A stretch of DNA of 64,000 nucleotides, from assembly GCA_003153575.1 (NCBI GenBank), contig PLZW01000010.1:1-64000 (forward strand), written 5' to 3'. Of this stretch, positions 1 through 64,000 are shown in pieces. The position numbers were made by a program, and so were the translations under genes. The stretch's first letter is position 1; the number at the start of each line of letters is the position of its first letter. This stretch comes from Acidimicrobiaceae bacterium. Its GTDB lineage: Bacteria; Actinomycetota; Acidimicrobiia; Acidimicrobiales; RAAP-2. A model generated the notes under the pieces. The model ran no database searches. It had not been told where the DNA came from and was given only the letters and a program-made list of their open reading frames with translations.

Positions 1-123
1 GCCGAGCACTGGAACGACGACCCCACCCCCTTCGTCTGGAAGAAGCCCGTCGACGAGATCATCGCCAAGGTCAAGCGGGGCCGAGCGGCGTTGGCTTCAG
101 TCAAATCCGCGACGGACCACTAG
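1..123 (+). CDS. IS630-family transposase, C-terminal end (cut by window edge)
   Basis: The frame is open from the first base and ends at TAG 121-123, giving the last 40 residues of a protein. The tail reads AEHWNDDPTPFVWKKPVDEI followed by a basic stretch. The N-D-D-P-x-P-F-x-W signature with a following helix is typical of the extreme C terminus of IS630-family DDE transposases that cut and paste at TA sites. The catalytic DDE residues lie upstream, outside the window. The element's right end should fall between 124 and 170, because the next gene starts at 171, but I cannot delimit the terminal repeat without the left end. The call rests on recognising this short conserved tail. Confidence 0.8.
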   Translation, partial: AEHWNDDPTPFVWKKPVDEIIAKVKRGRAALASVKSATDH

Positions 124-170
124 CGCACCACAGTCCGACCGACGAGACACACCAGGGGGGAAGCCGTTCC

Positions 171-1052
171 GTGGACACCATGAAGTTCGGTATCGCCTTC
201 GCCAACATCGGCCCGAACATCGAACCGGAACGGGCCTGCGAGCTCGCCCGGTCGGCCGAGGAGTCGGGATTCGAGTCGATCTGGACGGCGGACCACATCG
301 TGGTGCCCGCCGGCTACCGGTCGACGTATCCCTACGATCCGTCGGGACGGCTCCCGTCCGGTGAGGACGCACCGTTCCCCGAGTCGCTGATCTGGCTCGC
401 CTACGTGGCCCGGGCGACTTCGACCATCCGGCTGGCCACCGGCATCCTGATCCTCCCCGAGCGCAATCCCGTGGTTCTGGCGAAGGAACTGGCGACCCTC
501 GACTACCTGTCGTCCGGCCGGGTCACCCTCGGCGTCGGCATCGGCTGGCTGAGGGAGGAGTTCGAGGCCATCGGCGTCCCCTACGACCGGCGTGGCGAGC
601 GGCTGGAGGAGAGCGTCGGTGCCATGCGGGCCCTGTGGAGCCAGGAGTGCGCCACCTACGAAGGCCGGACGGTCCGCTTCCGGGACGTCTACCTGCGACC
701 CCAGCCCCGGGCTGGGACCATCCCGATCCACATCGGCGGCCACACCGAGATCGCCGCCCGGCGGGCGGGACGCATCGGCGACGGCTTCTTCCCCTTCGGC
801 GTCGACCGGGGCCAGCTCCCGGGCCTCCTCCGGACCATGCGGGCCGCCGCCGAGGAGGGGGGTCGGGACCCTTCGGCCATCGAGGTCACCGTGAGCAGCT
901 TCGCCGTCGCCGACGGCACCGCCGCCGTCGGCGACGTGGCCGAGGCCGCCGACCTGGGGGCGACCCGGGTGGTCATCCCGGCCGCCCTGTTCCGAGACGA
1001 CACCCCAGGCGCGCTCGCCCGCTACGGCGAGCATGTGATCGGCCGCTTGTAG
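171..1052 (+). CDS. LLM-class F420-dependent oxidoreductase
   Basis: This 293-residue protein is a luciferase-like monooxygenase-fold (TIM barrel) enzyme of the F420-dependent type. It probably transfers hydride to or from an alcohol, ketone or alkene substrate in the cytoplasm. The start MKFGIAFANIGP, the segment GFESIWTADHIVVP near residues 35-45, and LGVGIGWLREEF near 120 are typical of the family. The start is GTG 171, with a purine-rich AGGGGGG at 154-160, or ATG 180 three codons later; the second matches the usual family N terminus. Only 47 bp separate it from the IS630 remnant, so its native promoter may be displaced. It is followed by an ALDH and a VOC protein on the same strand. The exact substrate cannot be read from sequence. 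Confidence 0.85.
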   Translation: MDTMKFGIAFANIGPNIEPERACELARSAEESGFESIWTADHIVVPAGYRSTYPYDPSGRLPSGEDAPFPESLIWLAYVARATSTIRLATGILILPERNPVVLAKELATLDYLSSGRVTLGVGIGWLREEFEAIGVPYDRRGERLEESVGAMRALWSQECATYEGRTVRFRDVYLRPQPRAGTIPIHIGGHTEIAARRAGRIGDGFFPFGVDRGQLPGLLRTMRAAAEEGGRDPSAIEVTVSSFAVADGTAAVGDVAEAADLGATRVVIPAALFRDDTPGALARYGEHVIGRL

Positions 1053-1118
1053 ATTGGGCGCCGACGGCGCCGCGGCCGCAGATGCGGCTGCGGCACGCCA
1101 CCCGAGGAGGAGACCACC

Positions 1119-2606
1119 ATGGCACTGAAGGACGACACCACCGCACCCATCCGTCACGCCGACCGGTTCTACATCGGCGGCGAGTGGGTGACGCCGAGCT
1201 CGGACGCCACCATCGACGTGATCGACTCGGGGACCGAGGAGCACTACTTCAGCGTGGCCGAGGCCCGGGAGGCCGACATGGACCGCGCCGTGTCCGCCGC
1301 CCGTCAGGCGTTCGACGAGGGGCCCTGGCCCCGGATGACGCACGCCCAACGGGCGGAGTACCTGCGGGCGCTGGGCGCCGGGCTGGCGGCGCGTGCGGAG
1401 GAGATCGGGCAGATCTGGCCCCGCGAATCCGGGGTACTGCACCGGATAGCCGGCTACGCGGGTCCCGGGGCGGCCGGCACGTTCGACTTCTACGCGGGAC
1501 TGGCCGACACGTTCGAGTGGGAGCGCGAGGCGGAGCCCAGCCAACCCGGCTTCGGCCTGCTGGTCCGGGAGCCCGTCGGGGTGGTGGGCGCCATCATCCC
1601 GTGGAACGGCCCGATGGCCCTGATCAGCTACAAGATCGCCCCCGCCCTCATCGCCGGATGCACGGTGGTGCTCAAATCGTCACCGGAGGCACCGGGCGAG
1701 GGCTACCTGGTGGCTGAAGTCGCCGAGGAGATCGGGCTGCCGCCCGGCGTCCTCAACGTGGTCACCGCCGACCGCGAGGTGTCCGAGCTGCTGGTGCGCG
1801 ACCCGCGGGTCGACAAGATCACCTTCACCGGATCGACGGCGGCCGGCCGGCGGATCGCCTCGCTGTGCGGCGAACGGATCGCCCGGGTCACCCTCGAACT
1901 CGGCGGCAAGTCCGCCGCCGTCGTCCTCGACGATGCCGACCTCGGCGTCACCGCCGCCCGGCTCGCCCAGGCCGAGTGCATGATGACCGGCCAGGTGTGC
2001 TCCTCGTTGACCCGCATCGTCGTGTCGGAGCACCGTCACGACGAACTCGTCGACGCCCTCGCCAGCGCGTTCTCCCAGGTCAAGGTCGGAAACCAGTTCG
2101 ACCCCGAATCCCAGATGGGACCCTTGGCCGTCAGCCGCCAACGCGACCGGGTCCTCGGCTACATCGCGAAGGGGGTGGCCGAGGGGGCCACGTTGGCCAC
2201 CGGCGGGGGACGACCGGCCCATCTCGACAAAGGATGGTTCGTGGAGCCGACCGTCTTCGGCAACGTCGACAATTCGTCGACCATCGCCCGGGACGAGATC
2301 TTCGGGCCGGTCCTCAGCGTCATCCCGGCGCAGGACGAGCACGACGCCGTGGCCATCGCCAACGACACCATCTACGGGCTCAACGCCTCCGTGTTCACCA
2401 CCGACGTGGACCGGGCCCGCGAGGTGGCCGGCCAGCTGCGGGCGGGCACCGTCGGGCACAACTCGTTCCGCACCGACTTCGGCATCGCCTTCGGCGGCTT
2501 CAAGCAGTCGGGTATCGGACGGGAGGGCGGGACCGAGGGCCTGCTGCCGTTCCTGGAGACGAAGACGGTCATCCTGGAGGAGCGTCCGCCCTCCGGTCCC
2601 CGATGA
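1119..2606 (+). CDS. NAD(P)-dependent aldehyde dehydrogenase
   Basis: This 495-residue protein is a full-length ALDH-superfamily enzyme oxidising an aldehyde to the acid. Seen in the sequence are the cofactor-fold segment VVGAIIPWNGP, the FTGSTAAGRRI loop, the general-base segment LELGGKSA and the nucleophile Cys294 in TGQVCSS. ATG 1119 follows a strong AGGAGG at 1105-1110. It lies between a luciferase-like oxidoreductase and a VOC protein in one apparent operon, which suggests that it oxidises an aldehyde produced by the first enzyme. A paralogous ALDH (25012-26502) shares the VGAIIPWN segment. The substrate is unknown. Confidence 0.93.
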   Translation: MALKDDTTAPIRHADRFYIGGEWVTPSSDATIDVIDSGTEEHYFSVAEAREADMDRAVSAARQAFDEGPWPRMTHAQRAEYLRALGAGLAARAEEIGQIWPRESGVLHRIAGYAGPGAAGTFDFYAGLADTFEWEREAEPSQPGFGLLVREPVGVVGAIIPWNGPMALISYKIAPALIAGCTVVLKSSPEAPGEGYLVAEVAEEIGLPPGVLNVVTADREVSELLVRDPRVDKITFTGSTAAGRRIASLCGERIARVTLELGGKSAAVVLDDADLGVTAARLAQAECMMTGQVCSSLTRIVVSEHRHDELVDALASAFSQVKVGNQFDPESQMGPLAVSRQRDRVLGYIAKGVAEGATLATGGGRPAHLDKGWFVEPTVFGNVDNSSTIARDEIFGPVLSVIPAQDEHDAVAIANDTIYGLNASVFTTDVDRAREVAGQLRAGTVGHNSFRTDFGIAFGGFKQSGIGREGGTEGLLPFLETKTVILEERPPSGPR

Positions 2607-2630
2607 CGAGAACGACACGGAAGGACGCCG

Positions 2631-3122
2631 ATGGGCGCTGAGCCGGGAGACACCGAGTCCGTCTCGTTCAACCACATCGGGATCTGCGTGGGCGACCTCG
2701 ACCGCTCACGGCGCTTCTACGAGGAGGTCCTGGGATTCCACTACTGGTGGGAGCTCGACGTGCCCGACGAGGCATCGGGCCCACTGATGCAGATACCTCC
2801 ACCGGTCGGGTCCAAGGCGGTCTACCTGGTCAACGGGCGCTTCGTGCTCGAGCTGCTCCACTTTGCCGGTGCCGGGATCCACCCGGCCCCGCGGCGGGTC
2901 ATGAACGACCTCGGCTTCACCCACCTCTCGGTGGCCGTCGCCGACATCAGCGCCACCGTCGCCAAGGTCCGACCCGCCGGGGGCGAGATCCTGGAGGACA
3001 CCGACATGGGGGGCCGGGCCATCATGGTCCGGGACCCCGACGGGCAGCTCGTCGAGCTCACCACCTTCGGCTTCCGGGCCATGTGGCCGCCCTGGCCCGA
3101 CCAGGCCGCACCTCCCGCCTAA
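2631..3122 (+). CDS. VOC-family (glyoxalase/bleomycin resistance/dioxygenase fold) protein
   Basis: This 163-residue vicinal-oxygen-chelate protein has two beta-alpha-beta-beta-beta modules. Candidate metal ligands are His in FNHIGICVGDLDRS near the N terminus, His in GFTHLSVAVAD in the middle and Glu in QLVELTTFG near the C terminus. The family includes lyases, isomerases, epimerases and extradiol dioxygenases. The third-gene position after an oxidoreductase and ALDH, and the abundance of CoA enzymes nearby, would fit an epimerase or lyase, but this is inference. ATG 2631 has GGAAGG just upstream. A second, shorter VOC protein occurs at 60475-60867. Confidence 0.85.
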   Translation: MGAEPGDTESVSFNHIGICVGDLDRSRRFYEEVLGFHYWWELDVPDEASGPLMQIPPPVGSKAVYLVNGRFVLELLHFAGAGIHPAPRRVMNDLGFTHLSVAVADISATVAKVRPAGGEILEDTDMGGRAIMVRDPDGQLVELTTFGFRAMWPPWPDQAAPPA

Positions 3123-3148
3123 GGGGCGGCGGGCTGGACGCACTGCCG

Positions 3149-4339
3149 TCAGGCTGGCACCGGCATGCCCAGGAGCTCGAACATGTTGCCGCCCATGATC
3201 TTGCGCACGTCCGGCTCGGGGTAGAGCGCCGACACTTCGGCGGCCCACTCGAAGGGCTCGGCCAGCCCCTCGGGGTGCGGGTAGTCGGAGCCGAAGAGGA
3301 TGTGCTCCGGTGTCATCACATCGATGAGCGCCTCGAGCGAGTCCTCCCAGAACGGGTTGATGTAGATGTTCCGGAGGAAGACCTCCCGCGGCGGCTCGGC
3401 GAAGGCCTTGGGCATCTTCCCGTAGGTCTTCTCCATGGCCTTCAGGCAGTGCAGGGCCCAGCTGCCGCCGTTCTCCACGCTCAGCAGGCGGACGGCGGGG
3501 AACCGGCTCAGCATCCCGTGGCAGATCGCCGAGGTGATGGTGTCGCTGATCGGCCGTCCCGTGTTGACGGCGTCGGTGAACGGCCGGGGGGCGAACGGCG
3601 TCATGTCCCGACCGTCGCCCTCCCACTCGTTGGCGTGGCGCTGATAGCCGGAGTCGGAGGCGTGCATGGCCACGAGGACGCCTGACTCCTCGATCCTCCG
3701 CCAGAAGGTGTCGAACTCGGGGAGGAAGGGGGACCGGGTGCCCCGGGTGCCGGCCACCGGACCCGGTCGGAGCAGGACCACCTTGGCGCCGCGCTCCAGC
3801 ACCCAATCGAGCTCGGCGATGCCGCGCTCGGGAAGGCACGGGTTGACCACCGGCGTGGTGAAGATCCGTTGCTCGTAGTCGAAGGGCCACTCGTCGAACA
3901 GCCACTGGTTGTAGGCGTGGATGACCGCGCAGGTCATCTCGGGGTCGTCCAGGAGATTGACCTCGATAAGGCTGGCCAAGGTGGGGAACATCAGGGCGGC
4001 GTCGACGCCGGTCTCGTCGAGCAGCTTGAGCCGGAACTCGGCGGAGCGGAAGGCGTCGATGGCGTGGATGGGCGTGCCGGCCATCTCGCGGAGGGTCTTG
4101 CCCTCCGGGTTCCGGCCGGAGAAGTAGTCGGCGAACGATCCCGGCGGGGCCACGACCTCGAAGGTGGGATTGGGGATGGACTCGCTGATCACGTTGTTGA
4201 TGGCGATCTTGGTGCGACCGTGCACCTCGACGTACTTGATGAAGCCCTCGTACTGCTTCGGGAGGTAGCGGGTGAGCGCGTCGCCGGTCTCGTACAGATG
4301 GTTGTCGGCGTCGAAGATGGGACCTTCATAGGTGGGCAT
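3149..4339 (-). CDS. Amidohydrolase-2 family metal-dependent hydrolase
   Basis: This 396-residue TIM-barrel protein belongs to the amidohydrolase-2 family, which includes hydrolases and decarboxylases acting on carboxylates. The N terminus has FDADNHLYE where many relatives have a His-x-His metal pair, so the first metal ligand is replaced by Asp. Later signatures are VAMHASDSGY and LFGSDYPHPEGL, the latter carrying the Asp expected near the metal. ATG 4339 follows GAGGG. It is clearly a paralog of 22382-23572: both share a DADNH N terminus, a PNPTFxVVAxPG segment and the SDYPHPEGL motif. It lies downstream of a ferredoxin gene on the same strand. The substrate is not known. Confidence 0.85.
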   Translation of the reverse strand: MPTYEGPIFDADNHLYETGDALTRYLPKQYEGFIKYVEVHGRTKIAINNVISESIPNPTFEVVAPPGSFADYFSGRNPEGKTLREMAGTPIHAIDAFRSAEFRLKLLDETGVDAALMFPTLASLIEVNLLDDPEMTCAVIHAYNQWLFDEWPFDYEQRIFTTPVVNPCLPERGIAELDWVLERGAKVVLLRPGPVAGTRGTRSPFLPEFDTFWRRIEESGVLVAMHASDSGYQRHANEWEGDGRDMTPFAPRPFTDAVNTGRPISDTITSAICHGMLSRFPAVRLLSVENGGSWALHCLKAMEKTYGKMPKAFAEPPREVFLRNIYINPFWEDSLEALIDVMTPEHILFGSDYPHPEGLAEPFEWAAEVSALYPEPDVRKIMGGNMFELLGMPVPA

Positions 4340-4396
4340 GAACCCTCGATTCCGATTCGTGTGGGCCAGTCGTTCCGGCGGGTGGAGTGGGCGGGC

Positions 4397-4621
4397 TCAC
4401 CCGTAGAACTCCTCGATCCGGATGGCTCGCGTAGGGCAATTCTTGGCAGCGAGACGGACGTTCTCCTCGTTGCCGAGCAAGTCGCCGGAGACGATGGCCA
4501 CCCCGTCGTCGTCGAGGCCGAAGACCCCGGGCGCCCAGTGCAGGCAGTTCCCCGAACCCATGCAGGCCTCACGATCGATGATCTCCATGCTGGAAATGCC
4601 GTTCTCGCCCCGGGGGACCAT
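4397..4621 (-). CDS. Small single-cluster ferredoxin (P450-type)
   Basis: This 74-residue protein carries one iron-sulfur cluster, bound by the first and last Cys of CMGSGNC plus CPTRAI near the C terminus. That is the pattern of [3Fe-4S] or [4Fe-4S] ferredoxins that donate electrons to actinobacterial cytochromes P450. The start at ATG 4621 is supported by TATCGT on the minus strand (4633-4628), exactly 6 bases before it, which would give a leaderless mRNA; the alternative ATG 4588 has no such support. It sits between an amidohydrolase and a two-subunit ACAD, about 42 kb from the only P450 gene in the window. A second ferredoxin of the same type is at 57240-57497. Confidence 0.9.
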   Translation of the reverse strand: MVPRGENGISSMEIIDREACMGSGNCLHWAPGVFGLDDDGVAIVSGDLLGNEENVRLAAKNCPTRAIRIEEFYG

Positions 4622-4627
4622 GCTTCG

Positions 4628-4633
4628 ACGATA
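4628..4633 (-). promoter_or_regulatory. -10 box, leaderless promoter of ferredoxin
   Basis: The minus strand reads TATCGT, then 6 bases, then the ATG at 4621. A TANNNT box 6-7 bases before a start codon places the transcript's first base on that codon. No convincing -35 element is seen. Confidence 0.55.
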
Positions 4634-4696
4634 GCACCGGGAGGCTTCCGGGAGGGGCGGAGAAGGGCTCAGGGGCCCCTCTCGTGGGACTCCGGG

Positions 4697-5869
4697 TCAG
4701 CGGCCGGATCTCGGGAGTCCGAGGCCCCGTTCGGCGATGATGGAACGCTGCATCTCGCTGGTGCCCCCGTAGATGGTGGTGACCGCCGCGTGCCGGAACA
4801 GGTGCTCGACCCACCCGTCGACCGGGGCCCCGTCCTCGCCCCGCTGGACCACACCCTCGGCGCCCAGCATGTCGACGAGCTCGGCGGCGTCCGACGTCAT
4901 CGACTCGGCGTAGAACAGCTTGTGCATCGACCCCTCGACCCCGGGGAGTCCGCCGGTGGCCGCCACGAAGGAGGTGCGGTAGGCCAGCAGCCGGGCGACC
5001 TCGTTGTTGGTGCGCATGGTGGCGAGCCGTTCGCGGACGAAGGGGTCGTCGATGACCCGGCTCCCGTCGGGCCGCCGGGTCTCCTTCGCCCACGCCACGG
5101 CCTGCTCCCACACCCGATCGGCCTCGCTGAGGCCGAAGCCGCCGCGCTCGAAGGTGAGGGCGACGGTCATGACGTCCCAACCCCGGTCGACATCGCCGAT
5201 CCGGAAGTGGTCGCTGACGCGGACGTCGGTGTAGAACGTGGCGTTCGTCCGCTCGCCGCCCACGGTGTGGACCGGGTGGATCTCGATCCCCGGCGAGTCG
5301 AGCGGCACGAGGAACATGGTGAGGCCCTTGTGTTTCGGCACGTCGTGGTTGGTGCGGGCCAGGAGGAAGACGTAGTCCGCCACGTGGGCGAGCGTGGTGA
5401 ACATCTTCTGCCCGTTGATGACCCATTCGTCGCCGTCGCGCGTGGCCGTGGTCTTGATGGAGGCCACGTCCGAGCCGGAGTCGGGCTCGCTGTAGCCCAG
5501 CGACATGCAGATCTCGCCGGCCAGGGCCCGGGGCAGGAAGTCCGCCTTCTGCTCCTCGGTGGCGACCCGGCGGATCGTCTGGCACACGATGACGGACAGG
5601 CCCATGCCGTCGGTCGGCGCTCCGGCCAGCCGGAGTTCGTCGCGCAGGGCGGTCATCTCGAAGGGATCCCGCTCCTGGCCGCCGTACTCGGCTGGCCACG
5701 TGGCCGCCAGCCAGCCCTGCCGGCCGATGGCCCGGTGGAACTCCCTGGAGTGCATGGTGCCGGTCTGGTGGGCGCGCTCGATCGTCTCCTCGTCGAGGTG
5801 CTCGTCGAGGAAGGCGCGCACCTCGGCGCGGAAGGCGTCGCTCTTCGGGCCGAGGCGGAAGTCCATCAC
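4697..5869 (-). CDS. Acyl-CoA dehydrogenase, alpha-type subunit
   Basis: This 390-residue ACAD oxidises an acyl-CoA to the enoyl-CoA using FAD. It has MSLGYSEPDSGSDVA in the middle domain and ends with GGTSEMQRSIIAERGLGLP, the flavin-contacting C-terminal helix motif. It lacks the G-G-x-G-x-x-x-E catalytic-base motif that single-subunit ACADs carry about 30 residues before GGTSE. The next gene upstream in the operon (5866-6894) has exactly that missing motif and lacks GGTSE. The two overlap by 4 bp (ATGA), so they probably form one heteromer, as ChsE4-ChsE5 do in mycobacterial cholesterol catabolism. The heteromer is inference from complementary motifs. Confidence 0.9.
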   Translation of the reverse strand: MMDFRLGPKSDAFRAEVRAFLDEHLDEETIERAHQTGTMHSREFHRAIGRQGWLAATWPAEYGGQERDPFEMTALRDELRLAGAPTDGMGLSVIVCQTIRRVATEEQKADFLPRALAGEICMSLGYSEPDSGSDVASIKTTATRDGDEWVINGQKMFTTLAHVADYVFLLARTNHDVPKHKGLTMFLVPLDSPGIEIHPVHTVGGERTNATFYTDVRVSDHFRIGDVDRGWDVMTVALTFERGGFGLSEADRVWEQAVAWAKETRRPDGSRVIDDPFVRERLATMRTNNEVARLLAYRTSFVAATGGLPGVEGSMHKLFYAESMTSDAAELVDMLGAEGVVQRGEDGAPVDGWVEHLFRHAAVTTIYGGTSEMQRSIIAERGLGLPRSGR

Positions 5870-6894
5870 GGGGCCTCGATCGGACCGAACAGCGCGTCGG
5901 CGAGGTGTGCCGCGCCCTGCCTCGGGTCACCGAGCGCGAGCGGCCAGGCCTCGGCCCTGCGGTAGTAGAGCTGGATGTCGTACTCGAGGGTGAATCCGTA
6001 GCCGCCGTGCACGTGCAGCGCCACATTGCTGGCCCGGCGGGCCGCCCGGGTCGCGAAGAGGAACGCCATGGAGGCGAGGGGGGCGAACTGCTCGTCGTCA
6101 TCGGTCTGCGCCCACGCCGCCTCGCGGGCGAGGAGACGGGCACCGTCCACCAGGGTGGCGGCATCGGCCAGGTCGCGGGCGATCGACTGGAACGATCCGA
6201 TCGGCGCGCCGAACTGGTGGCGGTTCTTGGCGTACTCGACCCCGATGGCCAGGGCCGCTTCGCCGAGGCCGACCAACGCACCGCTCATGAGCGTGCGCCA
6301 TTCGTCGATCGCCTGCCCGTGGGCCGCCCGGGCCATGTCCCCGGTGCCGAGCACGGTGCGCCCCGGGACCCGGATGGCCCGGTCGGCCACGGGTGAGGAG
6401 CCGAGATTGCTCGGGGCCGGCCCGTCGCCATCTCCGGTGACGACCACCAGCTCGTCGGCGTCCATGGCCACCACGACGCCGGCGACGGAGCCGGAAGGGA
6501 CCAACGTGGCCGTCCCGTCGACGGCGGGGCGGAGGGCGACCGTGCCCACGGCGGACGGCTCGGCGATGAGCAGGTCCAGGCCGGCGGCTCCGGAGCTGCC
6601 GGACGACGCCAGGAGACGGGCGGCCACGGCGCCGTCGATGAAGGGGACGGGAGCGAGGAAGCTGCCGACCTGCTCGCAGACGAGCTCCAGGTCCAGCAGC
6701 GACGCTCCTCCTCCGCCCAGCTTCTCGGACACGCCGATGGTGGGACCGGCCAACTCGCAGAATGCCCTCCACAGATCCGGATCGAAGCCGCCGGGCTCGC
6801 TGGCCCGGACGACATCGGGCGGGCAGTGATCGGTGAGGAATGCTCTGACGGCCGAGACCACCTCATGCTGTTCGTCTGTAAGGTTCAGATCCAT
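5866..6894 (-). CDS. Acyl-CoA dehydrogenase, beta-type subunit with catalytic Glu
   Basis: This 342-residue protein starts MDLNLTDEQHE, a standard ACAD N-terminal helix. Its C-terminal domain has HVHGGYGFTLEYDIQLYYRR, in which Glu304 corresponds to the catalytic base of medium-chain ACAD. The protein then stops without the GGTSEIQR helix that closes ordinary ACADs; the partner at 4697-5869 supplies that motif. The stop codon overlaps the partner's ATG by 4 bp. The start ATG 6894 was chosen because the frame upstream has no family similarity. It is divergent from the epoxide hydrolase, separated by 105 bp. Confidence 0.9.
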   Translation of the reverse strand: MDLNLTDEQHEVVSAVRAFLTDHCPPDVVRASEPGGFDPDLWRAFCELAGPTIGVSEKLGGGGASLLDLELVCEQVGSFLAPVPFIDGAVAARLLASSGSSGAAGLDLLIAEPSAVGTVALRPAVDGTATLVPSGSVAGVVVAMDADELVVVTGDGDGPAPSNLGSSPVADRAIRVPGRTVLGTGDMARAAHGQAIDEWRTLMSGALVGLGEAALAIGVEYAKNRHQFGAPIGSFQSIARDLADAATLVDGARLLAREAAWAQTDDDEQFAPLASMAFLFATRAARRASNVALHVHGGYGFTLEYDIQLYYRRAEAWPLALGDPRQGAAHLADALFGPIEAP

Positions 6895-6999
6895 GATCGA
6901 GGTCCACCGCAGCTTGGCCGGGTGGGCCGAGAGTACTTGATCACGCGAGCCGGAGGCCCACCGGCGAAGTCCGAGGACGGGATCGGGAGTGCGCAATCG

Positions 7000-8145
7000 A
7001 TGAGTGTCGTGATCGAGCCGTTCCACATCCACATGGACGACGCGGATCTCGAGGACCTGCGGAGCCGGCTCGCCCGCACCCGTTTCCCGGACCAGATCGC
7101 GGCGACCGTGTGGGAGGCCGGCTTCCCGATGGACTACCTGCGGGAACTGGTCGGTTACTGGATGGACGGGTACGACTGGCGTCGTCAGGAGGCCCGCCTC
7201 AACGAGCTCGATCACTTCCGCACCCGGATCGACGGCCAGTCGATCCACTTCGTGCACGCCCGGTCGCCCCATCCGGACGCCATGCCTCTGCTGCTGACCC
7301 ACGGCTGGCCGGGTTCGTTCGTCGAGTTCCTCGACGTCATCCCCCGCCTCGTCGATCCTCCGGCGTTCGGCGGCCGCGCTGCTGATGCCTTCCACCTGGT
7401 GGTGCCGTCGCTGCCCGGATACGGTTTCTCGGAGCCACCGCGTACCCCGGGGTGGGACGTGCGGCGCATCGCCGTGGCGTTCATCGGGCTGATGAACCGC
7501 CTCGGCCACCCGCGCTACGGCGCGCAGGGCGGCGACTGGGGTGCCCAGGTGACGACGCGCATCGCCGCGCTCGATCCGGAGCACTGCGCCGCCATCCATC
7601 TCAACATGCCGGTCGGGACCAGACCGGCCGAGCCCGGTCCGCTCACCGACGAGGAGCAGGCCGACCTGGCCGACATGGCGCAGTTCACCCGCCATGAGGC
7701 CGCCTACGCCAACGAGCAGGGGACCAAGCCCCAGACGCTGGGTGTCGGCCTCAACGACTCGCCGGCCGGGCTCCTGGCCTGGATCGTCGAGAAGTTCCGC
7801 GCCTGGAGCGACTGCGACGGCCATCCTGAGAATTGCTTCTCACGGGACCAGCTCCTCACCAACGTGATGCTGTACTGGATGACCCAGACGGCCACGTCCT
7901 CGGCCCAGCTCTACTGGGAGACGAACCAGAGCGGCGTGCTGACCGAACGGCTGCCGTTCATCGAGGTACCCACGGGCGTGGGGCGGTATCCGAAGGAGGT
8001 GCTGCGCTGGCCGCGGTCGTGGGTCGAGCAGCAGTACAACGTCACCCACTGGGCCAGCATGACCAGGGGCGGGCACTTCGCCGCCATGGAGCAGCCCGAG
8101 CTCTTCGCCGACGACCTGCAGGCGTTCTTCCGGACGGTGCGCTGA
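7000..8145 (+). CDS. Epoxide hydrolase (EHN-type alpha/beta hydrolase)
   Basis: This 381-residue protein has the epoxide-hydrolase N-terminal domain (FHIHMDDADLEDLRSRLART) followed by an alpha/beta-hydrolase core. Seen are the oxyanion motif HGWPGSF, the nucleophile Asp179 in GGDWGAQV, a likely epoxide-polarising Tyr in LYWETN and the C-terminal catalytic His in GGHFAAMEQP. Such enzymes open epoxides to vicinal diols, including juvenile-hormone and terpene epoxides. ATG 7000 has GGGAG at 6984-6988. It is a single-gene unit between divergent ACAD genes and a convergent crotonase. It would follow epoxidation of an alkene by a monooxygenase such as the P450 here. Confidence 0.92.
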   Translation: MSVVIEPFHIHMDDADLEDLRSRLARTRFPDQIAATVWEAGFPMDYLRELVGYWMDGYDWRRQEARLNELDHFRTRIDGQSIHFVHARSPHPDAMPLLLTHGWPGSFVEFLDVIPRLVDPPAFGGRAADAFHLVVPSLPGYGFSEPPRTPGWDVRRIAVAFIGLMNRLGHPRYGAQGGDWGAQVTTRIAALDPEHCAAIHLNMPVGTRPAEPGPLTDEEQADLADMAQFTRHEAAYANEQGTKPQTLGVGLNDSPAGLLAWIVEKFRAWSDCDGHPENCFSRDQLLTNVMLYWMTQTATSSAQLYWETNQSGVLTERLPFIEVPTGVGRYPKEVLRWPRSWVEQQYNVTHWASMTRGGHFAAMEQPELFADDLQAFFRTVR

Positions 8146-8180
8146 GCGGCACCGGGTGCGGGCGTCGACCCCGGCCCATG

Positions 8181-8951
8181 TCAGGCCTTCGGCTTGCGGA
8201 GACGGTCCAGACTGGCCCGCGTCTGATCGTCCTGCCAGTGGTCGAGCACCTGGCTGTCGAGCCGGCGGCAGGCGTCGTCGTCGAGCACCGCAAGGGCGAC
8301 CCGTCTCGACGAGGCCTTCGCCAGTGCGTAGGCGGGGGCGTCCAAGCCGGCCAGCTGTGCGGCCAGATCGGTGGCGGTGGCAGCCAGCGCGTCCGCAGTG
8401 ACGACCTGATGGACCAGACCGCAGGCGCACGCCTCTTCGGCGTTCAGCAGGGCGGCGTCGAACATGAGCTGCTCCGCCGCCGATCCGCAGGCGTGCCGCA
8501 AAAGCTCTACGGCGAAGACGGGGAACGACACGCCCACCTTGAGCTCGGTCGCCCCGATCCGGGCGCCTTCGGCGATCAGTCGCTTGTCGCAGGCGCAGGC
8601 CAGGATGCATCCCCCGGCGATCGCCGGACCGTTGATGGCCGCCACCGTCGGCTTCGGGAACCGGAACAGACCGACGAGCGCGTCGCGCAGTGCGTCGAGG
8701 AGCACCCCGGTCCGGTCCTTCTCGTGGTCCAGGACCTCGCTCACGTTCAGCCCGGCGGAGAAGATCGAGCCGGCGCCGGTGACCACGAGGGCGCGCACGG
8801 CGGGATCGGGTGCGGCACGGTCCAGGTAGAGGGCGATCTCGCTGAGTGTCGCCACGTCCAGGGCGTTCACCTTGTCGCTGGCCAGGGTGAGGACGGCGAT
8901 GCCGCCGGATCCGGTGACGGTGATCTTCGTATAGTTGTCGGTGGTCGTCAT
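8181..8951 (-). CDS. Enoyl-CoA hydratase/isomerase (crotonase family)
   Basis: This 256-residue crotonase-fold protein has the oxyanion-hole segments IFSAGLNVSEV and GPAIAGGCILACACD. The following TELKVGVSFPV carries a Glu at the usual catalytic position. It would hydrate or isomerise an enoyl-CoA. It is the last gene of a minus-strand run that begins with a CoA ligase (12884) and includes another crotonase and an alcohol dehydrogenase. ATG 8951 has a very strong AGGAGGGG eight bases upstream. The 198-bp gap to the upstream alcohol dehydrogenase holds nested inverted repeats, so it may have its own promoter. Confidence 0.88.
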   Translation of the reverse strand: MTTTDNYTKITVTGSGGIAVLTLASDKVNALDVATLSEIALYLDRAAPDPAVRALVVTGAGSIFSAGLNVSEVLDHEKDRTGVLLDALRDALVGLFRFPKPTVAAINGPAIAGGCILACACDKRLIAEGARIGATELKVGVSFPVFAVELLRHACGSAAEQLMFDAALLNAEEACACGLVHQVVTADALAATATDLAAQLAGLDAPAYALAKASSRRVALAVLDDDACRRLDSQVLDHWQDDQTRASLDRLRKPKA

Positions 8952-9149
8952 GTCTCGATCCCCTCCTGATGGCCCGGCGCCCCTCGGCGCCCATCGGCAC
9001 GGTCGTCCACGGAGCGGTGCCGGTGCGCCGGAGCGTCAAGCTACCTGAGAACGGCCCGGCCCCGTCCCGGTCCGCACGGCTCAACGACGTGCCGCCGGCG
9101 ACGGGGAGGTCAACGTAGATGGTGCTGGCCGATCACGATGGCCGCGGGC
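8952..9149. other. Intergenic region with nested inverted repeats
   Basis: This gene-free gap separates two minus-strand genes. It holds GGCGCC twice 4 bases apart (about 8985-9000), a CGGCAC/GTGCCG pair with a 17-base loop, and a CCCCGTC/GACGGGG pair enclosing a smaller GCACG/CGTGC stem near 9059-9115. The last could act as a terminator for the alcohol dehydrogenase transcript. A minus-strand TAGCTT lies near 9040 and could be a -10 box for the crotonase. No ORF is supported. Confidence 0.4.
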
Positions 9150-10295
9150 CTAGTCGAAGACCAGGACGCCACGGATGTTCACCCCGTCGAGCATGTCCTG
9201 GTAGCCCTCGTTGATCTGGTCGAGCCGGTAGGTCCGGGTGACCAGTTCGTCCAGCTTGAGGCGCCCGGCCTGGTAGAGCGCCAGCAGATTGGGGATGTCG
9301 AAGCGCGGGTTGGCGGCGCCGAAGACGACCCCTCGCACCTCCTTCTGCCACATGGCCAGCTCGAAGAGGTTGACGCTGCACCCGGCCTGCCCCTGGGGGG
9401 CGACACCGGTGACCACACAGGTGCCGTTCTTGCCCGTCAGCGCCATGGCTGGACCCATGAGGTCGCCGTACATCACGCTCGGCACCAGGATCACGGCGTC
9501 GGCCAACTGGCCCCGCGTCAGGTCGATGACGAGAGGCAGCGCTTCCTCCATCGACCCGGCGGTGTGGGTGGCACCGAAGTCGAGCGCTGACTTCCGCTTG
9601 AACTCCACGGGATCGACGGCGACCACGTGCTTCGCCCCGGCCATGTGGGCGCCCTGGACCGCGTTCATCCCGACGCCCCCGACGCCGACCACGACGACGG
9701 TGTCGCCTTGTTCGACCTCGGCCCGGTACACGGCCGATCCCCAGCCGGTGGTGACGCCGCACGAGACGAGGGCCACGGCCGGCAGGGGGAACTCGCGGCC
9801 CACCTTCACCAGCGACGCCTCGTGGACGACGCCGTACTCGGCGAAGGTGCCCAGCTTGGACATCACGTTGAGCGGCTTCCCGTCGTAGTGGTAGCGCGGC
9901 GTCCCGTCGGAGATCTGGCCGGGGGAGAAGGTCTCGGCCCCGAGGTCGCAGAGGTTGGTGTGCCCGGTGATGCACATCTTGCAGCGGCCGCAGATGGGGA
10001 AGAAGCTGGCGGCCACGTGGTCGCCCGGATGGAGTCCGTCGACCCCCGGCCCCACCGCCTCGATGATGCCGGCGCCCTCGTGGCCCCCCACCAAGGGGAA
10101 CAGCCTCGGATCAGGACCCTCGCCCGGGGCCCTCGGCGTGCCGATGTCGTTGGTGCGGAGGTGCTGGTCGGAGTGGCACAGGCCGGCGGCCGCCCATCTG
10201 ACCAGTACCTCGTGGTCCGTGGGCGGGTCCAGGTCGATCTCCAGGATCTGCCAGTCCTGTTCCCTGCCCCATAACACTGCTGCTTGCGATTTCAT
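9150..10295 (-). CDS. Zinc-dependent alcohol dehydrogenase (NDMA-dependent type)
   Basis: This 381-residue MDR-superfamily protein oxidises an alcohol to an aldehyde or ketone. The catalytic zinc ligands are in GLCHSDQH, the four structural-zinc Cys in CGRCKMCITGHTNLC, and the Rossmann motif in VVVGVGGVGMNAV. The N terminus MKSQAAVLWG and the overall pattern match NDMA-dependent alcohol dehydrogenases of actinobacteria, which keep NAD(H) tightly bound and use an external electron carrier. The start is placed at codon MKSQ (AAGGAG ten bases upstream) rather than an in-frame GTG ten codons earlier. It lies between two crotonases downstream of a CoA ligase. Mycofactocin genes are not in the window. 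Confidence 0.9.
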   Translation of the reverse strand: MKSQAAVLWGREQDWQILEIDLDPPTDHEVLVRWAAAGLCHSDQHLRTNDIGTPRAPGEGPDPRLFPLVGGHEGAGIIEAVGPGVDGLHPGDHVAASFFPICGRCKMCITGHTNLCDLGAETFSPGQISDGTPRYHYDGKPLNVMSKLGTFAEYGVVHEASLVKVGREFPLPAVALVSCGVTTGWGSAVYRAEVEQGDTVVVVGVGGVGMNAVQGAHMAGAKHVVAVDPVEFKRKSALDFGATHTAGSMEEALPLVIDLTRGQLADAVILVPSVMYGDLMGPAMALTGKNGTCVVTGVAPQGQAGCSVNLFELAMWQKEVRGVVFGAANPRFDIPNLLALYQAGRLKLDELVTRTYRLDQINEGYQDMLDGVNIRGVLVFD

Positions 10296-10340
10296 GGTCT
10301 TGGATCTCCTTGCCCGCTGGGACACCCGGACGGCGGCGCG

Positions 10341-11270
10341 TCAGCCGCCGGCGACGGGTCCTTCCACCTGGTCCTTCACCGATAGGAGCACCGGCGGTGC
10401 CACCCGCCAGCTCGGGACCCCGTCCTGCTCCTCGGCCACCGGGTACTTGCTCTCGTGGATCTCCGCCCAGTGCGAGTGGTTGAGCTGGTGCAGTGTGAAG
10501 CAGGCCTGCAGCGAGTTGTAGAAGCCCATGTTGTCCACCGTCTGGTTGACCGACTCCTTGATGAGGAGGGCTGACATGGTCGGCAGCAGCGCGATGCGCC
10601 GGGCGTAGGCCAGCGTGCGCTCGGACAGGTCGTCCACCGGGAAGACCTTGCTCACCATGCCCAGGCGGTGGGCCTCGTGGACGTCGATGGCGTCACCGGT
10701 GAGCATGAGCTCCTTGGTCCGCCGCGGTCCGAACTCCCACGGATGGCCGAAGTACTCGACCCCGCACATGCCGAGCCGCGTCCCCACCACATCGGCGAAG
10801 TACACGTCGTCGGCGGCCACGATGAGGTCACAGGCCCACATCAGCATCAGGCCGGCGGCGTACACCGTCCCCTGTACCTGGGCCACGGTGATCTTGCGGA
10901 GGTTGCGCCACCGCAGCGTGTTCTGGAAGTAGTAGTGCCACTCCTGGAGCATCCGGCTCTCGGCACCTTCGCGTGTCGCCCCGTTGATCGTCATCGAGGG
11001 GTGTTGGTCGGGCCCGGGGGCGCGCTCGGCCTGCGACTCCTTCGACCCCATGTCGTGGCCGGAGGAGAACAGGGGTCCCACGCCACCGAGGATGACCACG
11101 CGGACCTTGTCGTCCTCCTCGGCCCTTAGGAAGGCCTCGTCCAGTTCGACCAGGAGGCCACGGTTCTGGGCGTTGCGGGTCCGCTCACGGTTGAGCAGGA
11201 TGCGCACGATGGCGCCGTCGTCCAACTCCTCGTACGTGATGTACTTGCCGTTCTCTGAGGTATCGGGCAT
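10341..11270 (-). CDS. Enoyl-CoA hydratase/isomerase (crotonase family)
   Basis: This 309-residue crotonase has PLFSSGHDM as the first oxyanion-hole loop and VQGTVYAAGLMLMWACD as the second. It has a ~45-residue insert between them (around the segment containing PDQHPSM) and a C-terminal extension, making it longer than typical 260-residue members. It resembles 35751-36578, which has the same SSGHDL and AAGMMLA...CDLIVAADD layout. ATG 11270 is chosen because AAGGGAG lies ten bases upstream; an in-frame start 17 codons earlier looks spurious. It is the second gene of the 8181-12884 run. Confidence 0.88.
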   Translation of the reverse strand: MPDTSENGKYITYEELDDGAIVRILLNRERTRNAQNRGLLVELDEAFLRAEEDDKVRVVILGGVGPLFSSGHDMGSKESQAERAPGPDQHPSMTINGATREGAESRMLQEWHYYFQNTLRWRNLRKITVAQVQGTVYAAGLMLMWACDLIVAADDVYFADVVGTRLGMCGVEYFGHPWEFGPRRTKELMLTGDAIDVHEAHRLGMVSKVFPVDDLSERTLAYARRIALLPTMSALLIKESVNQTVDNMGFYNSLQACFTLHQLNHSHWAEIHESKYPVAEEQDGVPSWRVAPPVLLSVKDQVEGPVAGG

Positions 11271-11372
11271 GCCCGAATCACTCCCTTTCTGGATGTTCGC
11301 CTGCGTGTGCTGCGGGGTCATGACGCTTGTCCGGTAGGGCCGGCTCCCGGGGTGCCGGGTGAACAGGCCACG

Positions 11373-12884
11373 CTATACCGGGGGGCCTCGGCCGTCGTCG
11401 TCCGGACCGTCGCGTTCGGCCACCAAGGCGGCACGATTGAACTTCGTGGCTTCGGTGCGGGGGATCGACTCGACGAACTCCACCGACTTCGGGGCCTTGT
11501 AGGGCGCCAGGCGCTCCTTGGCGTAGGCGATGACCGACTCCGGGTCGAGCGACGGCTCGACGGGCTGGACGATGGCGTGGACCCGACGTCCCCACTCCGG
11601 GTCCCGAAGGCCGATGATCACCACGTCGACGATGCCGGGATGCTCGCTCAATGCCGCCTCGACCTCGGCCGGGTACACGTTGGCGGCACCGGTGACGATC
11701 ATGTCCACCCGACGGTCGGCCATGAAGAGGAAGCCCTCCTCGTCCAACCAGCCGAGATCGCCCACCGAGTGGAAGCCGTCATCGGTCTCCTCCATCGGCG
11801 TGACGTCGTCGCCGACGTACGAGGCCTGCGGGCCGGTGGGCGAGCGGAGGAAGATGCCGCCGACCTCCCCCGGGGCGAGCACGTCGCCGTCGGGACCGAC
11901 GATGCGGACCTCGGTCTCGCTCATCCCGCGGCCGAGGGTACCCGGATGGGCCAACCACTCGTCGCCACGGCACACCACGAGGCCGATCTGCTCGGAGGAC
12001 CCGTAGGACATGTAGAAGTGCTCGGGCCCCACCAGGTCGATCCAGCGTTGGCCGAGCCACCGGGGAAGGGGGGCCGCCCCCTGTTGGACCCAGCTCAGGC
12101 TGGACAGGTCCCGCCGCTCGATGCCCTCGGTCTGGACCATCCGCTGGAGCATGGGTGTGGCGGCGATGAACCCCGTGATGCGGTGGCGCTCGACGAGGTC
12201 GAGGGCGACCTCGGCCTCGAAGCGCTGCATCAGGACGATCACGTCACCGTGCAGCAGGGTGCGGAAGGCGGTGAAGCCGTTGGTGTGGTAGATCGGCGCC
12301 GGGCACAGGACCCGTTGGTCCGGATCCATCGGCCCGTAGGAGGCCACCACCGAAGAGGTGACCGCGGTGGACAAGTCGTACAGCGCCGGGGCCGTCTGTA
12401 CGATGATCTTGGGCGTTCCCGTCGAGCCCGAACTGCACACCCCCCAGCCGCGGGGGGAGACCACGTCGGGCAGGGGAGCGGACGACTCGTCGGTACTCTC
12501 CTCGAACAGGGAGAGGGTGCCGGCGTCGACGACCAGGGCGGGACGCAGCACGGCCATCAGGCGGTCGCGCTCCCAGTCGGGCAGGTCCCAGCGGATCGGG
12601 ACCACGACGGCCCCGACCTTCCAGCCTGCGAACCCGGCCAGCAAGTGCTCGACGGAGTTCTTCAGGCAGATGGCGAGGGGCTCGCCCACGCCGAGGCCAT
12701 GGGAGGCGAAGACCCGGGCCAGCTGATTGGAGCGTCGTTCCAGCTCCTCCCACCCGACCGTCCGCTCACTGCCGTCTTCGGCCACCAGGGTGACGGCGGT
12801 GGCCCCGCCCAGCTCTGCGGCCAGCTGGCCGAGGCGGGTTCCGTAGGGGATGCCCGCGGCCGCCTCGGACTCCACGGCGCTCAC
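11373..12884 (-). CDS. AMP-dependent acyl-CoA synthetase/ligase
   Basis: This 503-residue ANL-superfamily enzyme activates a carboxylic acid to its CoA thioester through an acyl-adenylate. Seen are the P-loop SSGSTGTPK, the adenine-binding YGSSEQIG, the GDLGWLDEEGFLFMADRR hinge region and the YPAEVEAAL segment. The final lysine domain is present (APKSVEFVESIPRTEATKFNR). The start is GTG 12884 with GGAGGA upstream. An open frame continues 250 codons further upstream, but that part is the antisense of the thioesterase. It is the first gene of a minus-strand run with two crotonases and an alcohol dehydrogenase, and is divergent from a thioesterase across 195 bp. Confidence 0.92.
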   Translation of the reverse strand: MSAVESEAAAGIPYGTRLGQLAAELGGATAVTLVAEDGSERTVGWEELERRSNQLARVFASHGLGVGEPLAICLKNSVEHLLAGFAGWKVGAVVVPIRWDLPDWERDRLMAVLRPALVVDAGTLSLFEESTDESSAPLPDVVSPRGWGVCSSGSTGTPKIIVQTAPALYDLSTAVTSSVVASYGPMDPDQRVLCPAPIYHTNGFTAFRTLLHGDVIVLMQRFEAEVALDLVERHRITGFIAATPMLQRMVQTEGIERRDLSSLSWVQQGAAPLPRWLGQRWIDLVGPEHFYMSYGSSEQIGLVVCRGDEWLAHPGTLGRGMSETEVRIVGPDGDVLAPGEVGGIFLRSPTGPQASYVGDDVTPMEETDDGFHSVGDLGWLDEEGFLFMADRRVDMIVTGAANVYPAEVEAALSEHPGIVDVVIIGLRDPEWGRRVHAIVQPVEPSLDPESVIAYAKERLAPYKAPKSVEFVESIPRTEATKFNRAALVAERDGPDDDGRGPPV

Positions 12885-13059
12885 CCCGCGGTCCTCCGCG
12901 GTCCGCTGTCCCCGCGGTCGCGGTCGGTCATGGCTGGCACGCGGTGGATGGTAGCGCGCCGGGACGCGATGAGAACGGCCCTCTGTCCCGATGCAAACCG
13001 TCCTCCGAGCAGCCGGGCGTCCAGATGGGCTCGGCGGGGCTGCTATGACTTCTGCGTCC

Positions 13060-13083
13060 ATGTCGATGTCGGAGGCCACATGA
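13060..13083 (+). CDS. Seven-codon leader ORF overlapping thioesterase start
   Basis: ATG at 13060 opens a 7-residue ORF (MSMSEAT) whose TGA overlaps the thioesterase ATG in the pattern ATGA. An extended -10 box, TGCTATGAC, ends at 13049, so a transcript would begin only a few bases before this ORF. Translation could be handed on to the main gene. That it is translated is inference. Confidence 0.35.
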   Translation: MSMSEAT

Positions 13084-13883
13084 CAGATCTCTCCAGCGCC
13101 CGGGGCTCCGTCCCCAGCCGACTCGGGGTATCGACCCGTCTCGAGGCGGGAGAGCTCGTTCTCGAACTGCGGCCGCAGCCGGAAACGGTGCACCACGGAA
13201 TGGTGCGAGCCAGTGTGCTGGCCTTTGTCATCGACGTGGCGGCTGGTATCCCGCTCGATCAGGACCCCGACGTGTGGACGCTGACCACGGACATGTCGGT
13301 CCGCATGCGCGTGGTGCCTGCTCCGGCATATGTCGAGGCGAGAAACCTGATCCTGCGCCAGGGCTCCCGTTCGGCCACGTGCCTGGTGGAGCTCACGACC
13401 GATGAGGGACAGCCGTTTGCCACCGGCGCGATCGGCTTCTTGAAGGTCCGGCGCCGAGAGGACGACCTTCCCAAGCCGAACGTGCCCCTCGGTGAGATAC
13501 CGCTGATGTTCCGCGATGCGGCCCGGCTCACCCGCCCGCTGCGCGAGGAGGCGGGCATCGAGGTGGTCGATGCCGCCGACGGCGTCGTCGAGGTCGAGGT
13601 GACGCCGGAACTGCAGAACCCGGCGGGGACGTTGCAAGGTGCGATGGTCGCCCTGGTGGCCGAGGCTGCCGCCGAAGACATGCTGGTCACCCGGTTCGGC
13701 GTGCCGGTCGTGGTGACCAGCCTCGACATCCGCTATCTCAGGCGGACCGAGGCGGGACCCGTTCGCACCCGGAGCAGACTCCTCGGCTCCGGGATCGACG
13801 CCCCGGTCCAGATCGAACTGGTCGACACGTCCACGGATGAGCTCACCGCGCTGGTCTACGCCTCAGCTTCGGGTGCCATCTGA
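13080..13883 (+). CDS. Tandem hotdog-fold thioesterase (PaaI-like)
   Basis: This 267-residue protein contains two hotdog domains in tandem. Each has the domain's central helix signature: HHGMVRASVLAFVIDVAAG at about 40-58 and QNPAGTLQGAMVALVAEAA at about 180-198. Single-domain PaaI proteins are about 140 residues, so this is a fused double. It would hydrolyse an acyl-CoA to relieve CoA trapping or release a product. ATG 13080 has GGAGG five bases upstream and overlaps a tiny leader ORF. It is divergent from the CoA ligase at 12884, an apt counter-activity. It lies 124 bp before the monooxygenase, which has its own promoter. Confidence 0.85.
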   Translation: MTDLSSARGSVPSRLGVSTRLEAGELVLELRPQPETVHHGMVRASVLAFVIDVAAGIPLDQDPDVWTLTTDMSVRMRVVPAPAYVEARNLILRQGSRSATCLVELTTDEGQPFATGAIGFLKVRRREDDLPKPNVPLGEIPLMFRDAARLTRPLREEAGIEVVDAADGVVEVEVTPELQNPAGTLQGAMVALVAEAAAEDMLVTRFGVPVVVTSLDIRYLRRTEAGPVRTRSRLLGSGIDAPVQIELVDTSTDELTALVYASASGAI

Positions 13884-13995
13884 CCCGATCGACCTCGTGC
13901 TCAGGTCCGACCCCGTGTCGGATGCGTGTTCACCCGGTGTGGTAGCCGCCCGTATCCCCAACTCGTGCGGCAGTGTCCCGGGATCGCCGTTGTCG

Positions 13996-14001
13996 TAGAT
14001 T
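13996..14001 (+). promoter_or_regulatory. -10 box, leaderless promoter of flavin monooxygenase
   Basis: TAGATT, then 6 bases, then ATG 14008. There is no ribosome-binding site between them. Same geometry as several other genes in the window. Confidence 0.55.
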
Positions 14002-14007
14002 TGCCCC

Positions 14008-15831
14008 ATGTCAGGAATGGATCCGCCCGCGAGCTACGACCCCGAGACCGTTCGCGCCAAGTACCTCTCCGAACGTGACCGGCGGCTCGTCCCGAACCGG
14101 GCCGAGATCCGCGACCTCCGGGGCGATGAGCATTTCGCCGGTTACCGCGCCGATCCGTTCACGCCACTCATCGAGCGAGACCCGTTGGCCGACGACGTCG
14201 GGGTGGTCGTCGTCGGCGGGGGAATCGCCGGGACCCTCGCCGGCGTCCGCCTCCGCGAAGCCGGGGTCGAGCGCATCCGGATCGTCGACCAGGCGGGAGG
14301 CATCGGGGGGACCTGGTACTGGAACCGGTATCCCGGCGTCATGTGTGACGTCGAGTCGTATATCTACATGCCCATGCTCGAGGAGCTCGACTACATCCCG
14401 AGCCAGCGGTACGCCCTGGGCGGCGAGATCCTCAGCCACCTGCAGGCCGTCGCCGATCGCTACTCCCTGACGGACGACGCGCTCTTCCACACCGGGGTGA
14501 GCCGCGCCGAATGGCAGGACGAGACGGATCGTTGGTTGATCACCACCGACCGGGGTGACCAGCTCACCTGCCAGTACTACGTCCTGGCTGTCGGCATTCT
14601 CAATCTCATGAAGCTCCCCGCCGTTCCGGGTATGGAGGAGTTCGCCGGGCACTCGTTCCATGGGGCACGGTGGGACTACGGGTACACCGGAGGGGGGCCA
14701 GGCCAACCGCTCACCAACCTGGCCGACAAGAAAGTGGCGCTCATCGGCAACGGAGCCAGTGGTATCCAGGCCCTGCCACCCCTGGCCGAGGCGTCCGAGC
14801 ACGTCTACCTGTTCCAGCGCACGCCCTCCGCCGTCGGAGAGCGCGGTAACCGACCGACCGACCCCGGCTTCGCAGCCACGCTCGAGCCGGGCTGGCAACG
14901 GGAGCGGATGGACAACTTCCAGGGGATCATCATGGGCCGGCACTACGACGTCGACCTGGTCGACGACGGGTGGACCCACGATTACGCCGCCAACCGCAAC
15001 GTCCCGGGCCGCAAGGAGATGACCATCGAGGAGATCAAGCGGGCCTCCGAGGAGATCGACTATCGGATCATGGAGGCTCACCGGCAGCGGGTCGACGAGT
15101 TCGTGTCCGACCCCATCAAGGCGGAGATCGTGAAGCCCTACTACCGGTATCTCTGCAAGCGGCCCTGCTTCCACGATGAGTACCTGCCGGCACTGAACTG
15201 CGACAACCTCACCATCGTCGACTGTCCGGGCGGTGTCGAGCGGGTCACCGAACAGGGTCCGGTGGTCGACGGCCAGCAGTACGAGGTGGACTGCATCATC
15301 TACGCAACCGGCTTCGAAGCCGAGGTCACGCCGATCTTCCGCCGTGTCGGCCATGAGATCGTCGGCCGCGGCGGCATCACCCTGGCCGAGAAGTGGGGGG
15401 ATGGCGGCGCCAGTCTGTTCGGGATGATGAGCCACGGGTTCCCCAACATGTTCATCATGCCGGCGCCGGGGCAGCAGGCCGTGGTGACCGTCAACTACAC
15501 CCAGCTGGCCGTCCTCGGCGCTGAGTTCATCGGCCGCACGGTCGGGCAGCTCTTGCAGAAGGGTGTGGAGGCGTTCGACGTCAGCGCCGAAGCAGAGGAA
15601 GCCTGGACCCAGAAGATCGTCGACGGCTTCGTCGATTCCTCCGCCATCATGTCGGCCTGTACGCCCTCCCGCCTGAACAACGAGGGCCACCCCGAGACGA
15701 TGAATCCACGCAACGGCAATTACGGCAGTGGGCTCGGCAACTGGTTCGGCTACCGCGAGCTGCTCGAGCAGTGGCTCGAGGCCGGCAATCTCGAGGGCCT
15801 GGAACTCGAAGTCTGTCCGACGGCGCCGTGA
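14008..15831 (+). CDS. Flavin-containing monooxygenase, Baeyer-Villiger type
   Basis: This 607-residue class B flavoprotein monooxygenase has two Rossmann motifs: VVVVGGGIAGTLAG for FAD (near residue 68) and VALIGNGASGIQAL for NADPH (near 245). Between them is the Baeyer-Villiger fingerprint F-x-G-x-x-x-H-x-x-x-W, seen as FAGHSFHGARW at 212-222. Length and an N-terminal extension of about 60 residues match the phenylacetone/cyclohexanone monooxygenase group. It would insert oxygen next to a ketone to give an ester or lactone. GTGA at its end overlaps the SDR that follows, and an amidohydrolase overlaps next. That order suggests alcohol-to-ketone oxidation, lactone formation and hydrolysis. 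The pathway order is inference. Confidence 0.92.
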   Translation: MSGMDPPASYDPETVRAKYLSERDRRLVPNRAEIRDLRGDEHFAGYRADPFTPLIERDPLADDVGVVVVGGGIAGTLAGVRLREAGVERIRIVDQAGGIGGTWYWNRYPGVMCDVESYIYMPMLEELDYIPSQRYALGGEILSHLQAVADRYSLTDDALFHTGVSRAEWQDETDRWLITTDRGDQLTCQYYVLAVGILNLMKLPAVPGMEEFAGHSFHGARWDYGYTGGGPGQPLTNLADKKVALIGNGASGIQALPPLAEASEHVYLFQRTPSAVGERGNRPTDPGFAATLEPGWQRERMDNFQGIIMGRHYDVDLVDDGWTHDYAANRNVPGRKEMTIEEIKRASEEIDYRIMEAHRQRVDEFVSDPIKAEIVKPYYRYLCKRPCFHDEYLPALNCDNLTIVDCPGGVERVTEQGPVVDGQQYEVDCIIYATGFEAEVTPIFRRVGHEIVGRGGITLAEKWGDGGASLFGMMSHGFPNMFIMPAPGQQAVVTVNYTQLAVLGAEFIGRTVGQLLQKGVEAFDVSAEAEEAWTQKIVDGFVDSSAIMSACTPSRLNNEGHPETMNPRNGNYGSGLGNWFGYRELLEQWLEAGNLEGLELEVCPTAP

Positions 15832-17483
15832 CCGCCCGCCAGCGGGTCGCGGTCGTCACCGGCGGTGGAGGGGGGATCGGCGCGGGGATCGCCGAAGAGC
15901 TCGGCCGGGACGGGTGGTTCGTCGTCACCGTCGACCCCCTGGTGACCCTCGACGGGACCGAACGGCTTCCCGAACCGCTGGAGACGACGGCGGGCCGGAT
16001 CGTGGCCGCTGGTGGTTCGGCCCGTGCGTCGTCCGTGTCCGTCACCGACGGCCAAGCGGTGCATGCACTGTTCCGTGAACTCGTGGACGAACACGGCGGT
16101 CTCGATGCCGTCGTCAACGTCGCCGGCATCACTCGCCAGACCTACTTCGGTCTGGGGACCGAGGAGGACTGGCGGGCGGTCGTCGCCGTGCACCTGGAGG
16201 GCTACCTCAATGTGCTCGACGCCGCACTGCCTCTGATGGCCGAGGCGGGGTTCGGTCGCATCGTCGGCGTCACCTCAGGATCGGGTTGGCGCGCCGCCGA
16301 TGCGGGCGCCTACAGCTGCGCCAAGCGGGCCGTCGCCGCCCTCACCTGGCAGTTGGGACGTCTGGCCCCGCCGGGGGTGACCGTCAACGCCTTGTCGCCG
16401 ATCGCGGCCACCCGAATGATGGCCTCCGCCCTCGAACGGGCCAGAAAAGCGGGCCAGTCCGGCGGGGGAGGCATCTCCTTCCTCTCCGTCGCCGAGCCCG
16501 AGGACATCGGTCCGTTCGGCGCCCACGTCCTCGGCGAGGGATTCGGCTGGTGCACGGGCCAGGTGCTCTTCGCCGGTGGTCCGGAGGTGGCCGTCGTCGA
16601 GGAACCCCGCCTGATCGAGGTCGTGCGCACCGATCGGGTGGCCTCCCTGGCCCGGATGCTCGACGAGTTCGTACCCGCCGGGCTGGCCAAAGCCGAGGCC
16701 CGTCAGGCCAGCACGGGCGGCAGCAACCCCCGGTTCGGACCGATCTTCGACGAGGAGTTCATCGCCGGGGGCACGCCACCGGATGTTCGGTCCTGCATCG
16801 TCGTCTCCGACCATCGCGGTCTGCGGGAGTCGCTCACGTCGGCCCTCGCCGCCCGCTCCATCCGTTGCCACCCGGTCGAGCCCACCCACACCTTCGACGA
16901 CGCCGCCAAGGCGTTGGACTCGGCCATCGACGCCGTGGGTCCGATCGACGCCGTCGTCAATGCCGCCGCGGCGCGTCGAGGCTCCACATCTCCGGCCGAA
17001 GGCTGGGAGCGCTTGCTCGCCGAACACCGCAACATCGTGTCGGACATCCTCACCGATGCCGCCTCGGCGCGCGCCGCCGCAGGCTATTCCGCCCAGACCG
17101 GTCGTCCACTGCGGCTGGTGACGATCACCGACGCCACCGACACGGGGGGTCGTAGCCGGGCCCAGGCCTCCGCTCAGCACGCCCGGGGGGCCGCCGGCAC
17201 CACGGAAGGTCGTGTGGCGGCTTTCGCCGTGAGCCTCGAAGCACCCGGGGAGGACGGGGTCAGCTCGGCGAGCGAGCTCGCCGCCCACCTGGTCGGCCAT
17301 CCGGAGGCGGCCGCGCTGGCCGGCTCGGAATTGGTCGTCGGCCAGGGCTGGTTGGGGCTGCGCAGCCATCCCCGGCCGACCGGCAGCATCACCTACGGCG
17401 GTCCGTCCGTGCCCGACTGGGTGGACGGGACGTTGCGCGAGATCATCTCTCCGCCCGGCCGCCACGACTACGGCACCCCATGA
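15828..17483 (+). CDS. SDR-family oxidoreductase with a degenerate second SDR domain
   Basis: This 551-residue protein is about twice the normal SDR length. Residues 1-250 form a complete classical SDR: VVTGGGGGIGAGIAEEL for cofactor binding, NVAGI, and catalytic Tyr162 and Lys166 in YSCAKRA. Residues ~310-551 look like a second Rossmann unit (SCIVVSDHRGLRESL, then IDAVVNAAAARRG) but lack a clear glycine-rich loop and Y-x-x-x-K, so that half is probably structural. GTG 15828 overlaps the monooxygenase stop as GTGA. It likely interconverts an alcohol and a ketone for the upstream monooxygenase. The frame is open further 5', but that part lies inside the monooxygenase. Confidence 0.88.
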   Translation: MTARQRVAVVTGGGGGIGAGIAEELGRDGWFVVTVDPLVTLDGTERLPEPLETTAGRIVAAGGSARASSVSVTDGQAVHALFRELVDEHGGLDAVVNVAGITRQTYFGLGTEEDWRAVVAVHLEGYLNVLDAALPLMAEAGFGRIVGVTSGSGWRAADAGAYSCAKRAVAALTWQLGRLAPPGVTVNALSPIAATRMMASALERARKAGQSGGGGISFLSVAEPEDIGPFGAHVLGEGFGWCTGQVLFAGGPEVAVVEEPRLIEVVRTDRVASLARMLDEFVPAGLAKAEARQASTGGSNPRFGPIFDEEFIAGGTPPDVRSCIVVSDHRGLRESLTSALAARSIRCHPVEPTHTFDDAAKALDSAIDAVGPIDAVVNAAAARRGSTSPAEGWERLLAEHRNIVSDILTDAASARAAAGYSAQTGRPLRLVTITDATDTGGRSRAQASAQHARGAAGTTEGRVAAFAVSLEAPGEDGVSSASELAAHLVGHPEAAALAGSELVVGQGWLGLRSHPRPTGSITYGGPSVPDWVDGTLREIISPPGRHDYGTP

Positions 17484-18346
17484 CCGATCGGCCCGCCCGC
17501 ATCGTCGATGCCCACGTACACCTGTGGGACCCTGCCCGGACCGACTGGTATCCGTACCTCGCCGTTCCCCAAGCTGCTCCCACCGGTGACCCGTCACGGA
17601 TGTCCCGGCTGTTCGATGTGGCCACCTACCGGTCGGAGACGGCGGGGTGGCAGGTTGACAAGTTCGTCAACGTGGCGGCGGCCACCGGCGGCCACTCGGT
17701 CGAGGAGACCATCGAGCTGGACCGCGAGGCACCGGCCCGGGGTGGTCCCGACGCCATTGTCGGAGGCATCCCGCCGACCGAGTCGGTGGCCGAAGCCGTC
17801 GGTCTGCTCGACCGGCAGATGACGGCGTCCCGGTTCCGTGGCGTCCGCCCCATGGGACGGTATGAGGGACCGCTTCCCGACGCCGGTGTCCTCCTCGAGC
17901 TCCAAGAGCGGCATCTGCTGTTCGAATTGATGGCCCATCCCGACCGGCTCCGCTTGGCTGCCGAGCAGCTGGCCCGCTTCGACCGGCTGGTCGTCGTGGT
18001 CGAACATGCCGGCTGGCCCCGATCGGACTCCGACGAGGAGCGCGCCCTCTGGAAGGACGGCATCGATGCGCTGTCAGATCTCGGCGACAGGGTCGTGTGC
18101 AAGCTCTCGGGACTGGCCATGCCGTTGGCCTCGATGAGCGTGGACGCCTTCGCCCCGTGGCTCGAGTACGCAATCGAAGCCTTCGGTGTCGATCGCTGCA
18201 TGTTCGCCAGCAACTTTCCCGTCGACTCCATGTACGGCACCTTCGACGAGCTGTTCGAGGTGTTCAGCGGGGTGACGGCCGGGCTCGATGCCGAGTCCCG
18301 CCTGAAGCTGTTTGCCGGCAATGCCGAGACCGTCTACCGCTGCTAG
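17480..18346 (+). CDS. Amidohydrolase-2 family hydrolase (lactonase-like)
   Basis: This 288-residue TIM-barrel hydrolase keeps the canonical metal motif His-x-His in IVDAHVHLWDP. Later it has VVEHAGWP and MFASNFPVDSMYGTFDEL, the usual C-terminal Asn/Asp strand of small amidohydrolase-2 proteins such as lactonases and 2-pyrone-4,6-dicarboxylate hydrolase. It overlaps the SDR gene by 4 bp (ATGA), so it is tightly coupled to the Baeyer-Villiger-type enzyme; lactone hydrolysis would be the natural third step. Unlike most amidohydrolases in this window, its first metal ligand is not replaced. The function is inferred from context and family. Confidence 0.87.
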   Translation: MTDRPARIVDAHVHLWDPARTDWYPYLAVPQAAPTGDPSRMSRLFDVATYRSETAGWQVDKFVNVAAATGGHSVEETIELDREAPARGGPDAIVGGIPPTESVAEAVGLLDRQMTASRFRGVRPMGRYEGPLPDAGVLLELQERHLLFELMAHPDRLRLAAEQLARFDRLVVVVEHAGWPRSDSDEERALWKDGIDALSDLGDRVVCKLSGLAMPLASMSVDAFAPWLEYAIEAFGVDRCMFASNFPVDSMYGTFDELFEVFSGVTAGLDAESRLKLFAGNAETVYRC

Positions 18347-18350
18347 TCCT

Positions 18351-18368
18351 GCGTGGGTGTCCGCACGC
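18351..18368. terminator. Weak hairpin in convergent gap
   Basis: GCGTG and CACGC are separated by 8 bases, just after the amidohydrolase stop and before the end of the convergent ACAD. The 5-bp stem is short and there is no U-tract. Confidence 0.25.
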
Positions 18369-18389
18369 TCGTCCCGGTGACCGGTTCTG

Positions 18390-19541
18390 CTACCCCAGGT
18401 CGAGCGAGCGGCCGATGATCTCCTTCATGATCTCGGTGGTCCCGCCGTAGATGGTGGTGACCCGGGCGTCGACGAAGGCCTTGGCGATGGGGTACTCGTT
18501 CATGTAGCCGTAGCCCCCGTGGAGCTGGAGGCAGCGGTCGACGACCCGACCCTGCATCTCGGTGCACCACCACTTGGCCATGGCGGCGTCCTCGGCCGTC
18601 AGTTCGCCGGCGTTGAGGGCCTCGACGCAGCGGTCGATGAAGACCTGCCCCAATTCGACCTCGGTGGCCACCTCGGCCAAGGTGAACCGGGTGTTCTGGA
18701 ACGACCCGACCGGCACGCCGAACGCGGTGCGCTCCCGCACGTAGGCGGTCGTCCAGTCGAGGGCGGCGCGGGCCCCGGCCAGCCCGCCGGCGGCCAGGGA
18801 GAGCCGCTCCTGGGGCAGGTTGGACACCAGGTGGGCGAAGCCTTGACCCTCGACCCCGAGCAGGTTGCCCACCGGGATGCGGCAGTCGGAGAAGTACAGC
18901 TCGGCCGTGTCCTGGGCGTGCAGACCCAACTTGTCGAGATTGCGCCCCCGGGTGAACCCCGGCGTGTCCCGCTCGACCACGACCAGGCTGATGCCCTTGT
19001 GGGCGAGCGCCGGATCGGTCTTGACCGCCGTCACCACCAGGTCGGCGTTGATCCCATTGGTGATGAACGTCTTCGACCCGTTGAGCACGAACTCGTCGCC
19101 GTCCCGGACCGCCGAGGTGGCGATGGAGGCCAGGTCGGAGCCGGTTCCGGGCTCGGTCATGGCGATAGCCAGGATCTGGTCGCCCACGGCGATGCCCGGG
19201 AGCCACCGACGGCGCTGCTCGGGCGTGGCGTAGTGGAGGAAGTACGGGAGGCAGATGTCGTTGTGGAGGGCGAACCCGAGGGCGGCACCGTTCATCCCCA
19301 CCCGGTGGAGCTCCTCGGCCACGATCAGGTTGAAGCGGAAGTCGTCACTGCCGCCACCGCCGTACTCGGTGGGGATCGCCATGCCCAGGAAGCCGTGTTT
19401 TCCGGCCTGCTCGAACGCCGATCGGTCGACGATTCCGGCCTCGTCCCACCGGGCCGACTCGGGCACCATGTCGGACTCGACGAAGCGACGGAAGCTCGTC
19501 CGGAACTCGTCGTGCTCGTCGTGGAACAGTTGCCGTCGCAT
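18390..19541 (-). CDS. Acyl-CoA dehydrogenase (single-subunit type)
   Basis: This 383-residue ACAD carries both signature regions in one chain: AIAMTEPGTGSDLAS in the middle domain, HGGYGYMNEYPIAKAF with the catalytic Glu, and IYGGTTEIMKEIIGRSLDL at the end. It should therefore work as a homotetramer, unlike the paired ACADs elsewhere here. ATG 19541 has GGAGGG upstream. It is transcribed alone, divergent from the HMG-CoA-synthase-like/thiolase pair and sharing a 117-bp control region with inverted GTAGGTTC repeats. It would oxidise the same pathway's saturated acyl-CoA; the chain type cannot be told. Confidence 0.92.
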   Translation of the reverse strand: MRRQLFHDEHDEFRTSFRRFVESDMVPESARWDEAGIVDRSAFEQAGKHGFLGMAIPTEYGGGGSDDFRFNLIVAEELHRVGMNGAALGFALHNDICLPYFLHYATPEQRRRWLPGIAVGDQILAIAMTEPGTGSDLASIATSAVRDGDEFVLNGSKTFITNGINADLVVTAVKTDPALAHKGISLVVVERDTPGFTRGRNLDKLGLHAQDTAELYFSDCRIPVGNLLGVEGQGFAHLVSNLPQERLSLAAGGLAGARAALDWTTAYVRERTAFGVPVGSFQNTRFTLAEVATEVELGQVFIDRCVEALNAGELTAEDAAMAKWWCTEMQGRVVDRCLQLHGGYGYMNEYPIAKAFVDARVTTIYGGTTEIMKEIIGRSLDLG

Positions 19542-19576
19542 GGCCCTCCTGGCTCCTGGCCCCCGGGGCGCTCAGT

Positions 19577-19627
19577 GTAGGTTCACCAGCGCCACAAGTA
19601 TGCTCTTGCCCGTGCACGAGAACCTAC
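19577..19627. repeat. Inverted repeat GTAGGTTC...GAACCTAC in divergent control region
   Basis: Perfect 8-base arms at 19577-19584 and 19620-19627 are separated by 35 bases, between an ACAD (minus) and the HMGS-like gene (plus). The arms bracket a TATGCT -10 box. They could be a split operator for a regulator not encoded here. Confidence 0.5.
19599..19604 (+). promoter_or_regulatory. -10 box ahead of leader ORF and HMGS-like gene
   Basis: TATGCT, then 7 bases, then a GTG at 19612 that opens a 16-residue leader ORF. The geometry matches a leaderless promoter. Confidence 0.45.
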
Positions 19628-19662
19628 TTCCGCACCTGTTCGGCCGGGGCCGGCGACCATGA
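19612..19662 (+). CDS. Leader ORF (16 aa) ending on HMGS-like start codon
   Basis: GTG 19612 opens MHENLLPHLFGRGRRP, whose TGA overlaps the ATG of the next gene as ATGA. It starts 7 bases after TATGCT. The right arm of an inverted repeat lies within it. A basic, proline-ended peptide and the exact overlap suggest translational coupling rather than a stand-alone product. Confidence 0.4.
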   Translation: MHENLLPHLFGRGRRP

Positions 19663-21128
19663 CCGACGGCATCGTGTCCTGGGGTTCCTACCTCCCGTAC
19701 TGGCGCCTCCAGCGCAGCGCCATCGGCGCCAGCCTGGGGGGACCCGCCGGGCGGGGCAGCCGGTCGGTGGCCTCCTACGACGAGGACACCACGACGATGG
19801 GGCTCGAAGCGGGGCGCCGCGCCCTGGCCGCACTCGACGGCCCCGTCCCCGAGGACCTGTTCTTCGCCACCCCGGCCCCGGCCTACCTGGACAAGACCAA
19901 CGCCACGGCGATCCACGGGGCCCTGGAGCTACCCGGCTGGGCCGGTGCCTACGACATGATCGGCTCGGTGCGCTCGTCGGTCGGGGCACTGCGGGCGGCC
20001 CGGGGGGTCGCCGGCGACCACCGAGCGGTCGCCGTGTTGTCCGATCTGCGGACCGGGCTCGCCGGTGGCAGTGAGGAGCGCGATAGCGGCGACGGGGCCG
20101 TAGCCCTCGTCTTCGGGGCCGACGACGACGACGCCGTGGTGGCCGAGTGGATCGCCCACGCCGGCACCACCGCCGAGTTCCTGGACCGCTGGCGGACGCC
20201 GGGGGAGACCGATTCCAAGGTGTGGGAGGAACGGTTCGGCCAGGAGGTCTACGTCCCGCTGGTCCACCAGGCCTGGTCCGAGGCGCTCAAGTCGGCGGGC
20301 GTGACGGCCACCGAGGTCGACCACGTCGCCGTGGTCGGCCTGCACACCCGGGCCGTCGGCGCCGTCCGGACGTCGCTCGGGGTGCGCCCCGAGGCGGTCG
20401 TCGCCGACCGGGCGGCGACGGTCGGGAACCTGGGGGCGGCCGAACCGGGTGCGGCCCTGGCCGACATGCTGGAGCGGGCCGAGCCCGGAGCACTCCTGGC
20501 CCTGGTGGTGGTGGCCGACGGTGCCGACGTTGTGCTGCTGCGGGCCACCGACGCCCTTCCCGCCGCCCGGCAGGCGAGGCACGCCGCCGGTCTGGCCGAC
20601 GTGGCCGACCAGGCGGCATCGGGCCCCGGTGACCTGCCCTACGCGCGGTTCCTCACGTGGCGGGGCGCACTGCTCCGGGAACCGCCCCGTCGTCCCGACC
20701 CCGAACGACCCGGCGCCCCGGCCACATGGCGCTCCACGCCGTGGAAGGGCGGATTCGAGGCCAGCGACTGCCGGTCCTGCGGATTCCGGCACCTTCCTCC
20801 GGCCCGGGTGTGCCTGCGGTGCCGGACCATCGACGAGATGGACCGGGTCCGACTGGCCGACGTGGGCGGCCGGGTGGCCACCTACACGGTCGACCGGTTG
20901 GCCTTCTCCATGTCTCCACCCGTCATCGGCGCCGTCGTCGACTTCGACGGCGGCGGCCGCTACCGCTGCGAGATGACCGATGCCGATCCGGACGCCGTGG
21001 CCATCGGCACCCGGGTGGAGATGGTCTTCCGGCGGCTCAACACGGCCAAGGGTGTGCACAACTACTTCTGGAAAGCGCGTCCGGTGGACGTGCCCGGTGA
21101 CGCAGACGACGAAGGGGAGGACGCATGA
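19659..21128 (+). CDS. HMG-CoA-synthase-like protein fused to zinc-ribbon OB-fold (DUF35)
   Basis: Residues 1-350 of this 489-residue protein resemble the thiolase-fold 3-hydroxy-3-methylglutaryl-CoA synthase family (start VSWGSYLPYWRL, then EDTTTMGLEAGRRAL). Residues 365-480 are a DUF35 OB-fold with a four-Cys zinc ribbon (C371-x2-C374, C385-x2-C388). No cysteine occurs before residue 371; the segment where the synthase nucleophile should lie reads MIGSVRSSVGALRAA. It is therefore unlikely to catalyse condensation and may instead be a scaffold for the thiolase that overlaps it (ATGA). DUF35 proteins are known partners of thiolases in archaeal mevalonate synthesis and of Ltp2 aldolase in steroid side-chain removal. 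Its role here is inference. Confidence 0.85.
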   Translation: MTDGIVSWGSYLPYWRLQRSAIGASLGGPAGRGSRSVASYDEDTTTMGLEAGRRALAALDGPVPEDLFFATPAPAYLDKTNATAIHGALELPGWAGAYDMIGSVRSSVGALRAARGVAGDHRAVAVLSDLRTGLAGGSEERDSGDGAVALVFGADDDDAVVAEWIAHAGTTAEFLDRWRTPGETDSKVWEERFGQEVYVPLVHQAWSEALKSAGVTATEVDHVAVVGLHTRAVGAVRTSLGVRPEAVVADRAATVGNLGAAEPGAALADMLERAEPGALLALVVVADGADVVLLRATDALPAARQARHAAGLADVADQAASGPGDLPYARFLTWRGALLREPPRRPDPERPGAPATWRSTPWKGGFEASDCRSCGFRHLPPARVCLRCRTIDEMDRVRLADVGGRVATYTVDRLAFSMSPPVIGAVVDFDGGGRYRCEMTDADPDAVAIGTRVEMVFRRLNTAKGVHNYFWKARPVDVPGDADDEGEDA

Positions 21129-22327
21129 GCTCGAACGGGATCCGTGACCGGGTGGCCATCGTGGGGATGGGATGCACGCCGTTCGGCGAGCGTTGGGACA
21201 AAGGAGTCGACGACCTGTTGATCGACGCGGCCAAAGAGGCCATCGCCTCGGCCGGCGTCACCCTGGACGACATCGACGCCTTCTGGCTCGGGACCATGAC
21301 CTCGGGCACGTCGGGGATCACCCTGTCCAAGCCGCTGAAGATCGACTACAAGCCGGTCACCCGCGTGGAGAACTTCTGTGCCACCGGGTCCGAGGCGTTC
21401 CGCAACGCCTGCTACGCCGTGGCGTCGGGCGCCTACGACCTGGCCATGGCCATCGGGGTGGAGAAGCTGAAGGACACCGGGTACTCCGGGCTCACCGGCA
21501 TCCGCCCGGTGGGCGACGGGACCGACGCCGCCCTGTCGTCCCCCGCCGCCTTCTCCTTCGTGGCCCCGTCGTATGCCGATCGGTACGGGGTCGACCCCGA
21601 GGAGATGAAACAGGTGATGAGCCGGATCGCCTGGAAGAACCACCGCAACGGTGCGGTCAACCCCCGGGCCCAATTCCGCAAGGAGATCTCCATGGAGACC
21701 ATCACCCGATCGCCGCTGGTGGCCGGGAACCTCGGGGTCTACGACTGCAGCGGTGTGAGCGACGGATCGGCGGCGGCCATTATCTGCCGGGCCGAGGACG
21801 CCCATCGCTACTCCGACAATCCGCTCTACGTGAAGGCGCTGAGCTTCGTGGCCGGACCCGGAGGCGGCTTCATCGACCCCGACTACGACTACACCACCTT
21901 CCCCGAGGTGGTGCGCTCGGCCGAGGACGCCTACCAGCAGGCCGGGATCACCGACCCCCGGGCGTCGCTGGCCATGGCCGAGGTCCACGACTGCTTCACC
22001 CCCACCGAGCTCGTCCTCATGGAGGACATGCGGTTCTCCGAACGGGGCCTCGGATGGAAGGACGTGCTGGCCGGCACCTTCGACCGCGACGGCGAGCTGC
22101 CGGTCAATCCTGACGGGGGCCTCAAGAGCTTCGGCCATCCGATCGGGGCGTCAGGGCTCCGCATGCTGTTCGAGTGCTGGCTCCAGCTGCGTGGCGAGGC
22201 ACCGCCCGAACGGCAGATCGCCACGGTGGCGGAGGGGCGCACCCTGGGCCTGACCCACAACCTCGGGGGCGCGCCCGGCGAGTGCGTGAGCTTCGTGTCC
22301 ATCGTGGGACCCGACCTGGCGGACTGA
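21125..22327 (+). CDS. Thiolase-family protein (SCP-x/acetyl-CoA acetyltransferase type)
   Basis: This 400-residue thiolase-fold enzyme has the nucleophile Cys85 in ENFCATGSEAF, an acid-base segment HDCFTPTELVLMED, His338 in SFGHPIGASG and a C-terminal HNLGGAPGECVSF. It would cleave a 3-ketoacyl-CoA or act as a retro-aldolase. It overlaps the HMGS-like/OB-fold gene by 4 bp and almost certainly forms a complex with it, as thiolase-DUF35 pairs do. The active-site residues are intact, in contrast to the partner. A strong bidirectional hairpin follows at 22333-22366. Confidence 0.92.
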   Translation: MSSNGIRDRVAIVGMGCTPFGERWDKGVDDLLIDAAKEAIASAGVTLDDIDAFWLGTMTSGTSGITLSKPLKIDYKPVTRVENFCATGSEAFRNACYAVASGAYDLAMAIGVEKLKDTGYSGLTGIRPVGDGTDAALSSPAAFSFVAPSYADRYGVDPEEMKQVMSRIAWKNHRNGAVNPRAQFRKEISMETITRSPLVAGNLGVYDCSGVSDGSAAAIICRAEDAHRYSDNPLYVKALSFVAGPGGGFIDPDYDYTTFPEVVRSAEDAYQQAGITDPRASLAMAEVHDCFTPTELVLMEDMRFSERGLGWKDVLAGTFDRDGELPVNPDGGLKSFGHPIGASGLRMLFECWLQLRGEAPPERQIATVAEGRTLGLTHNLGGAPGECVSFVSIVGPDLAD

Positions 22328-22332
22328 GACCC

Positions 22333-22366
22333 GGTCCCGGTGGGGCGCCGACGTGCCGCCGGGACC
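22333..22366. terminator. Bidirectional terminator hairpin
   Basis: GGTCCCGG at 22333 pairs with CCGGGACC at 22359, extending inward by a G-U and two G-C pairs to an 11-bp stem with a 12-base loop. TCTCTT follows. It sits in the 54-bp gap between the thiolase and the convergent amidohydrolase. Confidence 0.6.
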
Positions 22367-22381
22367 TCTCTTGCGTCGGCG

Positions 22382-23572
22382 TCAGGCCGGAACGCCCACG
22401 CCCATCAGCCCGGCCAGGTTGCCGCCCATGATCTTCGCTTTGGTGTCGTCGGCCATGCCGTCGAGCTCGTCGACGTAGCTGATGGGATCGGCCAAGCCCT
22501 CGGGATGGGGGTAGTCGCTGCCGAAGAGCACGTGGTCGGCGCCTACCAGATCCACCAGCGACTGCAGGTTGTCCTCCCAGAACGGATTGACGTAGACGTT
22601 GCGCAGGAACGCCCCGGCCGGGTCCTCCTCGAACTGCTGCGGCATCTTGGCGTACAGGTCGGACAGGTCGTGGAGCAGGTGACGGACCCAGTTGGCCCCG
22701 TTCTCCACGGCCGCCACCTTGAGGTCCGGGAACCGGCTGAAGGCGCCGTGGCACACCATGGCCGCCATGGTGTCGGCGATGGGCCGCTTGCCCTGGGAGA
22801 TGGCCCGGAAGGCCGACGGCTGGAAGGGGAGGAACTCCGAGCTCTCCTCCCACCAGTTGGCGATCTGGCTGTAGCCGCTGTCCGACGCGTGCATGCCGAC
22901 CAGCAGGCCGGCGTCCTGGATGCGCTCCCAGATCGGGTCGAACATGGGCAGCCCGGGGGAGCGGGTGCCGCGCAGCCCGGGCACCGGGGCTGGCCGGATC
23001 AGCACGCAGCGGGCGCCCCGCTCGATGACGAGCTCCAGCTCGGCCAAGGCCTCGTCGACCATGCCCATGGCGATCACCGGGGTGGCGAAGATGCGGCCTT
23101 CGAAGTCGAACCTCCACGTCTCGTACATCCACTCGTTGAGCCCGTGGATGACGCCTTGGATGAGTTCGGGGTCGTCCTTCAGGCGCTCCTCGATGAGGCT
23201 GGCCAAGGTGGGGAACATCAGGGCCCGGTCGATGCCGAGCTCGTCCATCAGCTCGATCCGGGGCTCGGGGGCACGGAAGCCCGGGAGGCACTTGATGGGG
23301 TCGCCGATCAGCTCCCGGTAGGACTTCCCCTCGGGATTGCCGTTCCGGTAGAAGCTCTCCTGGGCGCCGGGTGCCGCCACCACGTCGAACGTCGGGTTGG
23401 GGATGTACTCGCTGATGGCGCCCCGGACCACGATCTTGGTCCGGCCCCGCACGTCGATGTAGTCGATGGCCTTGGCGTACTTCTCGGGGAGGAACTTGGT
23501 CAGCGCCTCCTTCGTCTCGTACATGTGGTTGTCGGCGTCGAAGACCGGATAGTCGAGCGTGCGGGATGGCAT
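22382..23572 (-). CDS. Amidohydrolase-2 family metal-dependent hydrolase
   Basis: This 396-residue protein is the close paralog of 3149-4339. It starts MPSRTLDYPVFDADNHMYE, again with Asp-Asn-His in place of the His-x-His metal pair, and ends with FGSDYPHPEGLADPISYVD. The middle has GMHASDSGYSQ. The start at 23572 has AGGGGAA upstream; a start 14 codons earlier has no support. It has a 193-bp gap upstream that contains the terminator of the preceding operon, so it is likely transcribed alone. Family members act on carboxylated or amide substrates; a decarboxylase or C-C hydrolase activity is possible. Confidence 0.86.
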   Translation of the reverse strand: MPSRTLDYPVFDADNHMYETKEALTKFLPEKYAKAIDYIDVRGRTKIVVRGAISEYIPNPTFDVVAAPGAQESFYRNGNPEGKSYRELIGDPIKCLPGFRAPEPRIELMDELGIDRALMFPTLASLIEERLKDDPELIQGVIHGLNEWMYETWRFDFEGRIFATPVIAMGMVDEALAELELVIERGARCVLIRPAPVPGLRGTRSPGLPMFDPIWERIQDAGLLVGMHASDSGYSQIANWWEESSEFLPFQPSAFRAISQGKRPIADTMAAMVCHGAFSRFPDLKVAAVENGANWVRHLLHDLSDLYAKMPQQFEEDPAGAFLRNVYVNPFWEDNLQSLVDLVGADHVLFGSDYPHPEGLADPISYVDELDGMADDTKAKIMGGNLAGLMGVGVPA

Positions 23573-23742
23573 CCGAAGTTCCCCTTTTCGTCGTCCGGAG
23601 TCTGCAGGGCCCATGCGGGCAGCCCCGTCCCCGGTGTGCGGCGGCGGGCGGAGGCTCCGTCTCGCCGTACGAGAACGACGTTAGCACCGACCCGTCAGAC
23701 ACCCCCTCGCATCCCGGCTCCGACTGCCTGGCTCCGGTGCCT

Positions 23743-23761
23743 GGTGCCGGGGCCCGGCACC
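23743..23761 (-). terminator. Perfect GC palindrome after crotonase stop
   Basis: GGTGCCGGG, one base, CCCGGCACC: nine paired bases on each side around a single base (in practice an 8-bp stem with a 3-base loop). It begins 5 bases beyond the minus-strand crotonase stop codon. No U-tract follows, as is common in high-G+C bacteria. Confidence 0.55.
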
Positions 23762-23765
23762 TGCT

Positions 23766-24539
23766 TCACGCGTCCGGGTGCACCCAGGCGGGCGGCCGCT
23801 TCTCCATGAACGCCCGCATGCCCTCACGCGGTTCGTCGGAGTGCTCGAGTGCCCAGAACATGGCCGGGTAGTCGATGGTCCCGTAGCGCTCGTTCAGCAT
23901 CCGCTTCACCTGGGCCCGGGCGTTCGGCGCCGTCTGCAGCACCTGACGGGTGGCCTCCAACGCCGCATCACGCAGGTCGTCGTGCGGGACCACGCGGGAC
24001 AGCAGTCCCATGGCGAGCGCCTCGGTCGCATCGAAGCGGCGGGCCGAGAGCAGGAGGTCGCGGGCCATGGCCAGGCCGACATGGGCCGGCAGGGCCGCCG
24101 CATAGGTGGCGTCCGGAATCCCGCGCAGCAGTTCCGGGACCCGGAACGTCGCCCGGTCGCTCGCCACGGCGATGTCGGCCACCATGGCGACGAGCAGTCC
24201 ACCGGCCTGGCAGATCCCGTTCACGGCGGCGATGACCGGCGCCTGGCTGTCCCTGATGGCCAGGAACGGCAGGACGTCCTGGCCCATCGCGTCGGGAACC
24301 GTCTCGCCCTCTTCCCGTCGACCGCCGAGGTCGCCGCCCGGTGCGAAGACGTCGCCGACACCGGTGATGATGAGGGCACGGAGGTCGGGATCGGTGTTGA
24401 CGAGCGTCACGGCCCGCTTGAGTCCGTAGTACATGGCGGGGGTGAAGGCGTTCCTGGCGGCGGGGCGGTCGATGACGCACCAGGCGATCGGGCCCTGGCG
24501 CTCCAGTCGGAGGTGCGGTGTGCCCAGGTCGTCCGTCAT
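23766..24539 (-). CDS. Enoyl-CoA hydratase/isomerase (crotonase family)
   Basis: This 257-residue crotonase has the loops VFAPGGDLGG and GICQAGGLLVAMVAD, then FRVPELLRGIPDA with a Glu at the active-site position. It hydrates or isomerises an enoyl-CoA. ATG 24539 starts MTDDLGTPHLRLERQG; the open frame extends 35 codons further but into the thioesterase gene. It is the third gene after an ALDH and a thioesterase, with a CCCCGC/GCGGGG hairpin at the junction. Confidence 0.88.
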   Translation of the reverse strand: MTDDLGTPHLRLERQGPIAWCVIDRPAARNAFTPAMYYGLKRAVTLVNTDPDLRALIITGVGDVFAPGGDLGGRREEGETVPDAMGQDVLPFLAIRDSQAPVIAAVNGICQAGGLLVAMVADIAVASDRATFRVPELLRGIPDATYAAALPAHVGLAMARDLLLSARRFDATEALAMGLLSRVVPHDDLRDAALEATRQVLQTAPNARAQVKRMLNERYGTIDYPAMFWALEHSDEPREGMRAFMEKRPPAWVHPDA

Positions 24540-24554
24540 GCCGCCATCCCGGAA

Positions 24555-24572
24555 CCCCGCTGCTACGCGGGG
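24555..24572 (-). other. Hairpin at thioesterase-crotonase junction
   Basis: CCCCGC and GCGGGG with a 6-base loop span the thioesterase stop codon, 16 bases before the crotonase ATG. It could lower expression of the crotonase or partly terminate the message. Confidence 0.35.
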
Positions 24573-25015
24573 GAGCTGTCCGACCCGGTCCCGTTGCCGG
24601 GTCGGGGCTGCGAGAGGGAGAAGGCGACCGTGGCCACGGCACACAGCTCGCCGCTGCCGGCATCGGTCACGTCGACGGACACCACGGCGAGGGTCCGGCC
24701 CCGTCGGACGACCTTGGCGGTGGCCAGGGCGGGTCCGATGGTGAGGCCCAGCAGGTAGTGGATGGTGAGGTCGGCGGTGGTCACCGTCTCGCGGGAACCG
24801 GTGTCCATGACCGCCCGGCCGGCCACCACGTCGACCAGGGTGGCCACCAGGCCGCCCTGGAGGGCGCCGCGCGGGTTCTTCACCCGGTGGTCGATGTCCA
24901 TCTCGATGGCCAGGTCGACGCCCTCGTGCTCGACGTCGCGCATGTGCAGCTGTTGGAGCAGGTGCTCGCCCGAGGCGATGACCTCGTCGTGCTCGGCGGC
25001 TGTGGCCCGGATCAC
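24563..25015 (-). CDS. PaaI-family hotdog thioesterase
   Basis: This 150-residue single hotdog-domain protein has the central helix motif NPRGALQGGLVATLVDVVAG and TVTTADLTIHYL, the conserved strand of PaaI-like acyl-CoA thioesterases. GTG 25015 overlaps the stop codon of the upstream ALDH by 4 bases (GTGA); the frame remains open further upstream but inside the ALDH. Hydrolysis of an acyl-CoA in the same pathway as the ALDH and crotonase is likely. It is half the size of the tandem hotdog protein at 13080-13883. Confidence 0.87.
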   Translation of the reverse strand: MIRATAAEHDEVIASGEHLLQQLHMRDVEHEGVDLAIEMDIDHRVKNPRGALQGGLVATLVDVVAGRAVMDTGSRETVTTADLTIHYLLGLTIGPALATAKVVRRGRTLAVVSVDVTDAGSGELCAVATVAFSLSQPRPGNGTGSDSSPA

Positions 25016-26502
25016 AGGCTCCCGGCGATGGTCTTGGTCTCGAGGTACTGCTCGAAGCCCTCGGAGCCGTTCTGGCGGCCGAGGCCGCTCGCCTTGTAGC
25101 CGCCGAAGGGGGAGGCGGCGCTGTAGTAGATGCCTCCGTTGACGCTGACCGTGCCCGACCGGATGCGGCGGGCCACGGCGAGCGCCCGCTCCTCGGAGGC
25201 CGAGGTCACCGCACCGGACAGTCCGTACTCGCTGTCGTTGGCGATCCGGATGGCGTCCTCCTCGTCGCGGAACGGGATGATGACCAGGACCGGACCGAAG
25301 ATCTCCTCGCGGGCGATCCGCATCGAGTTGTCGACGTCGGCGAAGAGCGTCGGCTCGACGAAGTAGCCCTTGTCGAGGTGGGCCGGGCGGCCGCCCCCGC
25401 AGACCAGGCGGGCGCCCTCGTCGATGCCGGTCTGGATGTACCCGAGGACCCGGTCGCGCTGGCGGGCGCTGACCACCGGTCCCATGATGTTGCCCGGATC
25501 GGTCGGGTCGCCGTAGGTCACGGTGCCCATGGCCGCCTCGGCCAGGGCCACCGCCTCGTCGTAGCGGGACTCGTGCACCAGGGTCCGGGTGAGCATGGCG
25601 CAGCCCTGGCCGGCGTGCATGCACATGAAGCCGAAGAAGGCCATCTTGGTCTCGAGGTCGCCGTCCTCCAGGATGATGTCGGCCGACTTGCCGCCCAGCT
25701 CGAGGAAGAGCCGCTTCAGGGTGGGCGCCCCGGCGGCCATGATCCGCCGTCCGGTGGCGGTCGACCCGGTGAACGAGATGAGGTCGACCCGGGGGTCGAC
25801 GACCAGCTGCTCGCCGACCATGTGGTCGGACGACGGCACGACATTCACGACGCCGTCGGGGATGTCGGTCTGCTCGGCGATGAGCCGTCCGATCCGGGTG
25901 GCCGTCCACGGGGTGTCCGGTGCCGGCTTGACCACCATGGCGTTGCCGGTGGCCAGGGCCTGGCCCAGCTTGGCCAGGAGGATCTCGACCGGGTAGTTCC
26001 AGGGGATGATGGCGCCCACCACACCGACCGGCTCCTTGACGACCTTCTGCCAGCTCTCCATGCCGAAGGCGTGGTTGTCCGGGAGCTCGCGCTCCCAGGC
26101 GAAGGTGTCGATGAGCTCGGCCGGCCACAGCAGCGACTCGGCCAGCGGCGCGTCGAGCTGGGCCATGTAGGTGACCATCACCGGTGTCCCGACCTCGGCC
26201 ACGAGCTCGGCCCGCAGCAGCTCCTGCTCGCCGACGATGGCGACCTGGAGCTGGCGGAGGCAGCGCTGGCGCAGGGCCCGGTCGGTGGACCACCCCGTGT
26301 TGTCGAACGCCTGGCGGGCGGCGCCGATGGCCCGGTCCATATCGGCCGCGGTGGCGTCCGCCGTCTGGCCCAGCACCTCTTCGGTGGCCGGGTTGATGTT
26401 GTCGAAGGCACCGCCGCCGGCGGCCTCGACCAGCTTCCCGTCGATCAGCATGCGGAACTCGCCGGGGGCGACTTCGGTGGCGGTCGGATCGGTGGTCGTC
26501 AT
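25012..26502 (-). CDS. NAD(P)-dependent aldehyde dehydrogenase
   Basis: This 496-residue ALDH has VVGAIIPWNYPVEI, SFTGSTATGRRI, LELGGKSADII and nucleophile Cys301 in AGQGCAMLTR. It oxidises an aldehyde to a carboxylate. ATG 26502 starts MTTTDPTATEVAPGEF; the long upstream open frame has no family similarity. It is the first gene of an ALDH-thioesterase-crotonase operon. Upstream, a -35/-10 pair (TTGACC, 18 bases, TACGAT on the minus strand, 26660-26631) is overlapped by a 20-bp palindrome, the best-looking regulated promoter in the window. Confidence 0.93.
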   Translation of the reverse strand: MTTTDPTATEVAPGEFRMLIDGKLVEAAGGGAFDNINPATEEVLGQTADATAADMDRAIGAARQAFDNTGWSTDRALRQRCLRQLQVAIVGEQELLRAELVAEVGTPVMVTYMAQLDAPLAESLLWPAELIDTFAWERELPDNHAFGMESWQKVVKEPVGVVGAIIPWNYPVEILLAKLGQALATGNAMVVKPAPDTPWTATRIGRLIAEQTDIPDGVVNVVPSSDHMVGEQLVVDPRVDLISFTGSTATGRRIMAAGAPTLKRLFLELGGKSADIILEDGDLETKMAFFGFMCMHAGQGCAMLTRTLVHESRYDEAVALAEAAMGTVTYGDPTDPGNIMGPVVSARQRDRVLGYIQTGIDEGARLVCGGGRPAHLDKGYFVEPTLFADVDNSMRIAREEIFGPVLVIIPFRDEEDAIRIANDSEYGLSGAVTSASEERALAVARRIRSGTVSVNGGIYYSAASPFGGYKASGLGRQNGSEGFEQYLETKTIAGSL

Positions 26503-26845
26503 GACGCGGCTCCTCGGTGTCGGCGCCGTCGGCGCTTGGTGGAGGAGGCGGGCGCCCCGGCTGGGCCGCTCGGAGTGACCCGAATGGTGGGTCTCTGCCG
26601 ACTCATGACGTCGTCCCCCTCGTGGAGGGGATCGTAACGACCGGCCGATCGGACGGTCAAGACACCTGTCGGCGCCGGACCGGAACCGGGTACGCCCCGC
26701 CCCGGGCACGGCCGCCGTTCCGGGGGCTCCCGCGGACTCCTCGGGGCGATGTGGGCGGTACCGGTCGCAATGGACTACAACGTGGGGCCATGTCGTGCGC
26801 CCCGGGCTGTCCGCTCCTCCTGCTCCGGTCGGACGCCCCCGTCGG
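26503..26845. promoter_or_regulatory. 343-bp divergent control region
   Basis: This is the longest gap in the window, between an ALDH operon (minus) and an ACAD (plus). It holds a minus-strand sigma-70-type promoter, a palindrome overlapping its -35 and spacer (26639-26658), and a second perfect inverted repeat CCCCTC-GTG-GAGGGG at 26616-26630 near the predicted start of transcription. From 26661 to 26845 I see no clear plus-strand promoter and no credible ORF. Confidence 0.5.
26631..26660 (-). promoter_or_regulatory. Promoter with overlapping palindromic operator
   Basis: On the minus strand TTGACC (26660-26655), an 18-base spacer and TACGAT (26636-26631) form a good promoter for the ALDH operon. 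The palindrome 26639-26658, GACCG-N10-CGGTC with only one mismatched pair over 20 bp, covers most of the -35 and spacer. That layout is typical of TetR-family repressor sites. The repressor is not encoded in the window. Confidence 0.6.
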
Positions 26846-28018
26846 ATGTCGGACGCGGTGAACCTGACCCTGGGTGCCGACGAGGAGCGGTTCCGGGAGG
26901 AGGCCCGGGCGTGGCTCGACGCCCACGTGGAGCCCACGCCCGAATTCGACTCGTTCGACGAGGAGTTCGCCTGGGGCCGGCGTTGGCAGGCGCGACTGGC
27001 CGAGGACAGGTGGGTGGGCATCCACTGGCCCGTCGAGTACGGGGGCCGGGCGGCCACCCCGCTCCAGGTGGCCATCTTCAACATGGAGTACGCCCGTTCC
27101 CGGGCCCCCCAGCCGGTCAACCGGACCGGGGTGAACCTGGTCGGCCCGACGCTGCTCACCCACGGCGACGACGCCCAGCGCCGCCGGTGGCTGCCCGGCA
27201 TCCTGTCGGCCGACGAGATCTGGTGTCAGCTGTTCAGCGAGCCCGGTGCCGGTTCCGATCTGGCCGGGCTGTCCACCCGGGCGACACCGGCGGACGACGG
27301 CTGGGTCCTCGACGGCCAGAAAGTGTGGACCAGCTACGCCCAGCACTCCCGGTGGGGCATCGCCCTCGTGCGGAGCGACCCCGACGCCCCCCGTCACCAC
27401 GGCATCTCGTGCATGGCCGTCGACATGCAGTCGCCCGGCATCGAGGTGCGGCCGCTGGTGACGATGACCGGGGAGGCCGAGTTCAACGAGGTCTTCCTCG
27501 ACGAGGTCTTCGTCCCCGGCGACCAGGTGATCGGCGAGGTCCACGCCGGATGGTCGGTGGCCAACACGACCCTGGCCCACGAGCGGGGCACCACCTTCCC
27601 CTTCAAGGAGCAGGTGGTCCACGAGGTCTACCTGGACCAGCTCCTCCACCTCGCCACAGCCAGGGGGTCGTTCGACGATCCGCTGGTGGCGGACCAGCTG
27701 GTCGACGCCTACGTGAAGCTGCGGGTGCTCCGTCTCCACAATTGGCGGACCATGACCCGGCTGGCCCGGGGCATCGAGCCCGGGCCGGAGTCGAGCGTGG
27801 TGAAGCTGGCCTGGACCGACATGACCCAGCAGCTGTCCGACGCCGCCCTGTCGGTGGTGGGCGACGCATCCCCTTTGTGGGCCGGCGCCGACGGCGACCC
27901 GGGAAGGGGCCGGTGGCAGCGCCAGTGGCTGTGGTCCAAGGCCTCGTCCATCGCCGGCGGCACGTCCGAGATCCAGCGCACGATCATCGGCGACCGGATC
28001 CTCGGGCTGCCCCGCTGA
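26846..28018 (+). CDS. Acyl-CoA dehydrogenase, alpha-type (no partner adjacent)
   Basis: This 390-residue ACAD has WCQLFSEPGAGSDLAG, GQKVWTSYAQHSRWG and the closing SIAGGTSEIQRTIIGDRILG. As in other alpha-type subunits it lacks the G-G-x-G-x-x-x-E catalytic motif before the closing helix. It is very like 36585-37838 and the C-terminal half of 57478-59691. No beta-type gene is adjacent, so it may borrow one from elsewhere, for example 37873-38952. ATG 26846 (MSDAVNLTL) is chosen over an in-frame start 17 codons upstream; neither has a strong ribosome-binding site. Confidence 0.9.
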   Translation: MSDAVNLTLGADEERFREEARAWLDAHVEPTPEFDSFDEEFAWGRRWQARLAEDRWVGIHWPVEYGGRAATPLQVAIFNMEYARSRAPQPVNRTGVNLVGPTLLTHGDDAQRRRWLPGILSADEIWCQLFSEPGAGSDLAGLSTRATPADDGWVLDGQKVWTSYAQHSRWGIALVRSDPDAPRHHGISCMAVDMQSPGIEVRPLVTMTGEAEFNEVFLDEVFVPGDQVIGEVHAGWSVANTTLAHERGTTFPFKEQVVHEVYLDQLLHLATARGSFDDPLVADQLVDAYVKLRVLRLHNWRTMTRLARGIEPGPESSVVKLAWTDMTQQLSDAALSVVGDASPLWAGADGDPGRGRWQRQWLWSKASSIAGGTSEIQRTIIGDRILGLPR

Positions 28019-28024
28019 GCCGGA

Positions 28025-28044
28025 CCGGGGCAGGTGTGCCCGGG
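28025..28044. terminator. Hairpin between convergent genes
   Basis: CCGGGGCA and TGCCCGGG are separated by GGTG, with one mismatch in the stem. It lies in the 30-bp gap between the ACAD and the convergent CoA ligase and could serve both. Confidence 0.45.
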
Positions 28045-28048
28045 ACGG

Positions 28049-29644
28049 TCAGACGATCCGTGAGGCCCGGCCCTCCCAGTAGGGATCGCGCAGCAGCCGC
28101 TTGTACAGCTTGCCGTTCGGGTCGCGGGGCATCTCGGCGACCACGTCGACGGACCGCGGGCACTTGTAGGCGGCGAGCCGCTCCCGGCACCACGCCAGGA
28201 GCTCGTCCGCCGGCACGGTGACGGCGGGGTCGGCCCACTGGACCACGGCCTTGACCGCCTCGCCCATCTCCTCGTCCGGGACGCCGAAGACGGCGACGTC
28301 GAGGACGGCCGGATGTCCGGCCAGGACCTGCTCGGCCTCGCGCGGGTAGATGTTCACGCCGCCGGACACCACCATGTCGGCCGAGCGGTCGGTCAGGTAG
28401 AGATATCCGTCCTCGTCCACGTGGCCGACGTCGCCCAGGGTGCGCCAGCCGTGGCTGTCCTGGATGGACGCCGTCTTGTCCGGGTCGTTGTGGTATTCGA
28501 ACGGACGTCCCCCGGCGAAGTAGACGGTGCCGGTCTGACCCGTCGGCACCTCCTCGCCGCCGGCTCCCACGATGTGCATCTCGCCCAGGGGGCGCCCCAC
28601 CGACCCCGGGTGCTCGAGCCACTCGGCCGGCCCGATGAACGAGGAGCCGATGTCCTCGGTGCCCGCGTAGTACTCGAAGATGATCGGCCCCCACCACTCG
28701 AGCATGCGCCGCTTGACCTCCACCGGGCACGGTGCGGCGGCGTGCACGACGTAGCGGAGGCTCGACACGTCGGCCGCCGCCCGCTCCTCGGCGGGCAGGC
28801 GCAGGATTCGGGTGAACATGGTCGGGACGAACTGGGCGTGGGTGACCTGGAAACGGGCGATGGCGGCCAAGCAGGCCGAGGGGTCGAACGTCTCCATGAC
28901 CACGGCCGTGGCCCCGAGCCGGTGCGCGGCCATGGAGTAGACGAGCGGGGCCGAGTGGTAGAGGGGGGCGGGGGACAGGTACACGGCGCCCTCGGCGACC
29001 CCCATGGCCGAGATCCCGGTGGCGATCACCACCGCCGGGGACTCGGGGTGGCCGGGGACGGTGACGCCGAGCGGCTTGGCCACCCCCTTCGGCACCCCGG
29101 TCGTGCCGGAGGAGTAGAGCATCTCTCGTCCCTCCGCCTCGTCCTCGAGCGGGATCGGGGGCTCGCCGTCCAGGACCTCCTGGTACGGGGTGAACCCGTC
29201 GGCTGTGCCCCCGGCCACGATCCGCAGCGACACACCCCCGAGGTCGAGGGCGCCGGCCACGTCGGCCAGCCCCGCCGTGATCACCAGCGCCGTGGCCCCG
29301 CAGTCCTCCAGGATGTACTCGGCCTCGTCCCGTCGCAGGTGGCTGTTGAGGGCCGTGTAGTACAGCCCGGCCCGCTGGGCCCCCCAGGCCGCCTCCAGGA
29401 AGGCCGAGCTGTTCTCCATCATGAGGGCCACATGGTCGCCGGGCCGGAGCCCGGCCCGCCGGAAGGCCCGGGCCAGTCGGTTGGACCGCTCGTCGAGCTC
29501 CCGGTAGGTGGTGACCTCGCCCGAACCCGTCATGATGACGGCCGGACGGTCGGGGTGGACGGCGGCCCGGGGCCCGAGGTGCATGGGGTGGACCGCGGGC
29601 GACCCGGTGGCCGGGCCCGGCCCGACCGCCCCGCCCGTGGTCAC
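28049..29644 (-). CDS. AMP-dependent acyl-CoA synthetase/ligase
   Basis: This 531-residue ANL-superfamily ligase has the P-loop YSSGTTGVPKG, the adenine-site FEYYAGTED, GDVGHVDEDGYLYLTDRSADM at the hinge and the closing lysine region MPRDPNGKLYKRLLRDPYW. It converts a carboxylic acid to its CoA thioester. GTG 29644 overlaps the stop of the upstream SDR as GTGA, which fixes the start. FadD-type ligases with the final DPYWEGR ending are frequent in actinobacterial steroid and terpene clusters, but the substrate is not determined. Confidence 0.92.
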   Translation of the reverse strand: MTTGGAVGPGPATGSPAVHPMHLGPRAAVHPDRPAVIMTGSGEVTTYRELDERSNRLARAFRRAGLRPGDHVALMMENSSAFLEAAWGAQRAGLYYTALNSHLRRDEAEYILEDCGATALVITAGLADVAGALDLGGVSLRIVAGGTADGFTPYQEVLDGEPPIPLEDEAEGREMLYSSGTTGVPKGVAKPLGVTVPGHPESPAVVIATGISAMGVAEGAVYLSPAPLYHSAPLVYSMAAHRLGATAVVMETFDPSACLAAIARFQVTHAQFVPTMFTRILRLPAEERAAADVSSLRYVVHAAAPCPVEVKRRMLEWWGPIIFEYYAGTEDIGSSFIGPAEWLEHPGSVGRPLGEMHIVGAGGEEVPTGQTGTVYFAGGRPFEYHNDPDKTASIQDSHGWRTLGDVGHVDEDGYLYLTDRSADMVVSGGVNIYPREAEQVLAGHPAVLDVAVFGVPDEEMGEAVKAVVQWADPAVTVPADELLAWCRERLAAYKCPRSVDVVAEMPRDPNGKLYKRLLRDPYWEGRASRIV

Positions 29645-30540
29645 GACCGGGCGGCGTCCTGGCTCAGGCCCTTGGGCATCACCATGCCGACGGTCTGGAG
29701 GTGCTGCCCGAGCATGCCGTCGAACTCGGCGGCCACCGACTCGGTGTCCCACCCGCCGTCCCTGTGCATCCAGGCGATCTGCTTCGGGTGCTGGAAGAGG
29801 GTGTAGCTGAAGTCCGTCCGGCCGAAGACCTGCCCGTTCACGTGGGCGGCCGCCTCGGAGGCGAGATAGGCCACCAACGGGGCGTTCATGGCCGGGTCGA
29901 GGCGGGGGTCGGGCTCGGCGCCGTCGCCGGCCAGGGCCGCTGTCATCCGGGTGGCGCCGGCCGGGGCGATGGCGTTCACGGTGATCCCGGCCCTGGCCAG
30001 CTCGAGGGCCCAGACGAAGGTCATGCCCATGATGCCGGCCTTGGCCGCCCCGTAGTTGGTCTGCCCGAAGTTGCCCCGTAGCCCCGCCGACGACGTCACG
30101 TTGACGATCCGCCCGTACCCGGCCTCCTTCATGACGGGCACGGCGTGCCGGGTGCAGTTGAAGGCCCCCTTCAGATGGGTGGCGACGACGGCGTCGAAGT
30201 CGTCCTCGGTCATCTTGACCAGGGTCCGGTCACGGACGATGCCGGCGTTGTTGACCAGGATGTCGAGGCGTCCGAAGGCGTCGAGCGCGGTCTGGACGCA
30301 CCGGCCGGTGGCCTCGAAGTCGGTCACCGACTCGTGACTGGGCACGGCCCGACCGCCGAAGGCCGCGATCTCGGCGCAGACGGACGCGGCCGGGTCCTCG
30401 TCGGACGCCTCGCCGCGGAGGCCGACACCGAGGTCGTTCACCACCACGGCGGCACCCTGGCGGGCCAGCTCGAGGGCGAACTCGCGGCCGATGCCGCGTC
30501 CGGCTCCGGTCACGATGGCCACGCGGTCGTCCAGCAGCAT
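29641..30540 (-). CDS. SDR-family 3-hydroxyacyl-CoA dehydrogenase-like protein
   Basis: This 299-residue SDR starts MLLDDRVAIVTGAGRGIGREF, has LVNNAGIVRDRTL and the catalytic Tyr-x-x-x-Lys in NYGAAKAGIMG. The N-terminal insert GLRGEASDEDPAA and overall pattern resemble the dehydrogenase domain of multifunctional enzyme type 2 (HSD17B4), which oxidises (3R)-hydroxyacyl-CoAs. ATG 30540 has GAGGAG upstream. It overlaps the downstream CoA ligase by 4 bp and is divergent from an ACAD, together making an activation, dehydrogenation and oxidation set. Confidence 0.9.
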   Translation of the reverse strand: MLLDDRVAIVTGAGRGIGREFALELARQGAAVVVNDLGVGLRGEASDEDPAASVCAEIAAFGGRAVPSHESVTDFEATGRCVQTALDAFGRLDILVNNAGIVRDRTLVKMTEDDFDAVVATHLKGAFNCTRHAVPVMKEAGYGRIVNVTSSAGLRGNFGQTNYGAAKAGIMGMTFVWALELARAGITVNAIAPAGATRMTAALAGDGAEPDPRLDPAMNAPLVAYLASEAAAHVNGQVFGRTDFSYTLFQHPKQIAWMHRDGGWDTESVAAEFDGMLGQHLQTVGMVMPKGLSQDAARS

Positions 30541-30694
30541 GCGTACGTCTCCTCGGAGGTGGGGATCGGGTTGGGACCCCGTCGTCGGCGCCCGCGGATC
30601 CGCATCCTACGGCACGCCGTTCGGGCCGGCCATCGGATAGCGGCCCCTGCTGTCGTATCCTCGCTGTAGCCGACCGGCGAGAGGATGGGCAGCG

Positions 30695-31918
30695 ATGTCG
30701 AGTGCCAGGGGTGCAGACCCGTACGCGGAGTCCGAGGACCAGGCCGCCTTGCGCCAGCTGGCCCGCGAGGTGGGCTACCGGGCCGTGGCACCGCTGGCTC
30801 GGGACGCCGACCTGACCGGGGTGCTCCCGACCGAGGCCATCACCGCATTGGCCAAGGCCGACCTGTTCCGGGTGACCATCGGGGAACAGTGGGGCGGCCT
30901 CGGCCTCGGCGACGTGGAGGCGGCCATCGTGCTGGAGGAGATCGCCCGCCACGACGTGTCCACCGCCATCTGCTGTCAGCTCGCCTTCAACGGCCCGTCC
31001 CGGGGCATCGAGCACCTCGGCGGCGACGCGTTGAAGGAACGGTGGCTGCCGCGGGTGGCCGACGGCGAGGCCATCGTGAGCATCGGCATCACCGAGCCCG
31101 ACGCCGGGTCGGCCGTGCAGAACATGCGCAGTGCACTGGTGGACGACGGACCCGGCCGGTTCCGGCTCAACGGGTACAAGAACTACTCGACCCTCGGCGA
31201 CGTGGCCCAGGGCATCCTGGTCTGGTGCCGCTGGCCCGGGGGCAAGGGCGCCAAGGGCATCGGCGCGGTGATCGTCCCCATGGACCGGGAGGGTGTGGCC
31301 ATCACCGGCCGCCACCACGGCATGGGCATCCACGCGGCGACCGAGGCCGAGGTGGCGTTCGACGGCGTGGCCATCGGGGAGGAGGACATCTTGGTGGCCG
31401 GGGTGCCCGATACCACCGAGGCCTTCAAGGTGCTCCTCGGGCACCTGAACCACGAGCGGTGCGGGAACGCCGCCATGTGCGTCGGCGCCGCCCAGGGCGC
31501 GCTCGAGCACGCCGTGCGCTACATGCACGACCGCGAGGTCGACGGCCGGCCCATCGGTGACCTGCAGGGCCTCCGGTGGAAGGCGGCCGACATGGCCGTG
31601 CAGCTGGAAGGGGCCCGGCTCCTGCTGACGCGGGCCGTCCACCTGGCCGGACCCGGGGGCACACCGCCTCCGCTGGAGACGGCCATGGCCAAGGCGGCCG
31701 CCAATCTGGCCGCCAAGTTCGTGTGCGACGAGGCCATCCAGATCCACGGCGGCTACGGCTACAGCCACGAGTACCCGGTCGAGCGCGCCTACCGGGACAT
31801 CCGCGGCCTGTGCTTCGGGGCCGGCACGGTGGAGGCGCAGCGCAACTACATCGGCGGGGCGGTGGTGGCCGGACGATCCACCGTGTCGCCCGGGTGGGTC
31901 GATCCGTTGGCCGACTGA
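30695..31918 (+). CDS. Acyl-CoA dehydrogenase (single-subunit type)
   Basis: This 407-residue ACAD has GITEPDAGSAVQNM, then HGGYGYSHEYPVERAYRD with the catalytic Glu, and FGAGTVEAQRNYIGGAVV in place of the usual GGTSEIQR closing motif. Both halves of the active site are in one chain. An N-terminal extension of about 15 residues precedes the first helix. ATG 30695 follows GAGAGGATGGG; a TATCCT box about 40 bases upstream is a plausible -10. A 9-bp hairpin lies just past its stop codon. Confidence 0.9.
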   Translation: MSSARGADPYAESEDQAALRQLAREVGYRAVAPLARDADLTGVLPTEAITALAKADLFRVTIGEQWGGLGLGDVEAAIVLEEIARHDVSTAICCQLAFNGPSRGIEHLGGDALKERWLPRVADGEAIVSIGITEPDAGSAVQNMRSALVDDGPGRFRLNGYKNYSTLGDVAQGILVWCRWPGGKGAKGIGAVIVPMDREGVAITGRHHGMGIHAATEAEVAFDGVAIGEEDILVAGVPDTTEAFKVLLGHLNHERCGNAAMCVGAAQGALEHAVRYMHDREVDGRPIGDLQGLRWKAADMAVQLEGARLLLTRAVHLAGPGGTPPPLETAMAKAAANLAAKFVCDEAIQIHGGYGYSHEYPVERAYRDIRGLCFGAGTVEAQRNYIGGAVVAGRSTVSPGWVDPLAD

Positions 31919-31924
31919 AGCGGA

Positions 31925-31950
31925 CCGTCCCGGATCATGCGCCGGGACGG
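31925..31950. terminator. Bidirectional terminator hairpin
   Basis: CCGTCCCGG at 31925 pairs perfectly with CCGGGACGG ending at 31950 around an 8-base loop. The loop contains the stop codon of the convergent CoA-transferase, and the hairpin begins 7 bases after the ACAD stop. One structure appears to end both transcripts. Confidence 0.6.
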
Positions 31951-33620
31951 AGGAAGCGTCCCTGCGGGTCCCATCGGCGGAGCCGCTCCACCAGTGCCGG
32001 GTCGGGTACGTCCAGCTCGGCCACCGTGGGGCCGACGGAGAGGTCCCACGGGCACAGGGCGCGGACGGCATCCACCCGCGCATCGATGGTGTCGGCACCG
32101 GGGGCCACGGCGGTGAGCGCCAGTACGCCGGTGTCGTCCTTCTCGAACAGGGCGAGGTCGGTGACGAGGGCCCGGACCCGCGCTCCCACCGAGGTCACGT
32201 ACGGGACGTCGGCGACCAGGCGCCGGTGGGTCAGGGTCGTCATCACCACCACCTCGTCGGCGCTCGAGGCCACATCGTTCCCCCCGCCCGAACCGACCAG
32301 GAAGACCTTGCCCGGGACGATGGTGGAGTTGATGTTGCCGTGGCGGTCGATCTGGGCGGCGCCCAGGCAGCCGAGCAGCGTGGTGCCCGGTCCGCTGACC
32401 AGAGTGCCGAGCACCTGGTCGGCATCGCCCAGCATGGTGGCCGTGGGGAAGCTCCGGTGGTTGAAGACGAACGGGTCGGCGGGCGTCGGCTCGTAGCCCC
32501 ACAGGCCGAGCTCGGCGGTCAGCACGACGTCAGAGCCCTGGTCGCGGGCGAGTTCGACGGCTAGCCAGGCGGCCAGGTTGGCCACCCCGGCCCCGGCCAG
32601 CACGGCGTCGGCCCCGAGGGCGGTGACCCGCCCGGCCAGGTAACGGGCCCCGTGCACGGCGGCGGCCTCCCAGGCCACCACCGGGGCGTCGAGGTCCGGC
32701 GGGTGGGCGGCCTCGTCGTCGCGCCACGAGTCCGGCTCGGCCCGCCGCCGGAGCCGCGCGATGCGCGCTGCGCCCAGCCGGTCGAGGTACTGGTCCTGAT
32801 CGGAGGGTCCGAGGACCCACTGCTCGATCCAGTCGTCGAAGCCGTCGCCGTGGCTGGCCGCCCGGGCCTCGGCCCAGAACTCCAGGTCCTCGCCGTAGGG
32901 TTCGACCGGGGTGTCCCGGGCGAACAGCCCGCCGGGGTGGGCCCCCATCGGAGTCTCGGTCACGGCCAGCACCCGGTGACCAGGGACGCGGACCAGGTGG
33001 GACCACGGCCGGATGTCGTCGACCACCCGGTCGACGGTGGCGACCACGCCGCGCCGGGCGGCGAGCGCGCCCCAGACGCCCTCCAGACCGGGGGCGTTGA
33101 AGGCGAGGTTCCCCTGGCGGTCGCCGATGGGCGCGTGGAGCAGGGTGATGTCGGGGGCGTAGGCCTCCAGCATCCCCACCTCGCCGAACGGCGTCACCAC
33201 CCGGGCGTAGCCCGGGTTGTCGGCCATCGACGAGCCGGCCAACGACGAAGTGGTGACGGCGGGCAGTCCGCGGGCCGCGGCCTCGAGCCGCTGGAGGAAG
33301 GTGAGGAACGACCAGTGCTCGATGTCGACCGAGCCGTCGAGGTAGGCGGAGGCGAACCAGGGGTTCGGCGAGAAGTTGGGGAACACATCGCCCGAGTAGC
33401 CGGTGACGACCTTGGCGACGAGTCCCCCGCGGAAGAACAGCGCGCCGAGGCTCGACAGGCTGAGCATGACCAGGGTGAAGCCGGGGTCCCGGCCCCACCA
33501 GTGGCGGACCAGGTGGCGGGCCCCGGCGGTCCACCGGGTGTGGTTGGTGACGACGTGGACGGCGTCGCCGGCCCGGACATGGACGATGGCCTCGTCGAGC
33601 GAGCAGACCTTGTCGGGCAT
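31935..33620 (-). CDS. Class I CoA-transferase, alpha and beta domains fused
   Basis: This 561-residue protein joins the two subunits that usually form a class I CoA-transferase. Residues 1-290 match the alpha domain (SLGALFFRGGLVAKVVTGY, DITLLHAPIGDRQGN). Residues 330-561 match the beta domain (LTAELGLWGYEP with a candidate catalytic Glu, then FLVGSGGGNDVASSA). The beta region resembles glutaconate CoA-transferase B and IpdB; IpdAB is a ring-opening hydrolase in steroid catabolism, so hydrolysis of a cyclic 3-oxoacyl-CoA is a possible alternative to CoA transfer. ATG 33620 is preceded by a minus-strand TAGCTT 7 bases away. The frame upstream has a weaker start 16 codons earlier. Confidence 0.85.
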   Translation of the reverse strand: MPDKVCSLDEAIVHVRAGDAVHVVTNHTRWTAGARHLVRHWWGRDPGFTLVMLSLSSLGALFFRGGLVAKVVTGYSGDVFPNFSPNPWFASAYLDGSVDIEHWSFLTFLQRLEAAARGLPAVTTSSLAGSSMADNPGYARVVTPFGEVGMLEAYAPDITLLHAPIGDRQGNLAFNAPGLEGVWGALAARRGVVATVDRVVDDIRPWSHLVRVPGHRVLAVTETPMGAHPGGLFARDTPVEPYGEDLEFWAEARAASHGDGFDDWIEQWVLGPSDQDQYLDRLGAARIARLRRRAEPDSWRDDEAAHPPDLDAPVVAWEAAAVHGARYLAGRVTALGADAVLAGAGVANLAAWLAVELARDQGSDVVLTAELGLWGYEPTPADPFVFNHRSFPTATMLGDADQVLGTLVSGPGTTLLGCLGAAQIDRHGNINSTIVPGKVFLVGSGGGNDVASSADEVVVMTTLTHRRLVADVPYVTSVGARVRALVTDLALFEKDDTGVLALTAVAPGADTIDARVDAVRALCPWDLSVGPTVAELDVPDPALVERLRRWDPQGRFLRPGA

Positions 33621-33627
33621 GGCCAGG

Positions 33628-33654
33628 AAGCTAGCGGACCGCGCCGGATAGCAT
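33628..33654. promoter_or_regulatory. Two facing leaderless promoters in a 40-bp gap
   Basis: The plus strand has TAGCAT (33649-33654) 6 bases before ATG 33661. The minus strand has TAGCTT (33633-33628) 7 bases before ATG 33620. Each -10 lies where the other promoter's -35 region would be, so the two should compete. Confidence 0.55.
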
Positions 33655-33660
33655 CCGGCG

Positions 33661-34464
33661 ATGATCAACTACGAGGTCGGCGACGACCGTGTCGGTCGTA
33701 TCACCCTGGACCGGCCCGAGGCCCGCAACGCCCTGACCGTGGAGATGCGCGACGACCTGGTGGCCGCCGTGCGGTCGGCCCGGGCCGACAGCCGGGTGCG
33801 GTCGCTGCTGGTGACCGGCACCGGCGACTCGTTCTGCGCAGGCATGGACCTGCGGGCCTCCACGGTGAGTCAGGCGGGGGGAGCCGGCTTCGACCCCCGG
33901 ACCACCAGTGAGGCGCTCCGGATCGGCGTGCAGACCTTCATCCGGGAGCTGTGGGAGCTGGACAAGCCGACGGTGGCCGCCGTCAACGGCACCGCCGTCG
34001 GACCCGGGGCCCACCTGGCCCTGGCCTGTGACTTCGTGCTCGTCCAGCCGACCACCCGGTTCATCTGGTCGTTCGCCCGCTGGGGATTGGTGGTCGACGC
34101 CGGCGGGGCCTACCTCCTGCCCCGCCTGGTCGGGCTGCCCCGGGCCAAGGCCCTCGTCATGCTCGGCGACGAGGTGGTCGGCGCCGACGCCGTGACCTTG
34201 GGCCTCGCCTACCGCTGTACCGACTCGGTCGAGGCCCTGGCCACCGAGGCCGAAGCCCTGGCCGTCCGTCTGGCCGGGGGCCCGACCCGCTCCCTCGGGT
34301 TGTCGAAGCAGCTGCTCAACACCACCTTCGAGACGGCGCTGCCGGTGGCGCTCGAGCGCGAGGGGCAGGCCCAGTCGTTGGCGGCGTGCTCCCCGGAGAT
34401 GGCCGAGGGGATGGCGGCGTTCAAGGAGAAGCGGCCACCGAAGTTCGCCGACCCCGATACCTGA
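33661..34464 (+). CDS. Enoyl-CoA hydratase/isomerase (PaaG-like crotonase)
   Basis: This 267-residue crotonase has DSFCAGMDLRA and GTAVGPGAHLALACD as oxyanion-hole loops. The next segment, FIWSFARWGLVVDAGGAYLLPRLVG, has Asp where PaaG-type isomerases carry theirs, rather than the second Glu of hydratases. A delta-isomerase role on a cyclic or polyunsaturated acyl-CoA is therefore possible. ATG 33661 is 6 bases after TAGCAT, indicating a leaderless transcript. It is divergent from the fused CoA-transferase. Confidence 0.87.
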   Translation: MINYEVGDDRVGRITLDRPEARNALTVEMRDDLVAAVRSARADSRVRSLLVTGTGDSFCAGMDLRASTVSQAGGAGFDPRTTSEALRIGVQTFIRELWELDKPTVAAVNGTAVGPGAHLALACDFVLVQPTTRFIWSFARWGLVVDAGGAYLLPRLVGLPRAKALVMLGDEVVGADAVTLGLAYRCTDSVEALATEAEALAVRLAGGPTRSLGLSKQLLNTTFETALPVALEREGQAQSLAACSPEMAEGMAAFKEKRPPKFADPDT

Positions 34465-34484
34465 GGGCCGGCCGATCCGGGCGG

Positions 34485-35714
34485 TCAGATGACCCGGTCG
34501 GCGCGGTAGCCCTCGAGCTCGTCGTCCGTCAGCCCCACCACCTGGCGCCAGACCTCGTCGTTGTGCTCACCGAGGAGCGGCGCGGGGCGGGGCGGGGTCG
34601 GCTTCCGTCCGTCCAGGCGGGGGAACGGCGCCTGTTGGAGGTGCGGTCCGGCCACCGGGTCGTCGACCTCCACCAGGTCGCCCCGGGCCGCGAAGTGGGG
34701 ATCGGCGAGGATGTCGACCGCCGAGTAGGCCGTCCCCACCGGGACCTCGTGGGCGATGCAGGCCGCCTCGACCTCGGCGGCCGTGCGGGACGACGTCCAC
34801 GCCGCCACCTCGTCGTTTATCTCGTCGGAGCGTGCCGCCCGTTGCGCCAACGTCGCCCACTGCGGTTCGTCGGCCAGGCCGGGGCGGCCCATGGCCGCGC
34901 ACAGCCTCCGGAAATTGGTGTTCGACCCGGCCACGATGCACACGAAGGTGCCGTCCGCGGTGGGGTAGTTGTCGAGCGGGGCCGAGGTGGCCATCCGGTT
35001 GCCCTCCCGCTCCCGGGTCAGGCCCAGCCGGTCCTGGGCCGCTATGGTCCACTCGAGGACGCGCAGGATCGAGCCGTACAGGGGGGCGTCGACCACGCCG
35101 CCCGAGCCGGTGCCCCCGGGTCCGTCGCGCCGGTAGAGGGCGGCGTTGACGGCCGAGGCGGCGAAGGTGCCGGTCAGGTAGTCCGAGATCGACACACCGG
35201 GTCGCACCGGCGGCCGGTCGGGGTAGCCGGTCAGGTGGAGGAGGCCGCCGTAGGCGATGCCCATCCGGTCGAGGCCCGTGCGACCGGAGTAGGGCCCGTC
35301 CTGGCCGAAGACGCTGATGCGGGCCCATACCAGCCGGGGATCGCAGTCGGCGGGGCCGATGCCCCAGGCCTCCATGGCCCCGGGGCGGAAATTCTCGCAC
35401 ACCACGTCGGCGGTGGCGGCCAGCCGGCGGAACAGCTCCTGTCCGGCAGCTTGACGGAGGTCGAGGGTGATCCCCTTGCGCCCGCGCCCCTCGACCGCCC
35501 ACCACATGGAGTAGTCGGGTCCCTCGTCGTCGGTCGGCACGAAGGGGCCGATGGTGCGCATGAAGTCGCCGCCCCGCGGGTCCTCCACCTTGATGATCTC
35601 GGCGCCCATGTCGCCGAGCAGCCCTGCGCAGAACGGCGCGCTGATCCGGGTGCCGACGTCGACGACCCGGATGCCGGCCAGCGGGGGCCGGTGGGCCGCC
35701 GTGGCGTCGGTCAC
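34485..35714 (-). CDS. CaiB/BaiF-family (class III) CoA-transferase
   Basis: This 409-residue protein has the standard family order: LAGIRVVDVGTRISAPFCAGLLGDMGAEIIKVEDP at the N terminus, KGITLDLRQAAG, then LDRMGIAYGGLLHLTG around the site where the catalytic Asp normally sits, and a C-terminal domain with DGTFVCIVAGS. The catalytic position reads RMGIAYG, so an Asp is not evident there; activity should be checked. It would move CoA between a dicarboxylate or other acid and its partner. It is the last of three minus-strand genes after an alpha-type ACAD and a crotonase. Confidence 0.87.
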   Translation of the reverse strand: MTDATAAHRPPLAGIRVVDVGTRISAPFCAGLLGDMGAEIIKVEDPRGGDFMRTIGPFVPTDDEGPDYSMWWAVEGRGRKGITLDLRQAAGQELFRRLAATADVVCENFRPGAMEAWGIGPADCDPRLVWARISVFGQDGPYSGRTGLDRMGIAYGGLLHLTGYPDRPPVRPGVSISDYLTGTFAASAVNAALYRRDGPGGTGSGGVVDAPLYGSILRVLEWTIAAQDRLGLTREREGNRMATSAPLDNYPTADGTFVCIVAGSNTNFRRLCAAMGRPGLADEPQWATLAQRAARSDEINDEVAAWTSSRTAAEVEAACIAHEVPVGTAYSAVDILADPHFAARGDLVEVDDPVAGPHLQQAPFPRLDGRKPTPPRPAPLLGEHNDEVWRQVVGLTDDELEGYRADRVI

Positions 35715-35750
35715 GCTGTCGTCCTCCTCACCCGGGGCGCCGCCAACGGG

Positions 35751-36578
35751 TCAGTCGCGGTGCTCGGCGAAGACTTCGGACATCGACTGCTTCTCCTGGC
35801 GGGCCTCGAGCGCCGACAGGGCCGTCTCGGTGTTGTGCATCCAGTGGTGGGCCATGAAGTGGTACTTCCACGAGGCGTCCTTGCCCATGAAGGTCGCCGT
35901 CTGGTTGAGGGAGTCCTTGACCACCTGGGCGGTGGCCGGGGGCACCAGCGCCACCCGGTCGGCCAGCTCCTCGACCCGCTCGGTGAGCTCGGCGAGGGGC
36001 ACGACCCGGTTGACCAGGCCCAGCCGCCACGCCTCCTGGGCGTCGAGCTTCTCCCCCGTGAAGAGGAACTCTTTCGCCTTGCGGACGCCCAACTCCCACG
36101 GCTCGACCAGCAGCTCCACCCCGGCCCCGGTCATCCGCAGCACCGGGTTCTGGAAGGTGGCGTCGTCGGCGGCCACGATCAGGTCGCACATGCAGGCCAG
36201 CATCATGCCTGCGGCCACGCACGCCCCCTGCACGGCGGCGATGGTCGGCTTGCGGAACGCATACAGCCGCCGGCACCGGTCGACGTACATCACCTGCTCG
36301 TGGCGGAACTTGCCTTCGGGTGTCTCACGCATCTTGCGCCATTCGCCGGCTTCGGTGTCGCCCACCAGCTCCTTCAGGTCGTGGCCGGACGAGAAGTGCT
36401 TGCCTTTGCCGGCCAGGATCACCACCCGCACCTCGTCGTCGGCGTCGGCCAGGTCCAGCGCGTGGTCGATGCCGTCGATCAGTGCTGTGTCCTGGGCATT
36501 GGCCATGCCCGGTCGGTTCATCATGATGGTGGCCACATGGCCACGGGTGCTGTAGAGGACCACCTGGTCATCGTCCAC
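35751..36578 (-). CDS. Enoyl-CoA hydratase/isomerase (crotonase family)
   Basis: This 275-residue crotonase has KHFSSGHDLKEL and VQGACVAAGMMLACMCD as its oxyanion-hole loops, then NPVLRMTGAGVELLVEPWELG. It is paralogous to 10341-11270, sharing the SSGHD and AAGLML/AAGMML signatures and the PWE(F/L)G segment, but lacks that protein's long insert. GTG 36578 lies 6 bases after the stop of the alpha-type ACAD, so the two are co-transcribed. It would hydrate the enoyl-CoA made by that ACAD. Confidence 0.88.
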   Translation of the reverse strand: MDDDQVVLYSTRGHVATIMMNRPGMANAQDTALIDGIDHALDLADADDEVRVVILAGKGKHFSSGHDLKELVGDTEAGEWRKMRETPEGKFRHEQVMYVDRCRRLYAFRKPTIAAVQGACVAAGMMLACMCDLIVAADDATFQNPVLRMTGAGVELLVEPWELGVRKAKEFLFTGEKLDAQEAWRLGLVNRVVPLAELTERVEELADRVALVPPATAQVVKDSLNQTATFMGKDASWKYHFMAHHWMHNTETALSALEARQEKQSMSEVFAEHRD

Positions 36579-36584
36579 GGGGGA

Positions 36585-37838
36585 TCATGCTCCTGTCTTG
36601 GCCGGCGTCTGACGGGCGCCATCCCGGGGGGCCGCCCGGGTCGGTTCGTCCCGGGCCGGGCGGGGCAGGCCGAGCACCCGCTCGCCCAGGATGGTCCGCT
36701 GGATCTCGTTGGTGCCGGCCCACACCGACGAGGCCTGGTAGTAGAGCCACGACCGCTGCCACTGGCCGCCGCCCGGATTGTCGTCGGCCCCTTTTCCGAG
36801 GGACGACGCGTCGCCCAGGACGGCCATGGCCGTGTCGTGGAACCGCTTGCTCATCTCGCTCCAGTAGAGCTTCAGGGCGCTGCCTTCGGGTCCGGGGTCC
36901 TGTCCCTTGGACAGCCGGCTGATGCTGCGGAGGTTGTGCAGCTGGAAGATCTTGACCTCGACGAAGGCCTGGGCCAGGCGCTGGCCCATGCGCACGTCGT
37001 CCAGCCCCCCGTTGGCCGCCGCCAGGCGGAGGAGCTCCTCCAGCAGCTGCATGTGGATCACCAGCTGGCGGGGGTTGGTGCCCCGCTCGTGGGACAGCGT
37101 CGAGTTGGCCACCCGCCAGCCGTCGTGCTCGGGTCCGATCAGGCGGTCGGCGGGTACGAACACCCCGGACAGGAAGACCTCGTTGAACTCGGCCTCGCCG
37201 GTCAGCTGCACCAGGGGGCGGACCTCGACCCCGGGGGCGTGCATGTCGACGACCAGGTAGGAGATCCCCCGGTGCTTGGGGGCCTCGGGATCGGTGCGGG
37301 CCAGGCACACGCCCCAGTCGGCGAACTGGGCGTAGGAGGTCCACACCTTCTGACCGTCGAGCACCCACCCGCCCTCGACCGGCGTGGCCCGGGTGGACAC
37401 CCCGGCCAGGTCGCTGCCCGCACCGGGCTCGCTGAACAGCTGGCACCAGAGGGCGTCGGCGGTCAGGATGCCCGGCAGCCACCGGGTCTTCTGCTCCTCG
37501 GTACCGTGGGCCAGGAGCGTCGGGCCGGCCAGGTTGATCCCGATCCGCCCGACCATCTCGGGTGCCCTCGCCCGGGCCAACTCCTCTTGGACGATGAAGT
37601 GCTCGGTGGGGCCGGCGCCCCGTCCGCCGTAGGCCTCGGGCCAGGTCACGCCCACCCACCGGTCGGCGGCCAGGGAAGCCTGCCACCGTCGGCCGAAGTC
37701 CACTTCGTCGGCCAGGTCGTCGAAGCGCGGCGGCAGTCCCTGGCCGTACTCCCACGGCAGGTGGGCGTGGAGCCAGGAACGGATGTCCGCCCGGAGGTCC
37801 CGCTCGGCCGGGGCCGGACTCAGGTCCACGTGGCCCAC
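36585..37838 (-). CDS. Acyl-CoA dehydrogenase, alpha-type subunit of split pair
   Basis: This 417-residue ACAD has WCQLFSEPGAGSDLAGVS, GQKVWTSYAQFADWG and the closing WAGTNEIQRTILGERVLGLP. It lacks the catalytic-Glu motif, which is found instead in the divergent neighbour 37873-38952. Both are very like the two halves of the fused ACAD at 57478-59691, so they should form one heteromer. The start is GTG 37838 or GTG 37829. A 10-residue leader ORF starts 7 bases after a TAGTAT box and overlaps this start. The C-terminal 25 residues are unconserved. Confidence 0.9.
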   Translation of the reverse strand: MGHVDLSPAPAERDLRADIRSWLHAHLPWEYGQGLPPRFDDLADEVDFGRRWQASLAADRWVGVTWPEAYGGRGAGPTEHFIVQEELARARAPEMVGRIGINLAGPTLLAHGTEEQKTRWLPGILTADALWCQLFSEPGAGSDLAGVSTRATPVEGGWVLDGQKVWTSYAQFADWGVCLARTDPEAPKHRGISYLVVDMHAPGVEVRPLVQLTGEAEFNEVFLSGVFVPADRLIGPEHDGWRVANSTLSHERGTNPRQLVIHMQLLEELLRLAAANGGLDDVRMGQRLAQAFVEVKIFQLHNLRSISRLSKGQDPGPEGSALKLYWSEMSKRFHDTAMAVLGDASSLGKGADDNPGGGQWQRSWLYYQASSVWAGTNEIQRTILGERVLGLPRPARDEPTRAAPRDGARQTPAKTGA

Positions 37839-37852
37839 TCGCTCGGTGACAT
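37820..37852 (-). CDS. Leader ORF (10 aa) overlapping ACAD start
   Basis: On the minus strand ATG 37852 opens MSPSEWATWT and ends at 37820, overlapping the GTG start(s) of the ACAD in another frame. It lies 7 bases after TAGTAT, giving a leaderless transcript. Ribosomes finishing here are placed to restart at the ACAD. Confidence 0.4.
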   Translation of the reverse strand: MSPSEWATWT

Positions 37853-37859
37853 CGGCGTC

Positions 37860-37866
37860 ATACTAT
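37860..37866. promoter_or_regulatory. Shared symmetric -10 box, bidirectional promoter
   Basis: ATACTAT reads as TACTAT on the plus strand (37861-37866, 6 bases before ATG 37873) and TAGTAT on the minus strand (37865-37860, 7 bases before ATG 37852). One near-palindromic element can thus start leaderless transcription both ways, toward the beta-type and alpha-type ACAD genes. Confidence 0.6.
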
Positions 37867-37872
37867 CCAGCC

Positions 37873-38952
37873 ATGGACTTCGACCTCTCGGCCGAGCAGC
37901 AGGAACTGCAGGAGGCGGCCCGGCATCTGTTGGACGACCGGGCGGGGTCGGCACAGGTGCGCGCCCACCTGGCGTCGGGGGATCCCTACGACCGGGTGCT
38001 GTGGGAGTCCATGGCCGACCAGGGGTGGTGTGCCATCGCCGTCCCCGAGGACGAGGGGGGACTGGGACTCGGCTGGGTGGAGGCGGCGGTGCTGCTCGAA
38101 GAGGTCGGTCGCCACGTGGCCCCGGTGCTGCTGGCCCCGCAGCTGGTGACGCTCGCCGCCCTGTCCGGGCTGTCCGGAGTCGACGACCTCCGCGCCGGTC
38201 TGCTGTCCGGATCGGCACTGGGTGCGGTGGCCTGGTCCGCACGTCCTGACGCGGTGCGACTCGACGGCGACCCCGAGAAGCCAAACCTGTCCGGGAGACT
38301 CGGCCCCGTCGAAGGCGCGTCGGTCGCCGATCTCATGGTGGTCGTGGTGCCCGACGGCGTCTACCTGGTCGACCAGGATGCGGTCGGTCGGCCGTCGGCC
38401 CAGCCGGCCATGGACCTGACCCGCACCCTGGCGTGGGTGGACCTCGACGGCACACCGGCGCGCCGCATCGGCGGGGCGGCGGCGTCGGTGCGGCTCGGTG
38501 GTCTCGGCGCGCTGGCCATGTCGGCCGAGCTGCTCGGCGGCAGCGGCCGGGTGCTCGAGCTGGCCACCGAGTACGCCAAGGACCGGATCCAGTTCGGGGT
38601 GCCCATCGGGAGCTTCCAGGCCGTCAAACACCGCTGTGCGGACATGCTGGTCGATGTCGAGGGCATGCGTTCGGCCACGTGGTACGCGGCGTGGGCCGCC
38701 TCGACCGTCGAGCCCGGCTGGGACATGGCCGCGTCCACGGCCAAGGTCTGGTGCGCGGACGCCTCCAAGCGGGTGATGTCCTCGGGCCTCCAGGTCCACG
38801 GGGGGATCGGGTTCACATGGGAGCACGACCTGCACCTGTTCATCAAGCGGGCCCAGTACTCCCAGCTGGCCTACGGCGACGCCGCCCACCACCGGACGAC
38901 ACTGGCCGCCGGGCTCCGGTCGCTCGTGGAGGCCGGCACCGGGGTGATGTGA
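37873..38952 (+). CDS. Acyl-CoA dehydrogenase, beta-type subunit of split pair
   Basis: This 359-residue protein starts MDFDLSAEQQELQEAARHLL and carries YAKDRIQFGVPIGSFQAVKHR and VHGGIGFTWEHDLHLFIKRA, where Glu317 is the expected catalytic base. It ends soon after, without the GGTSEIQR closing motif. These features complement the divergently transcribed alpha-type gene 36585-37838. ATG 37873 is 6 bases after TACTAT and should be translated from a leaderless mRNA. The N-terminal half of 57478-59691 is its closest relative in the window. Confidence 0.92.
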   Translation: MDFDLSAEQQELQEAARHLLDDRAGSAQVRAHLASGDPYDRVLWESMADQGWCAIAVPEDEGGLGLGWVEAAVLLEEVGRHVAPVLLAPQLVTLAALSGLSGVDDLRAGLLSGSALGAVAWSARPDAVRLDGDPEKPNLSGRLGPVEGASVADLMVVVVPDGVYLVDQDAVGRPSAQPAMDLTRTLAWVDLDGTPARRIGGAAASVRLGGLGALAMSAELLGGSGRVLELATEYAKDRIQFGVPIGSFQAVKHRCADMLVDVEGMRSATWYAAWAASTVEPGWDMAASTAKVWCADASKRVMSSGLQVHGGIGFTWEHDLHLFIKRAQYSQLAYGDAAHHRTTLAAGLRSLVEAGTGVM

Positions 38953-38971
38953 GCCCCGCGGCAATGCGCCG

Positions 38972-39433
38972 TCACTGCTCGAAGTAGTAGCGGAGCAGCA
39001 GCTCGGCCACGCACGCCGGCTTGGCCGATCCCTCGGTCTCGAAGACCAGCTCCATCCTGGCCTGCACCCCGCCGCCGCCCAGATCCTCGGCCTCGAGCAG
39101 GGTGGCGCCGAGCCGCAGGCGTGCACCCACCGGCACCGGGCTGGGGAAGCGGACCTTGCCGAGGCCATAGTTGACGCCCATGCGGATGTTCTGCCAGGAG
39201 ACCACGTCGTGGATGAGCATCGGCCCGAGGGAAAGGGTCAGGTACCCGTGGGCGATGGTCCCCCCGAACGGCCCGGAAGCCGCCCGCTCGGCGTCGACGT
39301 GGATCCACTGGTGGTCGCCCGTGGCCTCGGCGAACTGGTTCACCCGTTGCTGGGTGATCTCCAGGTAGTCGCTGTACCCGAGGTGCGTTCCGACCAGTGC
39401 GGTGGCATCGGCGAAGGAGGCGATGGCTATCAT
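38972..39433 (-). CDS. MaoC-family dehydratase ((R)-enoyl-CoA hydratase)
   Basis: This 153-residue hotdog-fold protein has FAEATGDHQWIHVDAERA followed by GPFGGTIAHGYLTLSL, the hydratase-2 motif with catalytic Asp and His. It adds water to a trans-2-enoyl-CoA giving the (R)-3-hydroxyacyl-CoA, which would suit the HSD17B4-like SDR at 29641-30540. ATG 39433 is exactly 6 bases after a minus-strand TACGCT (39445-39440), pointing to leaderless expression. It is a single-gene unit between a convergent ACAD and a divergent luciferase-like gene. Confidence 0.92.
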   Translation of the reverse strand: MIAIASFADATALVGTHLGYSDYLEITQQRVNQFAEATGDHQWIHVDAERAASGPFGGTIAHGYLTLSLGPMLIHDVVSWQNIRMGVNYGLGKVRFPSPVPVGARLRLGATLLEAEDLGGGGVQARMELVFETEGSAKPACVAELLLRYYFEQ

Positions 39434-39439
39434 CCGGCG

Positions 39440-39445
39440 AGCGTA
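39440..39445 (-). promoter_or_regulatory. -10 box, leaderless promoter of MaoC gene
   Basis: Minus-strand TACGCT, then 6 bases, then ATG 39433. No ribosome-binding site fits in between. Confidence 0.5.
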
Positions 39446-39483
39446 TCCCGACGGGGGATCGCGTCGACGGAGCGGGAGTGCCC

Positions 39484-40368
39484 ATGGACCGTCCGGAATT
39501 CTTCCTGTACCTCCCGCAGATGCGCATGGACGTCGGCGCCATCTGCGAGCGGGCGCTGGCCGCCGAGCGCAGCGGGTTCACCGGCATCGCCTTCATGGAC
39601 CACCTGGCGCCGCCGCTGGCCGAGACGTCCCCCATGTACGAGGCGATGACCCTCGCCACCTGGGTGGCCGCCTGCACCACCGACCTCGTCGTCAGCCATC
39701 TGGTGCTGTGCGACGCGTTCCGGCACCCCGCCGTCCTGGCCCGCCAGGCCGTCACCCTCGACCACGCGTCGGGCGGCCGGTTCGAGCTGGCCCTGGGTTG
39801 GGGCTCCGTGGCCGATGAGCTGGCGGCCTACGGGGTGACCGCCGATGCGCCGCCGGCGCGGGTAGCGCGCCTGGAGGAGAGCCTGACCCTCATCCGGTCC
39901 CTGTGGAGCGGTGAGCCGGTCGAGCACCACGGTACATACTTCGACGTCGACTGTGTCGGACAGCGGCCCACGCCGGTCACGTCCATCCCGATCATTGTGG
40001 GTGGCGTCGGACCCCGAACTCTCGAACTGGTGCGGCGGCACGCCGACTGGTGGAACGTGCCCGTCTACGGATTGGACCGACTGGAGGAGCTGCGGCCGAC
40101 AGCGGGGACGGCCCGGGTCTCCACCCAGCACCTGGTGGCTTTCGTGCCGAGCGGTGCCGACCGGGGATCGACGCTGGCCCTGGCCGAACGGCGCTACGGG
40201 GGGATGACCACAGAGATGCTGACCGGGGGCGGCGACGAACTGGTGGTGGACTTCGCCCGGCTGCGCGCCCGGGGCGCCGACCGGTTCTACGTGTGGCTGG
40301 CCGACTTCGCCCCGACCGCCACCATCGAGGCGTTCGGCGCCGAGGTCATCGGGTCGATGCCGGACTGA
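39484..40368 (+). CDS. LLM-class flavin/F420-dependent oxidoreductase
   Basis: This 294-residue luciferase-like TIM-barrel protein starts MDRPEFFLYLPQMRMD and has GFTGIAFMDHLAPP, a GGRFELALGWGS segment near residue 100 and IPIIVGGVGPRTLEL in the C-terminal half, all standard for the family. It probably uses reduced or oxidised F420, or FMN. ATG 39484 follows GGGAG; an in-frame GTG lies two codons earlier. It differs from the first LLM protein (171-1052) in its N terminus and loop lengths, so the two are not recent duplicates. The substrate is unknown. Confidence 0.86.
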   Translation: MDRPEFFLYLPQMRMDVGAICERALAAERSGFTGIAFMDHLAPPLAETSPMYEAMTLATWVAACTTDLVVSHLVLCDAFRHPAVLARQAVTLDHASGGRFELALGWGSVADELAAYGVTADAPPARVARLEESLTLIRSLWSGEPVEHHGTYFDVDCVGQRPTPVTSIPIIVGGVGPRTLELVRRHADWWNVPVYGLDRLEELRPTAGTARVSTQHLVAFVPSGADRGSTLALAERRYGGMTTEMLTGGGDELVVDFARLRARGADRFYVWLADFAPTATIEAFGAEVIGSMPD

Positions 40369-40377
40369 TCGGCCCGG

Positions 40378-41376
40378 TCACCCGTCGAGGGCGTCGATGA
40401 GGCCCCAGTCCAGGGCGGTGGCCGCGTCGACGGACTCGGTGGCCAGGGCCAGGAACAGTGTCCGGTGGCGGCCGATGCGACGCGGGATGCTCACCGTCCC
40501 GCCGGCGCCGGGAATGAGCCCGAGGTGGACCTCGGGGAGGGAGATGCGGGTGCCGGGTGCGGCCGTCACCCGGCGGGCGAAGGCGGCCAGCTCGATGCCG
40601 GAGCCGACGGCGTCCCCGTGGAGGTGGACGACGACCCGGTCGGCCACCTCGGCGAGCAGGCGTGCCGGGCTCCGGGCGAGACGGAGCAGGTGGGCGGAGA
40701 CCGGGTCGGACCGGGCACCGAACTCGTCGAGGTCGCCGCCACTGCAGAACGAGGGACCGGCCCCGTCGAGGTGCACGGAGTTGATCGAGGGGTCGACCAC
40801 CGCGATCTGGAGCGCCTCGACCAGGCCGTCGCGCATGGACGAGTCGAGGGCGTTGCGCCGATGGGGTCGGTTGAGGGTGATACGCAGCTCGCCGTCCCGA
40901 CGGTCGACGAGGACGGCCGGACCGGGCCCCTCGGCCGGCCGCCTGACGGTCCGGCTGCTGCGCCAACGACTGAACTCGGGACCACCCTGCAGCAGGCCGT
41001 AGGCGGTGGACTCGGCCACCAGTCCGTCGGCCACCGACCGACCGGCCCCGTTGCGGATGAGGACGGCGAGCGTGGTGGCAGCGAGCGGCTGGGCGGTGAC
41101 CGTGCGGGCCAGCGTGGCCAGGGCGGCGGCTCCCGACCGGTCTCGGCTGAGGACCAGGTCGGCCCAGGCCGCAGCGGCGCCCGGCTCGTCGACCAGGGCG
41201 ACGATGACTGCGGGCAGGGTGGCCACCCGGTCGACCAGGGCGTCGTCCGGTGTCGACGGGAACCCTGCGGCGTCCACGACGACCAGCGGCCGGTCCGGGT
41301 GGGCGAAGCGGTCATGGGCCTCGTCCAGGGTCAGGGCCCGGGCGAACTCCTTGCCCGCCACGGGTTCGATGTCCAT
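40378..41376 (-). CDS. Crotonase-family protein with remnant N-terminal domain
   Basis: Residues 155-332 of this 332-residue protein form a crotonase core: GPSFCSGGDLDEFG, HGDAVGSGIELAAFA and ISLPEVHLGLIPGAGGTVS, with a catalytic-type Glu. Residues 1-150 are not a normal crotonase extension. They contain RPLVVVDAAG and, near residue 140, VAESTAYGLLQGGPEFSRWR, which resembles the C-terminal helix of crotonases, so this may be the worn second half of another crotonase domain. The start ATG 41376 begins MDIEPVAGKEF. It is divergent from a circularly permuted CaiB-like gene across 47 bp. Roles of the N-terminal part are unknown. Confidence 0.82.
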   Translation of the reverse strand: MDIEPVAGKEFARALTLDEAHDRFAHPDRPLVVVDAAGFPSTPDDALVDRVATLPAVIVALVDEPGAAAAWADLVLSRDRSGAAALATLARTVTAQPLAATTLAVLIRNGAGRSVADGLVAESTAYGLLQGGPEFSRWRSSRTVRRPAEGPGPAVLVDRRDGELRITLNRPHRRNALDSSMRDGLVEALQIAVVDPSINSVHLDGAGPSFCSGGDLDEFGARSDPVSAHLLRLARSPARLLAEVADRVVVHLHGDAVGSGIELAAFARRVTAAPGTRISLPEVHLGLIPGAGGTVSIPRRIGRHRTLFLALATESVDAATALDWGLIDALDG

Positions 41377-41386
41377 CCTCCGAGGG

Positions 41387-41392
41387 TAATGT
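41387..41392 (+). promoter_or_regulatory. -10 box ahead of leader ORF and CaiB-like gene
   Basis: TAATGT lies 9 bases before ATG 41402 of a 6-codon leader ORF. A weak -35 candidate (TTCGAT, 41365-41370) gives a 16-base spacer. Confidence 0.4.
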
Positions 41393-41401
41393 TCGACGGC
41401 C

Positions 41402-41422
41402 ATGAGCGACGTGGACGGCTGA
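41402..41422 (+). CDS. Leader ORF (6 aa) just before CaiB-like start
   Basis: ATG 41402 encodes MSDVDG and stops at 41422, one base before the TTG of the next gene. It begins just downstream of a TAATGT box. Similar mini-ORFs precede other genes here. Confidence 0.3.
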   Translation: MSDVDG

Positions 41423-41423
41423 G

Positions 41424-42548
41424 TTGAGGACATCGGGCGACGCCGTGGCAGCCCGGACCTCACCACTGGCCGTGCTGACCGGGCGCCGTGACGGAGCCGT
41501 GCCCGACCTCCCTGCCGGCCTCCTCCCCGGTCTCCGCCGCATGGCCGAGGCCATCGGTCGCCACTCGGCCGAGCTCGGTCAGCGGGTGGTGCTCGACCCG
41601 GAGGCGGTGGCGTGCGAACGGGCGGTGGCCGCCGGTCTGACCAGGAACGGCGATATCAGCTGCGGTGGGGCGTGCCGGCTGCTGGCGACGGCGGACCACT
41701 GGGTGGGGGTGAACCTGCCCCGCCCCGAGGACTGGGAGTCGACCGCCGCCTGGCTCGAGATCGGCGCCCCGATCGAGGACGGACGGTGGGACCAGGTGGC
41801 CGCACATGTGGGCGGGTGCACCGGGGACGAGCTGGTGGAGCGGGCCGTGCTCCTCGGGATGGCGGTGGCCGTCGTGGGTGAGCGGGCGGCCGGCGACCAC
41901 GGCCCTCCCGACCCGGAAGGAGCGACGCCGGGCGTCGCCGTCCGGGAAGTCGGGCCCGGCGACGCGGTGGCGGATGCGCGGCAACTTGAGGTGGTCGATC
42001 TGTCCTCCCTGTGGGCCGGCCCGCTGGCCGGATCGGTACTGCGGCGCACCGGGGCACGGGTGGTCAAGGTCGAGTCCGCCACCCGGCCCGACGCCGCCCG
42101 CGCCGGCCCCCCTTCCCTGTTCCGGTCGCTCAACGCGGGCAAGGGGTCGGTCACCCTCGACTTCGGGTCGACGTCGGGAAGGCGGGAGCTCCGCGACCTG
42201 GTGTCCCGCTCCGACGTGGTCATCACCTCGGCCCGCCCCCGGGCCCTGGAGCAGCTCGGGTTGGACCCGGCGGCGTCCGTCGGTGACGGGGGCCCGGCGG
42301 TCTGGTTGGCCGTGACGGGCTACGGCTGTGGGCCCGGCTCGGCGGACCGGGTGGCGTTCGGCGACGACGCCGCCGCCGCCGGGGGACTGGTGGTGTGGGA
42401 CCCCGACGGGCCATGCTTCTGCGCCGACGCCCTGGCCGATCCGGCCACCGGTCTGGCCGGAGCGGCCACGGTGCTCGACCTCCTGGCCTCCGGGCGGAGG
42501 GGGGTCGTGACCGCCTCCATGGCCGACGTCGCCGGCGCACTGGTATGA
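41424..42548 (+). CDS. CaiB/BaiF-like protein with permuted domain order
   Basis: In this 374-residue protein the usual N-terminal CoA-transferase block (LEVVDLSSLWAGPLAGSVLR, VVKVE, LNAGKGSVTLDFG, then AFGDDAAAAGGLV with an Asp at the catalytic position) begins only near residue 187 and runs to the end. Residues 85-180 (TADHWVGVNLPRPEDW, then GDELVERAVLLGMAVAVVGE) look like the family's normal C-terminal domain. The order is therefore circularly permuted. The start is uncertain: TTG 41424, or GTG 41445. It overlaps the next gene as ATGA. It could still act on CoA esters or bind CoA as a partner of the neighbouring crotonase. Confidence 0.75.
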   Translation: MRTSGDAVAARTSPLAVLTGRRDGAVPDLPAGLLPGLRRMAEAIGRHSAELGQRVVLDPEAVACERAVAAGLTRNGDISCGGACRLLATADHWVGVNLPRPEDWESTAAWLEIGAPIEDGRWDQVAAHVGGCTGDELVERAVLLGMAVAVVGERAAGDHGPPDPEGATPGVAVREVGPGDAVADARQLEVVDLSSLWAGPLAGSVLRRTGARVVKVESATRPDAARAGPPSLFRSLNAGKGSVTLDFGSTSGRRELRDLVSRSDVVITSARPRALEQLGLDPAASVGDGGPAVWLAVTGYGCGPGSADRVAFGDDAAAAGGLVVWDPDGPCFCADALADPATGLAGAATVLDLLASGRRGVVTASMADVAGALV

Positions 42549-43969
42549 GCGGCGTCGGTATGAGCGGCGTCCTGGTGCGGGACGTGGCCTATGGCGGCGG
42601 TCGGGGCGACATTCGGTGTACGGCGGGCCGGATCGCCGAGATCGGCACCGGCCTGGTGTTGCAGGCGGGGGAGGAGGAGGTGACCGGTGCGGTCGCCGTG
42701 CTGCCCGGGCTCCACGACCATCACCTGCACCTCCTGGCCATGGCCGCCTACCGGGACTCGGTCGACCTCGGTCCGGAGTGCGTGGCCTCGCCGGGGGACT
42801 TGGCCCGGATCCTGGCCGGCGCCGCCGGTGCGCCCACGGCTGTGACCGGGTCCTGGATTCGGGCCGTCGGCTACGACGCGTCCACCGGGGGGGAGCTCGA
42901 TCGGTGGGTCCTCGACCGGTTGGTGGCGGACCGTCCCGTGCGGGTCCAGCACCGCTCGGGCCACTTGTGGGTGTTGAACTCGCGGGCGTGCGCGCTCGTC
43001 GGCCTCGAGGGCGACGTGCAGCCCGGGGTCGAGCGGGTCGACGGGGTGGCCACCGGCCGCATCGTCGACGCCGACGACTGGCTGGCATCGAGGGTGCCGC
43101 ATGGGGCCCCACCGGATCTGGCCGCCGTCAGCCGGCGGCTGGCCTCGCTCGGCGTGACCGGGGTGACCGACTGCACCCCGGTGCACGACGTGGCCGACCT
43201 CGAGACGTTGGCCGCCGCCGTCGGCTCCGGCGCCCTGGCCCAGCGGGTCGTGGCCACCGGGAGCATCGACCTGGCCGGGGCCGGGGCGCCTGCCGGGTTG
43301 GAGCTCGGCCCGGTCAAGGTCATGGTCGGCGACCTGGCGTACCCGTCGGTCGAGGGATTGGCCGCCACCATGGACGAAGCGCACGGCCGCGGACGCGCCG
43401 TGGCGCTGCACTGCGCCAGCCGGATCGCCGCCGTGCTGGCTGTAGCTGCCTGGGAGCAGGCCGGCCCCCGGGCGGGCGACCGTATGGAGCACGGGGCGGT
43501 GCTCCCCTTCGACCTGGTGGCCCGGCTGGCCCGGCTGGGGATCACCGTCGTCACCCAGCCCGGGTTCCTCTTCGAGCGTGGGGACCGGTACCTGGCCGAG
43601 GTGGAGCCTGACGACCTGCCCCACCTCTACCGGTGCGCCACCCTCGAGGCCGCCGGTGTCGGCGTCGGTGGGAGCACCGACGCCCCGTTCGGTCCGGACG
43701 ACCCCTGGTTGGCCATGCGTTCGGCGGTGACGCGGCGGACCCGCTCCGGCTCGCGTGTCGGCCCCGACGAGGGGGTGGGCCGGGCACGGGCACTGGGGCT
43801 GTTCCTGTCCGATCCGGGCGCCCCGGGGGGTCCCTCCCGCACCGTGGTCGTGGGCGGAACCGCCGACCTGGTGGTGCTCGACTGCACCTTGGCCAGGGTG
43901 CTGGAGGACCTCGACGCCCGACATGTCATGGCGACCGTGGCCCGGGGACGGGTCGTCCACCGGGGCTGA
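42545..43969 (+). CDS. Amidohydrolase-3 family (TIM-barrel) hydrolase
   Basis: This 474-residue protein has a typical composite-domain start (VLVRDVAYGGGRGDIRCTAG), the metal motif His-x-His inside LPGLHDHHLHLL, DRMEHGAVLP in the middle and GGSTDAPFGPDDPW, followed by the C-terminal beta-sandwich ending GTADLVVLDC. This matches the YtcJ-like amidohydrolase-3 group, which hydrolyses amides or cyclic amides. ATG 42545 overlaps the stop of the permuted CaiB gene by 4 bp. The start could also be the second ATG five codons later. The substrate is unknown. Confidence 0.87.
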   Translation: MSGVGMSGVLVRDVAYGGGRGDIRCTAGRIAEIGTGLVLQAGEEEVTGAVAVLPGLHDHHLHLLAMAAYRDSVDLGPECVASPGDLARILAGAAGAPTAVTGSWIRAVGYDASTGGELDRWVLDRLVADRPVRVQHRSGHLWVLNSRACALVGLEGDVQPGVERVDGVATGRIVDADDWLASRVPHGAPPDLAAVSRRLASLGVTGVTDCTPVHDVADLETLAAAVGSGALAQRVVATGSIDLAGAGAPAGLELGPVKVMVGDLAYPSVEGLAATMDEAHGRGRAVALHCASRIAAVLAVAAWEQAGPRAGDRMEHGAVLPFDLVARLARLGITVVTQPGFLFERGDRYLAEVEPDDLPHLYRCATLEAAGVGVGGSTDAPFGPDDPWLAMRSAVTRRTRSGSRVGPDEGVGRARALGLFLSDPGAPGGPSRTVVVGGTADLVVLDCTLARVLEDLDARHVMATVARGRVVHRG

Positions 43970-44033
43970 GGCACAGGGTCGGATGGAGCGGTGGTGCCAC
44001 GTGGCCCGGCGTTGTCTGCCAGAATCGCAGTGA

Positions 44034-44051
44034 CCAGGGCGGAGGCCCTGG
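44034..44051 (+). promoter_or_regulatory. Leader hairpin before amidohydrolase ribosome-binding site
   Basis: CCAGGGC, loop GGAG, GCCCTGG: a perfect 7-bp stem immediately before the GAGGGGGAG ribosome-binding site of the gene at 44067. It could shape initiation or end transcripts from upstream. Confidence 0.4.
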
Positions 44052-44066
44052 GAGGGGGAGTGCCCG

Positions 44067-45356
44067 ATGGACATCAATGACATGGTCATGGTCAGCGTCG
44101 ACGACCACGTGGTGGAGCCTCCCGGCATGTTCGACGACCGGCTGCCGGCCAAGTACGTCGACCTCGCCCCGAAGTTCATCACCAACGACGACGGCACCAA
44201 CTCCTGGCTCTACGAGGGCCAGGTCCTGCCCAACGTCGCCCTCAACGCCGTGGCCGGCCGGCCGCGCGAGGAGTACGGACTCGAGCCCACCTCCTTCGAC
44301 CAGCTTCGGCCCGGTTGTTTCGACATCCACGAGCGGGTGAAGGACATGGACGCCAACGGGGTCCTCGGGTCGCTCTGTTTCCCCTCCTTCCCCCAGTTCT
44401 GCGGTCAGCTCTTCGCCCGGACCGAGGACAAGGACGTGGCCCTCGCCATGGTCCGCGCCTACAACGACTGGCACATCGACGAGTGGTGCGGGACCTACCC
44501 GGGCCGCTTCATGCCCTGCCCGATCCCGGCCGTCTGGGACCCGGAGATCATGGCCGCCGAGATCCGCCGGACGGCGGCCAAGGGTGCCCACGCCGTGACC
44601 TTCTCGGAGAACCCGTCGAAGCTGGGTTGGCCATCCATCCACTCGGACCACTGGAACCCGGTGTGGAAGGCGTGCAGCGAGGAGGAGGTCGTCGTGTGCA
44701 TGCACATCGGGTCCTCGTCGGCCCTGGTGATCACCTCCTCCGACGCCCCGATGGACTGTCTGATCACCCTCCAGCCGATGAACATCGTCCAGGCCGCCAC
44801 CGACCTGGTGTGGTCGCCGGTGCTGCGGTCGTTCCCCGATCTGAAGGTGGCGCTCTCCGAGGGCGGCATCGGCTGGATCCCGTACTTCCTCGAGCGGGTC
44901 GACTACAACTACGACCGCCACCACGCCTGGACCGGTCAAGACTTCGGCGACCAGTTGCCGAGCGAGGTGTTCAACCAGCACGTGCTGACCTGCTTCATCG
45001 ACGACCAGTTCGGCGTGGCCAGCCGCGACTTCCTCGACATGGACAACGTGATGTGGGAGTGCGACTACCCCCACTCCGACTCCACCTGGCCGACCGCCCC
45101 CGAGACCCTGTCGGCCAACCTGGCCGGCATGTCCGACCACGACCTCGACCGGGTCACCCACCTGAACGCCATGCGCCACTTCAACTACGACCCCTTCACC
45201 ATCCTGGGTGGCAAGGAGCAGTGCACGGTTGGCGCACTGCGGGCCCGGGCGGTGGGCCGTGACGTCTCCATCCAGTCGAAGTTGCGCGCCGGCGTCGCCA
45301 AGTCGGGCACGCTGGCCGTCGACCTGCTCAAGGTGGGCGGCTCCTCAGGCGACTGA
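44067..45356 (+). CDS. Amidohydrolase-2 family metal-dependent hydrolase
   Basis: This 429-residue TIM-barrel protein starts MDINDMVMVSVDDHVVEPPGMF, with Asp-Asp-His replacing His-x-His at the first metal site. It has VVCMHIGSSSALV in the middle and NVMWECDYPHSDSTWP near residue 330, the metal-proximal Asp strand. It is paralogous to 48053-49252, sharing the VDDHxxEPP start, PREExxxEPxxFDQxRPGC segment and CDYPHxDSTWP motif. ATG 44067 follows GGGGGAG. A gene for a CaiB CoA-transferase comes next after a 100-bp gap with competing hairpins. The function is not assigned beyond family. Confidence 0.87.
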   Translation: MDINDMVMVSVDDHVVEPPGMFDDRLPAKYVDLAPKFITNDDGTNSWLYEGQVLPNVALNAVAGRPREEYGLEPTSFDQLRPGCFDIHERVKDMDANGVLGSLCFPSFPQFCGQLFARTEDKDVALAMVRAYNDWHIDEWCGTYPGRFMPCPIPAVWDPEIMAAEIRRTAAKGAHAVTFSENPSKLGWPSIHSDHWNPVWKACSEEEVVVCMHIGSSSALVITSSDAPMDCLITLQPMNIVQAATDLVWSPVLRSFPDLKVALSEGGIGWIPYFLERVDYNYDRHHAWTGQDFGDQLPSEVFNQHVLTCFIDDQFGVASRDFLDMDNVMWECDYPHSDSTWPTAPETLSANLAGMSDHDLDRVTHLNAMRHFNYDPFTILGGKEQCTVGALRARAVGRDVSIQSKLRAGVAKSGTLAVDLLKVGGSSGD

Positions 45357-45371
45357 CGGGGCCGCACCTCC

Positions 45372-45401
45372 GGTGCCGGCACCCCGGGCCGGCCCGGTGC
45401 C
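45372..45401 (+). promoter_or_regulatory. Mutually exclusive hairpins upstream of CaiB gene
   Basis: GGCACC at 45378-45383 can pair with GGTGCC on its left (45372-45377) or on its right (45396-45401, with GGG/CCC pairs inside). The second form is a terminator-like stem without a U-tract. Simple GC-rich termination is the plainer reading. Confidence 0.35.
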
Positions 45402-45456
45402 CCACGCCGCCGTCGCGTCGGCCCTCCGATCCACCCCGAAGAAGAAGGATGCACCC

Positions 45457-46674
45457 ATGTCGAACCCGCTGTCCGGAGTCCGAGTCCTCGAGGTGGCGGC
45501 CTGGACGTTCGTCCCCGCCGCCGGGGCGGTCCTGGCCGACTGGGGTGCCGACGTCATCAAGGTGGAGCATCCCGAGACCGGCGACCCCCAGCGGGGCCTG
45601 GTGGCCATGGGACTCATCCCCGGTGGCCCGAACGCCGTCAACTACATCATGGAGCAGCCGAACCGCGGCAAGCGGAGCATCGGCCTCGACATCAGCACCG
45701 ATGCCGGCCGCGACCTCCTGTACCGGCTGGCCGAGACGTCGGACGTCTTCCTGACCAGCTTCCTCCCGTCGGTCCGCCAGCGCCTCCGCGTCGACGTCGA
45801 GCACATCCGGGCCATCAATCCGGACATCGTCTATGCCCGGGGCACCGGTCAGGGGGCCCACGGTGACGACCGCGACAAGCCGGGCTACGACGGCTCGGTG
45901 TACTGGGGTCGGGGCGGCGTCGGCAGCGCCCTCATGCCCTCCGACTCGCGCTACCCGATCGGTGGTCGACCGGCGTTCGGCGACCTGGCCGGCGGCATGG
46001 CCATTGCCGGCGGTATCGCCGCCGCACTGGTGCAGCGGGCCAACAGCGGCAAGGCACCGATCGTCGACGTCTCGCTCCTCGGCCTGGCCATGTGGCAGCT
46101 GTCGCCCGACATCGTCGCCTCGGGGCTGTACGGCGGGGACCCGATGCCGAAATTCGGGCGGAGCGCATCGCCCAACCCACTGGTCGGCAGCTACCGGACG
46201 AGTGACGACCGGTTCATCACCTTGATGATGCTGCAGGCCGACCGCTTCTGGTCCGAGTTCTGCACCTTGGTCGGACGTCCAGAGCTCATCGACGATCCCC
46301 GCTTCGCCGACGGGGCCAGCCGGTTCGCCAACCGGGAGGAGTGCGTCGCCATCTTCGACGAGATGTTCGCCGGCCGGACCTATGCCGAGTGGAAGGAGAC
46401 GCTGGCCGGACTCAGCGGGGCGTGGGCGCCGGTGCAGTTGGCCAGCGAGCTGGTCGACGATCCCCAGGTGGCGGCCAACGGCTACCTGGCCCGGGTCAGT
46501 CGGGAGGACGGACAGGAGTACGACCTGGTGGCCAACCCGGTCCAGATGGACGAGCAGGCGGACGAGCTGCGGGCCGCCCCCGGACACGGTGAGCACACCG
46601 ACGAGATCCTGCTCGGCCTCGGCCTCGACTGGGACGCCATCATCGCCCACAAGGAGTCCGGCGCCGTCCTGTGA
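45457..46674 (+). CDS. CaiB/BaiF-family (class III) CoA-transferase
   Basis: This 405-residue protein has the standard order: LSGVRVLEVAAWTFVPAAGAVLADWGADVIKVEHP, NRGKRSIGLDIS, then DKPGYDGSVYWGRGGVG with Asp at the catalytic position. The C-terminal domain has SDDRFITLMMLQADRFW and WAPVQLASELVDDPQ. It should transfer CoA between acids through an aspartyl-CoA intermediate. ATG 45457 has AAGGA nine bases upstream; the frame further upstream has no similarity. It contrasts with the permuted CaiB-like gene that opens this plus-strand run. Confidence 0.92.
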   Translation: MSNPLSGVRVLEVAAWTFVPAAGAVLADWGADVIKVEHPETGDPQRGLVAMGLIPGGPNAVNYIMEQPNRGKRSIGLDISTDAGRDLLYRLAETSDVFLTSFLPSVRQRLRVDVEHIRAINPDIVYARGTGQGAHGDDRDKPGYDGSVYWGRGGVGSALMPSDSRYPIGGRPAFGDLAGGMAIAGGIAAALVQRANSGKAPIVDVSLLGLAMWQLSPDIVASGLYGGDPMPKFGRSASPNPLVGSYRTSDDRFITLMMLQADRFWSEFCTLVGRPELIDDPRFADGASRFANREECVAIFDEMFAGRTYAEWKETLAGLSGAWAPVQLASELVDDPQVAANGYLARVSREDGQEYDLVANPVQMDEQADELRAAPGHGEHTDEILLGLGLDWDAIIAHKESGAVL

Positions 46675-46682
46675 GCGATGGC

Positions 46683-46695
46683 CGGCGGGACGCCG
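46683..46695. terminator. Short hairpin between convergent genes
   Basis: CGGCG, loop GGA, CGCCG in the 37-bp gap between the CaiB gene and the convergent P450 gene. The 5-bp stem makes this a weak candidate. Confidence 0.25.
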
Positions 46696-46711
46696 ACGTC
46701 GCCCCCGACCC

Positions 46712-47932
46712 TCACTGGGCCGCGGTGAACTCCATCGGGAAGTGGTCGATCGAGCGGATCGCCGGCGTATAGACGAGGGTGTGTCCCTCGGGCACGTGGT
46801 ACTCCGGGATGCGCAGGTGCCACCGGCGCAGCGCCACCCGCAGCTCGAGGCGGGCGAGGTGTGAGCCCAGGCACCGGTGGACACCGCCGCCGAAGGCCAC
46901 GTGGCGGTTGACGTCGCGGTCGAAGCGGACGACGTCGGCGTCAGGCAGGTCGGCCTCGTCGGTATTGACGGAGCCCAACATGATCATGACGCTCTGCCCC
47001 TGGGCGACCGGGCACCCGGCCAGCTCGGTGTCCTCGGTGGCGATCCGGACCACACCCATGACCGGCGTCTCCCACCGGAGGAGCTCCTCGATGGCGGCGG
47101 GAATGATCGAGGGGTCCTCGACGATGGCTCGGCGCTGCTCGGGATGGGCCGAGAGGTAGCCGAAGACGCAGTCGAGGGTGGCCGTCACCGTGTCGAGGCC
47201 GGCGATGAGGAAGAGGAAGCAGATGTCGAGGATGTCCTCGCGGGTGAGCCGCTCGCCGTCGACGGTGGCGTCGAGGAACCGGCTCAGCATGTCGTCCTTG
47301 CGCTCCACCTCCCGCTGGTCGAGGACGCTGTCGAAGTAGGCGTAGATCGAGTCGGCCGTCGCCCGCTGGTAGGCCTTCGTCTCCGCACTCGCATAGGTGC
47401 TCCCGATGACCATGTGCGGTCGGATGATCCCGTCCTTCATCTTGAGGAACGTGGGTAGCTCCTCGACGGGCAGTCCCAGGAGTCCGAGGAACACCCGGGT
47501 GGGGAAGAGGGTCGAGAACTCCTTGGAGAAGTCCACCTCGCCCCGCTCGATGAAGGTGTCGATCAGTTCGTCGGCGGCCGCGTTGAGCGACTCCTCGAGC
47601 TTGGCCACCTCGCGGGGGGCGAAGATCGGGTCGAGGAGCTTGCGGAACTTCTTGTGCTCGGGAGGGTCGATCTGGAGCGGGATGAGGGGTCGGATGTTGC
47701 TCAGGTCGACGGCGTCGACGTTGGACGAGAAGATCACCGGGTCCCGCAGGACGACGTCGACGTCCACCTTCCGGGTGACGACGACGCCGTGTTCGACCGG
47801 CATCACCGGCATCGAGTCCCGCAGCATCTTGAACATCGGCTGCGGGTGGGCCGCCATCTCGGGGTCCATGCCGGCGAACGGATCTTCGGCGGCCCCCTCG
47901 GCGGACTCGTCTACTGGTGCGGCACGTTCCAT
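46712..47932 (-). CDS. Cytochrome P450
   Basis: This 406-residue P450 has the I-helix oxygen-activation motif LIAGLDTVTATL, the K-helix E-x-x-R in EELLRWETPV, and the heme loop FGGGVHRCLGSHLARLEL with Cys354 as the thiolate ligand. It hydroxylates or epoxidises a hydrophobic substrate using electrons from a ferredoxin; two suitable ferredoxins are encoded in the window, neither adjacent. ATG 47932 follows GAGGAG; a start 32 codons upstream is unlikely. A TAGACT box about 90 bases upstream may be its -10. It could feed the epoxide hydrolase or the alcohol dehydrogenase. Confidence 0.95.
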   Translation of the reverse strand: MERAAPVDESAEGAAEDPFAGMDPEMAAHPQPMFKMLRDSMPVMPVEHGVVVTRKVDVDVVLRDPVIFSSNVDAVDLSNIRPLIPLQIDPPEHKKFRKLLDPIFAPREVAKLEESLNAAADELIDTFIERGEVDFSKEFSTLFPTRVFLGLLGLPVEELPTFLKMKDGIIRPHMVIGSTYASAETKAYQRATADSIYAYFDSVLDQREVERKDDMLSRFLDATVDGERLTREDILDICFLFLIAGLDTVTATLDCVFGYLSAHPEQRRAIVEDPSIIPAAIEELLRWETPVMGVVRIATEDTELAGCPVAQGQSVMIMLGSVNTDEADLPDADVVRFDRDVNRHVAFGGGVHRCLGSHLARLELRVALRRWHLRIPEYHVPEGHTLVYTPAIRSIDHFPMEFTAAQ

Positions 47933-48052
47933 CGGTTCTCCTCGGGGGCGTCTCGGGTCGTCGGTCCGGCTCGGGAGTTCGGCCGTGCTCCCCCCGGAAC
48001 CTCGGCCACCGCCGAGTCTATGACGCATCGCCAGCGCGGTGTGGGCCAGGGG

Positions 48053-49252
48053 CTATCGGAGCGTGCGCCAGTCGTCGACCGGGGGCAGGGGATGGTCGAA
48101 GAGGGCGGCGGCGTTGCCCCCGGCCACCTTGCGGAGCACGGCCTCGTCCAGCTGGCCGAATGACGAGGCCAGGACGGCCTGGGTGTCGGGCCAGGTGGAG
48201 TCGGCGTGGGGGTAGTCGCATTCCAGCATCACGTGGTCGAGGCCGATCCGGTCCAGCAGGGGGGTCATCGACGGATCGTCGATCGTGCAGAACCAGAAGT
48301 TCCGGCCGAGCACCTCGCTCGGGCGGAGGTCCGACGTCCACGTGGCGCTCTCGGTGCCCGACGCGGAGTGGTCGACCACGTAGTCGACGCGGTCCATCAG
48401 CATCGGGACCCAACCGATGCCGCCCTCGGAGAGGGCCACCCGCAGGTCCGGATGGCGAACGGGGACACCCGACCACACCCACTCCGCCGCCGCCAGGAGG
48501 GCGTTGACCGGAAACACCGTGGGGAGCAGCTCGAACGGCGGTCCCGGCGACGGCAGCGGGGCCCATGACGAGGCCCCGGTGTGGAGGCAGACGACCGTCC
48601 CGGTCTCCTGGCAGGTGGCGAAGAACGGGTCCCAGTGGTCGGTGAAGATCGAGGGGAGACCGAGCTGGGCCGGGAACTCGGGGAAGCTGACGGCCTTGAA
48701 CCCCAGCGCGGCGTTGGCCCGGACCTCGGCCGCCGCCGTGGCCACGTCGTCGAGCCACGGGATCTGGAGGGGGATGACCCGCGCCGGGTGCGTGCCGGCC
48801 CACACCTCGAGGTGCCACCGGTTCCAGGCCCGGGTGCAGGCCAGCCCGAGCTCCTTGTCCGACGCCTGGGAGAAGACGGCACCGCAGAACCCGGCGACGA
48901 GGGAGGGGAAGCAGAGCGTCGCCCAGATACCGGCGATGTCCATGTCGCCCACCCGGGCGTCGATGTCGTAACACCCGGGTCGCATCTGGTCGAACCGGGC
49001 CGGTTCCATGCTCCACTCCTCGCGGGGCCGGCCGACCACGGCGTTGAGTCCGACGTTCGGATACTCGCGACCCTCGAACTGCCAGTACTGGTCACCGTTG
49101 CCGCGCTCGAGGATCCGGGGGGCACCAGCCGCATGGGCGGCCGGTATGCGCCCCTCGAAGAGGTCCGGCGGTTCGATCAAGTGGTCGTCCACCGAAATGA
49201 CGGGGACGAGGATGGGTCGGGGTTCGGGATCCGCCAGCAGCGTGCTCGCCAT
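48053..49252 (-). CDS. Amidohydrolase-2 family metal-dependent hydrolase
   Basis: This 399-residue protein is the paralog of 44067-45356. It starts MASTLLADPEP and has VISVDDHLIEPPDLF, so again Asp-Asp-His rather than His-x-His, with VVCLHTGASSWAP in the middle and VMLECDYPHADSTWPD near the end. ATG 49252 lies 8 bases after a minus-strand TAGCCT (49266-49261), so leaderless or near-leaderless expression is possible. It is upstream of the P450 on the same strand with a 120-bp gap. The function is unassigned beyond family. Confidence 0.87.
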   Translation of the reverse strand: MASTLLADPEPRPILVPVISVDDHLIEPPDLFEGRIPAAHAAGAPRILERGNGDQYWQFEGREYPNVGLNAVVGRPREEWSMEPARFDQMRPGCYDIDARVGDMDIAGIWATLCFPSLVAGFCGAVFSQASDKELGLACTRAWNRWHLEVWAGTHPARVIPLQIPWLDDVATAAAEVRANAALGFKAVSFPEFPAQLGLPSIFTDHWDPFFATCQETGTVVCLHTGASSWAPLPSPGPPFELLPTVFPVNALLAAAEWVWSGVPVRHPDLRVALSEGGIGWVPMLMDRVDYVVDHSASGTESATWTSDLRPSEVLGRNFWFCTIDDPSMTPLLDRIGLDHVMLECDYPHADSTWPDTQAVLASSFGQLDEAVLRKVAGGNAAALFDHPLPPVDDWRTLR

Positions 49253-49303
49253 GGATGGCGAGGCTAGCGTCGGTTCACCGGGGGATATGAGACGCGGGGT
49301 GGC

Positions 49304-50812
49304 GTGGGCAGGGAAGGGATGGGCACGGTGGGGATGGGCATCCAGGACGAGCAGGCACTGGTCGCCGGTGCCGTGACGTCGGCCCCCAGCGTCCCGCTGG
49401 TCATCGGCGGCATCGCCGTCGCCGGCGGGCTCGGCACCTACCCCGTGGTGAATCCCGCCACGCCCGCCGAGGTGGTGCTCCTGGCACCCAGCGCGTCGCC
49501 CGCCCAGTTGGACGCCGCGGTGTCGGCGGCACGTCGTTCGCAGCCGGCGTGGGCCGGGCGCACCCTGGCAGAGCGGGCCGCCGTCGTCGAACGGGCCTGC
49601 GACCAGGCATCGGTTGCCATCGACTTCGAAACGCTGTCGGCCCTCCTCACCCGGGAGCACGGCAAGACGGCGGTCGAGTCGTTGTTCGACCTGTCCGCCG
49701 CTCTGGCCATGACCTCGGCACTGGCCCCCTTGATGGCCGCCGCCATGGCCCCCGAACCGGCCGGCACCTCGATCGTCGAGCGGGTGCCCCACGGGGTGGT
49801 GGCCGCCGTGCTGCCGTTCAACTGGCCGGCCGCCGTCATGGGCAACAAGGTCCTACCCGCCCTGCTGGCCGGCAACACGGTCGTCGTCAAGACACCGCCG
49901 ACCTGCCCGGGGGCCGTGCTCGAGGTGGTCCGCCGGCTGGCCGCCGGGCTGCCGGAGGGTGTCCTCAGCGCGGTGAACGGTCCAGGGCCGTCCCTCGGCG
50001 CCGCGCTGGTGTCCCACCCGGGCATCGACATGGTGTCCTTTACCGGTGGGGTGGCCACCGGTCGGGCCGTCCTGGCCGCTTGCGCCCCGCGGCTCCGCCC
50101 GACCGTGCTCGAACTGGGGGGCAACGACCCGGCCATCATGGCCCCCGATGTCGAGCCCGACGACGACCTGGCGCGCCGCCTCCTGGACGCCGCCTTCACG
50201 ACGTCCGGCCAGGTGTGCATGGCCGTCAAGCGCGTCTACGTGCCGCACGGGAGCCTCGACCGGTGGCGGGACGCGCTGGCCGCCGCGCTGGCGGACACCG
50301 TGGTGGGCGACGGACTGGACCCGGAGGTGACCATGGGCCCTGTGCACACGGAAGCCTCCCGGGAGCGGATCGAGACGCTGATCGCCGGTGCGGAGGCCGC
50401 CGGAGGCCGGGTGGTGCGGCCGGTGGCCGTGGTCGGGGGACCGACCGGCTGGTTCGTCCCGCCGGCGTTGGTGGTCGGGCCCGATCCGGGGTGCGATCTG
50501 GTGGTGGACGAGCAGTTCGGCCCGGCCCTCCCGCTCCTCGGCTACCGCGACCTCGACGACGCCGTGGCCCAGGCCAACGACACGCGATTCGGGTTGTGCG
50601 CGTCGATCTGGAGCGGGGACGTCGATCTGGCCGACACCGTGGCGGCCAGGCTGAACGCCGGGACGGTGTGGACCAACGCCCACGGCATGGGCGCCATGGA
50701 CCACCTGGCACCCATGGGCGGATGGGGGGACTCGGGTCTGGGGCTGGAACTGGGTATCGAGGGGATGGCGGCCTTCACCCGGCCCCGGACCATGAGGAAG
50801 GGGGCACGGTGA
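49304..50812 (+). CDS. Aldehyde dehydrogenase-family protein
   Basis: This 502-residue ALDH has VVAAVLPFNWPAAVMG, MVSFTGGVATGRAVL, VLELGGNDPAIMA and the nucleophile Cys305 in TSGQVCMAVKR. The segment LTREHGKTAVES after residue 100 is like that of acyl- and long-chain aldehyde dehydrogenases. Several starts are possible (GTG 49304, ATG 49319, ATG 49334), and the purine-rich GCAGGGAAGGG does not settle which. It overlaps the following D-aminoacylase-like gene as GTGA. An aldehyde made by the copper amine oxidase at 55170-57077 is one possible substrate; that link is inference. Confidence 0.9.
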   Translation: MGREGMGTVGMGIQDEQALVAGAVTSAPSVPLVIGGIAVAGGLGTYPVVNPATPAEVVLLAPSASPAQLDAAVSAARRSQPAWAGRTLAERAAVVERACDQASVAIDFETLSALLTREHGKTAVESLFDLSAALAMTSALAPLMAAAMAPEPAGTSIVERVPHGVVAAVLPFNWPAAVMGNKVLPALLAGNTVVVKTPPTCPGAVLEVVRRLAAGLPEGVLSAVNGPGPSLGAALVSHPGIDMVSFTGGVATGRAVLAACAPRLRPTVLELGGNDPAIMAPDVEPDDDLARRLLDAAFTTSGQVCMAVKRVYVPHGSLDRWRDALAAALADTVVGDGLDPEVTMGPVHTEASRERIETLIAGAEAAGGRVVRPVAVVGGPTGWFVPPALVVGPDPGCDLVVDEQFGPALPLLGYRDLDDAVAQANDTRFGLCASIWSGDVDLADTVAARLNAGTVWTNAHGMGAMDHLAPMGGWGDSGLGLELGIEGMAAFTRPRTMRKGAR

Positions 50813-52533
50813 TCGATCTCACCATTCGCGGCGGTTTGGTCGTCGACGGCACGGGGGCTCTGCCGCGCCGTGCCGACGTCGGGATCGACGACGGACGGGT
50901 GGTGGCCGTCGGCTCCGTCGAGGACGACGCCCGGCGTATCATCGACGCCGACGGGCGCGTGGTGGCCCCCGGGTTCATCGACCTCCACACCCACTACGAC
51001 GCCCAGCTCTTCTGGGATCCGACGGCCAGCCCGTCGCCCCTCCACGGCGTGACCACCGTGTTCGGGGGGAACTGCGGGTTCTCGTTGGCCCCGGCCGGGC
51101 CCGAGCACGCGGACTACCTGCTCCGGATGCTGGCGCGGGTCGAGGGGATGCCGCTGGTCGCCCTGCAGTCCGGGATCGACTGGACCTGGTCGAGCTTCGG
51201 CGAATGGCTGGGACGCCTGGACGGGGCGGTCGGGGTCAACGCCGGCTTCCTGGTCGGCCACTCCACCCTGCGTCGGGCCGTGATGGGGGAGGCGGCGGAC
51301 GGACCGGCGACCGAAGACCAGGTGACCCGTCTGCAAGATGCCCTCCACGGTGCGCTGGCCGAGGGGGCCATGGGGTTCTCGACCTCCCAGGCCCCCACCC
51401 ACAACGACGGCGACGGTCGACCGGTGCCGTCGCGGTTCGCCGACCGCTCCGAGCTCGAGCGCCTGGCCACCGTGGTGGGCGACCATCCGGGCACCACGGT
51501 CGAGATGATCGTGCCCGGATGCCTCAACGGGTTCACCGACGACGAGGTGGCCCTGCTGACGTCGATGTCGGTCCGGTCGGGCCGACCGGTCAACTGGAAC
51601 GTGCTGGCCGCCACCGCTGCCAACCCGGAGGGGACGGCTTCCCAGCTGGCCGCTTCCACGGCGGCCGAGTCGGCCGGGGGCCGGGTGGTCGCCCTGACCC
51701 TGCCCCACACGATGGACCTGCGCCTGTCCTTCGAGCACGGCGCCATCCTGGACGGGCTGCCGGGGTGGGGGGCCTTCTTCGGCTCCCCGGTACCGGATCG
51801 GATCGCCGTCCTGTCCAACCCGGCGGGCCGCCGGGCGCTCGACGAGCGGGCCCAGTCCGACGAGGCCGGGGTCCTCCGGTTCCTGGCCGACTGGGGCCGA
51901 CTGGTCATCGCCGAGACCCACGCCCCGGAGAACCGGCCCTTCGAGGGCCGCACCGTGGGCGAGGTGGCCGCCGAGCAGGGGCTGGACTCCTGGGAGGCGA
52001 TCTGCCGGATACTGGTGGCCGACAAGTTGCGCACCGGGTTCTCGGTACCCATTCCGGTCACCGATGCGGACTGGGCGGCCCGGGCCCGCACGTGGCGGGA
52101 CGCCCGGGCCGTGGTCGGCGGCTCCGATGCCGGCGCCCACCTCGACACCATGTGCGGCGCCGTCTACTCCACCACCCTGCTCGCCGAAGGGGTGCGCCGA
52201 CGCGGCCTGGTCACGCTGGAGGAGGCGGTCCGGTTGTTGACCGATGTGCCGGCCCGCCTGTACGGCGTGGTCGACCGGGGCAGGGTGGCCGAGGGGTACT
52301 GCGCCGACCTGGTGGTGTTCGACCCGGCGCGGGTGGGTCCCGAGCCGATGCGAAGCCGGCACGATCTGCCGGGCGGAGCCGGTCGGCTCTACGCGGGGGC
52401 CACCGGGATGGGTCACGTGCTGGTCAACGGGACCGAGGTCGTCACCGACGACACGCTGACCGGTGCCCTTCCCGGTACGGTGCTGCGCTCGGGTACGGAT
52501 ACCCGGACCGTGGCGGTCGGCGGCCGGGCCTGA
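50809..52533 (+). CDS. N-acyl-D-amino-acid deacylase-like amidohydrolase
   Basis: This 574-residue amidohydrolase has GFIDLHTHYDAQLFWDP with the metal His-x-His, then VFGGNCGFSLAP containing the Cys typical of D-aminoacylases, and GGSDAGAHLDTM near residue 440 with the catalytic Asp. It ends in the usual beta-sandwich (LVVFDPARVGPEPM). It would hydrolyse an N-acyl bond or a related amide. GTG 50809 overlaps the ALDH stop by 4 bases; the longer open frame upstream lies inside the ALDH. A CoA ligase follows after 163 bp. Confidence 0.9.
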   Translation: MIDLTIRGGLVVDGTGALPRRADVGIDDGRVVAVGSVEDDARRIIDADGRVVAPGFIDLHTHYDAQLFWDPTASPSPLHGVTTVFGGNCGFSLAPAGPEHADYLLRMLARVEGMPLVALQSGIDWTWSSFGEWLGRLDGAVGVNAGFLVGHSTLRRAVMGEAADGPATEDQVTRLQDALHGALAEGAMGFSTSQAPTHNDGDGRPVPSRFADRSELERLATVVGDHPGTTVEMIVPGCLNGFTDDEVALLTSMSVRSGRPVNWNVLAATAANPEGTASQLAASTAAESAGGRVVALTLPHTMDLRLSFEHGAILDGLPGWGAFFGSPVPDRIAVLSNPAGRRALDERAQSDEAGVLRFLADWGRLVIAETHAPENRPFEGRTVGEVAAEQGLDSWEAICRILVADKLRTGFSVPIPVTDADWAARARTWRDARAVVGGSDAGAHLDTMCGAVYSTTLLAEGVRRRGLVTLEEAVRLLTDVPARLYGVVDRGRVAEGYCADLVVFDPARVGPEPMRSRHDLPGGAGRLYAGATGMGHVLVNGTEVVTDDTLTGALPGTVLRSGTDTRTVAVGGRA

Positions 52534-52550
52534 GGCGCTCCGTCCCGTCC

Positions 52551-52556
52551 TAGAGT
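52551..52556 (+). promoter_or_regulatory. Possible -10 box upstream of CoA ligase leader
   Basis: TAGAGT lies 18 bases past the amidohydrolase stop. Transcription from here would give a leader of about 130 bases holding a 24-codon ORF and a long hairpin before the CoA ligase. Confidence 0.3.
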
Positions 52557-52625
52557 GGCCCCGCCCGACGGCCCGCCCAAGAGTGGGGCCGCCGCCGGGT
52601 CGTGGGTTCGAAATTGAGGAGCGCC

Positions 52626-52700
52626 GTGCCGGGACCGATTCCAGAAGCGACTGCATGGGGTCGGGGTGCCCGACCCCATCGCGCGGGGGAGGTCGCATGA
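52626..52700 (+). CDS. Leader ORF (24 aa) ending on CoA ligase start codon
   Basis: GTG 52626, with GAGGAG four bases upstream, opens a 24-residue ORF starting MPGPIPEATAWGRG. Its TGA overlaps the ATG of the CoA ligase as ATGA. A perfect 11-bp hairpin (52655-52679) lies inside it. The peptide has four Pro and no run of one amino acid that would mark a classical attenuator. Confidence 0.4.
   Translation: MPGPIPEATAWGRGARPHRAGEVA
52655..52679 (+). promoter_or_regulatory. Perfect 11-bp hairpin before CoA ligase
   Basis: ATGGGGTCGGG, loop GTG, CCCGACCCCAT. It ends 17 bases before the ligase ATG and just ahead of GGGGGAGG. As DNA it is also a 25-bp palindrome and could be an operator. As RNA it would block ribosomes unless the leader ORF is being translated. 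Confidence 0.55.
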
Positions 52701-54241
52701 GGCTGGCCACCACCTACCGCCAACCCGGTGCCCCGCGGTTCGCCCAACCGGGAGGGGCGTGGGACGTGCCGACCCTCGACGGGCTCCTCGCCTCCCCCCG
52801 CCGACCCGGCGCCACCGCCGTGATCGACGGAGACGTGACGATCGATGCGGGCACCCTGGACGCGGCGGCCGCCACCGCGGCCGGCGGACTGCGGTCGCTC
52901 GGTGTGCGCCGCGGGGACGTCGTGGCCTGGCAGCTCCCCAACTGGTGGGAGGCGATCGTGCTGTTCCACGCCTGTTGGAGGAGCGGGGCCGTGGCCGCGC
53001 CGATCCATCACCAGGTCGGGGCGAGCGAGGTGGCCCAGATGGTGGTGGACCTCGACCCCGCAGTCACGCTGTCCGCGCCCGGCCTGCCCCTGGCCGGCCT
53101 GGTGGATGCCATCGGGGTGCGGACCGGTGATCCCCGGTTCGACGCACTGCTGACCGGGAGGCCGACCCGGGTCCGTCCCCGGGGCGCGGATGTCGCCGTG
53201 GTCCTGTTCACGTCCGGCTCGACCGGTTATCCCAAGGCGGTCCTGCACTCCCACCGCGGTCTCGCCTACAAGGCGTCCAGCATGGTCGCGGCCCACGGAC
53301 TGACCGCGGACGACGTGGCCCTCATGCCGTCACCGCTGGCCCACGTGTCCGGACTGCTCAACTCGGTGCTGGTGCCCGGTCAGGCGGCCATGACCGTCGT
53401 GTTGATGGAGAAGTGGGACGCCGGGCGGGGGGTGCGCCTGGCCGGCGAGCACGGGGCCAGCTTCATGATCGGCCCGCCGACACTGTTCGTCGGGATGATG
53501 GAGGTTCCCGGCTACCGGAAGCAGGTGGAACGGCTGCGAGTGGTGTCGTGCGGCTCGATGGGGGTCACTCCGGAGTTCGTCGATGTCGCCCGCGCCGGGC
53601 TCGGGGCCATGGTCAAGCGCACCTACGGCTCGACCGAGGCGCCGACCGTCACCACCAGCAGCTGGCGGGACACGCCCGAGCAGGCCCGTGACACCGACGG
53701 CCACTCGGTGGGCGACGCCGAGATCCTGGTGGCCGTACCGGGCACGACCCGACGGGTGCCACCGGGCCGGCGCGGCGAGGTCCTGGTGCGGGGACCGGAG
53801 CTGTTCATCGGGTACGGAACGGCGTCCCAGACGGCGGAGGCGGTGCGCCGGGGCTGGTTCGCCACCGGGGACCTCGGGACGCTCGACCCCGATGGATGGT
53901 TGACCATCGTGGGCCGGCTGAAGGAGCTGATCATCCGGGGAGGGGAGAACATCGCCTCGGCGGAAGTCGAACGGGTGCTGGAGCGTCATCCCGACGTCCG
54001 CCAGGCCGTGGTCGTCGGCTGTCCCGACGAGCGCCTGGGGGAGCGGGTCGCCGCCTTCGTCGTGGCGGGCGCCGACGTCGATGTCGAGCACTGCCGGCAG
54101 TGGTTCGCCGACCAGGGGGTCGCCCGATTCAAGACCCCCGAGCTGGTCTTCCGGGTCGAGGAGATTCCGGTGCTCGGTGTGGGCAAGCCCGATCGGGGTG
54201 CCTTGCGGGCGCTGGCCGCCGAACTGGCGGTGCAGCCCTAG
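52697..54241 (+). CDS. AMP-dependent acyl-CoA synthetase/ligase
   Basis: This 514-residue ANL-superfamily ligase has the P-loop FTSGSTGYPKA, the adenine site RTYGSTEAPT, GDLGTLDPDGWLTIVGRLKELIIRGGENI at the hinge, and the closing region FRVEEIPVLGVGKPDRGAL. The pattern fits cyclohexanecarboxylate- or medium-chain acid:CoA ligases. ATG 52697 has GGGGGAGG upstream and overlaps the stop of a leader ORF. It is the third gene of an ALDH, amidohydrolase, ligase run, so it would activate the acid formed by those enzymes. The substrate is not determined. Confidence 0.92.
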   Translation: MRLATTYRQPGAPRFAQPGGAWDVPTLDGLLASPRRPGATAVIDGDVTIDAGTLDAAAATAAGGLRSLGVRRGDVVAWQLPNWWEAIVLFHACWRSGAVAAPIHHQVGASEVAQMVVDLDPAVTLSAPGLPLAGLVDAIGVRTGDPRFDALLTGRPTRVRPRGADVAVVLFTSGSTGYPKAVLHSHRGLAYKASSMVAAHGLTADDVALMPSPLAHVSGLLNSVLVPGQAAMTVVLMEKWDAGRGVRLAGEHGASFMIGPPTLFVGMMEVPGYRKQVERLRVVSCGSMGVTPEFVDVARAGLGAMVKRTYGSTEAPTVTTSSWRDTPEQARDTDGHSVGDAEILVAVPGTTRRVPPGRRGEVLVRGPELFIGYGTASQTAEAVRRGWFATGDLGTLDPDGWLTIVGRLKELIIRGGENIASAEVERVLERHPDVRQAVVVGCPDERLGERVAAFVVAGADVDVEHCRQWFADQGVARFKTPELVFRVEEIPVLGVGKPDRGALRALAAELAVQP

Positions 54242-54267
54242 CTACTGCCCGGCGGGCGCCGTTGGCG

Positions 54268-54288
54268 GTCGGGACGACGACGCCCGAC
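54268..54288. terminator. Hairpin between convergent genes
   Basis: GTCGGG and CCCGAC pair around a 9-base loop, in the 57-bp gap between the CoA ligase and the convergent crotonase. There is no U-tract. Confidence 0.4.
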
Positions 54289-54298
54289 ATCGACGGCG

Positions 54299-55123
54299 TC
54301 AGCGGAGCCGCCACTCGATCCGCTTGCCCGACGTGAAGCGCTCCTGGCCTTCGGCCAGGGAGGCGGGGTCGGTGCCCACGTTGGTGAACAGGAAGGCGTG
54401 ATCGAGGGCTTGGCGGCGGGAGACCTCGAGGCCCATCCACAGGGCCCGGAGCGTGCCCTGGATGGCGAGGGCGGGCTGATCGGCGATGGCGGCGGCGGCC
54501 CAACGCGCCCGCGCGGCGAGCTCGGCCGCCGGGGCCACCTCGGAGACGAGCCCCACCTCGCGCGCCCGTTCGGCCGACATCCGCTCGTGGGCCCCCAGCA
54601 ACGAGAGGCGCATGACCTCCTGGAAGGGCATCTTGTGGAGCAGGAAGATGGGCTCGAAGGCGGCGGGCATGCCGTACGTGACGTGGGGGTCGAAGAAGGT
54701 GGCGTGGTCGGCGGCGATGATGAAGTCGACCTCGCCGAGGATGTAGAAGGCGCCGCCGCAGGCCATCCCGTTGACGGCGGCGATGACCGGCTTCCACAGC
54801 TGGTTCGTCTTGGGACAGACGCTCCTGCCCGGATCGTCGAAGTCCCACGGTGTGTTGTACCCGGGGAGCTTGCCCAGCGGGAGGTCGTCGAACGAGCCGA
54901 TACCCTCCCGGTCCAGTCCGGTGCAGAACGCCTTGTCGCCGGCGCCGGTCAGGACGATGCAGCGGACGTCGTCGTTGGTGCGCAGCATCGACCACAGCTC
55001 GCGCAGCTCGCGCTGCATCACCGGGTCGAATGCGTTCAGCGACTCGGGGCGGTTGAGGGTGACCCAGGCCACGCCGTCGGATTCGTCGTAGAGCAGGGTC
55101 TCGAGGTCGGCCATGGCGGTCAT
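54299..55123 (-). CDS. Enoyl-CoA hydratase/isomerase (crotonase family)
   Basis: This 274-residue crotonase has DKAFCTGLDREG and GMACGGAFYILGEVD as its loops, then FFDPHVTYGMPAAFEP. The catalytic-Glu region is atypical, so isomerase or hydrolase activity is also possible. The start is ATG 55123 (MTAMADLETLLYDE) or ATG 55114; neither has a ribosome-binding site nor a TANNNT box. It lies 46 bp downstream of the copper amine oxidase with a 9-bp hairpin between them. Confidence 0.87.
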   Translation of the reverse strand: MTAMADLETLLYDESDGVAWVTLNRPESLNAFDPVMQRELRELWSMLRTNDDVRCIVLTGAGDKAFCTGLDREGIGSFDDLPLGKLPGYNTPWDFDDPGRSVCPKTNQLWKPVIAAVNGMACGGAFYILGEVDFIIAADHATFFDPHVTYGMPAAFEPIFLLHKMPFQEVMRLSLLGAHERMSAERAREVGLVSEVAPAAELAARARWAAAAIADQPALAIQGTLRALWMGLEVSRRQALDHAFLFTNVGTDPASLAEGQERFTSGKRIEWRLR

Positions 55124-55141
55124 GGTAACCGGAGGGGAGGC

Positions 55142-55166
55142 GGCACCCGGGGCCGCACCGGGTGTC
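55142..55166 (-). terminator. Hairpin after copper amine oxidase
   Basis: CACCCGG and CCGGGTG pair around a 7-base loop, extended by a G-U and a G-C pair to 9 bp. It begins 4 bases past the amine oxidase stop on the minus strand and would separate it from the crotonase. Confidence 0.5.
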
Positions 55167-55169
55167 CGG

Positions 55170-57077
55170 TCAGTGGCAGTGACCGGGAGGTGGCGGCACG
55201 TCGAGTGCCGGGTTCGAGTCGAAGAATCCGGCCGGCACGAGATGGAAGCCGCAGTACTCGACGGGCATGACCGGCCAGTCCTCGGGGCGGGGGGAGTGGG
55301 TGACCCCGAACGTGTGCCATGCCACGATCCCGGTGTCGACCAGCGGGCGGTCGGCCGACGTCCACGCGGGCAGACCGTCGCCTCCGGCGTGCTGATTGGG
55401 ATAGTCACCCGCCGCCCGGACCTGGCCCGGGGTGTCCGGGGTGACCCACAGGTTGTGCCGGGCGAACCCGGCCCTGCGACCCACACTCGAGGTGGGCTGG
55501 GCGAGCAGGGTGGGCGTGGTCCCCGCCAGCAGTTTGAAGGCCACCGGTCGGCCCAGACCGTTCCGGCTGGCCGGGTTCACGAACCGCCAGTGGCGGCTCG
55601 AGCCGGGGTCGACGTCCCGACGGGCGGCCAACTCGGACTCGAGCCGGATGACTGTCTGGCGCATGGCGTTGCCCATCGGGTTGTCGGGTCCCTCGGGCAC
55701 GGACTCGAAGGACACCTCGTGCACCTCGTTCACCGGACCGTCCACCGTCATGTCGAGGCGGGCGCAGAAGAGGTGCTGGTGGAACGGGGCGGCGAGACCC
55801 GGTGCCACCATCGGCCCCCAGGGGGTCTCCTGGCCCCCGGTGACGGCCTGGGTGGACATGATCCCGGTGAGCTTCACCTCGAGCTGGAGGGAGCCGTCGA
55901 GGTAGAAGTACCAGTAGAAGCCGTACTCGTAGTTGCCGACGGTGGCGATGAAGGAGACGACCAGGCGCCGGGAGCGGCGCACCTCGGCATGGCCGGTGTT
56001 CATGTCCAGGTGCTTCCAGAGGATCCCGTAGTCCTCCTCGTGGATGCAGATGGCGTTCTCCACCACGTAGGTCTTGCCGTGTTCGCTGGAGAAGGTGGCG
56101 TCGAGGTAGGTGATCTCGCCGAGGCAGTCGCAGCCGAGCGTGAGGGAGTTGGCCATGCGTCCGAGGCCCCACTCGCCCACGTCGAAGGCGTTCTTCCACC
56201 CGTGCGTGGGCCCCGGGTCGCCGTAGGGGACGACCATCTCGGAAATCGAGGCCCGGTGCAGGATCGGCCGCTCCGTCCCGTGGTCGTCGTAGGCGACGGT
56301 GTGGAGGACCAGACCTTCGAGCGGGTGCATCGAGAGCCGCATCGACCACCGCTGCCAGGAGAGCCGGTGACCGTCCAGGGTGAAGCTGACGCCGTCGGGC
56401 TGGACGATCTCGAGGGGGCGGAGGTCGGCCCGGTCCGGACCGTTGTCGCCGGGACGGTAGGTGCCGCGTCCGGGGGGGAGGGGCACCACGCCGAAGTCGG
56501 CGACGTCGAGGACGACGCCGCGTGCCCCGTCCACCGTGGCCAGGACGCCCTCGATGGGCCGGGCGTAGCCGTTGTCGGTGGGGTCCTCCCGGTAGTAGGA
56601 GATGCAGCGGGTGACGCGTCGCCCTTCCTCGTCGGGGTTCTCGAAGTTGCCGGTGGGCCACGGGTCGATCTGGACCTTGTCGAGGTCGGTGATGCCCCGT
56701 TCGTGCATGGCCGCCTGCCACCGGGGGTCAGCCTTCAGGGCGAGGATGGACCGGTAGGAGTCGTCGAACAGGAGCGCGGATCGCACGCCGTCACGTTCAA
56801 CCCACTCCACGACCTCGCCGTCGGGGAGCGTCACCGTCGCCTCTACCAGGCTGGCGTCCGGTCGGGGGAGGACCACCAGGCGGGCCCGCCGCGGCACCGG
56901 CCGTCCTTCGGCGTAGCCCGACAGCTGGCCGCGGTCGGGCTCGACCAGGGTGACCATGGCGAACAGGGCGGTCTCGTCCAGCCGGCCGGTCGCCCGCACC
57001 GCCGCCACCGCCGCGAGGATCTCCCCGGCGTCGAGGGGGTCCAGCGGGTGCGGGCTCGTGGGAGTGGCCATGGCCAT
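55170..57077 (-). CDS. Copper-containing primary-amine oxidase
   Basis: This 635-residue protein is a complete copper amine oxidase, converting a primary amine to an aldehyde, ammonia and hydrogen peroxide. The topaquinone precursor is Tyr383 in TVGNYEYGF (T-x-x-N-Y-E). The catalytic base is Asp299 in AFDVGEWGLG. Copper ligands are His433 and His435 in HQHLF and His612 in CGFHLVP. The segment GCDCLGEITYLDA is also standard. No signal peptide is seen, so it is cytoplasmic. ATG 57077 has GGAGG ten bases upstream. It lies in a CoA catabolism cluster with no amine transporter; the aldehyde could go to the ALDH at 49304-50812. Confidence 0.95.
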   Translation of the reverse strand: MAMATPTSPHPLDPLDAGEILAAVAAVRATGRLDETALFAMVTLVEPDRGQLSGYAEGRPVPRRARLVVLPRPDASLVEATVTLPDGEVVEWVERDGVRSALLFDDSYRSILALKADPRWQAAMHERGITDLDKVQIDPWPTGNFENPDEEGRRVTRCISYYREDPTDNGYARPIEGVLATVDGARGVVLDVADFGVVPLPPGRGTYRPGDNGPDRADLRPLEIVQPDGVSFTLDGHRLSWQRWSMRLSMHPLEGLVLHTVAYDDHGTERPILHRASISEMVVPYGDPGPTHGWKNAFDVGEWGLGRMANSLTLGCDCLGEITYLDATFSSEHGKTYVVENAICIHEEDYGILWKHLDMNTGHAEVRRSRRLVVSFIATVGNYEYGFYWYFYLDGSLQLEVKLTGIMSTQAVTGGQETPWGPMVAPGLAAPFHQHLFCARLDMTVDGPVNEVHEVSFESVPEGPDNPMGNAMRQTVIRLESELAARRDVDPGSSRHWRFVNPASRNGLGRPVAFKLLAGTTPTLLAQPTSSVGRRAGFARHNLWVTPDTPGQVRAAGDYPNQHAGGDGLPAWTSADRPLVDTGIVAWHTFGVTHSPRPEDWPVMPVEYCGFHLVPAGFFDSNPALDVPPPPGHCH

Positions 57078-57160
57078 GGGTTGCGTACCTCCGTCAGGGT
57101 CTGTGCCGCGCCCCCGGGTCGGGGGCGGTCGGGTACCGGGTCGGGGGCGACCCTCCGCAC

Positions 57161-57166
57161 TAGTCT
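57161..57166 (+). promoter_or_regulatory. -10 box ahead of leader ORF and ferredoxin
   Basis: TAGTCT, 8 bases, then ATG 57175 of a 23-residue leader ORF. No clear -35 element. Confidence 0.4.
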
Positions 57167-57174
57167 GCACCTCC

Positions 57175-57246
57175 ATGGTGACGGGCAGTGGACCTCGTCG
57201 GACTCGGGGCAGTGATCGACGACGAGTCGGGGTTCCGCAGTGGTGA
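57175..57246 (+). CDS. Leader ORF (23 aa) overlapping ferredoxin start
   Basis: ATG 57175 opens a very basic 23-residue ORF beginning MVTGSGPRRTRG, whose stop (57244-57246) overlaps the paired GTG start codons of the ferredoxin. It begins 8 bases after TAGTCT, as a near-leaderless message. The ferredoxin has no strong ribosome-binding site of its own, so coupling is likely. Confidence 0.4.
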   Translation: MVTGSGPRRTRGSDRRRVGVPQW

Positions 57247-57497
57247 TCGTCTCGATCGACCGCGACAGGTGCGTCGGCTCCGGCAACTGCGTGTTCTGGG
57301 CGCCGGCCACGTTCACGCTGGGCGACGACGGGGTGTCGGTCCCCGTGGAGCCGTACGGTGACGACGCCGAGCGCATCATGGTGGCGGCAGAGGGGTGCCC
57401 GACCCGGGCGATCTCGGTGACTGGAGTAGACGCGCCGACACCGGGTGCCGGCCGTCGGAGGACAACGGGGGGTACGGATGCCGATCGCTCTGACTGA
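57240..57497 (+). CDS. Small single-cluster ferredoxin (P450-type)
   Basis: This 85-residue ferredoxin starts MVIVSIDRDR and has CVGSGNCVFWAP and CPTRAISVTG, giving the Cys pattern C-x5-C...C-P of P450 electron donors, as in the ferredoxin at 4397-4621. About 20 unconserved residues follow the cluster-binding core. The start is GTG 57240 or GTG 57243, both overlapping a leader ORF's stop. Its 3' end overlaps the fused ACAD gene by 20 bp in another frame. Its partner could be the P450 9 kb away, or an oxygenase outside the window. Confidence 0.9.
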   Translation: MVIVSIDRDRCVGSGNCVFWAPATFTLGDDGVSVPVEPYGDDAERIMVAAEGCPTRAISVTGVDAPTPGAGRRRTTGGTDADRSD

Positions 57498-59691
57498 CGA
57501 ACACGAGGCCCAGCGGCTGTCGGCCAGGCGCTGGCTGGACGCGCACTGCCCGCCGGAGGTGCCGCGGTCACTGCTCGACGTCGACGAGGAGAAGTTGCTG
57601 CCCGTCTGGGGCGATATGGCCGACCAGGGATGGCTGGGCGTCCACCTCGCCGAGGACTTCGGGGGGCAGGGCTTCGGGCTCTTCGAGTTGGCCGTCATCC
57701 TCGAAGAGACGGGATGGTCCGTGTTCCCCGGCCCCCTGGTCACCACGGCGGCGGCGGCGTGGCTGGTCGCCGCGGGACTCGACCGGGCCGCCGCCCGCGG
57801 GATCGCCCGCGGACTGGCCGCGGGCACGGCGGTCGGCGCGGTGGCATTCGACTCCGGTCACCTGGACGCCGTGGCGGCCGGGCCGGACGGCGACCTCGAG
57901 GTCACGGGGACGCTCCGACCGGTCCTCGGCGCGTCGACGGCGACGGCGCTGGTGGCCCCGGCCCGATTGGCCGACGGGTCGGAGGTGTGGTGCGTGCTCG
58001 ACCTCGGAGCGGGCGGGGCCCATGCGGTCACCCTGCCCAGCCTCGACCCCACCCGCCGGGTGGCCGCGGTCGAGGTGGAGCGGTCGATCGTCCCCGCGGC
58101 CCGCCAGCTGCGCGGCGTCGACCGCGCTGTCGTGCGCCGGACGGTCGTCGCCCTGATGGCGGCCGAGCACGTCGGCGGGTCCCGCTGGTGCCTCGAGACG
58201 GCGACCGCCTACGCCAAGGTCCGGGTCCAGTTCGGGCGGCCCATCGGGCAGTTCCAGGCGGTCAAGCACCGGTTGGCCGACATGGCCGTCCGGGTCGAGC
58301 AGATGACCGCCGTGGCGTGGGACGCGGCCATGGCCGTCGAAGGGGACGACGCCGACGAGGCGGAGCTGGCCACGGCCACGGCCGGTGCCCTGTGTGCCGA
58401 CGGTTACGTCCGGTGCGCCCAGGAGTGCCTGCAGGTGCTCGGCGGCATCGGCTTCACCTGGGAGCACGATCTCCACCTCCACCTGAAGCGGGCCCTCGCC
58501 GACCGGCAACTGCTCGGGGGACCGGACCGGTATCGACGGCGGGTGGCGGCCGTGGCCGGCGCCGGGGTGCGGCGCGACCTGGCGACCGACCTGCCCGCCG
58601 AGGCCGACCGGTGGCGCCGGGTGCTGGCCCCGGTCATGGCCGAGATCGGGGATGCCCCGGTGGCCGACCGACGGGCCGGGCTGGTGGACGCCGGGCTGGT
58701 GGCCCCGCACTGGCCGAAGCCGTGGGGGCGCGACGCCCGGGCCGTCGAGCAGGTGGTCATCGACGAACTGATGGCCGAGGCCGGCCTCGACCGGCCCCAC
58801 CTCGGCATCGGGGCCTGGGCCCTGCCCGTGATCATCGCCTGCGGCGACGACGGGCAGCGGGCCCGGTGGGTGCGTCGCACATTGATGGGGGAGATCTCCT
58901 GGTGCCAGCTGTTCTCCGAACCGGGCGCCGGCTCGGACCTGGCCAACCTGTCGACCCGGGCCGAACGGGTCGAGGGGGGCTGGAGCCTGACCGGGCAGAA
59001 GGTGTGGACGTCCATGGCCCAGGTGGCCGACTGGGGCATCTGCCTGGTCCGCACCGATCCCGAAGCCCCCAAGCACGAGGGCATCACCTATGTGATCGTC
59101 GACATGCGGAGCCCCGGACTCGACGTGCGCCCGTTGCGCGAGCTCACCGGGGCGGCCATGTTCAACGAGGTCTTCTTCGACTCGGTCTTCGTGCCCGACG
59201 ACTGCGTGATCGGCGACGTCGGCCGGGGCTGGGGGATGGCCCGGATGACCCTGGCCAACGAACGGGTGGCCATGTCGTCGGGCGGCACGTTCGGGACCGG
59301 GGTCGAGTCGGTGCTCCGGCTGGCCGCCCGGGGCGAGCACCCCGACGAGCCCGAGACCCCGTCCCATCTCGGCACCCTGCTGGCCGAGGCCCAGTCGCTC
59401 CGGCTGATGACCCACCGGTCGACCTTGCAGGCGCTGGCCGGGGTGGACCCCGGCCCGGCCGCCAGCTTGCGCAAGCTGCTCGGCGCCGAGCACGAACAGC
59501 GGGTCCAGCTCATGGGTCTCTCGCTCCTCGGACCCGAGGGGGCGACCCTGGAGGGCCGGTCGGCCCGGTGGACCGCGGGTGTCCTCGCCACCCGCTGCCT
59601 CACCATCGCCGGCGGCACGAGCGAGGTGCAGCGCAACGTCATCGCCGAGCGCCTGCTCGGTCTGCCGCGGGATCCGGAACCGGGGCGATGA
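57478..59691 (+). CDS. Fused double acyl-CoA dehydrogenase (beta-alpha)
   Basis: This 737-residue protein is two ACAD units in one chain. Residues 1-365 are a beta-type unit (YAKVRVQFGRPIGQFQAVKHR; LGGIGFTWEHDLHLHLKRA with Glu329). Residues 375-737 are an alpha-type unit (WCQLFSEPGAGSDLANLS; closing GGTSEVQRNVIAERLLGLP from 712). Each half lacks what the other has, so together they give one active site type. Mycobacterial FadE34 (ChsE3) has the same fused plan and acts on a steroid side chain. ATG 57478 (MPIALTDEHEA) overlaps the ferredoxin end. The gene overlaps the SDR that follows as ATGA. Confidence 0.93.
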   Translation: MPIALTDEHEAQRLSARRWLDAHCPPEVPRSLLDVDEEKLLPVWGDMADQGWLGVHLAEDFGGQGFGLFELAVILEETGWSVFPGPLVTTAAAAWLVAAGLDRAAARGIARGLAAGTAVGAVAFDSGHLDAVAAGPDGDLEVTGTLRPVLGASTATALVAPARLADGSEVWCVLDLGAGGAHAVTLPSLDPTRRVAAVEVERSIVPAARQLRGVDRAVVRRTVVALMAAEHVGGSRWCLETATAYAKVRVQFGRPIGQFQAVKHRLADMAVRVEQMTAVAWDAAMAVEGDDADEAELATATAGALCADGYVRCAQECLQVLGGIGFTWEHDLHLHLKRALADRQLLGGPDRYRRRVAAVAGAGVRRDLATDLPAEADRWRRVLAPVMAEIGDAPVADRRAGLVDAGLVAPHWPKPWGRDARAVEQVVIDELMAEAGLDRPHLGIGAWALPVIIACGDDGQRARWVRRTLMGEISWCQLFSEPGAGSDLANLSTRAERVEGGWSLTGQKVWTSMAQVADWGICLVRTDPEAPKHEGITYVIVDMRSPGLDVRPLRELTGAAMFNEVFFDSVFVPDDCVIGDVGRGWGMARMTLANERVAMSSGGTFGTGVESVLRLAARGEHPDEPETPSHLGTLLAEAQSLRLMTHRSTLQALAGVDPGPAASLRKLLGAEHEQRVQLMGLSLLGPEGATLEGRSARWTAGVLATRCLTIAGGTSEVQRNVIAERLLGLPRDPEPGR

Positions 59692-60443
59692 CTGCCGGGC
59701 GATTCGACCTGACCGGGCGGGTGGCCATGGTGACCGGGGGGAGCCGGGGACTGGGCCACGCCATGGCCCTCGGGCTGGCCGAAGCCGGTGCCGACGTGAT
59801 CGTGGCCAGCCGCAAGCTCGATGCGTGCGAGGCCACGGTGGCGGAGGTCGAGGCCATGGGGCGCCGGGCCCTGGCCATCGGCGTGAACATGAGCCACTGG
59901 GACGAGATGGACGGTCTGGTGGATACGGCCTACGACCACTTCGGGCGGATCGACGTGCTGGTCAACAACGCCGGCATGTCCCTCACCTACGGCGCCCTGG
60001 GTGACGTTACGGAGGCCATGTGGGACAAGGTGGTCGGCATCAATTTGAAGGGGCCGTTCCGCCTGACGGCACTGGTCGGGCCGCGGATGGCGGCCGGCGA
60101 CGGGGGATCGATCATCAACGTGTCGAGCACCGGCTCCATCCGCCCCGCCCCCTTCATGCTCCCCTATGACGCGGCCAAGGCCGGCCTCAACGCCCTCACC
60201 GTCGGCTTCGCCCATGCCTACGGCCCGACGGTTCGGGTCAACTGCATCATGGCCGGGCCGTTCTTCACCGACGTGACCAAGGACTGGGACCTCGAGGCGT
60301 TCGACGTGGAGGTGCGCAAGCGCCACGCCCTGGGCCGGGGTGGCCAGCCCGACGAGATCGTGGGCAGTGCCCTCTACTTCGCCTCGGACGCCTCGAGCTA
60401 CACCACGGGCGCGGTGCTGCGGGTCGACGGGGGCATCCCCTGA
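59688..60443 (+). CDS. SDR-family oxidoreductase
   Basis: This 251-residue classical SDR has AMVTGGSRGLGHAMALGLAEAG for cofactor binding, LVNNAGMS, the Ser in NVSSTGS, catalytic Tyr160 and Lys164 in PYDAAKAGL, and ends with the tetramer-interface motif GAVLRVDGGIP. It is a FabG/glucose-dehydrogenase-like alcohol or hydroxyacyl dehydrogenase. ATG 59688 overlaps the fused ACAD stop by 4 bp, so it likely oxidises a hydroxyl in the same degradation branch. A weak GACGG/CCGTC hairpin follows at 60454-60471. Confidence 0.92.
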   Translation: MTAGRFDLTGRVAMVTGGSRGLGHAMALGLAEAGADVIVASRKLDACEATVAEVEAMGRRALAIGVNMSHWDEMDGLVDTAYDHFGRIDVLVNNAGMSLTYGALGDVTEAMWDKVVGINLKGPFRLTALVGPRMAAGDGGSIINVSSTGSIRPAPFMLPYDAAKAGLNALTVGFAHAYGPTVRVNCIMAGPFFTDVTKDWDLEAFDVEVRKRHALGRGGQPDEIVGSALYFASDASSYTTGAVLRVDGGIP

Positions 60444-60453
60444 TCCGACGTCG

Positions 60454-60471
60454 ACGGGAGCATCGCCGTCC
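60454..60471. terminator. Weak hairpin in convergent gap
   Basis: GACGG and CCGTC pair around 8 bases in the 31-bp gap between the SDR and the convergent VOC gene. The stem is only 5 bp. Confidence 0.25.
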
Positions 60472-60474
60472 GGG

Positions 60475-60867
60475 TCAGGAGGCCGCTACGACGTCGGGAT
60501 CCTGCTGGATCTCCACGGTGTTCCCGGCCGGATCGTTGAACCAGATCTGCACGGTCGTCCCCTGGGCGCCGCGGGCGAAAGGGATGCCGGCCGCCTCGAG
60601 TTCGGCGATGGCGGCGTCGAGATCGGTCACCGCGAAGCAGACATGGGGACCGGTGGGTCGGATGTCCCCGTGGCCGGCGTCGGCGTCCACGAGATGGAGC
60701 TGCGCGTTGTCGGTGGCGAACCAGTGCCCCCCGACCCCGGGTATGTCGGGGCGATCGTCGCTGGAGAGCTCCATGAGCCCGGCGTAGAACGCCACGGTGG
60801 CGTCGAGGTCGCCCTCGACGTTGAAGCTGTGGTGCAGGGTGCGGGTGACCTTCACGGCTTCGGCCAT
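60475..60867 (-). CDS. VOC-family protein
   Basis: This 130-residue vicinal-oxygen-chelate protein has candidate metal ligands His in TRTLHHSFNVEGDLD, His in GPHVCFAVTDLD and Glu in NTVEIQQDP. The mid-segment HLVDADAGHGDIRPTG forms the loop between the two modules. ATG 60867 lies inside the end of the Gfo/Idh/MocA oxidoreductase gene, overlapping it by 16 bp, so the two are one transcription unit. The enzyme class (lyase, epimerase or dioxygenase) cannot be told from sequence. Confidence 0.87.
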   Translation of the reverse strand: MAEAVKVTRTLHHSFNVEGDLDATVAFYAGLMELSSDDRPDIPGVGGHWFATDNAQLHLVDADAGHGDIRPTGPHVCFAVTDLDAAIAELEAAGIPFARGAQGTTVQIWFNDPAGNTVEIQQDPDVVAAS

Positions 60868-61967
60868 CCGTCCGGCACCACCCGGTCGTCGATGGTACGG
60901 GGGTCGACGGGCAGGCGGGTGTTGCCCGCCTCGTAGACGGCAAAGCACAGCTGCAGCGCCTTGACGGCCTCGTCGGCGCTCATCTCGGCCGGCACCCCGT
61001 CGACCAGCGCGTCGACGAAGTGGGTGGAGGCCCGACGGAAACCGGCACCCCAGTCGTCGTCGACATGCGGGAAGGTGGTCGTCGTCTGACTGCCCTTGGC
61101 CCCGTCGTAGAGGACGACGGCGGGCAGGTCGAGCATCTGACCCGTGCAACGCGTGACCCACAGGTTCCCCGAGTCGCCCTGGATCTCGAAGAACTCGTCC
61201 GCCCCGTAGTACGCGCTGCGGAGCCACATGTCCGGGGCGTAGGAGACCTCCATGGAGCCGAGGACGTCCGGGTCCTCGTACTCGAAGATGGCCGCGCAGG
61301 GTTCGAAGTAGTAGTCGCGGCGGCGCACGGCGGCCTGGACCGACACGATGTCCTGGTCGAGGAGCCAGAGCGCCACCGCGTACTTGTGGATCATGTCGTC
61401 GAAGAGGTGCCCCCCCGGGCTCTCGGCGGTCATCCGCCACATGTAGCCGTCGATGTCGAGGCCGGACTGGAACGCCGACTCGGTCTGCCCGACGACGGTC
61501 CGGCTACGCAGGTGGGTCGGCTTGCCGATGGCCCCGGCGTCGATGAGCCGCTTGGCCAACTCCAACGGCGGGTAGTGCCGGAAGCATTCGCTCACCCTGA
61601 GGATGAGCCCGGCCTCCTCGGCCGCCCGCGCCATCTCGCGGGCCTGGCCCACCGAGTTGGCCAGGGGCTTCTGGCACGAGACGTGCTTGCCGGCGGCCAA
61701 CGCGGCCAGCACGTGTTCGTAGTGCAGGTTGGTGGGCGTCAGGATCTCGACGGCGTCGATGTCCGGGTCGGCCAACACGTCGCCGAGGGCGGTGTAGGCG
61801 CGGGGGACGCCCCACTCCGCCGCCATCTGCGCCGCCCGTCCTTCGCGGGGGTCGCACACGGCCACGACGGCGCAGCGCGGGTCCGACAGGTACCCGGCCA
61901 CGTTCATCGAGGCAATGTTTCCCGCCCCCACGATCCCGATGCGGACGATGCCGGATTCGGCTCGCAT
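60852..61967 (-). CDS. Gfo/Idh/MocA-family NAD(P)-dependent oxidoreductase
   Basis: This 371-residue protein has the Rossmann motif VRIGIVGAGNIASMNVAGYL and the family's second motif in the form CQKPLANS, where Gln replaces the Glu of the usual E-K-P; the Lys is kept. The C-terminal half has PGGHLFDDMIHKYAVALWLL with an active-site His. Members oxidise or reduce sugars, inositols, biliverdin or cyclic alcohols. ATG 61967 is 7 bases after a minus-strand TAGCCT (61980-61975), so it is probably leaderless despite lying only 41 bp after a CoA ligase. Confidence 0.9.
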   Translation of the reverse strand: MRAESGIVRIGIVGAGNIASMNVAGYLSDPRCAVVAVCDPREGRAAQMAAEWGVPRAYTALGDVLADPDIDAVEILTPTNLHYEHVLAALAAGKHVSCQKPLANSVGQAREMARAAEEAGLILRVSECFRHYPPLELAKRLIDAGAIGKPTHLRSRTVVGQTESAFQSGLDIDGYMWRMTAESPGGHLFDDMIHKYAVALWLLDQDIVSVQAAVRRRDYYFEPCAAIFEYEDPDVLGSMEVSYAPDMWLRSAYYGADEFFEIQGDSGNLWVTRCTGQMLDLPAVVLYDGAKGSQTTTTFPHVDDDWGAGFRRASTHFVDALVDGVPAEMSADEAVKALQLCFAVYEAGNTRLPVDPRTIDDRVVPDGWPKP

Positions 61968-61974
61968 GGATGCG

Positions 61975-61980
61975 AGGCTA
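61975..61980 (-). promoter_or_regulatory. -10 box, leaderless promoter of Gfo/Idh/MocA gene
   Basis: Minus-strand TAGCCT, 7 bases, ATG 61967. It lies in the short gap after the CoA ligase and suggests internal transcription. Confidence 0.45.
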
Positions 61981-62008
61981 CTGCGGGTCCCGCTGCCGCC
62001 GTCGGCCA

Positions 62009-63586
62009 TCACGGGCCGGACACGGTGGCGGAGCTTTCGCCCGGGTCGACGGCCGCCGGCGGGAGGAGGTCGCGCAGTCGGTCCTTCACCACCTTGCCGG
62101 TGGCGTTGCGGGGCAGCTCGTCCACGAAGTACCACTGGCGGGGGACCTTGTACCGGGCCACGAGACCGAGGGTGTGGTCACGGAGCTCGTCGGCGTCGGC
62201 CACCGACCCCGGCGCCAGGACCACGAAGGCGACGACGTCCTCGCCCAGCACCGGGTGGTCCACCCCGAGCACCGATACCTCGCGCACCGCAGCGTGGGCG
62301 GCTACGGCGTGCTCGACGTCGGTCGGATGGATGTTGTTCCCCCCGCGGATGATGACGTCCTTGCTCCTACCGACGATGTACAGGTAGCCGTCCCGGTCCA
62401 GCTTCCCCAGGTCGCCCGTCACCAGCCAGCCGTCCACCCAGGTCCGGGCCGTGGCCTCGGGGTCGCCGTAGTACTCGCGGGGGCGACCCGGGATGCGCAT
62501 GCGGACATGGCCGACCTCGTCGGGAGCAACGCCCACCCCGTCCCCGTCGACGCAGACGATCTCGGCCGGGGCCAGCGGCTTGCCCACCGATCCCGGTCGT
62601 TTGACAGCCTCGCCCGGTGGCATCAGGCAGTAGACGGACCCGGCTTCGGTCATGCCGTAGTTGTTGGACACCAGGGCATCCGGCATCTTCTCCTGCAGCC
62701 GTTCGAGCACCCGGGGGGAGAGCGGGGCGCTGCCCACCGTGCACTGGACCACCGAGCCGAGGTCGGCCGTGTCGAACCGCGGGTGCTCGAGGAGGAGGGT
62801 GGCCATGGCGGGCACGAGGAAGACGAACCCGGGCCGGTCGGACTCCACCGTGTCGAGCCACGTTCCGGCGTCGAAGCGCGGCAGGTAGATGCCCTGGAGT
62901 CCGAGTTTCATGGGCGTATACACGAAGGAGAGTCCGGCGAACGTGTAGGGCGGACTGGCGTGCAGCCAGCCGCCCCCACTCCACTGGGGCCTCTTGAACG
63001 GGACGAGCGACGAGTTGTCGTGTCGCACGGCCACCGCCTTCGGGTGGCCGGTCGTTCCCGACGTGTAGAGGATGTCGGCCAGGTCGCCGGGCTCGCGCGC
63101 TACCTGGAAGTAGCCCGGATCCTGGTCGAGGAGCTGGTCCCAGAGGGGACCCGGAAGGGGGTCGCCACCGGGTTGAGCGGCGTCACCGGCAGGGGGCACG
63201 GCCACGACCACGACGGGGCGGTCGTCCGGGTACCGGTCGGCGAGCGACTCCTCCACCAGGGCCACGACCGCCCCGCTGTGGTCGAGCATGCGTTCCACCT
63301 CGGGACGGGTCAGCTGGGGGTTGAGGGGCACGGCCACCCCGCCCGCCCGGTGGATGGCCGCGTAGGCGATCATCCACCGCAGTGCGTTGGGCGCCTCCAG
63401 GTGGATGGTGACGCGGTCCCCGGGCTGCACACCGGCTGCGAGCAGGCCCCGGGCGGCACGGCTGGCGTCGGTGTCCCATCCGGAGAAGGTCATCGACCCC
63501 CGGCCGACCACGCGGTACGCGGTGTTGTCGCCGAAGGCCTCGGCCATGCCGTGGAGCTGTTCGGGGGGGAGTTGGGCCATCGTCAT
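62009..63586 (-). CDS. AMP-dependent acyl-CoA synthetase/ligase
   Basis: This 525-residue ANL-superfamily ligase has the P-loop YTSGTTGHPKA, NNYGMTEAGSV at the adenine site, GDLGKLDRDGYLYIVGRSKDVIIRGGNNI at the hinge and the closing LPRNATGKVVKDRLRDL with the catalytic Lys. It activates a carboxylic acid. The segment VPFKRPQWSGGGWLHASPPYTFAG is less typical and might relate to substrate choice. ATG 63586 (MTMAQLPPEQLHG) begins 10 bp after the stop of the arylsulfatase gene. It is the second gene of a minus-strand run entering from the right. Confidence 0.93.
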   Translation of the reverse strand: MTMAQLPPEQLHGMAEAFGDNTAYRVVGRGSMTFSGWDTDASRAARGLLAAGVQPGDRVTIHLEAPNALRWMIAYAAIHRAGGVAVPLNPQLTRPEVERMLDHSGAVVALVEESLADRYPDDRPVVVVAVPPAGDAAQPGGDPLPGPLWDQLLDQDPGYFQVAREPGDLADILYTSGTTGHPKAVAVRHDNSSLVPFKRPQWSGGGWLHASPPYTFAGLSFVYTPMKLGLQGIYLPRFDAGTWLDTVESDRPGFVFLVPAMATLLLEHPRFDTADLGSVVQCTVGSAPLSPRVLERLQEKMPDALVSNNYGMTEAGSVYCLMPPGEAVKRPGSVGKPLAPAEIVCVDGDGVGVAPDEVGHVRMRIPGRPREYYGDPEATARTWVDGWLVTGDLGKLDRDGYLYIVGRSKDVIIRGGNNIHPTDVEHAVAAHAAVREVSVLGVDHPVLGEDVVAFVVLAPGSVADADELRDHTLGLVARYKVPRQWYFVDELPRNATGKVVKDRLRDLLPPAAVDPGESSATVSGP

Positions 63587-63596
63587 AGCTGCGCGC

Positions 63597-64000
63597 CTAC
63601 TGGCGGGCCATCGCCTCCTCGGCCTCGGTCTCGGGATCGACCCAGGGTGGGCCGTCCACGTCGATCACGATGCGCTCGATGGTGCCGGTGCACCGGAACG
63701 GCGCCTCGTAGCGGCGGGTCACCGGCAGCCCGTCGCTATAGCCGCATGTGAGCCCGGCTCCCGTCACCGAGAACTTGGTGAGCGTGAACCGCGGGATCTC
63801 GCCCCGGGCGACCTCGACACCGTCGACTTCCAGGTGGCCGACACCGCGGTGCTCCCCCGTGCGCTCGAACCGGAACGCCACCTCGTGGCGGCCAGGCGGC
63901 AGCGGTTCGTCAGCCTCGATGTGGTGCTCCTCCAACGACACGAAGTTGTGGACGTAGGCCGGACGTCCGTCGGCCAGGTAGAACGTCCAGCCGCCGAGCC
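63597..64000 (-). CDS. Arylsulfatase, C-terminal end (cut by window edge)
   Basis: The frame is open from the window's right edge and gives the last 133 residues. It begins LGGWTFYLADGRPAYVHNF, the C-terminal sandwich motif of type I sulfatases, followed by LPPGRHEVAFRFER and a final FRCTGTIERIVIDVDGPPW. These match the ending of arylsulfatases, which remove sulfate from aryl or alkyl esters using formylglycine; the active-site C-x-P-x-R lies outside. An internal GTG could be misread as a short 114-residue gene, but similarity continues upstream of it. It is co-oriented with a CoA ligase 10 bp downstream, suggesting use of sulfated substrates. Confidence 0.85.
   Translation of the reverse strand, partial: LGGWTFYLADGRPAYVHNFVSLEEHHIEADEPLPPGRHEVAFRFERTGEHRGVGHLEVDGVEVARGEIPRFTLTKFSVTGAGLTCGYSDGLPVTRRYEAPFRCTGTIERIVIDVDGPPWVDPETEAEEAMARQ

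Follow-up and report, generated by a model that had tools for sequence, protein, structure and literature searches.

What does a protein built like HMG-CoA synthase (HMGS) do once the residues of that chemistry are gone, and why should it be encoded against an intact thiolase? The window, by which we mean the whole 64,000-nucleotide stretch of an Acidimicrobiaceae contig that we analysed, raises the question with one pair of genes. The first encodes an HMGS-like domain and a zinc-ribbon/OB (DUF35) domain joined head-to-tail in one chain, and the second encodes the thiolase. We think it very likely that the HMGS part does not catalyse HMGS chemistry and acts together with the adjoining thiolase. 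Going one step further, the fusion is probably a non-catalytic scaffold and CoA-site partner in a heteromeric 3-ketoacyl-CoA thiolase belonging to catabolism of the beta-oxidation type. The parts of the fusion are laid out as follows.

19659 to 21128, + strand: open reading frame of the HMGS-like/DUF35 fusion, 489 aa
19659 to 20678, + strand: HMGS-like (thiolase-fold) domain, about residues 1-340, from a profile match and a structure match
20679 to 20726, + strand: interdomain linker, about residues 341-356, the gap between two profile matches
20769 to 20822, + strand: zinc ribbon C371-x2-C374-x10-C385-x2-C388, all four Cys present in the sequence
20853 to 21032, + strand: OB-fold domain (PF01796), residues 399-458

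The AlphaFold model of the fusion has a pLDDT of 91, and its best structural match is the HMGS of 6ESQ. Over predicted residues 1-340 the N-terminal domain has the HMGS/KAS III fold, superposing on 6ESQ_J with a Z of 44.0 and an rmsd of 2.0 across 333 residues. By profile and structure, the 6ESQ HMGS, PhlA and the MucABC chain rank above other HMGS and KAS III for this domain. The profile alignment with the fusion extends to residue 348/349 of 6ESQ chain I, and the region of the linker is modelled with a mean pLDDT of 72 (residues 341-350) and 65 (residues 351-360). PF01796 (OB_ChsH2_C) scores 45.2 bits against a cut-off of 27.1, which identifies the DUF35 OB domain, and PF08541 (ACP_syn_III_C) scores 29.5 bits against 26.6. 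Current annotations call such fusions an OB-fold or zinc-ribbon protein, ACP synthase III or HMG-CoA synthase, and the neighbour acetyl-CoA acetyltransferase or thiolase.

A sequence-only reading of this DNA had claimed that no Cys occurs before residue 371, and that is so: Cys is found only at residues 371, 374, 385, 388 and 437. The same reading put Ser/Val in the nucleophile segment, where we find S103 followed by V104, the latter at the Cys column. Three columns matter.

19872 to 19874, + strand: P72, at the column of the HMGS catalytic Glu (alignment); Glu in 0 of the 111 nearest relatives
19968 to 19970, + strand: V104, at the column of the HMGS nucleophile Cys (alignment to 6ESQ chain I); Cys in 0 of the 111
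20334 to 20336, + strand: V226, at the column of the HMGS catalytic His (alignment); His in 0 of the 111

The His of the V226 column is presumably catalytic in HMGS. Cys and Glu are given as key residues of the 6ESQ HMGS in the available text of PMC6392133. Our 111 relatives stand closest within a bigger family, since the best 80 related loci were kept out of 556 confirmed, and among the 111 the old nucleophile column is free to vary between V, L, S, P, A, T, I and Q. Losses present in all 111 are not chance or sequencing error. A wider set of 73 fusions spans Rokubacteria, Proteobacteria and haloarchaea, has few genes in common with the 111, and includes 31 proteins less than 40% identical to that of the window; none carries Cys, Glu or His at the HMGS columns, 2 being gapped at the Cys column. 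A family alignment with a conserved nucleophile in this chain had been named as what would refute the reading; ours show none at the HMGS Cys column in either set. On these alignments the loss of Cys, Glu and His is ancestral in the fusion family. With all three gone, the HMGS-like domain is very likely a pseudoenzyme for HMGS chemistry.

The thiolase is another matter. It had been described as lying next to the fusion with a 4-bp overlap and its catalytic residues in place, and every part of that description stands.

21125 to 21128, + strand: stop/start overlap of 4 bases (ATGA), the thiolase starting inside the fusion stop codon
21125 to 22327, + strand: intact thiolase open reading frame, 400 aa, NCBIfam NF004810/PRK06157
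21377 to 21379, + strand: C85, at the nucleophile column (alignment)
21986 to 21994, + strand: H288-D-C290, of the HDCF motif (alignment)
22136 to 22138, + strand: H338, of the GHP motif (alignment)

We infer that the two genes are translationally coupled. The thiolase scores 603.5 bits against NF004810/PRK06157, over a cut-off of 403. C85, H288, C290 and H338 show no exception among the 33 partners aligned (the window thiolase and 32 of 66 full-length candidates), nor among 13 further ones from plasmids and haloarchaea; C387 varies in relatives. We take the HDCF and GHP motifs to be active-site motifs in thiolases.

The pair is common. A fusion match longer than 1 kb occurs in 48 of 81 related genomes, all 48 of which also have the thiolase, and across the Rokubacteria phylum 48 of 95 genomes have a fusion match at E 1e-20. 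A plasmid of Rhodococcus opacus PD630 carries such a pair as WP_005245652.1 and WP_025433917.1. At 66 of the 70 fusion places in the 81 genomes the thiolase lies directly downstream on the same strand, at -1 to 182 bp, and in a mixed set of loci it lies -60 to 150 bp from the fusion in 98 of 109, among the matches listed. At L084 the roughly 2 kb that follow the fusion hold no thiolase match, at L185 the partner frame is present and stops early, and in G066 the thiolase is on one contig and a partial match to the fusion on another. An 831-aa frame at L088 looked like a triple fusion of fusion and thiolase; we rejected it, since over the thiolase gene that frame is out of phase. Evolutionary distances of fusion and thiolase correlate with an r of 0.81 over 79 pairs, against at most 0.08 in 500 permutations, with shared species history retained in the figure. 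A fusion found nearly always beside an intact thiolase gene is probably the non-catalytic partner of that thiolase.

The zinc ribbon has had a history of its own. All four Cys are kept in 68 of the 111 nearest relatives and all four are lost in the other 43. The loss takes 1 change on a FastTree tree of the whole protein and 2 on an IQ-TREE tree of the HMGS domain with the zinc columns left out, which gives one or two loss events; on the thiolase tree, 4 changes in the zinc state of the partner are needed. For one member lacking the zinc ligands (A4; L083 first) the model has a mean pLDDT of 67, with most of the DUF35 half at 30-60, from an alignment of only 26 rows.

How might such a pair work? 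We picture one heteromeric thiolase made from the products of both genes. Catalysis would fall to the thiolase, through C85, H288, C290 and H338, as thiolytic cleavage of a 3-ketoacyl-CoA or, in the opposite direction, Claisen condensation. If 6ESQ and PhlABC are a guide, the HMGS-like domain would dimerise, and the fusion, through its DUF35 domain, would hold the thiolase and complete a shared CoA/acyl pocket. Joining HMGS-like and DUF35 domains in one chain would set their ratio and position. Domain make-up, the lost HMGS residues, the thiolase residues, gene pairing and beta-oxidation-type neighbours are the sequence-based footing of this model; the physical complex, the scaffold or pocket role, the thiolytic direction and the substrate are what it would add. 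The neighbours are acyl-CoA dehydrogenases, SDRs, enoyl-CoA hydratases and CoA ligases, by raw counts with no background set.

Four other accounts of the pair have to be weighed against this one. The idea of a functional HMG-CoA synthase in which another residue has replaced the nucleophile could draw on the fold of the fusion, on its NCBIfam match to archaeal HMGS and on a Streptomyces copy annotated as hydroxymethylglutaryl-CoA synthase. We find it scarcely credible: besides the missing catalytic residues, the NCBIfam scores fall well short of the equivalog cut-offs (101.8 against 244 for NF003274 and 46.5 against 353 for TIGR00748), and HMG-CoA reductase is absent from 46 of the 48 genomes with a fusion match longer than 1 kb, present in 2, and was not found in the genome of the window itself, 76% complete. 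PhlA and the MucABC chain, two of the closest solved structures and likewise without the Cys, bring to mind a C-acyltransferase of the PhlABC or MucABC sort. Such an activity is very unlikely, given that the 29 scanned window genes are of a type belonging to acyl-CoA catabolism and include no polyketide synthase, and that the thiolase is closest to the 6ESQ thiolase and other thiolases (5.3e-55), PhlC-type chains being a much weaker match at 1.6e-23 at best. The pair might instead be a lyase, aldolase or arylacyl-CoA deacylase after the manner of Ltp2/ChsH2, Sal/Shy or the ibuprofen enzymes IpfD/IpfE, all with the same combination of DUF35 and a thiolase-fold partner; IpfE is annotated as an OB-fold domain-containing protein in PMC11347016. 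Four of 11 bacterial plasmid copies (two from Rhodococcus, one each from Variovorax and Niveispirillum) adjoin ring-hydroxylating dioxygenases, and for 3 of those 4 the region displayed also holds a gene of AMP-binding (CoA-ligase) type, an arrangement like that of the ipfABDEF cluster (PMC6063337). At these copies the thiolase might cleave off an aryl side chain instead of serving beta-oxidation. In the window, however, a ring-hydroxylating dioxygenase match is found in none of the 29 genes scanned of 46 called, and the thiolase and its relatives keep Cys85, HDCF and GHP, not the Tyr pair of Ltp2 or the YDCY of Sal (PMC12329534, in part). Aldolase chemistry is thus without support, and we rate the whole group of activities as unlikely. 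The scaffold proposal of the sequence-only reading comes through in its first half, an HMGS part very likely non-catalytic and partnered with an intact thiolase; its second half, a different lyase or aldolase complex, finds no support in the thiolase.

No more probable than those lyase-type activities is an HMGS-like domain with a new active site, for example R131, D145, H229 and R231, carrying out a separate step in a bifunctional pair. D99, S106, R131, D145 and R231 are invariant in 111 of 111 nearest relatives, R105 is kept in 108, and H229, three residues past V226 and distinct from the old His column, in 105, all while the old nucleophile column varies. This is more than a bare scaffold requires, and it counts against the scaffold reading. 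Of 42 further fusions, 36 retain R131 and D145 as well, and D145, whose position is Ala in both 6ESQ and PhlA, marks the fusions. In the same 42, though, H229 gives way to Y, D, N or another residue in 30, R231 to G or K in 20 and S106 to A or G in 20. S106 as a general replacement nucleophile we rejected on that count and on the Ala at its position in the active 6ESQ; Ala there and Ser in PhlA fit a small structural residue. Slightly less probable again is that the domain was rebuilt around R131, D145, H229 and R231 as a different catalytic or gating site, in a two-site enzyme of an undescribed kind, one branch of it also zinc-free.

Should the scaffold and CoA-site role hold, the partner thiolases would depend on the fusion to work, tests of the thiolase alone might mislead, and the family would offer a natural series for how a catalytic subunit becomes an obligatory non-catalytic one. 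These pairs make directly testable what an HMGS subunit contributes to a thiolase.

The closest known system is the 6ESQ complex, which has the same three domain types (thiolase, HMGS and DUF35) and is the best match for the thiolase (by PDB sequence), for the HMGS-like domain (by profile and fold) and for DUF35. Unlike the window pair, it consists of three separate proteins. Here all three domain types are encoded together in two polypeptides, and with HMGS-like and DUF35 domains in one chain the pair is a variant of the thiolase/HMGS-like/DUF35 assemblies, not a plain member. The benzoylsuccinyl-CoA thiolase BbsAB (7PXP) is not known to have an HMGS-like domain. It is nonetheless a catabolic thiolase with a DUF35-type subunit (available text of PMC12329534), and it is also among the NCBIfam/PDB matches of the window thiolase. 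ChsH2-Ltp2 and Shy-Sal, the steroid aldolases, resemble the pair in that DUF35 shares its chain with a second domain and binds a thiolase-fold partner; there the second domain is a hydratase, and a Tyr pair or YDCY serves retro-aldol cleavage (same excerpt).

The 6ESQ HMGS is active, with Cys114 and Glu82, in the mevalonate pathway (PMC6392133, in part). The earlier claim that known assemblies of this kind use an active HMGS is nevertheless wrong. PhlA of the PhlABC acyltransferase is HMGS-like without the Cys and Glu, having Gly115 and Cys83 (same text), and the HMGS-like chain of MucABC, 9VBO_A, presumably MucA, has Glu at the nucleophile column in our alignment. In PhlABC of Pseudomonas (5M3K, 9SKH) PhlA is a dead HMGS, only the thiolase-like PhlC catalyses and PhlB is the DUF35 protein (PMC6392133); the differences are that it is three separate proteins, biosynthetic, and transfers acyl groups to phloroglucinols with no CoA involved. 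MucABC of Streptococcus macacae (9VBO, 9VBT) is, by its PDB entry title, also a multi-component acyltransferase complex, but one for tetramate acetylation (excerpt of PMC10161427).

DUF35 proteins fused to thiolase-superfamily members, and a pair of inactive and active superfamily members, were described in 2010 (PMC2954200, in part). The auxin iad genes include a ketothiolase and a CoA ligase, with no fusion stated in the accessible part of PMC12633357. Our literature search, over partial texts, found no account of the HMGS-like/DUF35 fused family, which the fusions of PMC2954200 may include. New here are the fused, widespread and almost obligatorily paired form and the loss of zinc ligands in part of the family.

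The sequence-only reading had placed two open reading frames here, and both stand, with the bases ATGA in common:

19659-21128, + strand: HMGS-like/DUF35 fusion, 489 aa, with PF08541 and PF01796 over the Pfam cut-offs
21125-22327, + strand: partner thiolase, 400 aa, NF004810/PRK06157 at 603.5 bits

Our point of reference was 6ESQ, the structure of a three-protein complex of thiolase, HMGS and DUF35. A fusion profile built from 25 sequences (the window's and 24 relatives) matches nearly the full length of its chain I (profile 3-332, residues 5-348 of 349, E 1e-36) and then chain E, the DUF35 protein (profile 349-470, residues 5 to 129 of 130, E 2.4e-11). With both chains matched almost end to end, the fusion thus consists of two complete proteins in head-to-tail order, with a short linker between them. 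The predicted AlphaFold2 model of the fusion (mean pLDDT 90.7, pTM 0.92) has 6ESQ_J as its top solved match (Z 44.0, rmsd 2.0, 333 residues), followed by PhlA at Z 41.6-42.9 and by the HMGS-like subunit of MucABC at Z 39.4-39.5, with the remaining HMG-CoA synthases behind these at Z 36.4 or lower; Foldseek ordered the groups in the same way.

The core of the finding is that the HMGS residues are wholly lost in one gene while the thiolase residues are fully kept in the next. Cysteines occur in the fusion only at 371, 374, 385, 388 and 437. The third catalytic column of HMGS is a histidine. Cys and Glu are the key residues named for the HMGS of 6ESQ in PMC6392133. Against the 6ESQ catalytic columns the fusion aligns V104 with the nucleophile, P72 with the Glu and V226 with the His. 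We found C, E or H at the respective columns in none of 111 relatives, made up of 31 from a genome search (window's copy included) and the best 80 of 556 related loci, some genomes being in both; the nucleophile column of this set reads V 76, L 17, S 5, P 4, A 4, T 3, I 1 and Q 1. A wider set, which adds together a phylum-wide draw, 20 loci from Rokubacteria, 11 fusions from bacterial plasmids and 3 from haloarchaea, and overlaps the 111 by four loci and a few genes, gave 0/73, the Cys column being gapped in two; 31 of the 73 are less than 40% identical to the window protein (L112 and L131 among these are one gene). Thiolase residues C85, H288, C290 and H338 are kept in 33/33 aligned partner rows and in 13/13 plasmid and haloarchaeal partners. 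On these counts the noted HMGS-like part without its nucleophile, beside an intact thiolase, is borne out, and that part is very likely dead as an HMGS.

All four zinc cysteines of the DUF35 part are present in 68 of the 111 relatives and none in 43 (best 80 of 556 loci included); loss of the ligands fits one or two events in the fusion family. The window's own genome holds both kinds, the window copy with ligands and a paralogue without:

G000:C27:31512-32948: fusion paralogue (L002, L116), 52% identical to the window copy, no Cys, own thiolase adjoining

Lacking any Cys, the paralogue's zinc ribbon cannot hold zinc by Cys. At another homologous locus, L130 (G115:C14:54299-55576), profile positions 364-391 are skipped in an ungapped protein, which looks like an outright deletion of the zinc ribbon.

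Across 81 genomes related to the window's, a thiolase lies at most 182 bp downstream on the same strand at 66 of 70 fusion places; the other four are partial matches, two of which begin at base 6 of the contig. The thiolase is present in 48/48 genomes with a fusion match above 1 kb. Two more, G056 and G066, contain the thiolase together with a partial fusion match but none above 1 kb; in G066 the partial match sits on a separate contig. A mixed locus set that includes the best 80 of 556 loci has 98 of 109 pairs spaced by -60 to 150 bp, five by 155-457 bp and five by 924-2192 bp, plus one (L088) overlapping via a frame read beyond its end; no thiolase was found at two loci of this set, L084 and L100, the latter cut by a contig end. 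A thiolase or acetyl-CoA acetyltransferase is annotated directly beside the fusion in 13 of 14 plasmid regions. In the fourteenth, from Paraburkholderia, an unlisted thiolase-like frame follows the fusion directly and stops early (L185:6437-7708). Haloarchaeal plasmids invert the order, thiolase and then fusion (L157:3893-6498, L158:2878-5501, L159:2800-5417), and there too the HMGS-like domain is dead. Fusion and thiolase distances correlate at r 0.81 over 79 non-identical pairs (500 permutations gave 0.08 at most), with a contribution from shared ancestry. The fusions on two contigs labelled Bifidobacterium breve (L061, L065) share 94-97% identity with their counterparts in Actinomycetota/Ilumatobacteraceae MAGs (L053, L055, L060); the labels are probably wrong.

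HMG-CoA synthesis by the fusion is unlikely, because the catalytic residues are gone and HMG-CoA reductase is missing from most genomes: the search for it came up empty in 77 of 81, many of them incomplete drafts, and, among the 48 whose fusion match exceeds 1 kb, in 46, the window's own (76% complete) included. Around the pair in the window (29 of 46 called genes scanned) lie acyl-CoA dehydrogenases, enoyl-CoA hydratases, SDRs, aldehyde dehydrogenases, CoA ligases and amidohydrolases. We clustered neighbours at 81 loci (the best 80 of 556 and the whole window) by simple gene calling, which called the fusion itself in 57, and named the clusters ourselves from the sequences; the largest cluster of each kind covers 32 loci for acyl-CoA dehydrogenases, 23 for SDRs, 15 for enoyl-CoA hydratases and 14 for CoA ligases, as raw counts without a background set. 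Where the plasmid is named, SDR, crotonase or MaoC genes are close to the pair, and in Rhodococcus, Variovorax SRS16 and Niveispirillum its neighbours include ring-hydroxylating dioxygenases. We therefore read the pair as the thiolytic step in beta-oxidation-type catabolism of varied acids.

Two Rhodococcus plasmid operons (L180:1124-9994, L181:1100-9580), with AMP-binding protein, ring-hydroxylating dioxygenase, fusion, thiolase, hydratase and acyl-CoA dehydrogenase, resemble the ibuprofen ipf cluster in logic. The window itself also holds:

3152-4339, 17480-18346, 22382-23614 and 44067-45353: four amidohydrolase-2 (PF04909) genes, all within a single catabolic region; two flank the block of acyl-CoA dehydrogenase, fusion and thiolase
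15771-17483: ORF of 570 aa whose short-chain dehydrogenase domain is confined to the N-terminal half; the rest has no Pfam match at E 1e-3

The dead HMGS-like domain may supply stability, a CoA pocket or gating. Near-invariant residues, chiefly R131 and D145 (conserved in 111/111 relatives, best 80 of 556 loci included, and in 36/42 further fusions), leave room for more than scaffolding. A literature search, with most subscription journals outside its reach, found no paper on the fused HMGS-like/DUF35 family; a paper of 2010 already has DUF35 fused to thiolase-superfamily members and also an inactive/active pair (PMC2954200). According to PMC6392133, the CoA site of 6ESQ lies where all three proteins meet, and PhlC is the sole catalyst of PhlABC, which gives a working enzyme only from whole-operon expression. 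PhlA lacks Cys and Glu (same source), and the HMGS part of the window fusion is dead like it. In the window pair the parts known from 6ESQ and PhlABC are spread over two chains; the pair is a fused variant among the thiolase/HMGS-like/DUF35 assemblies.
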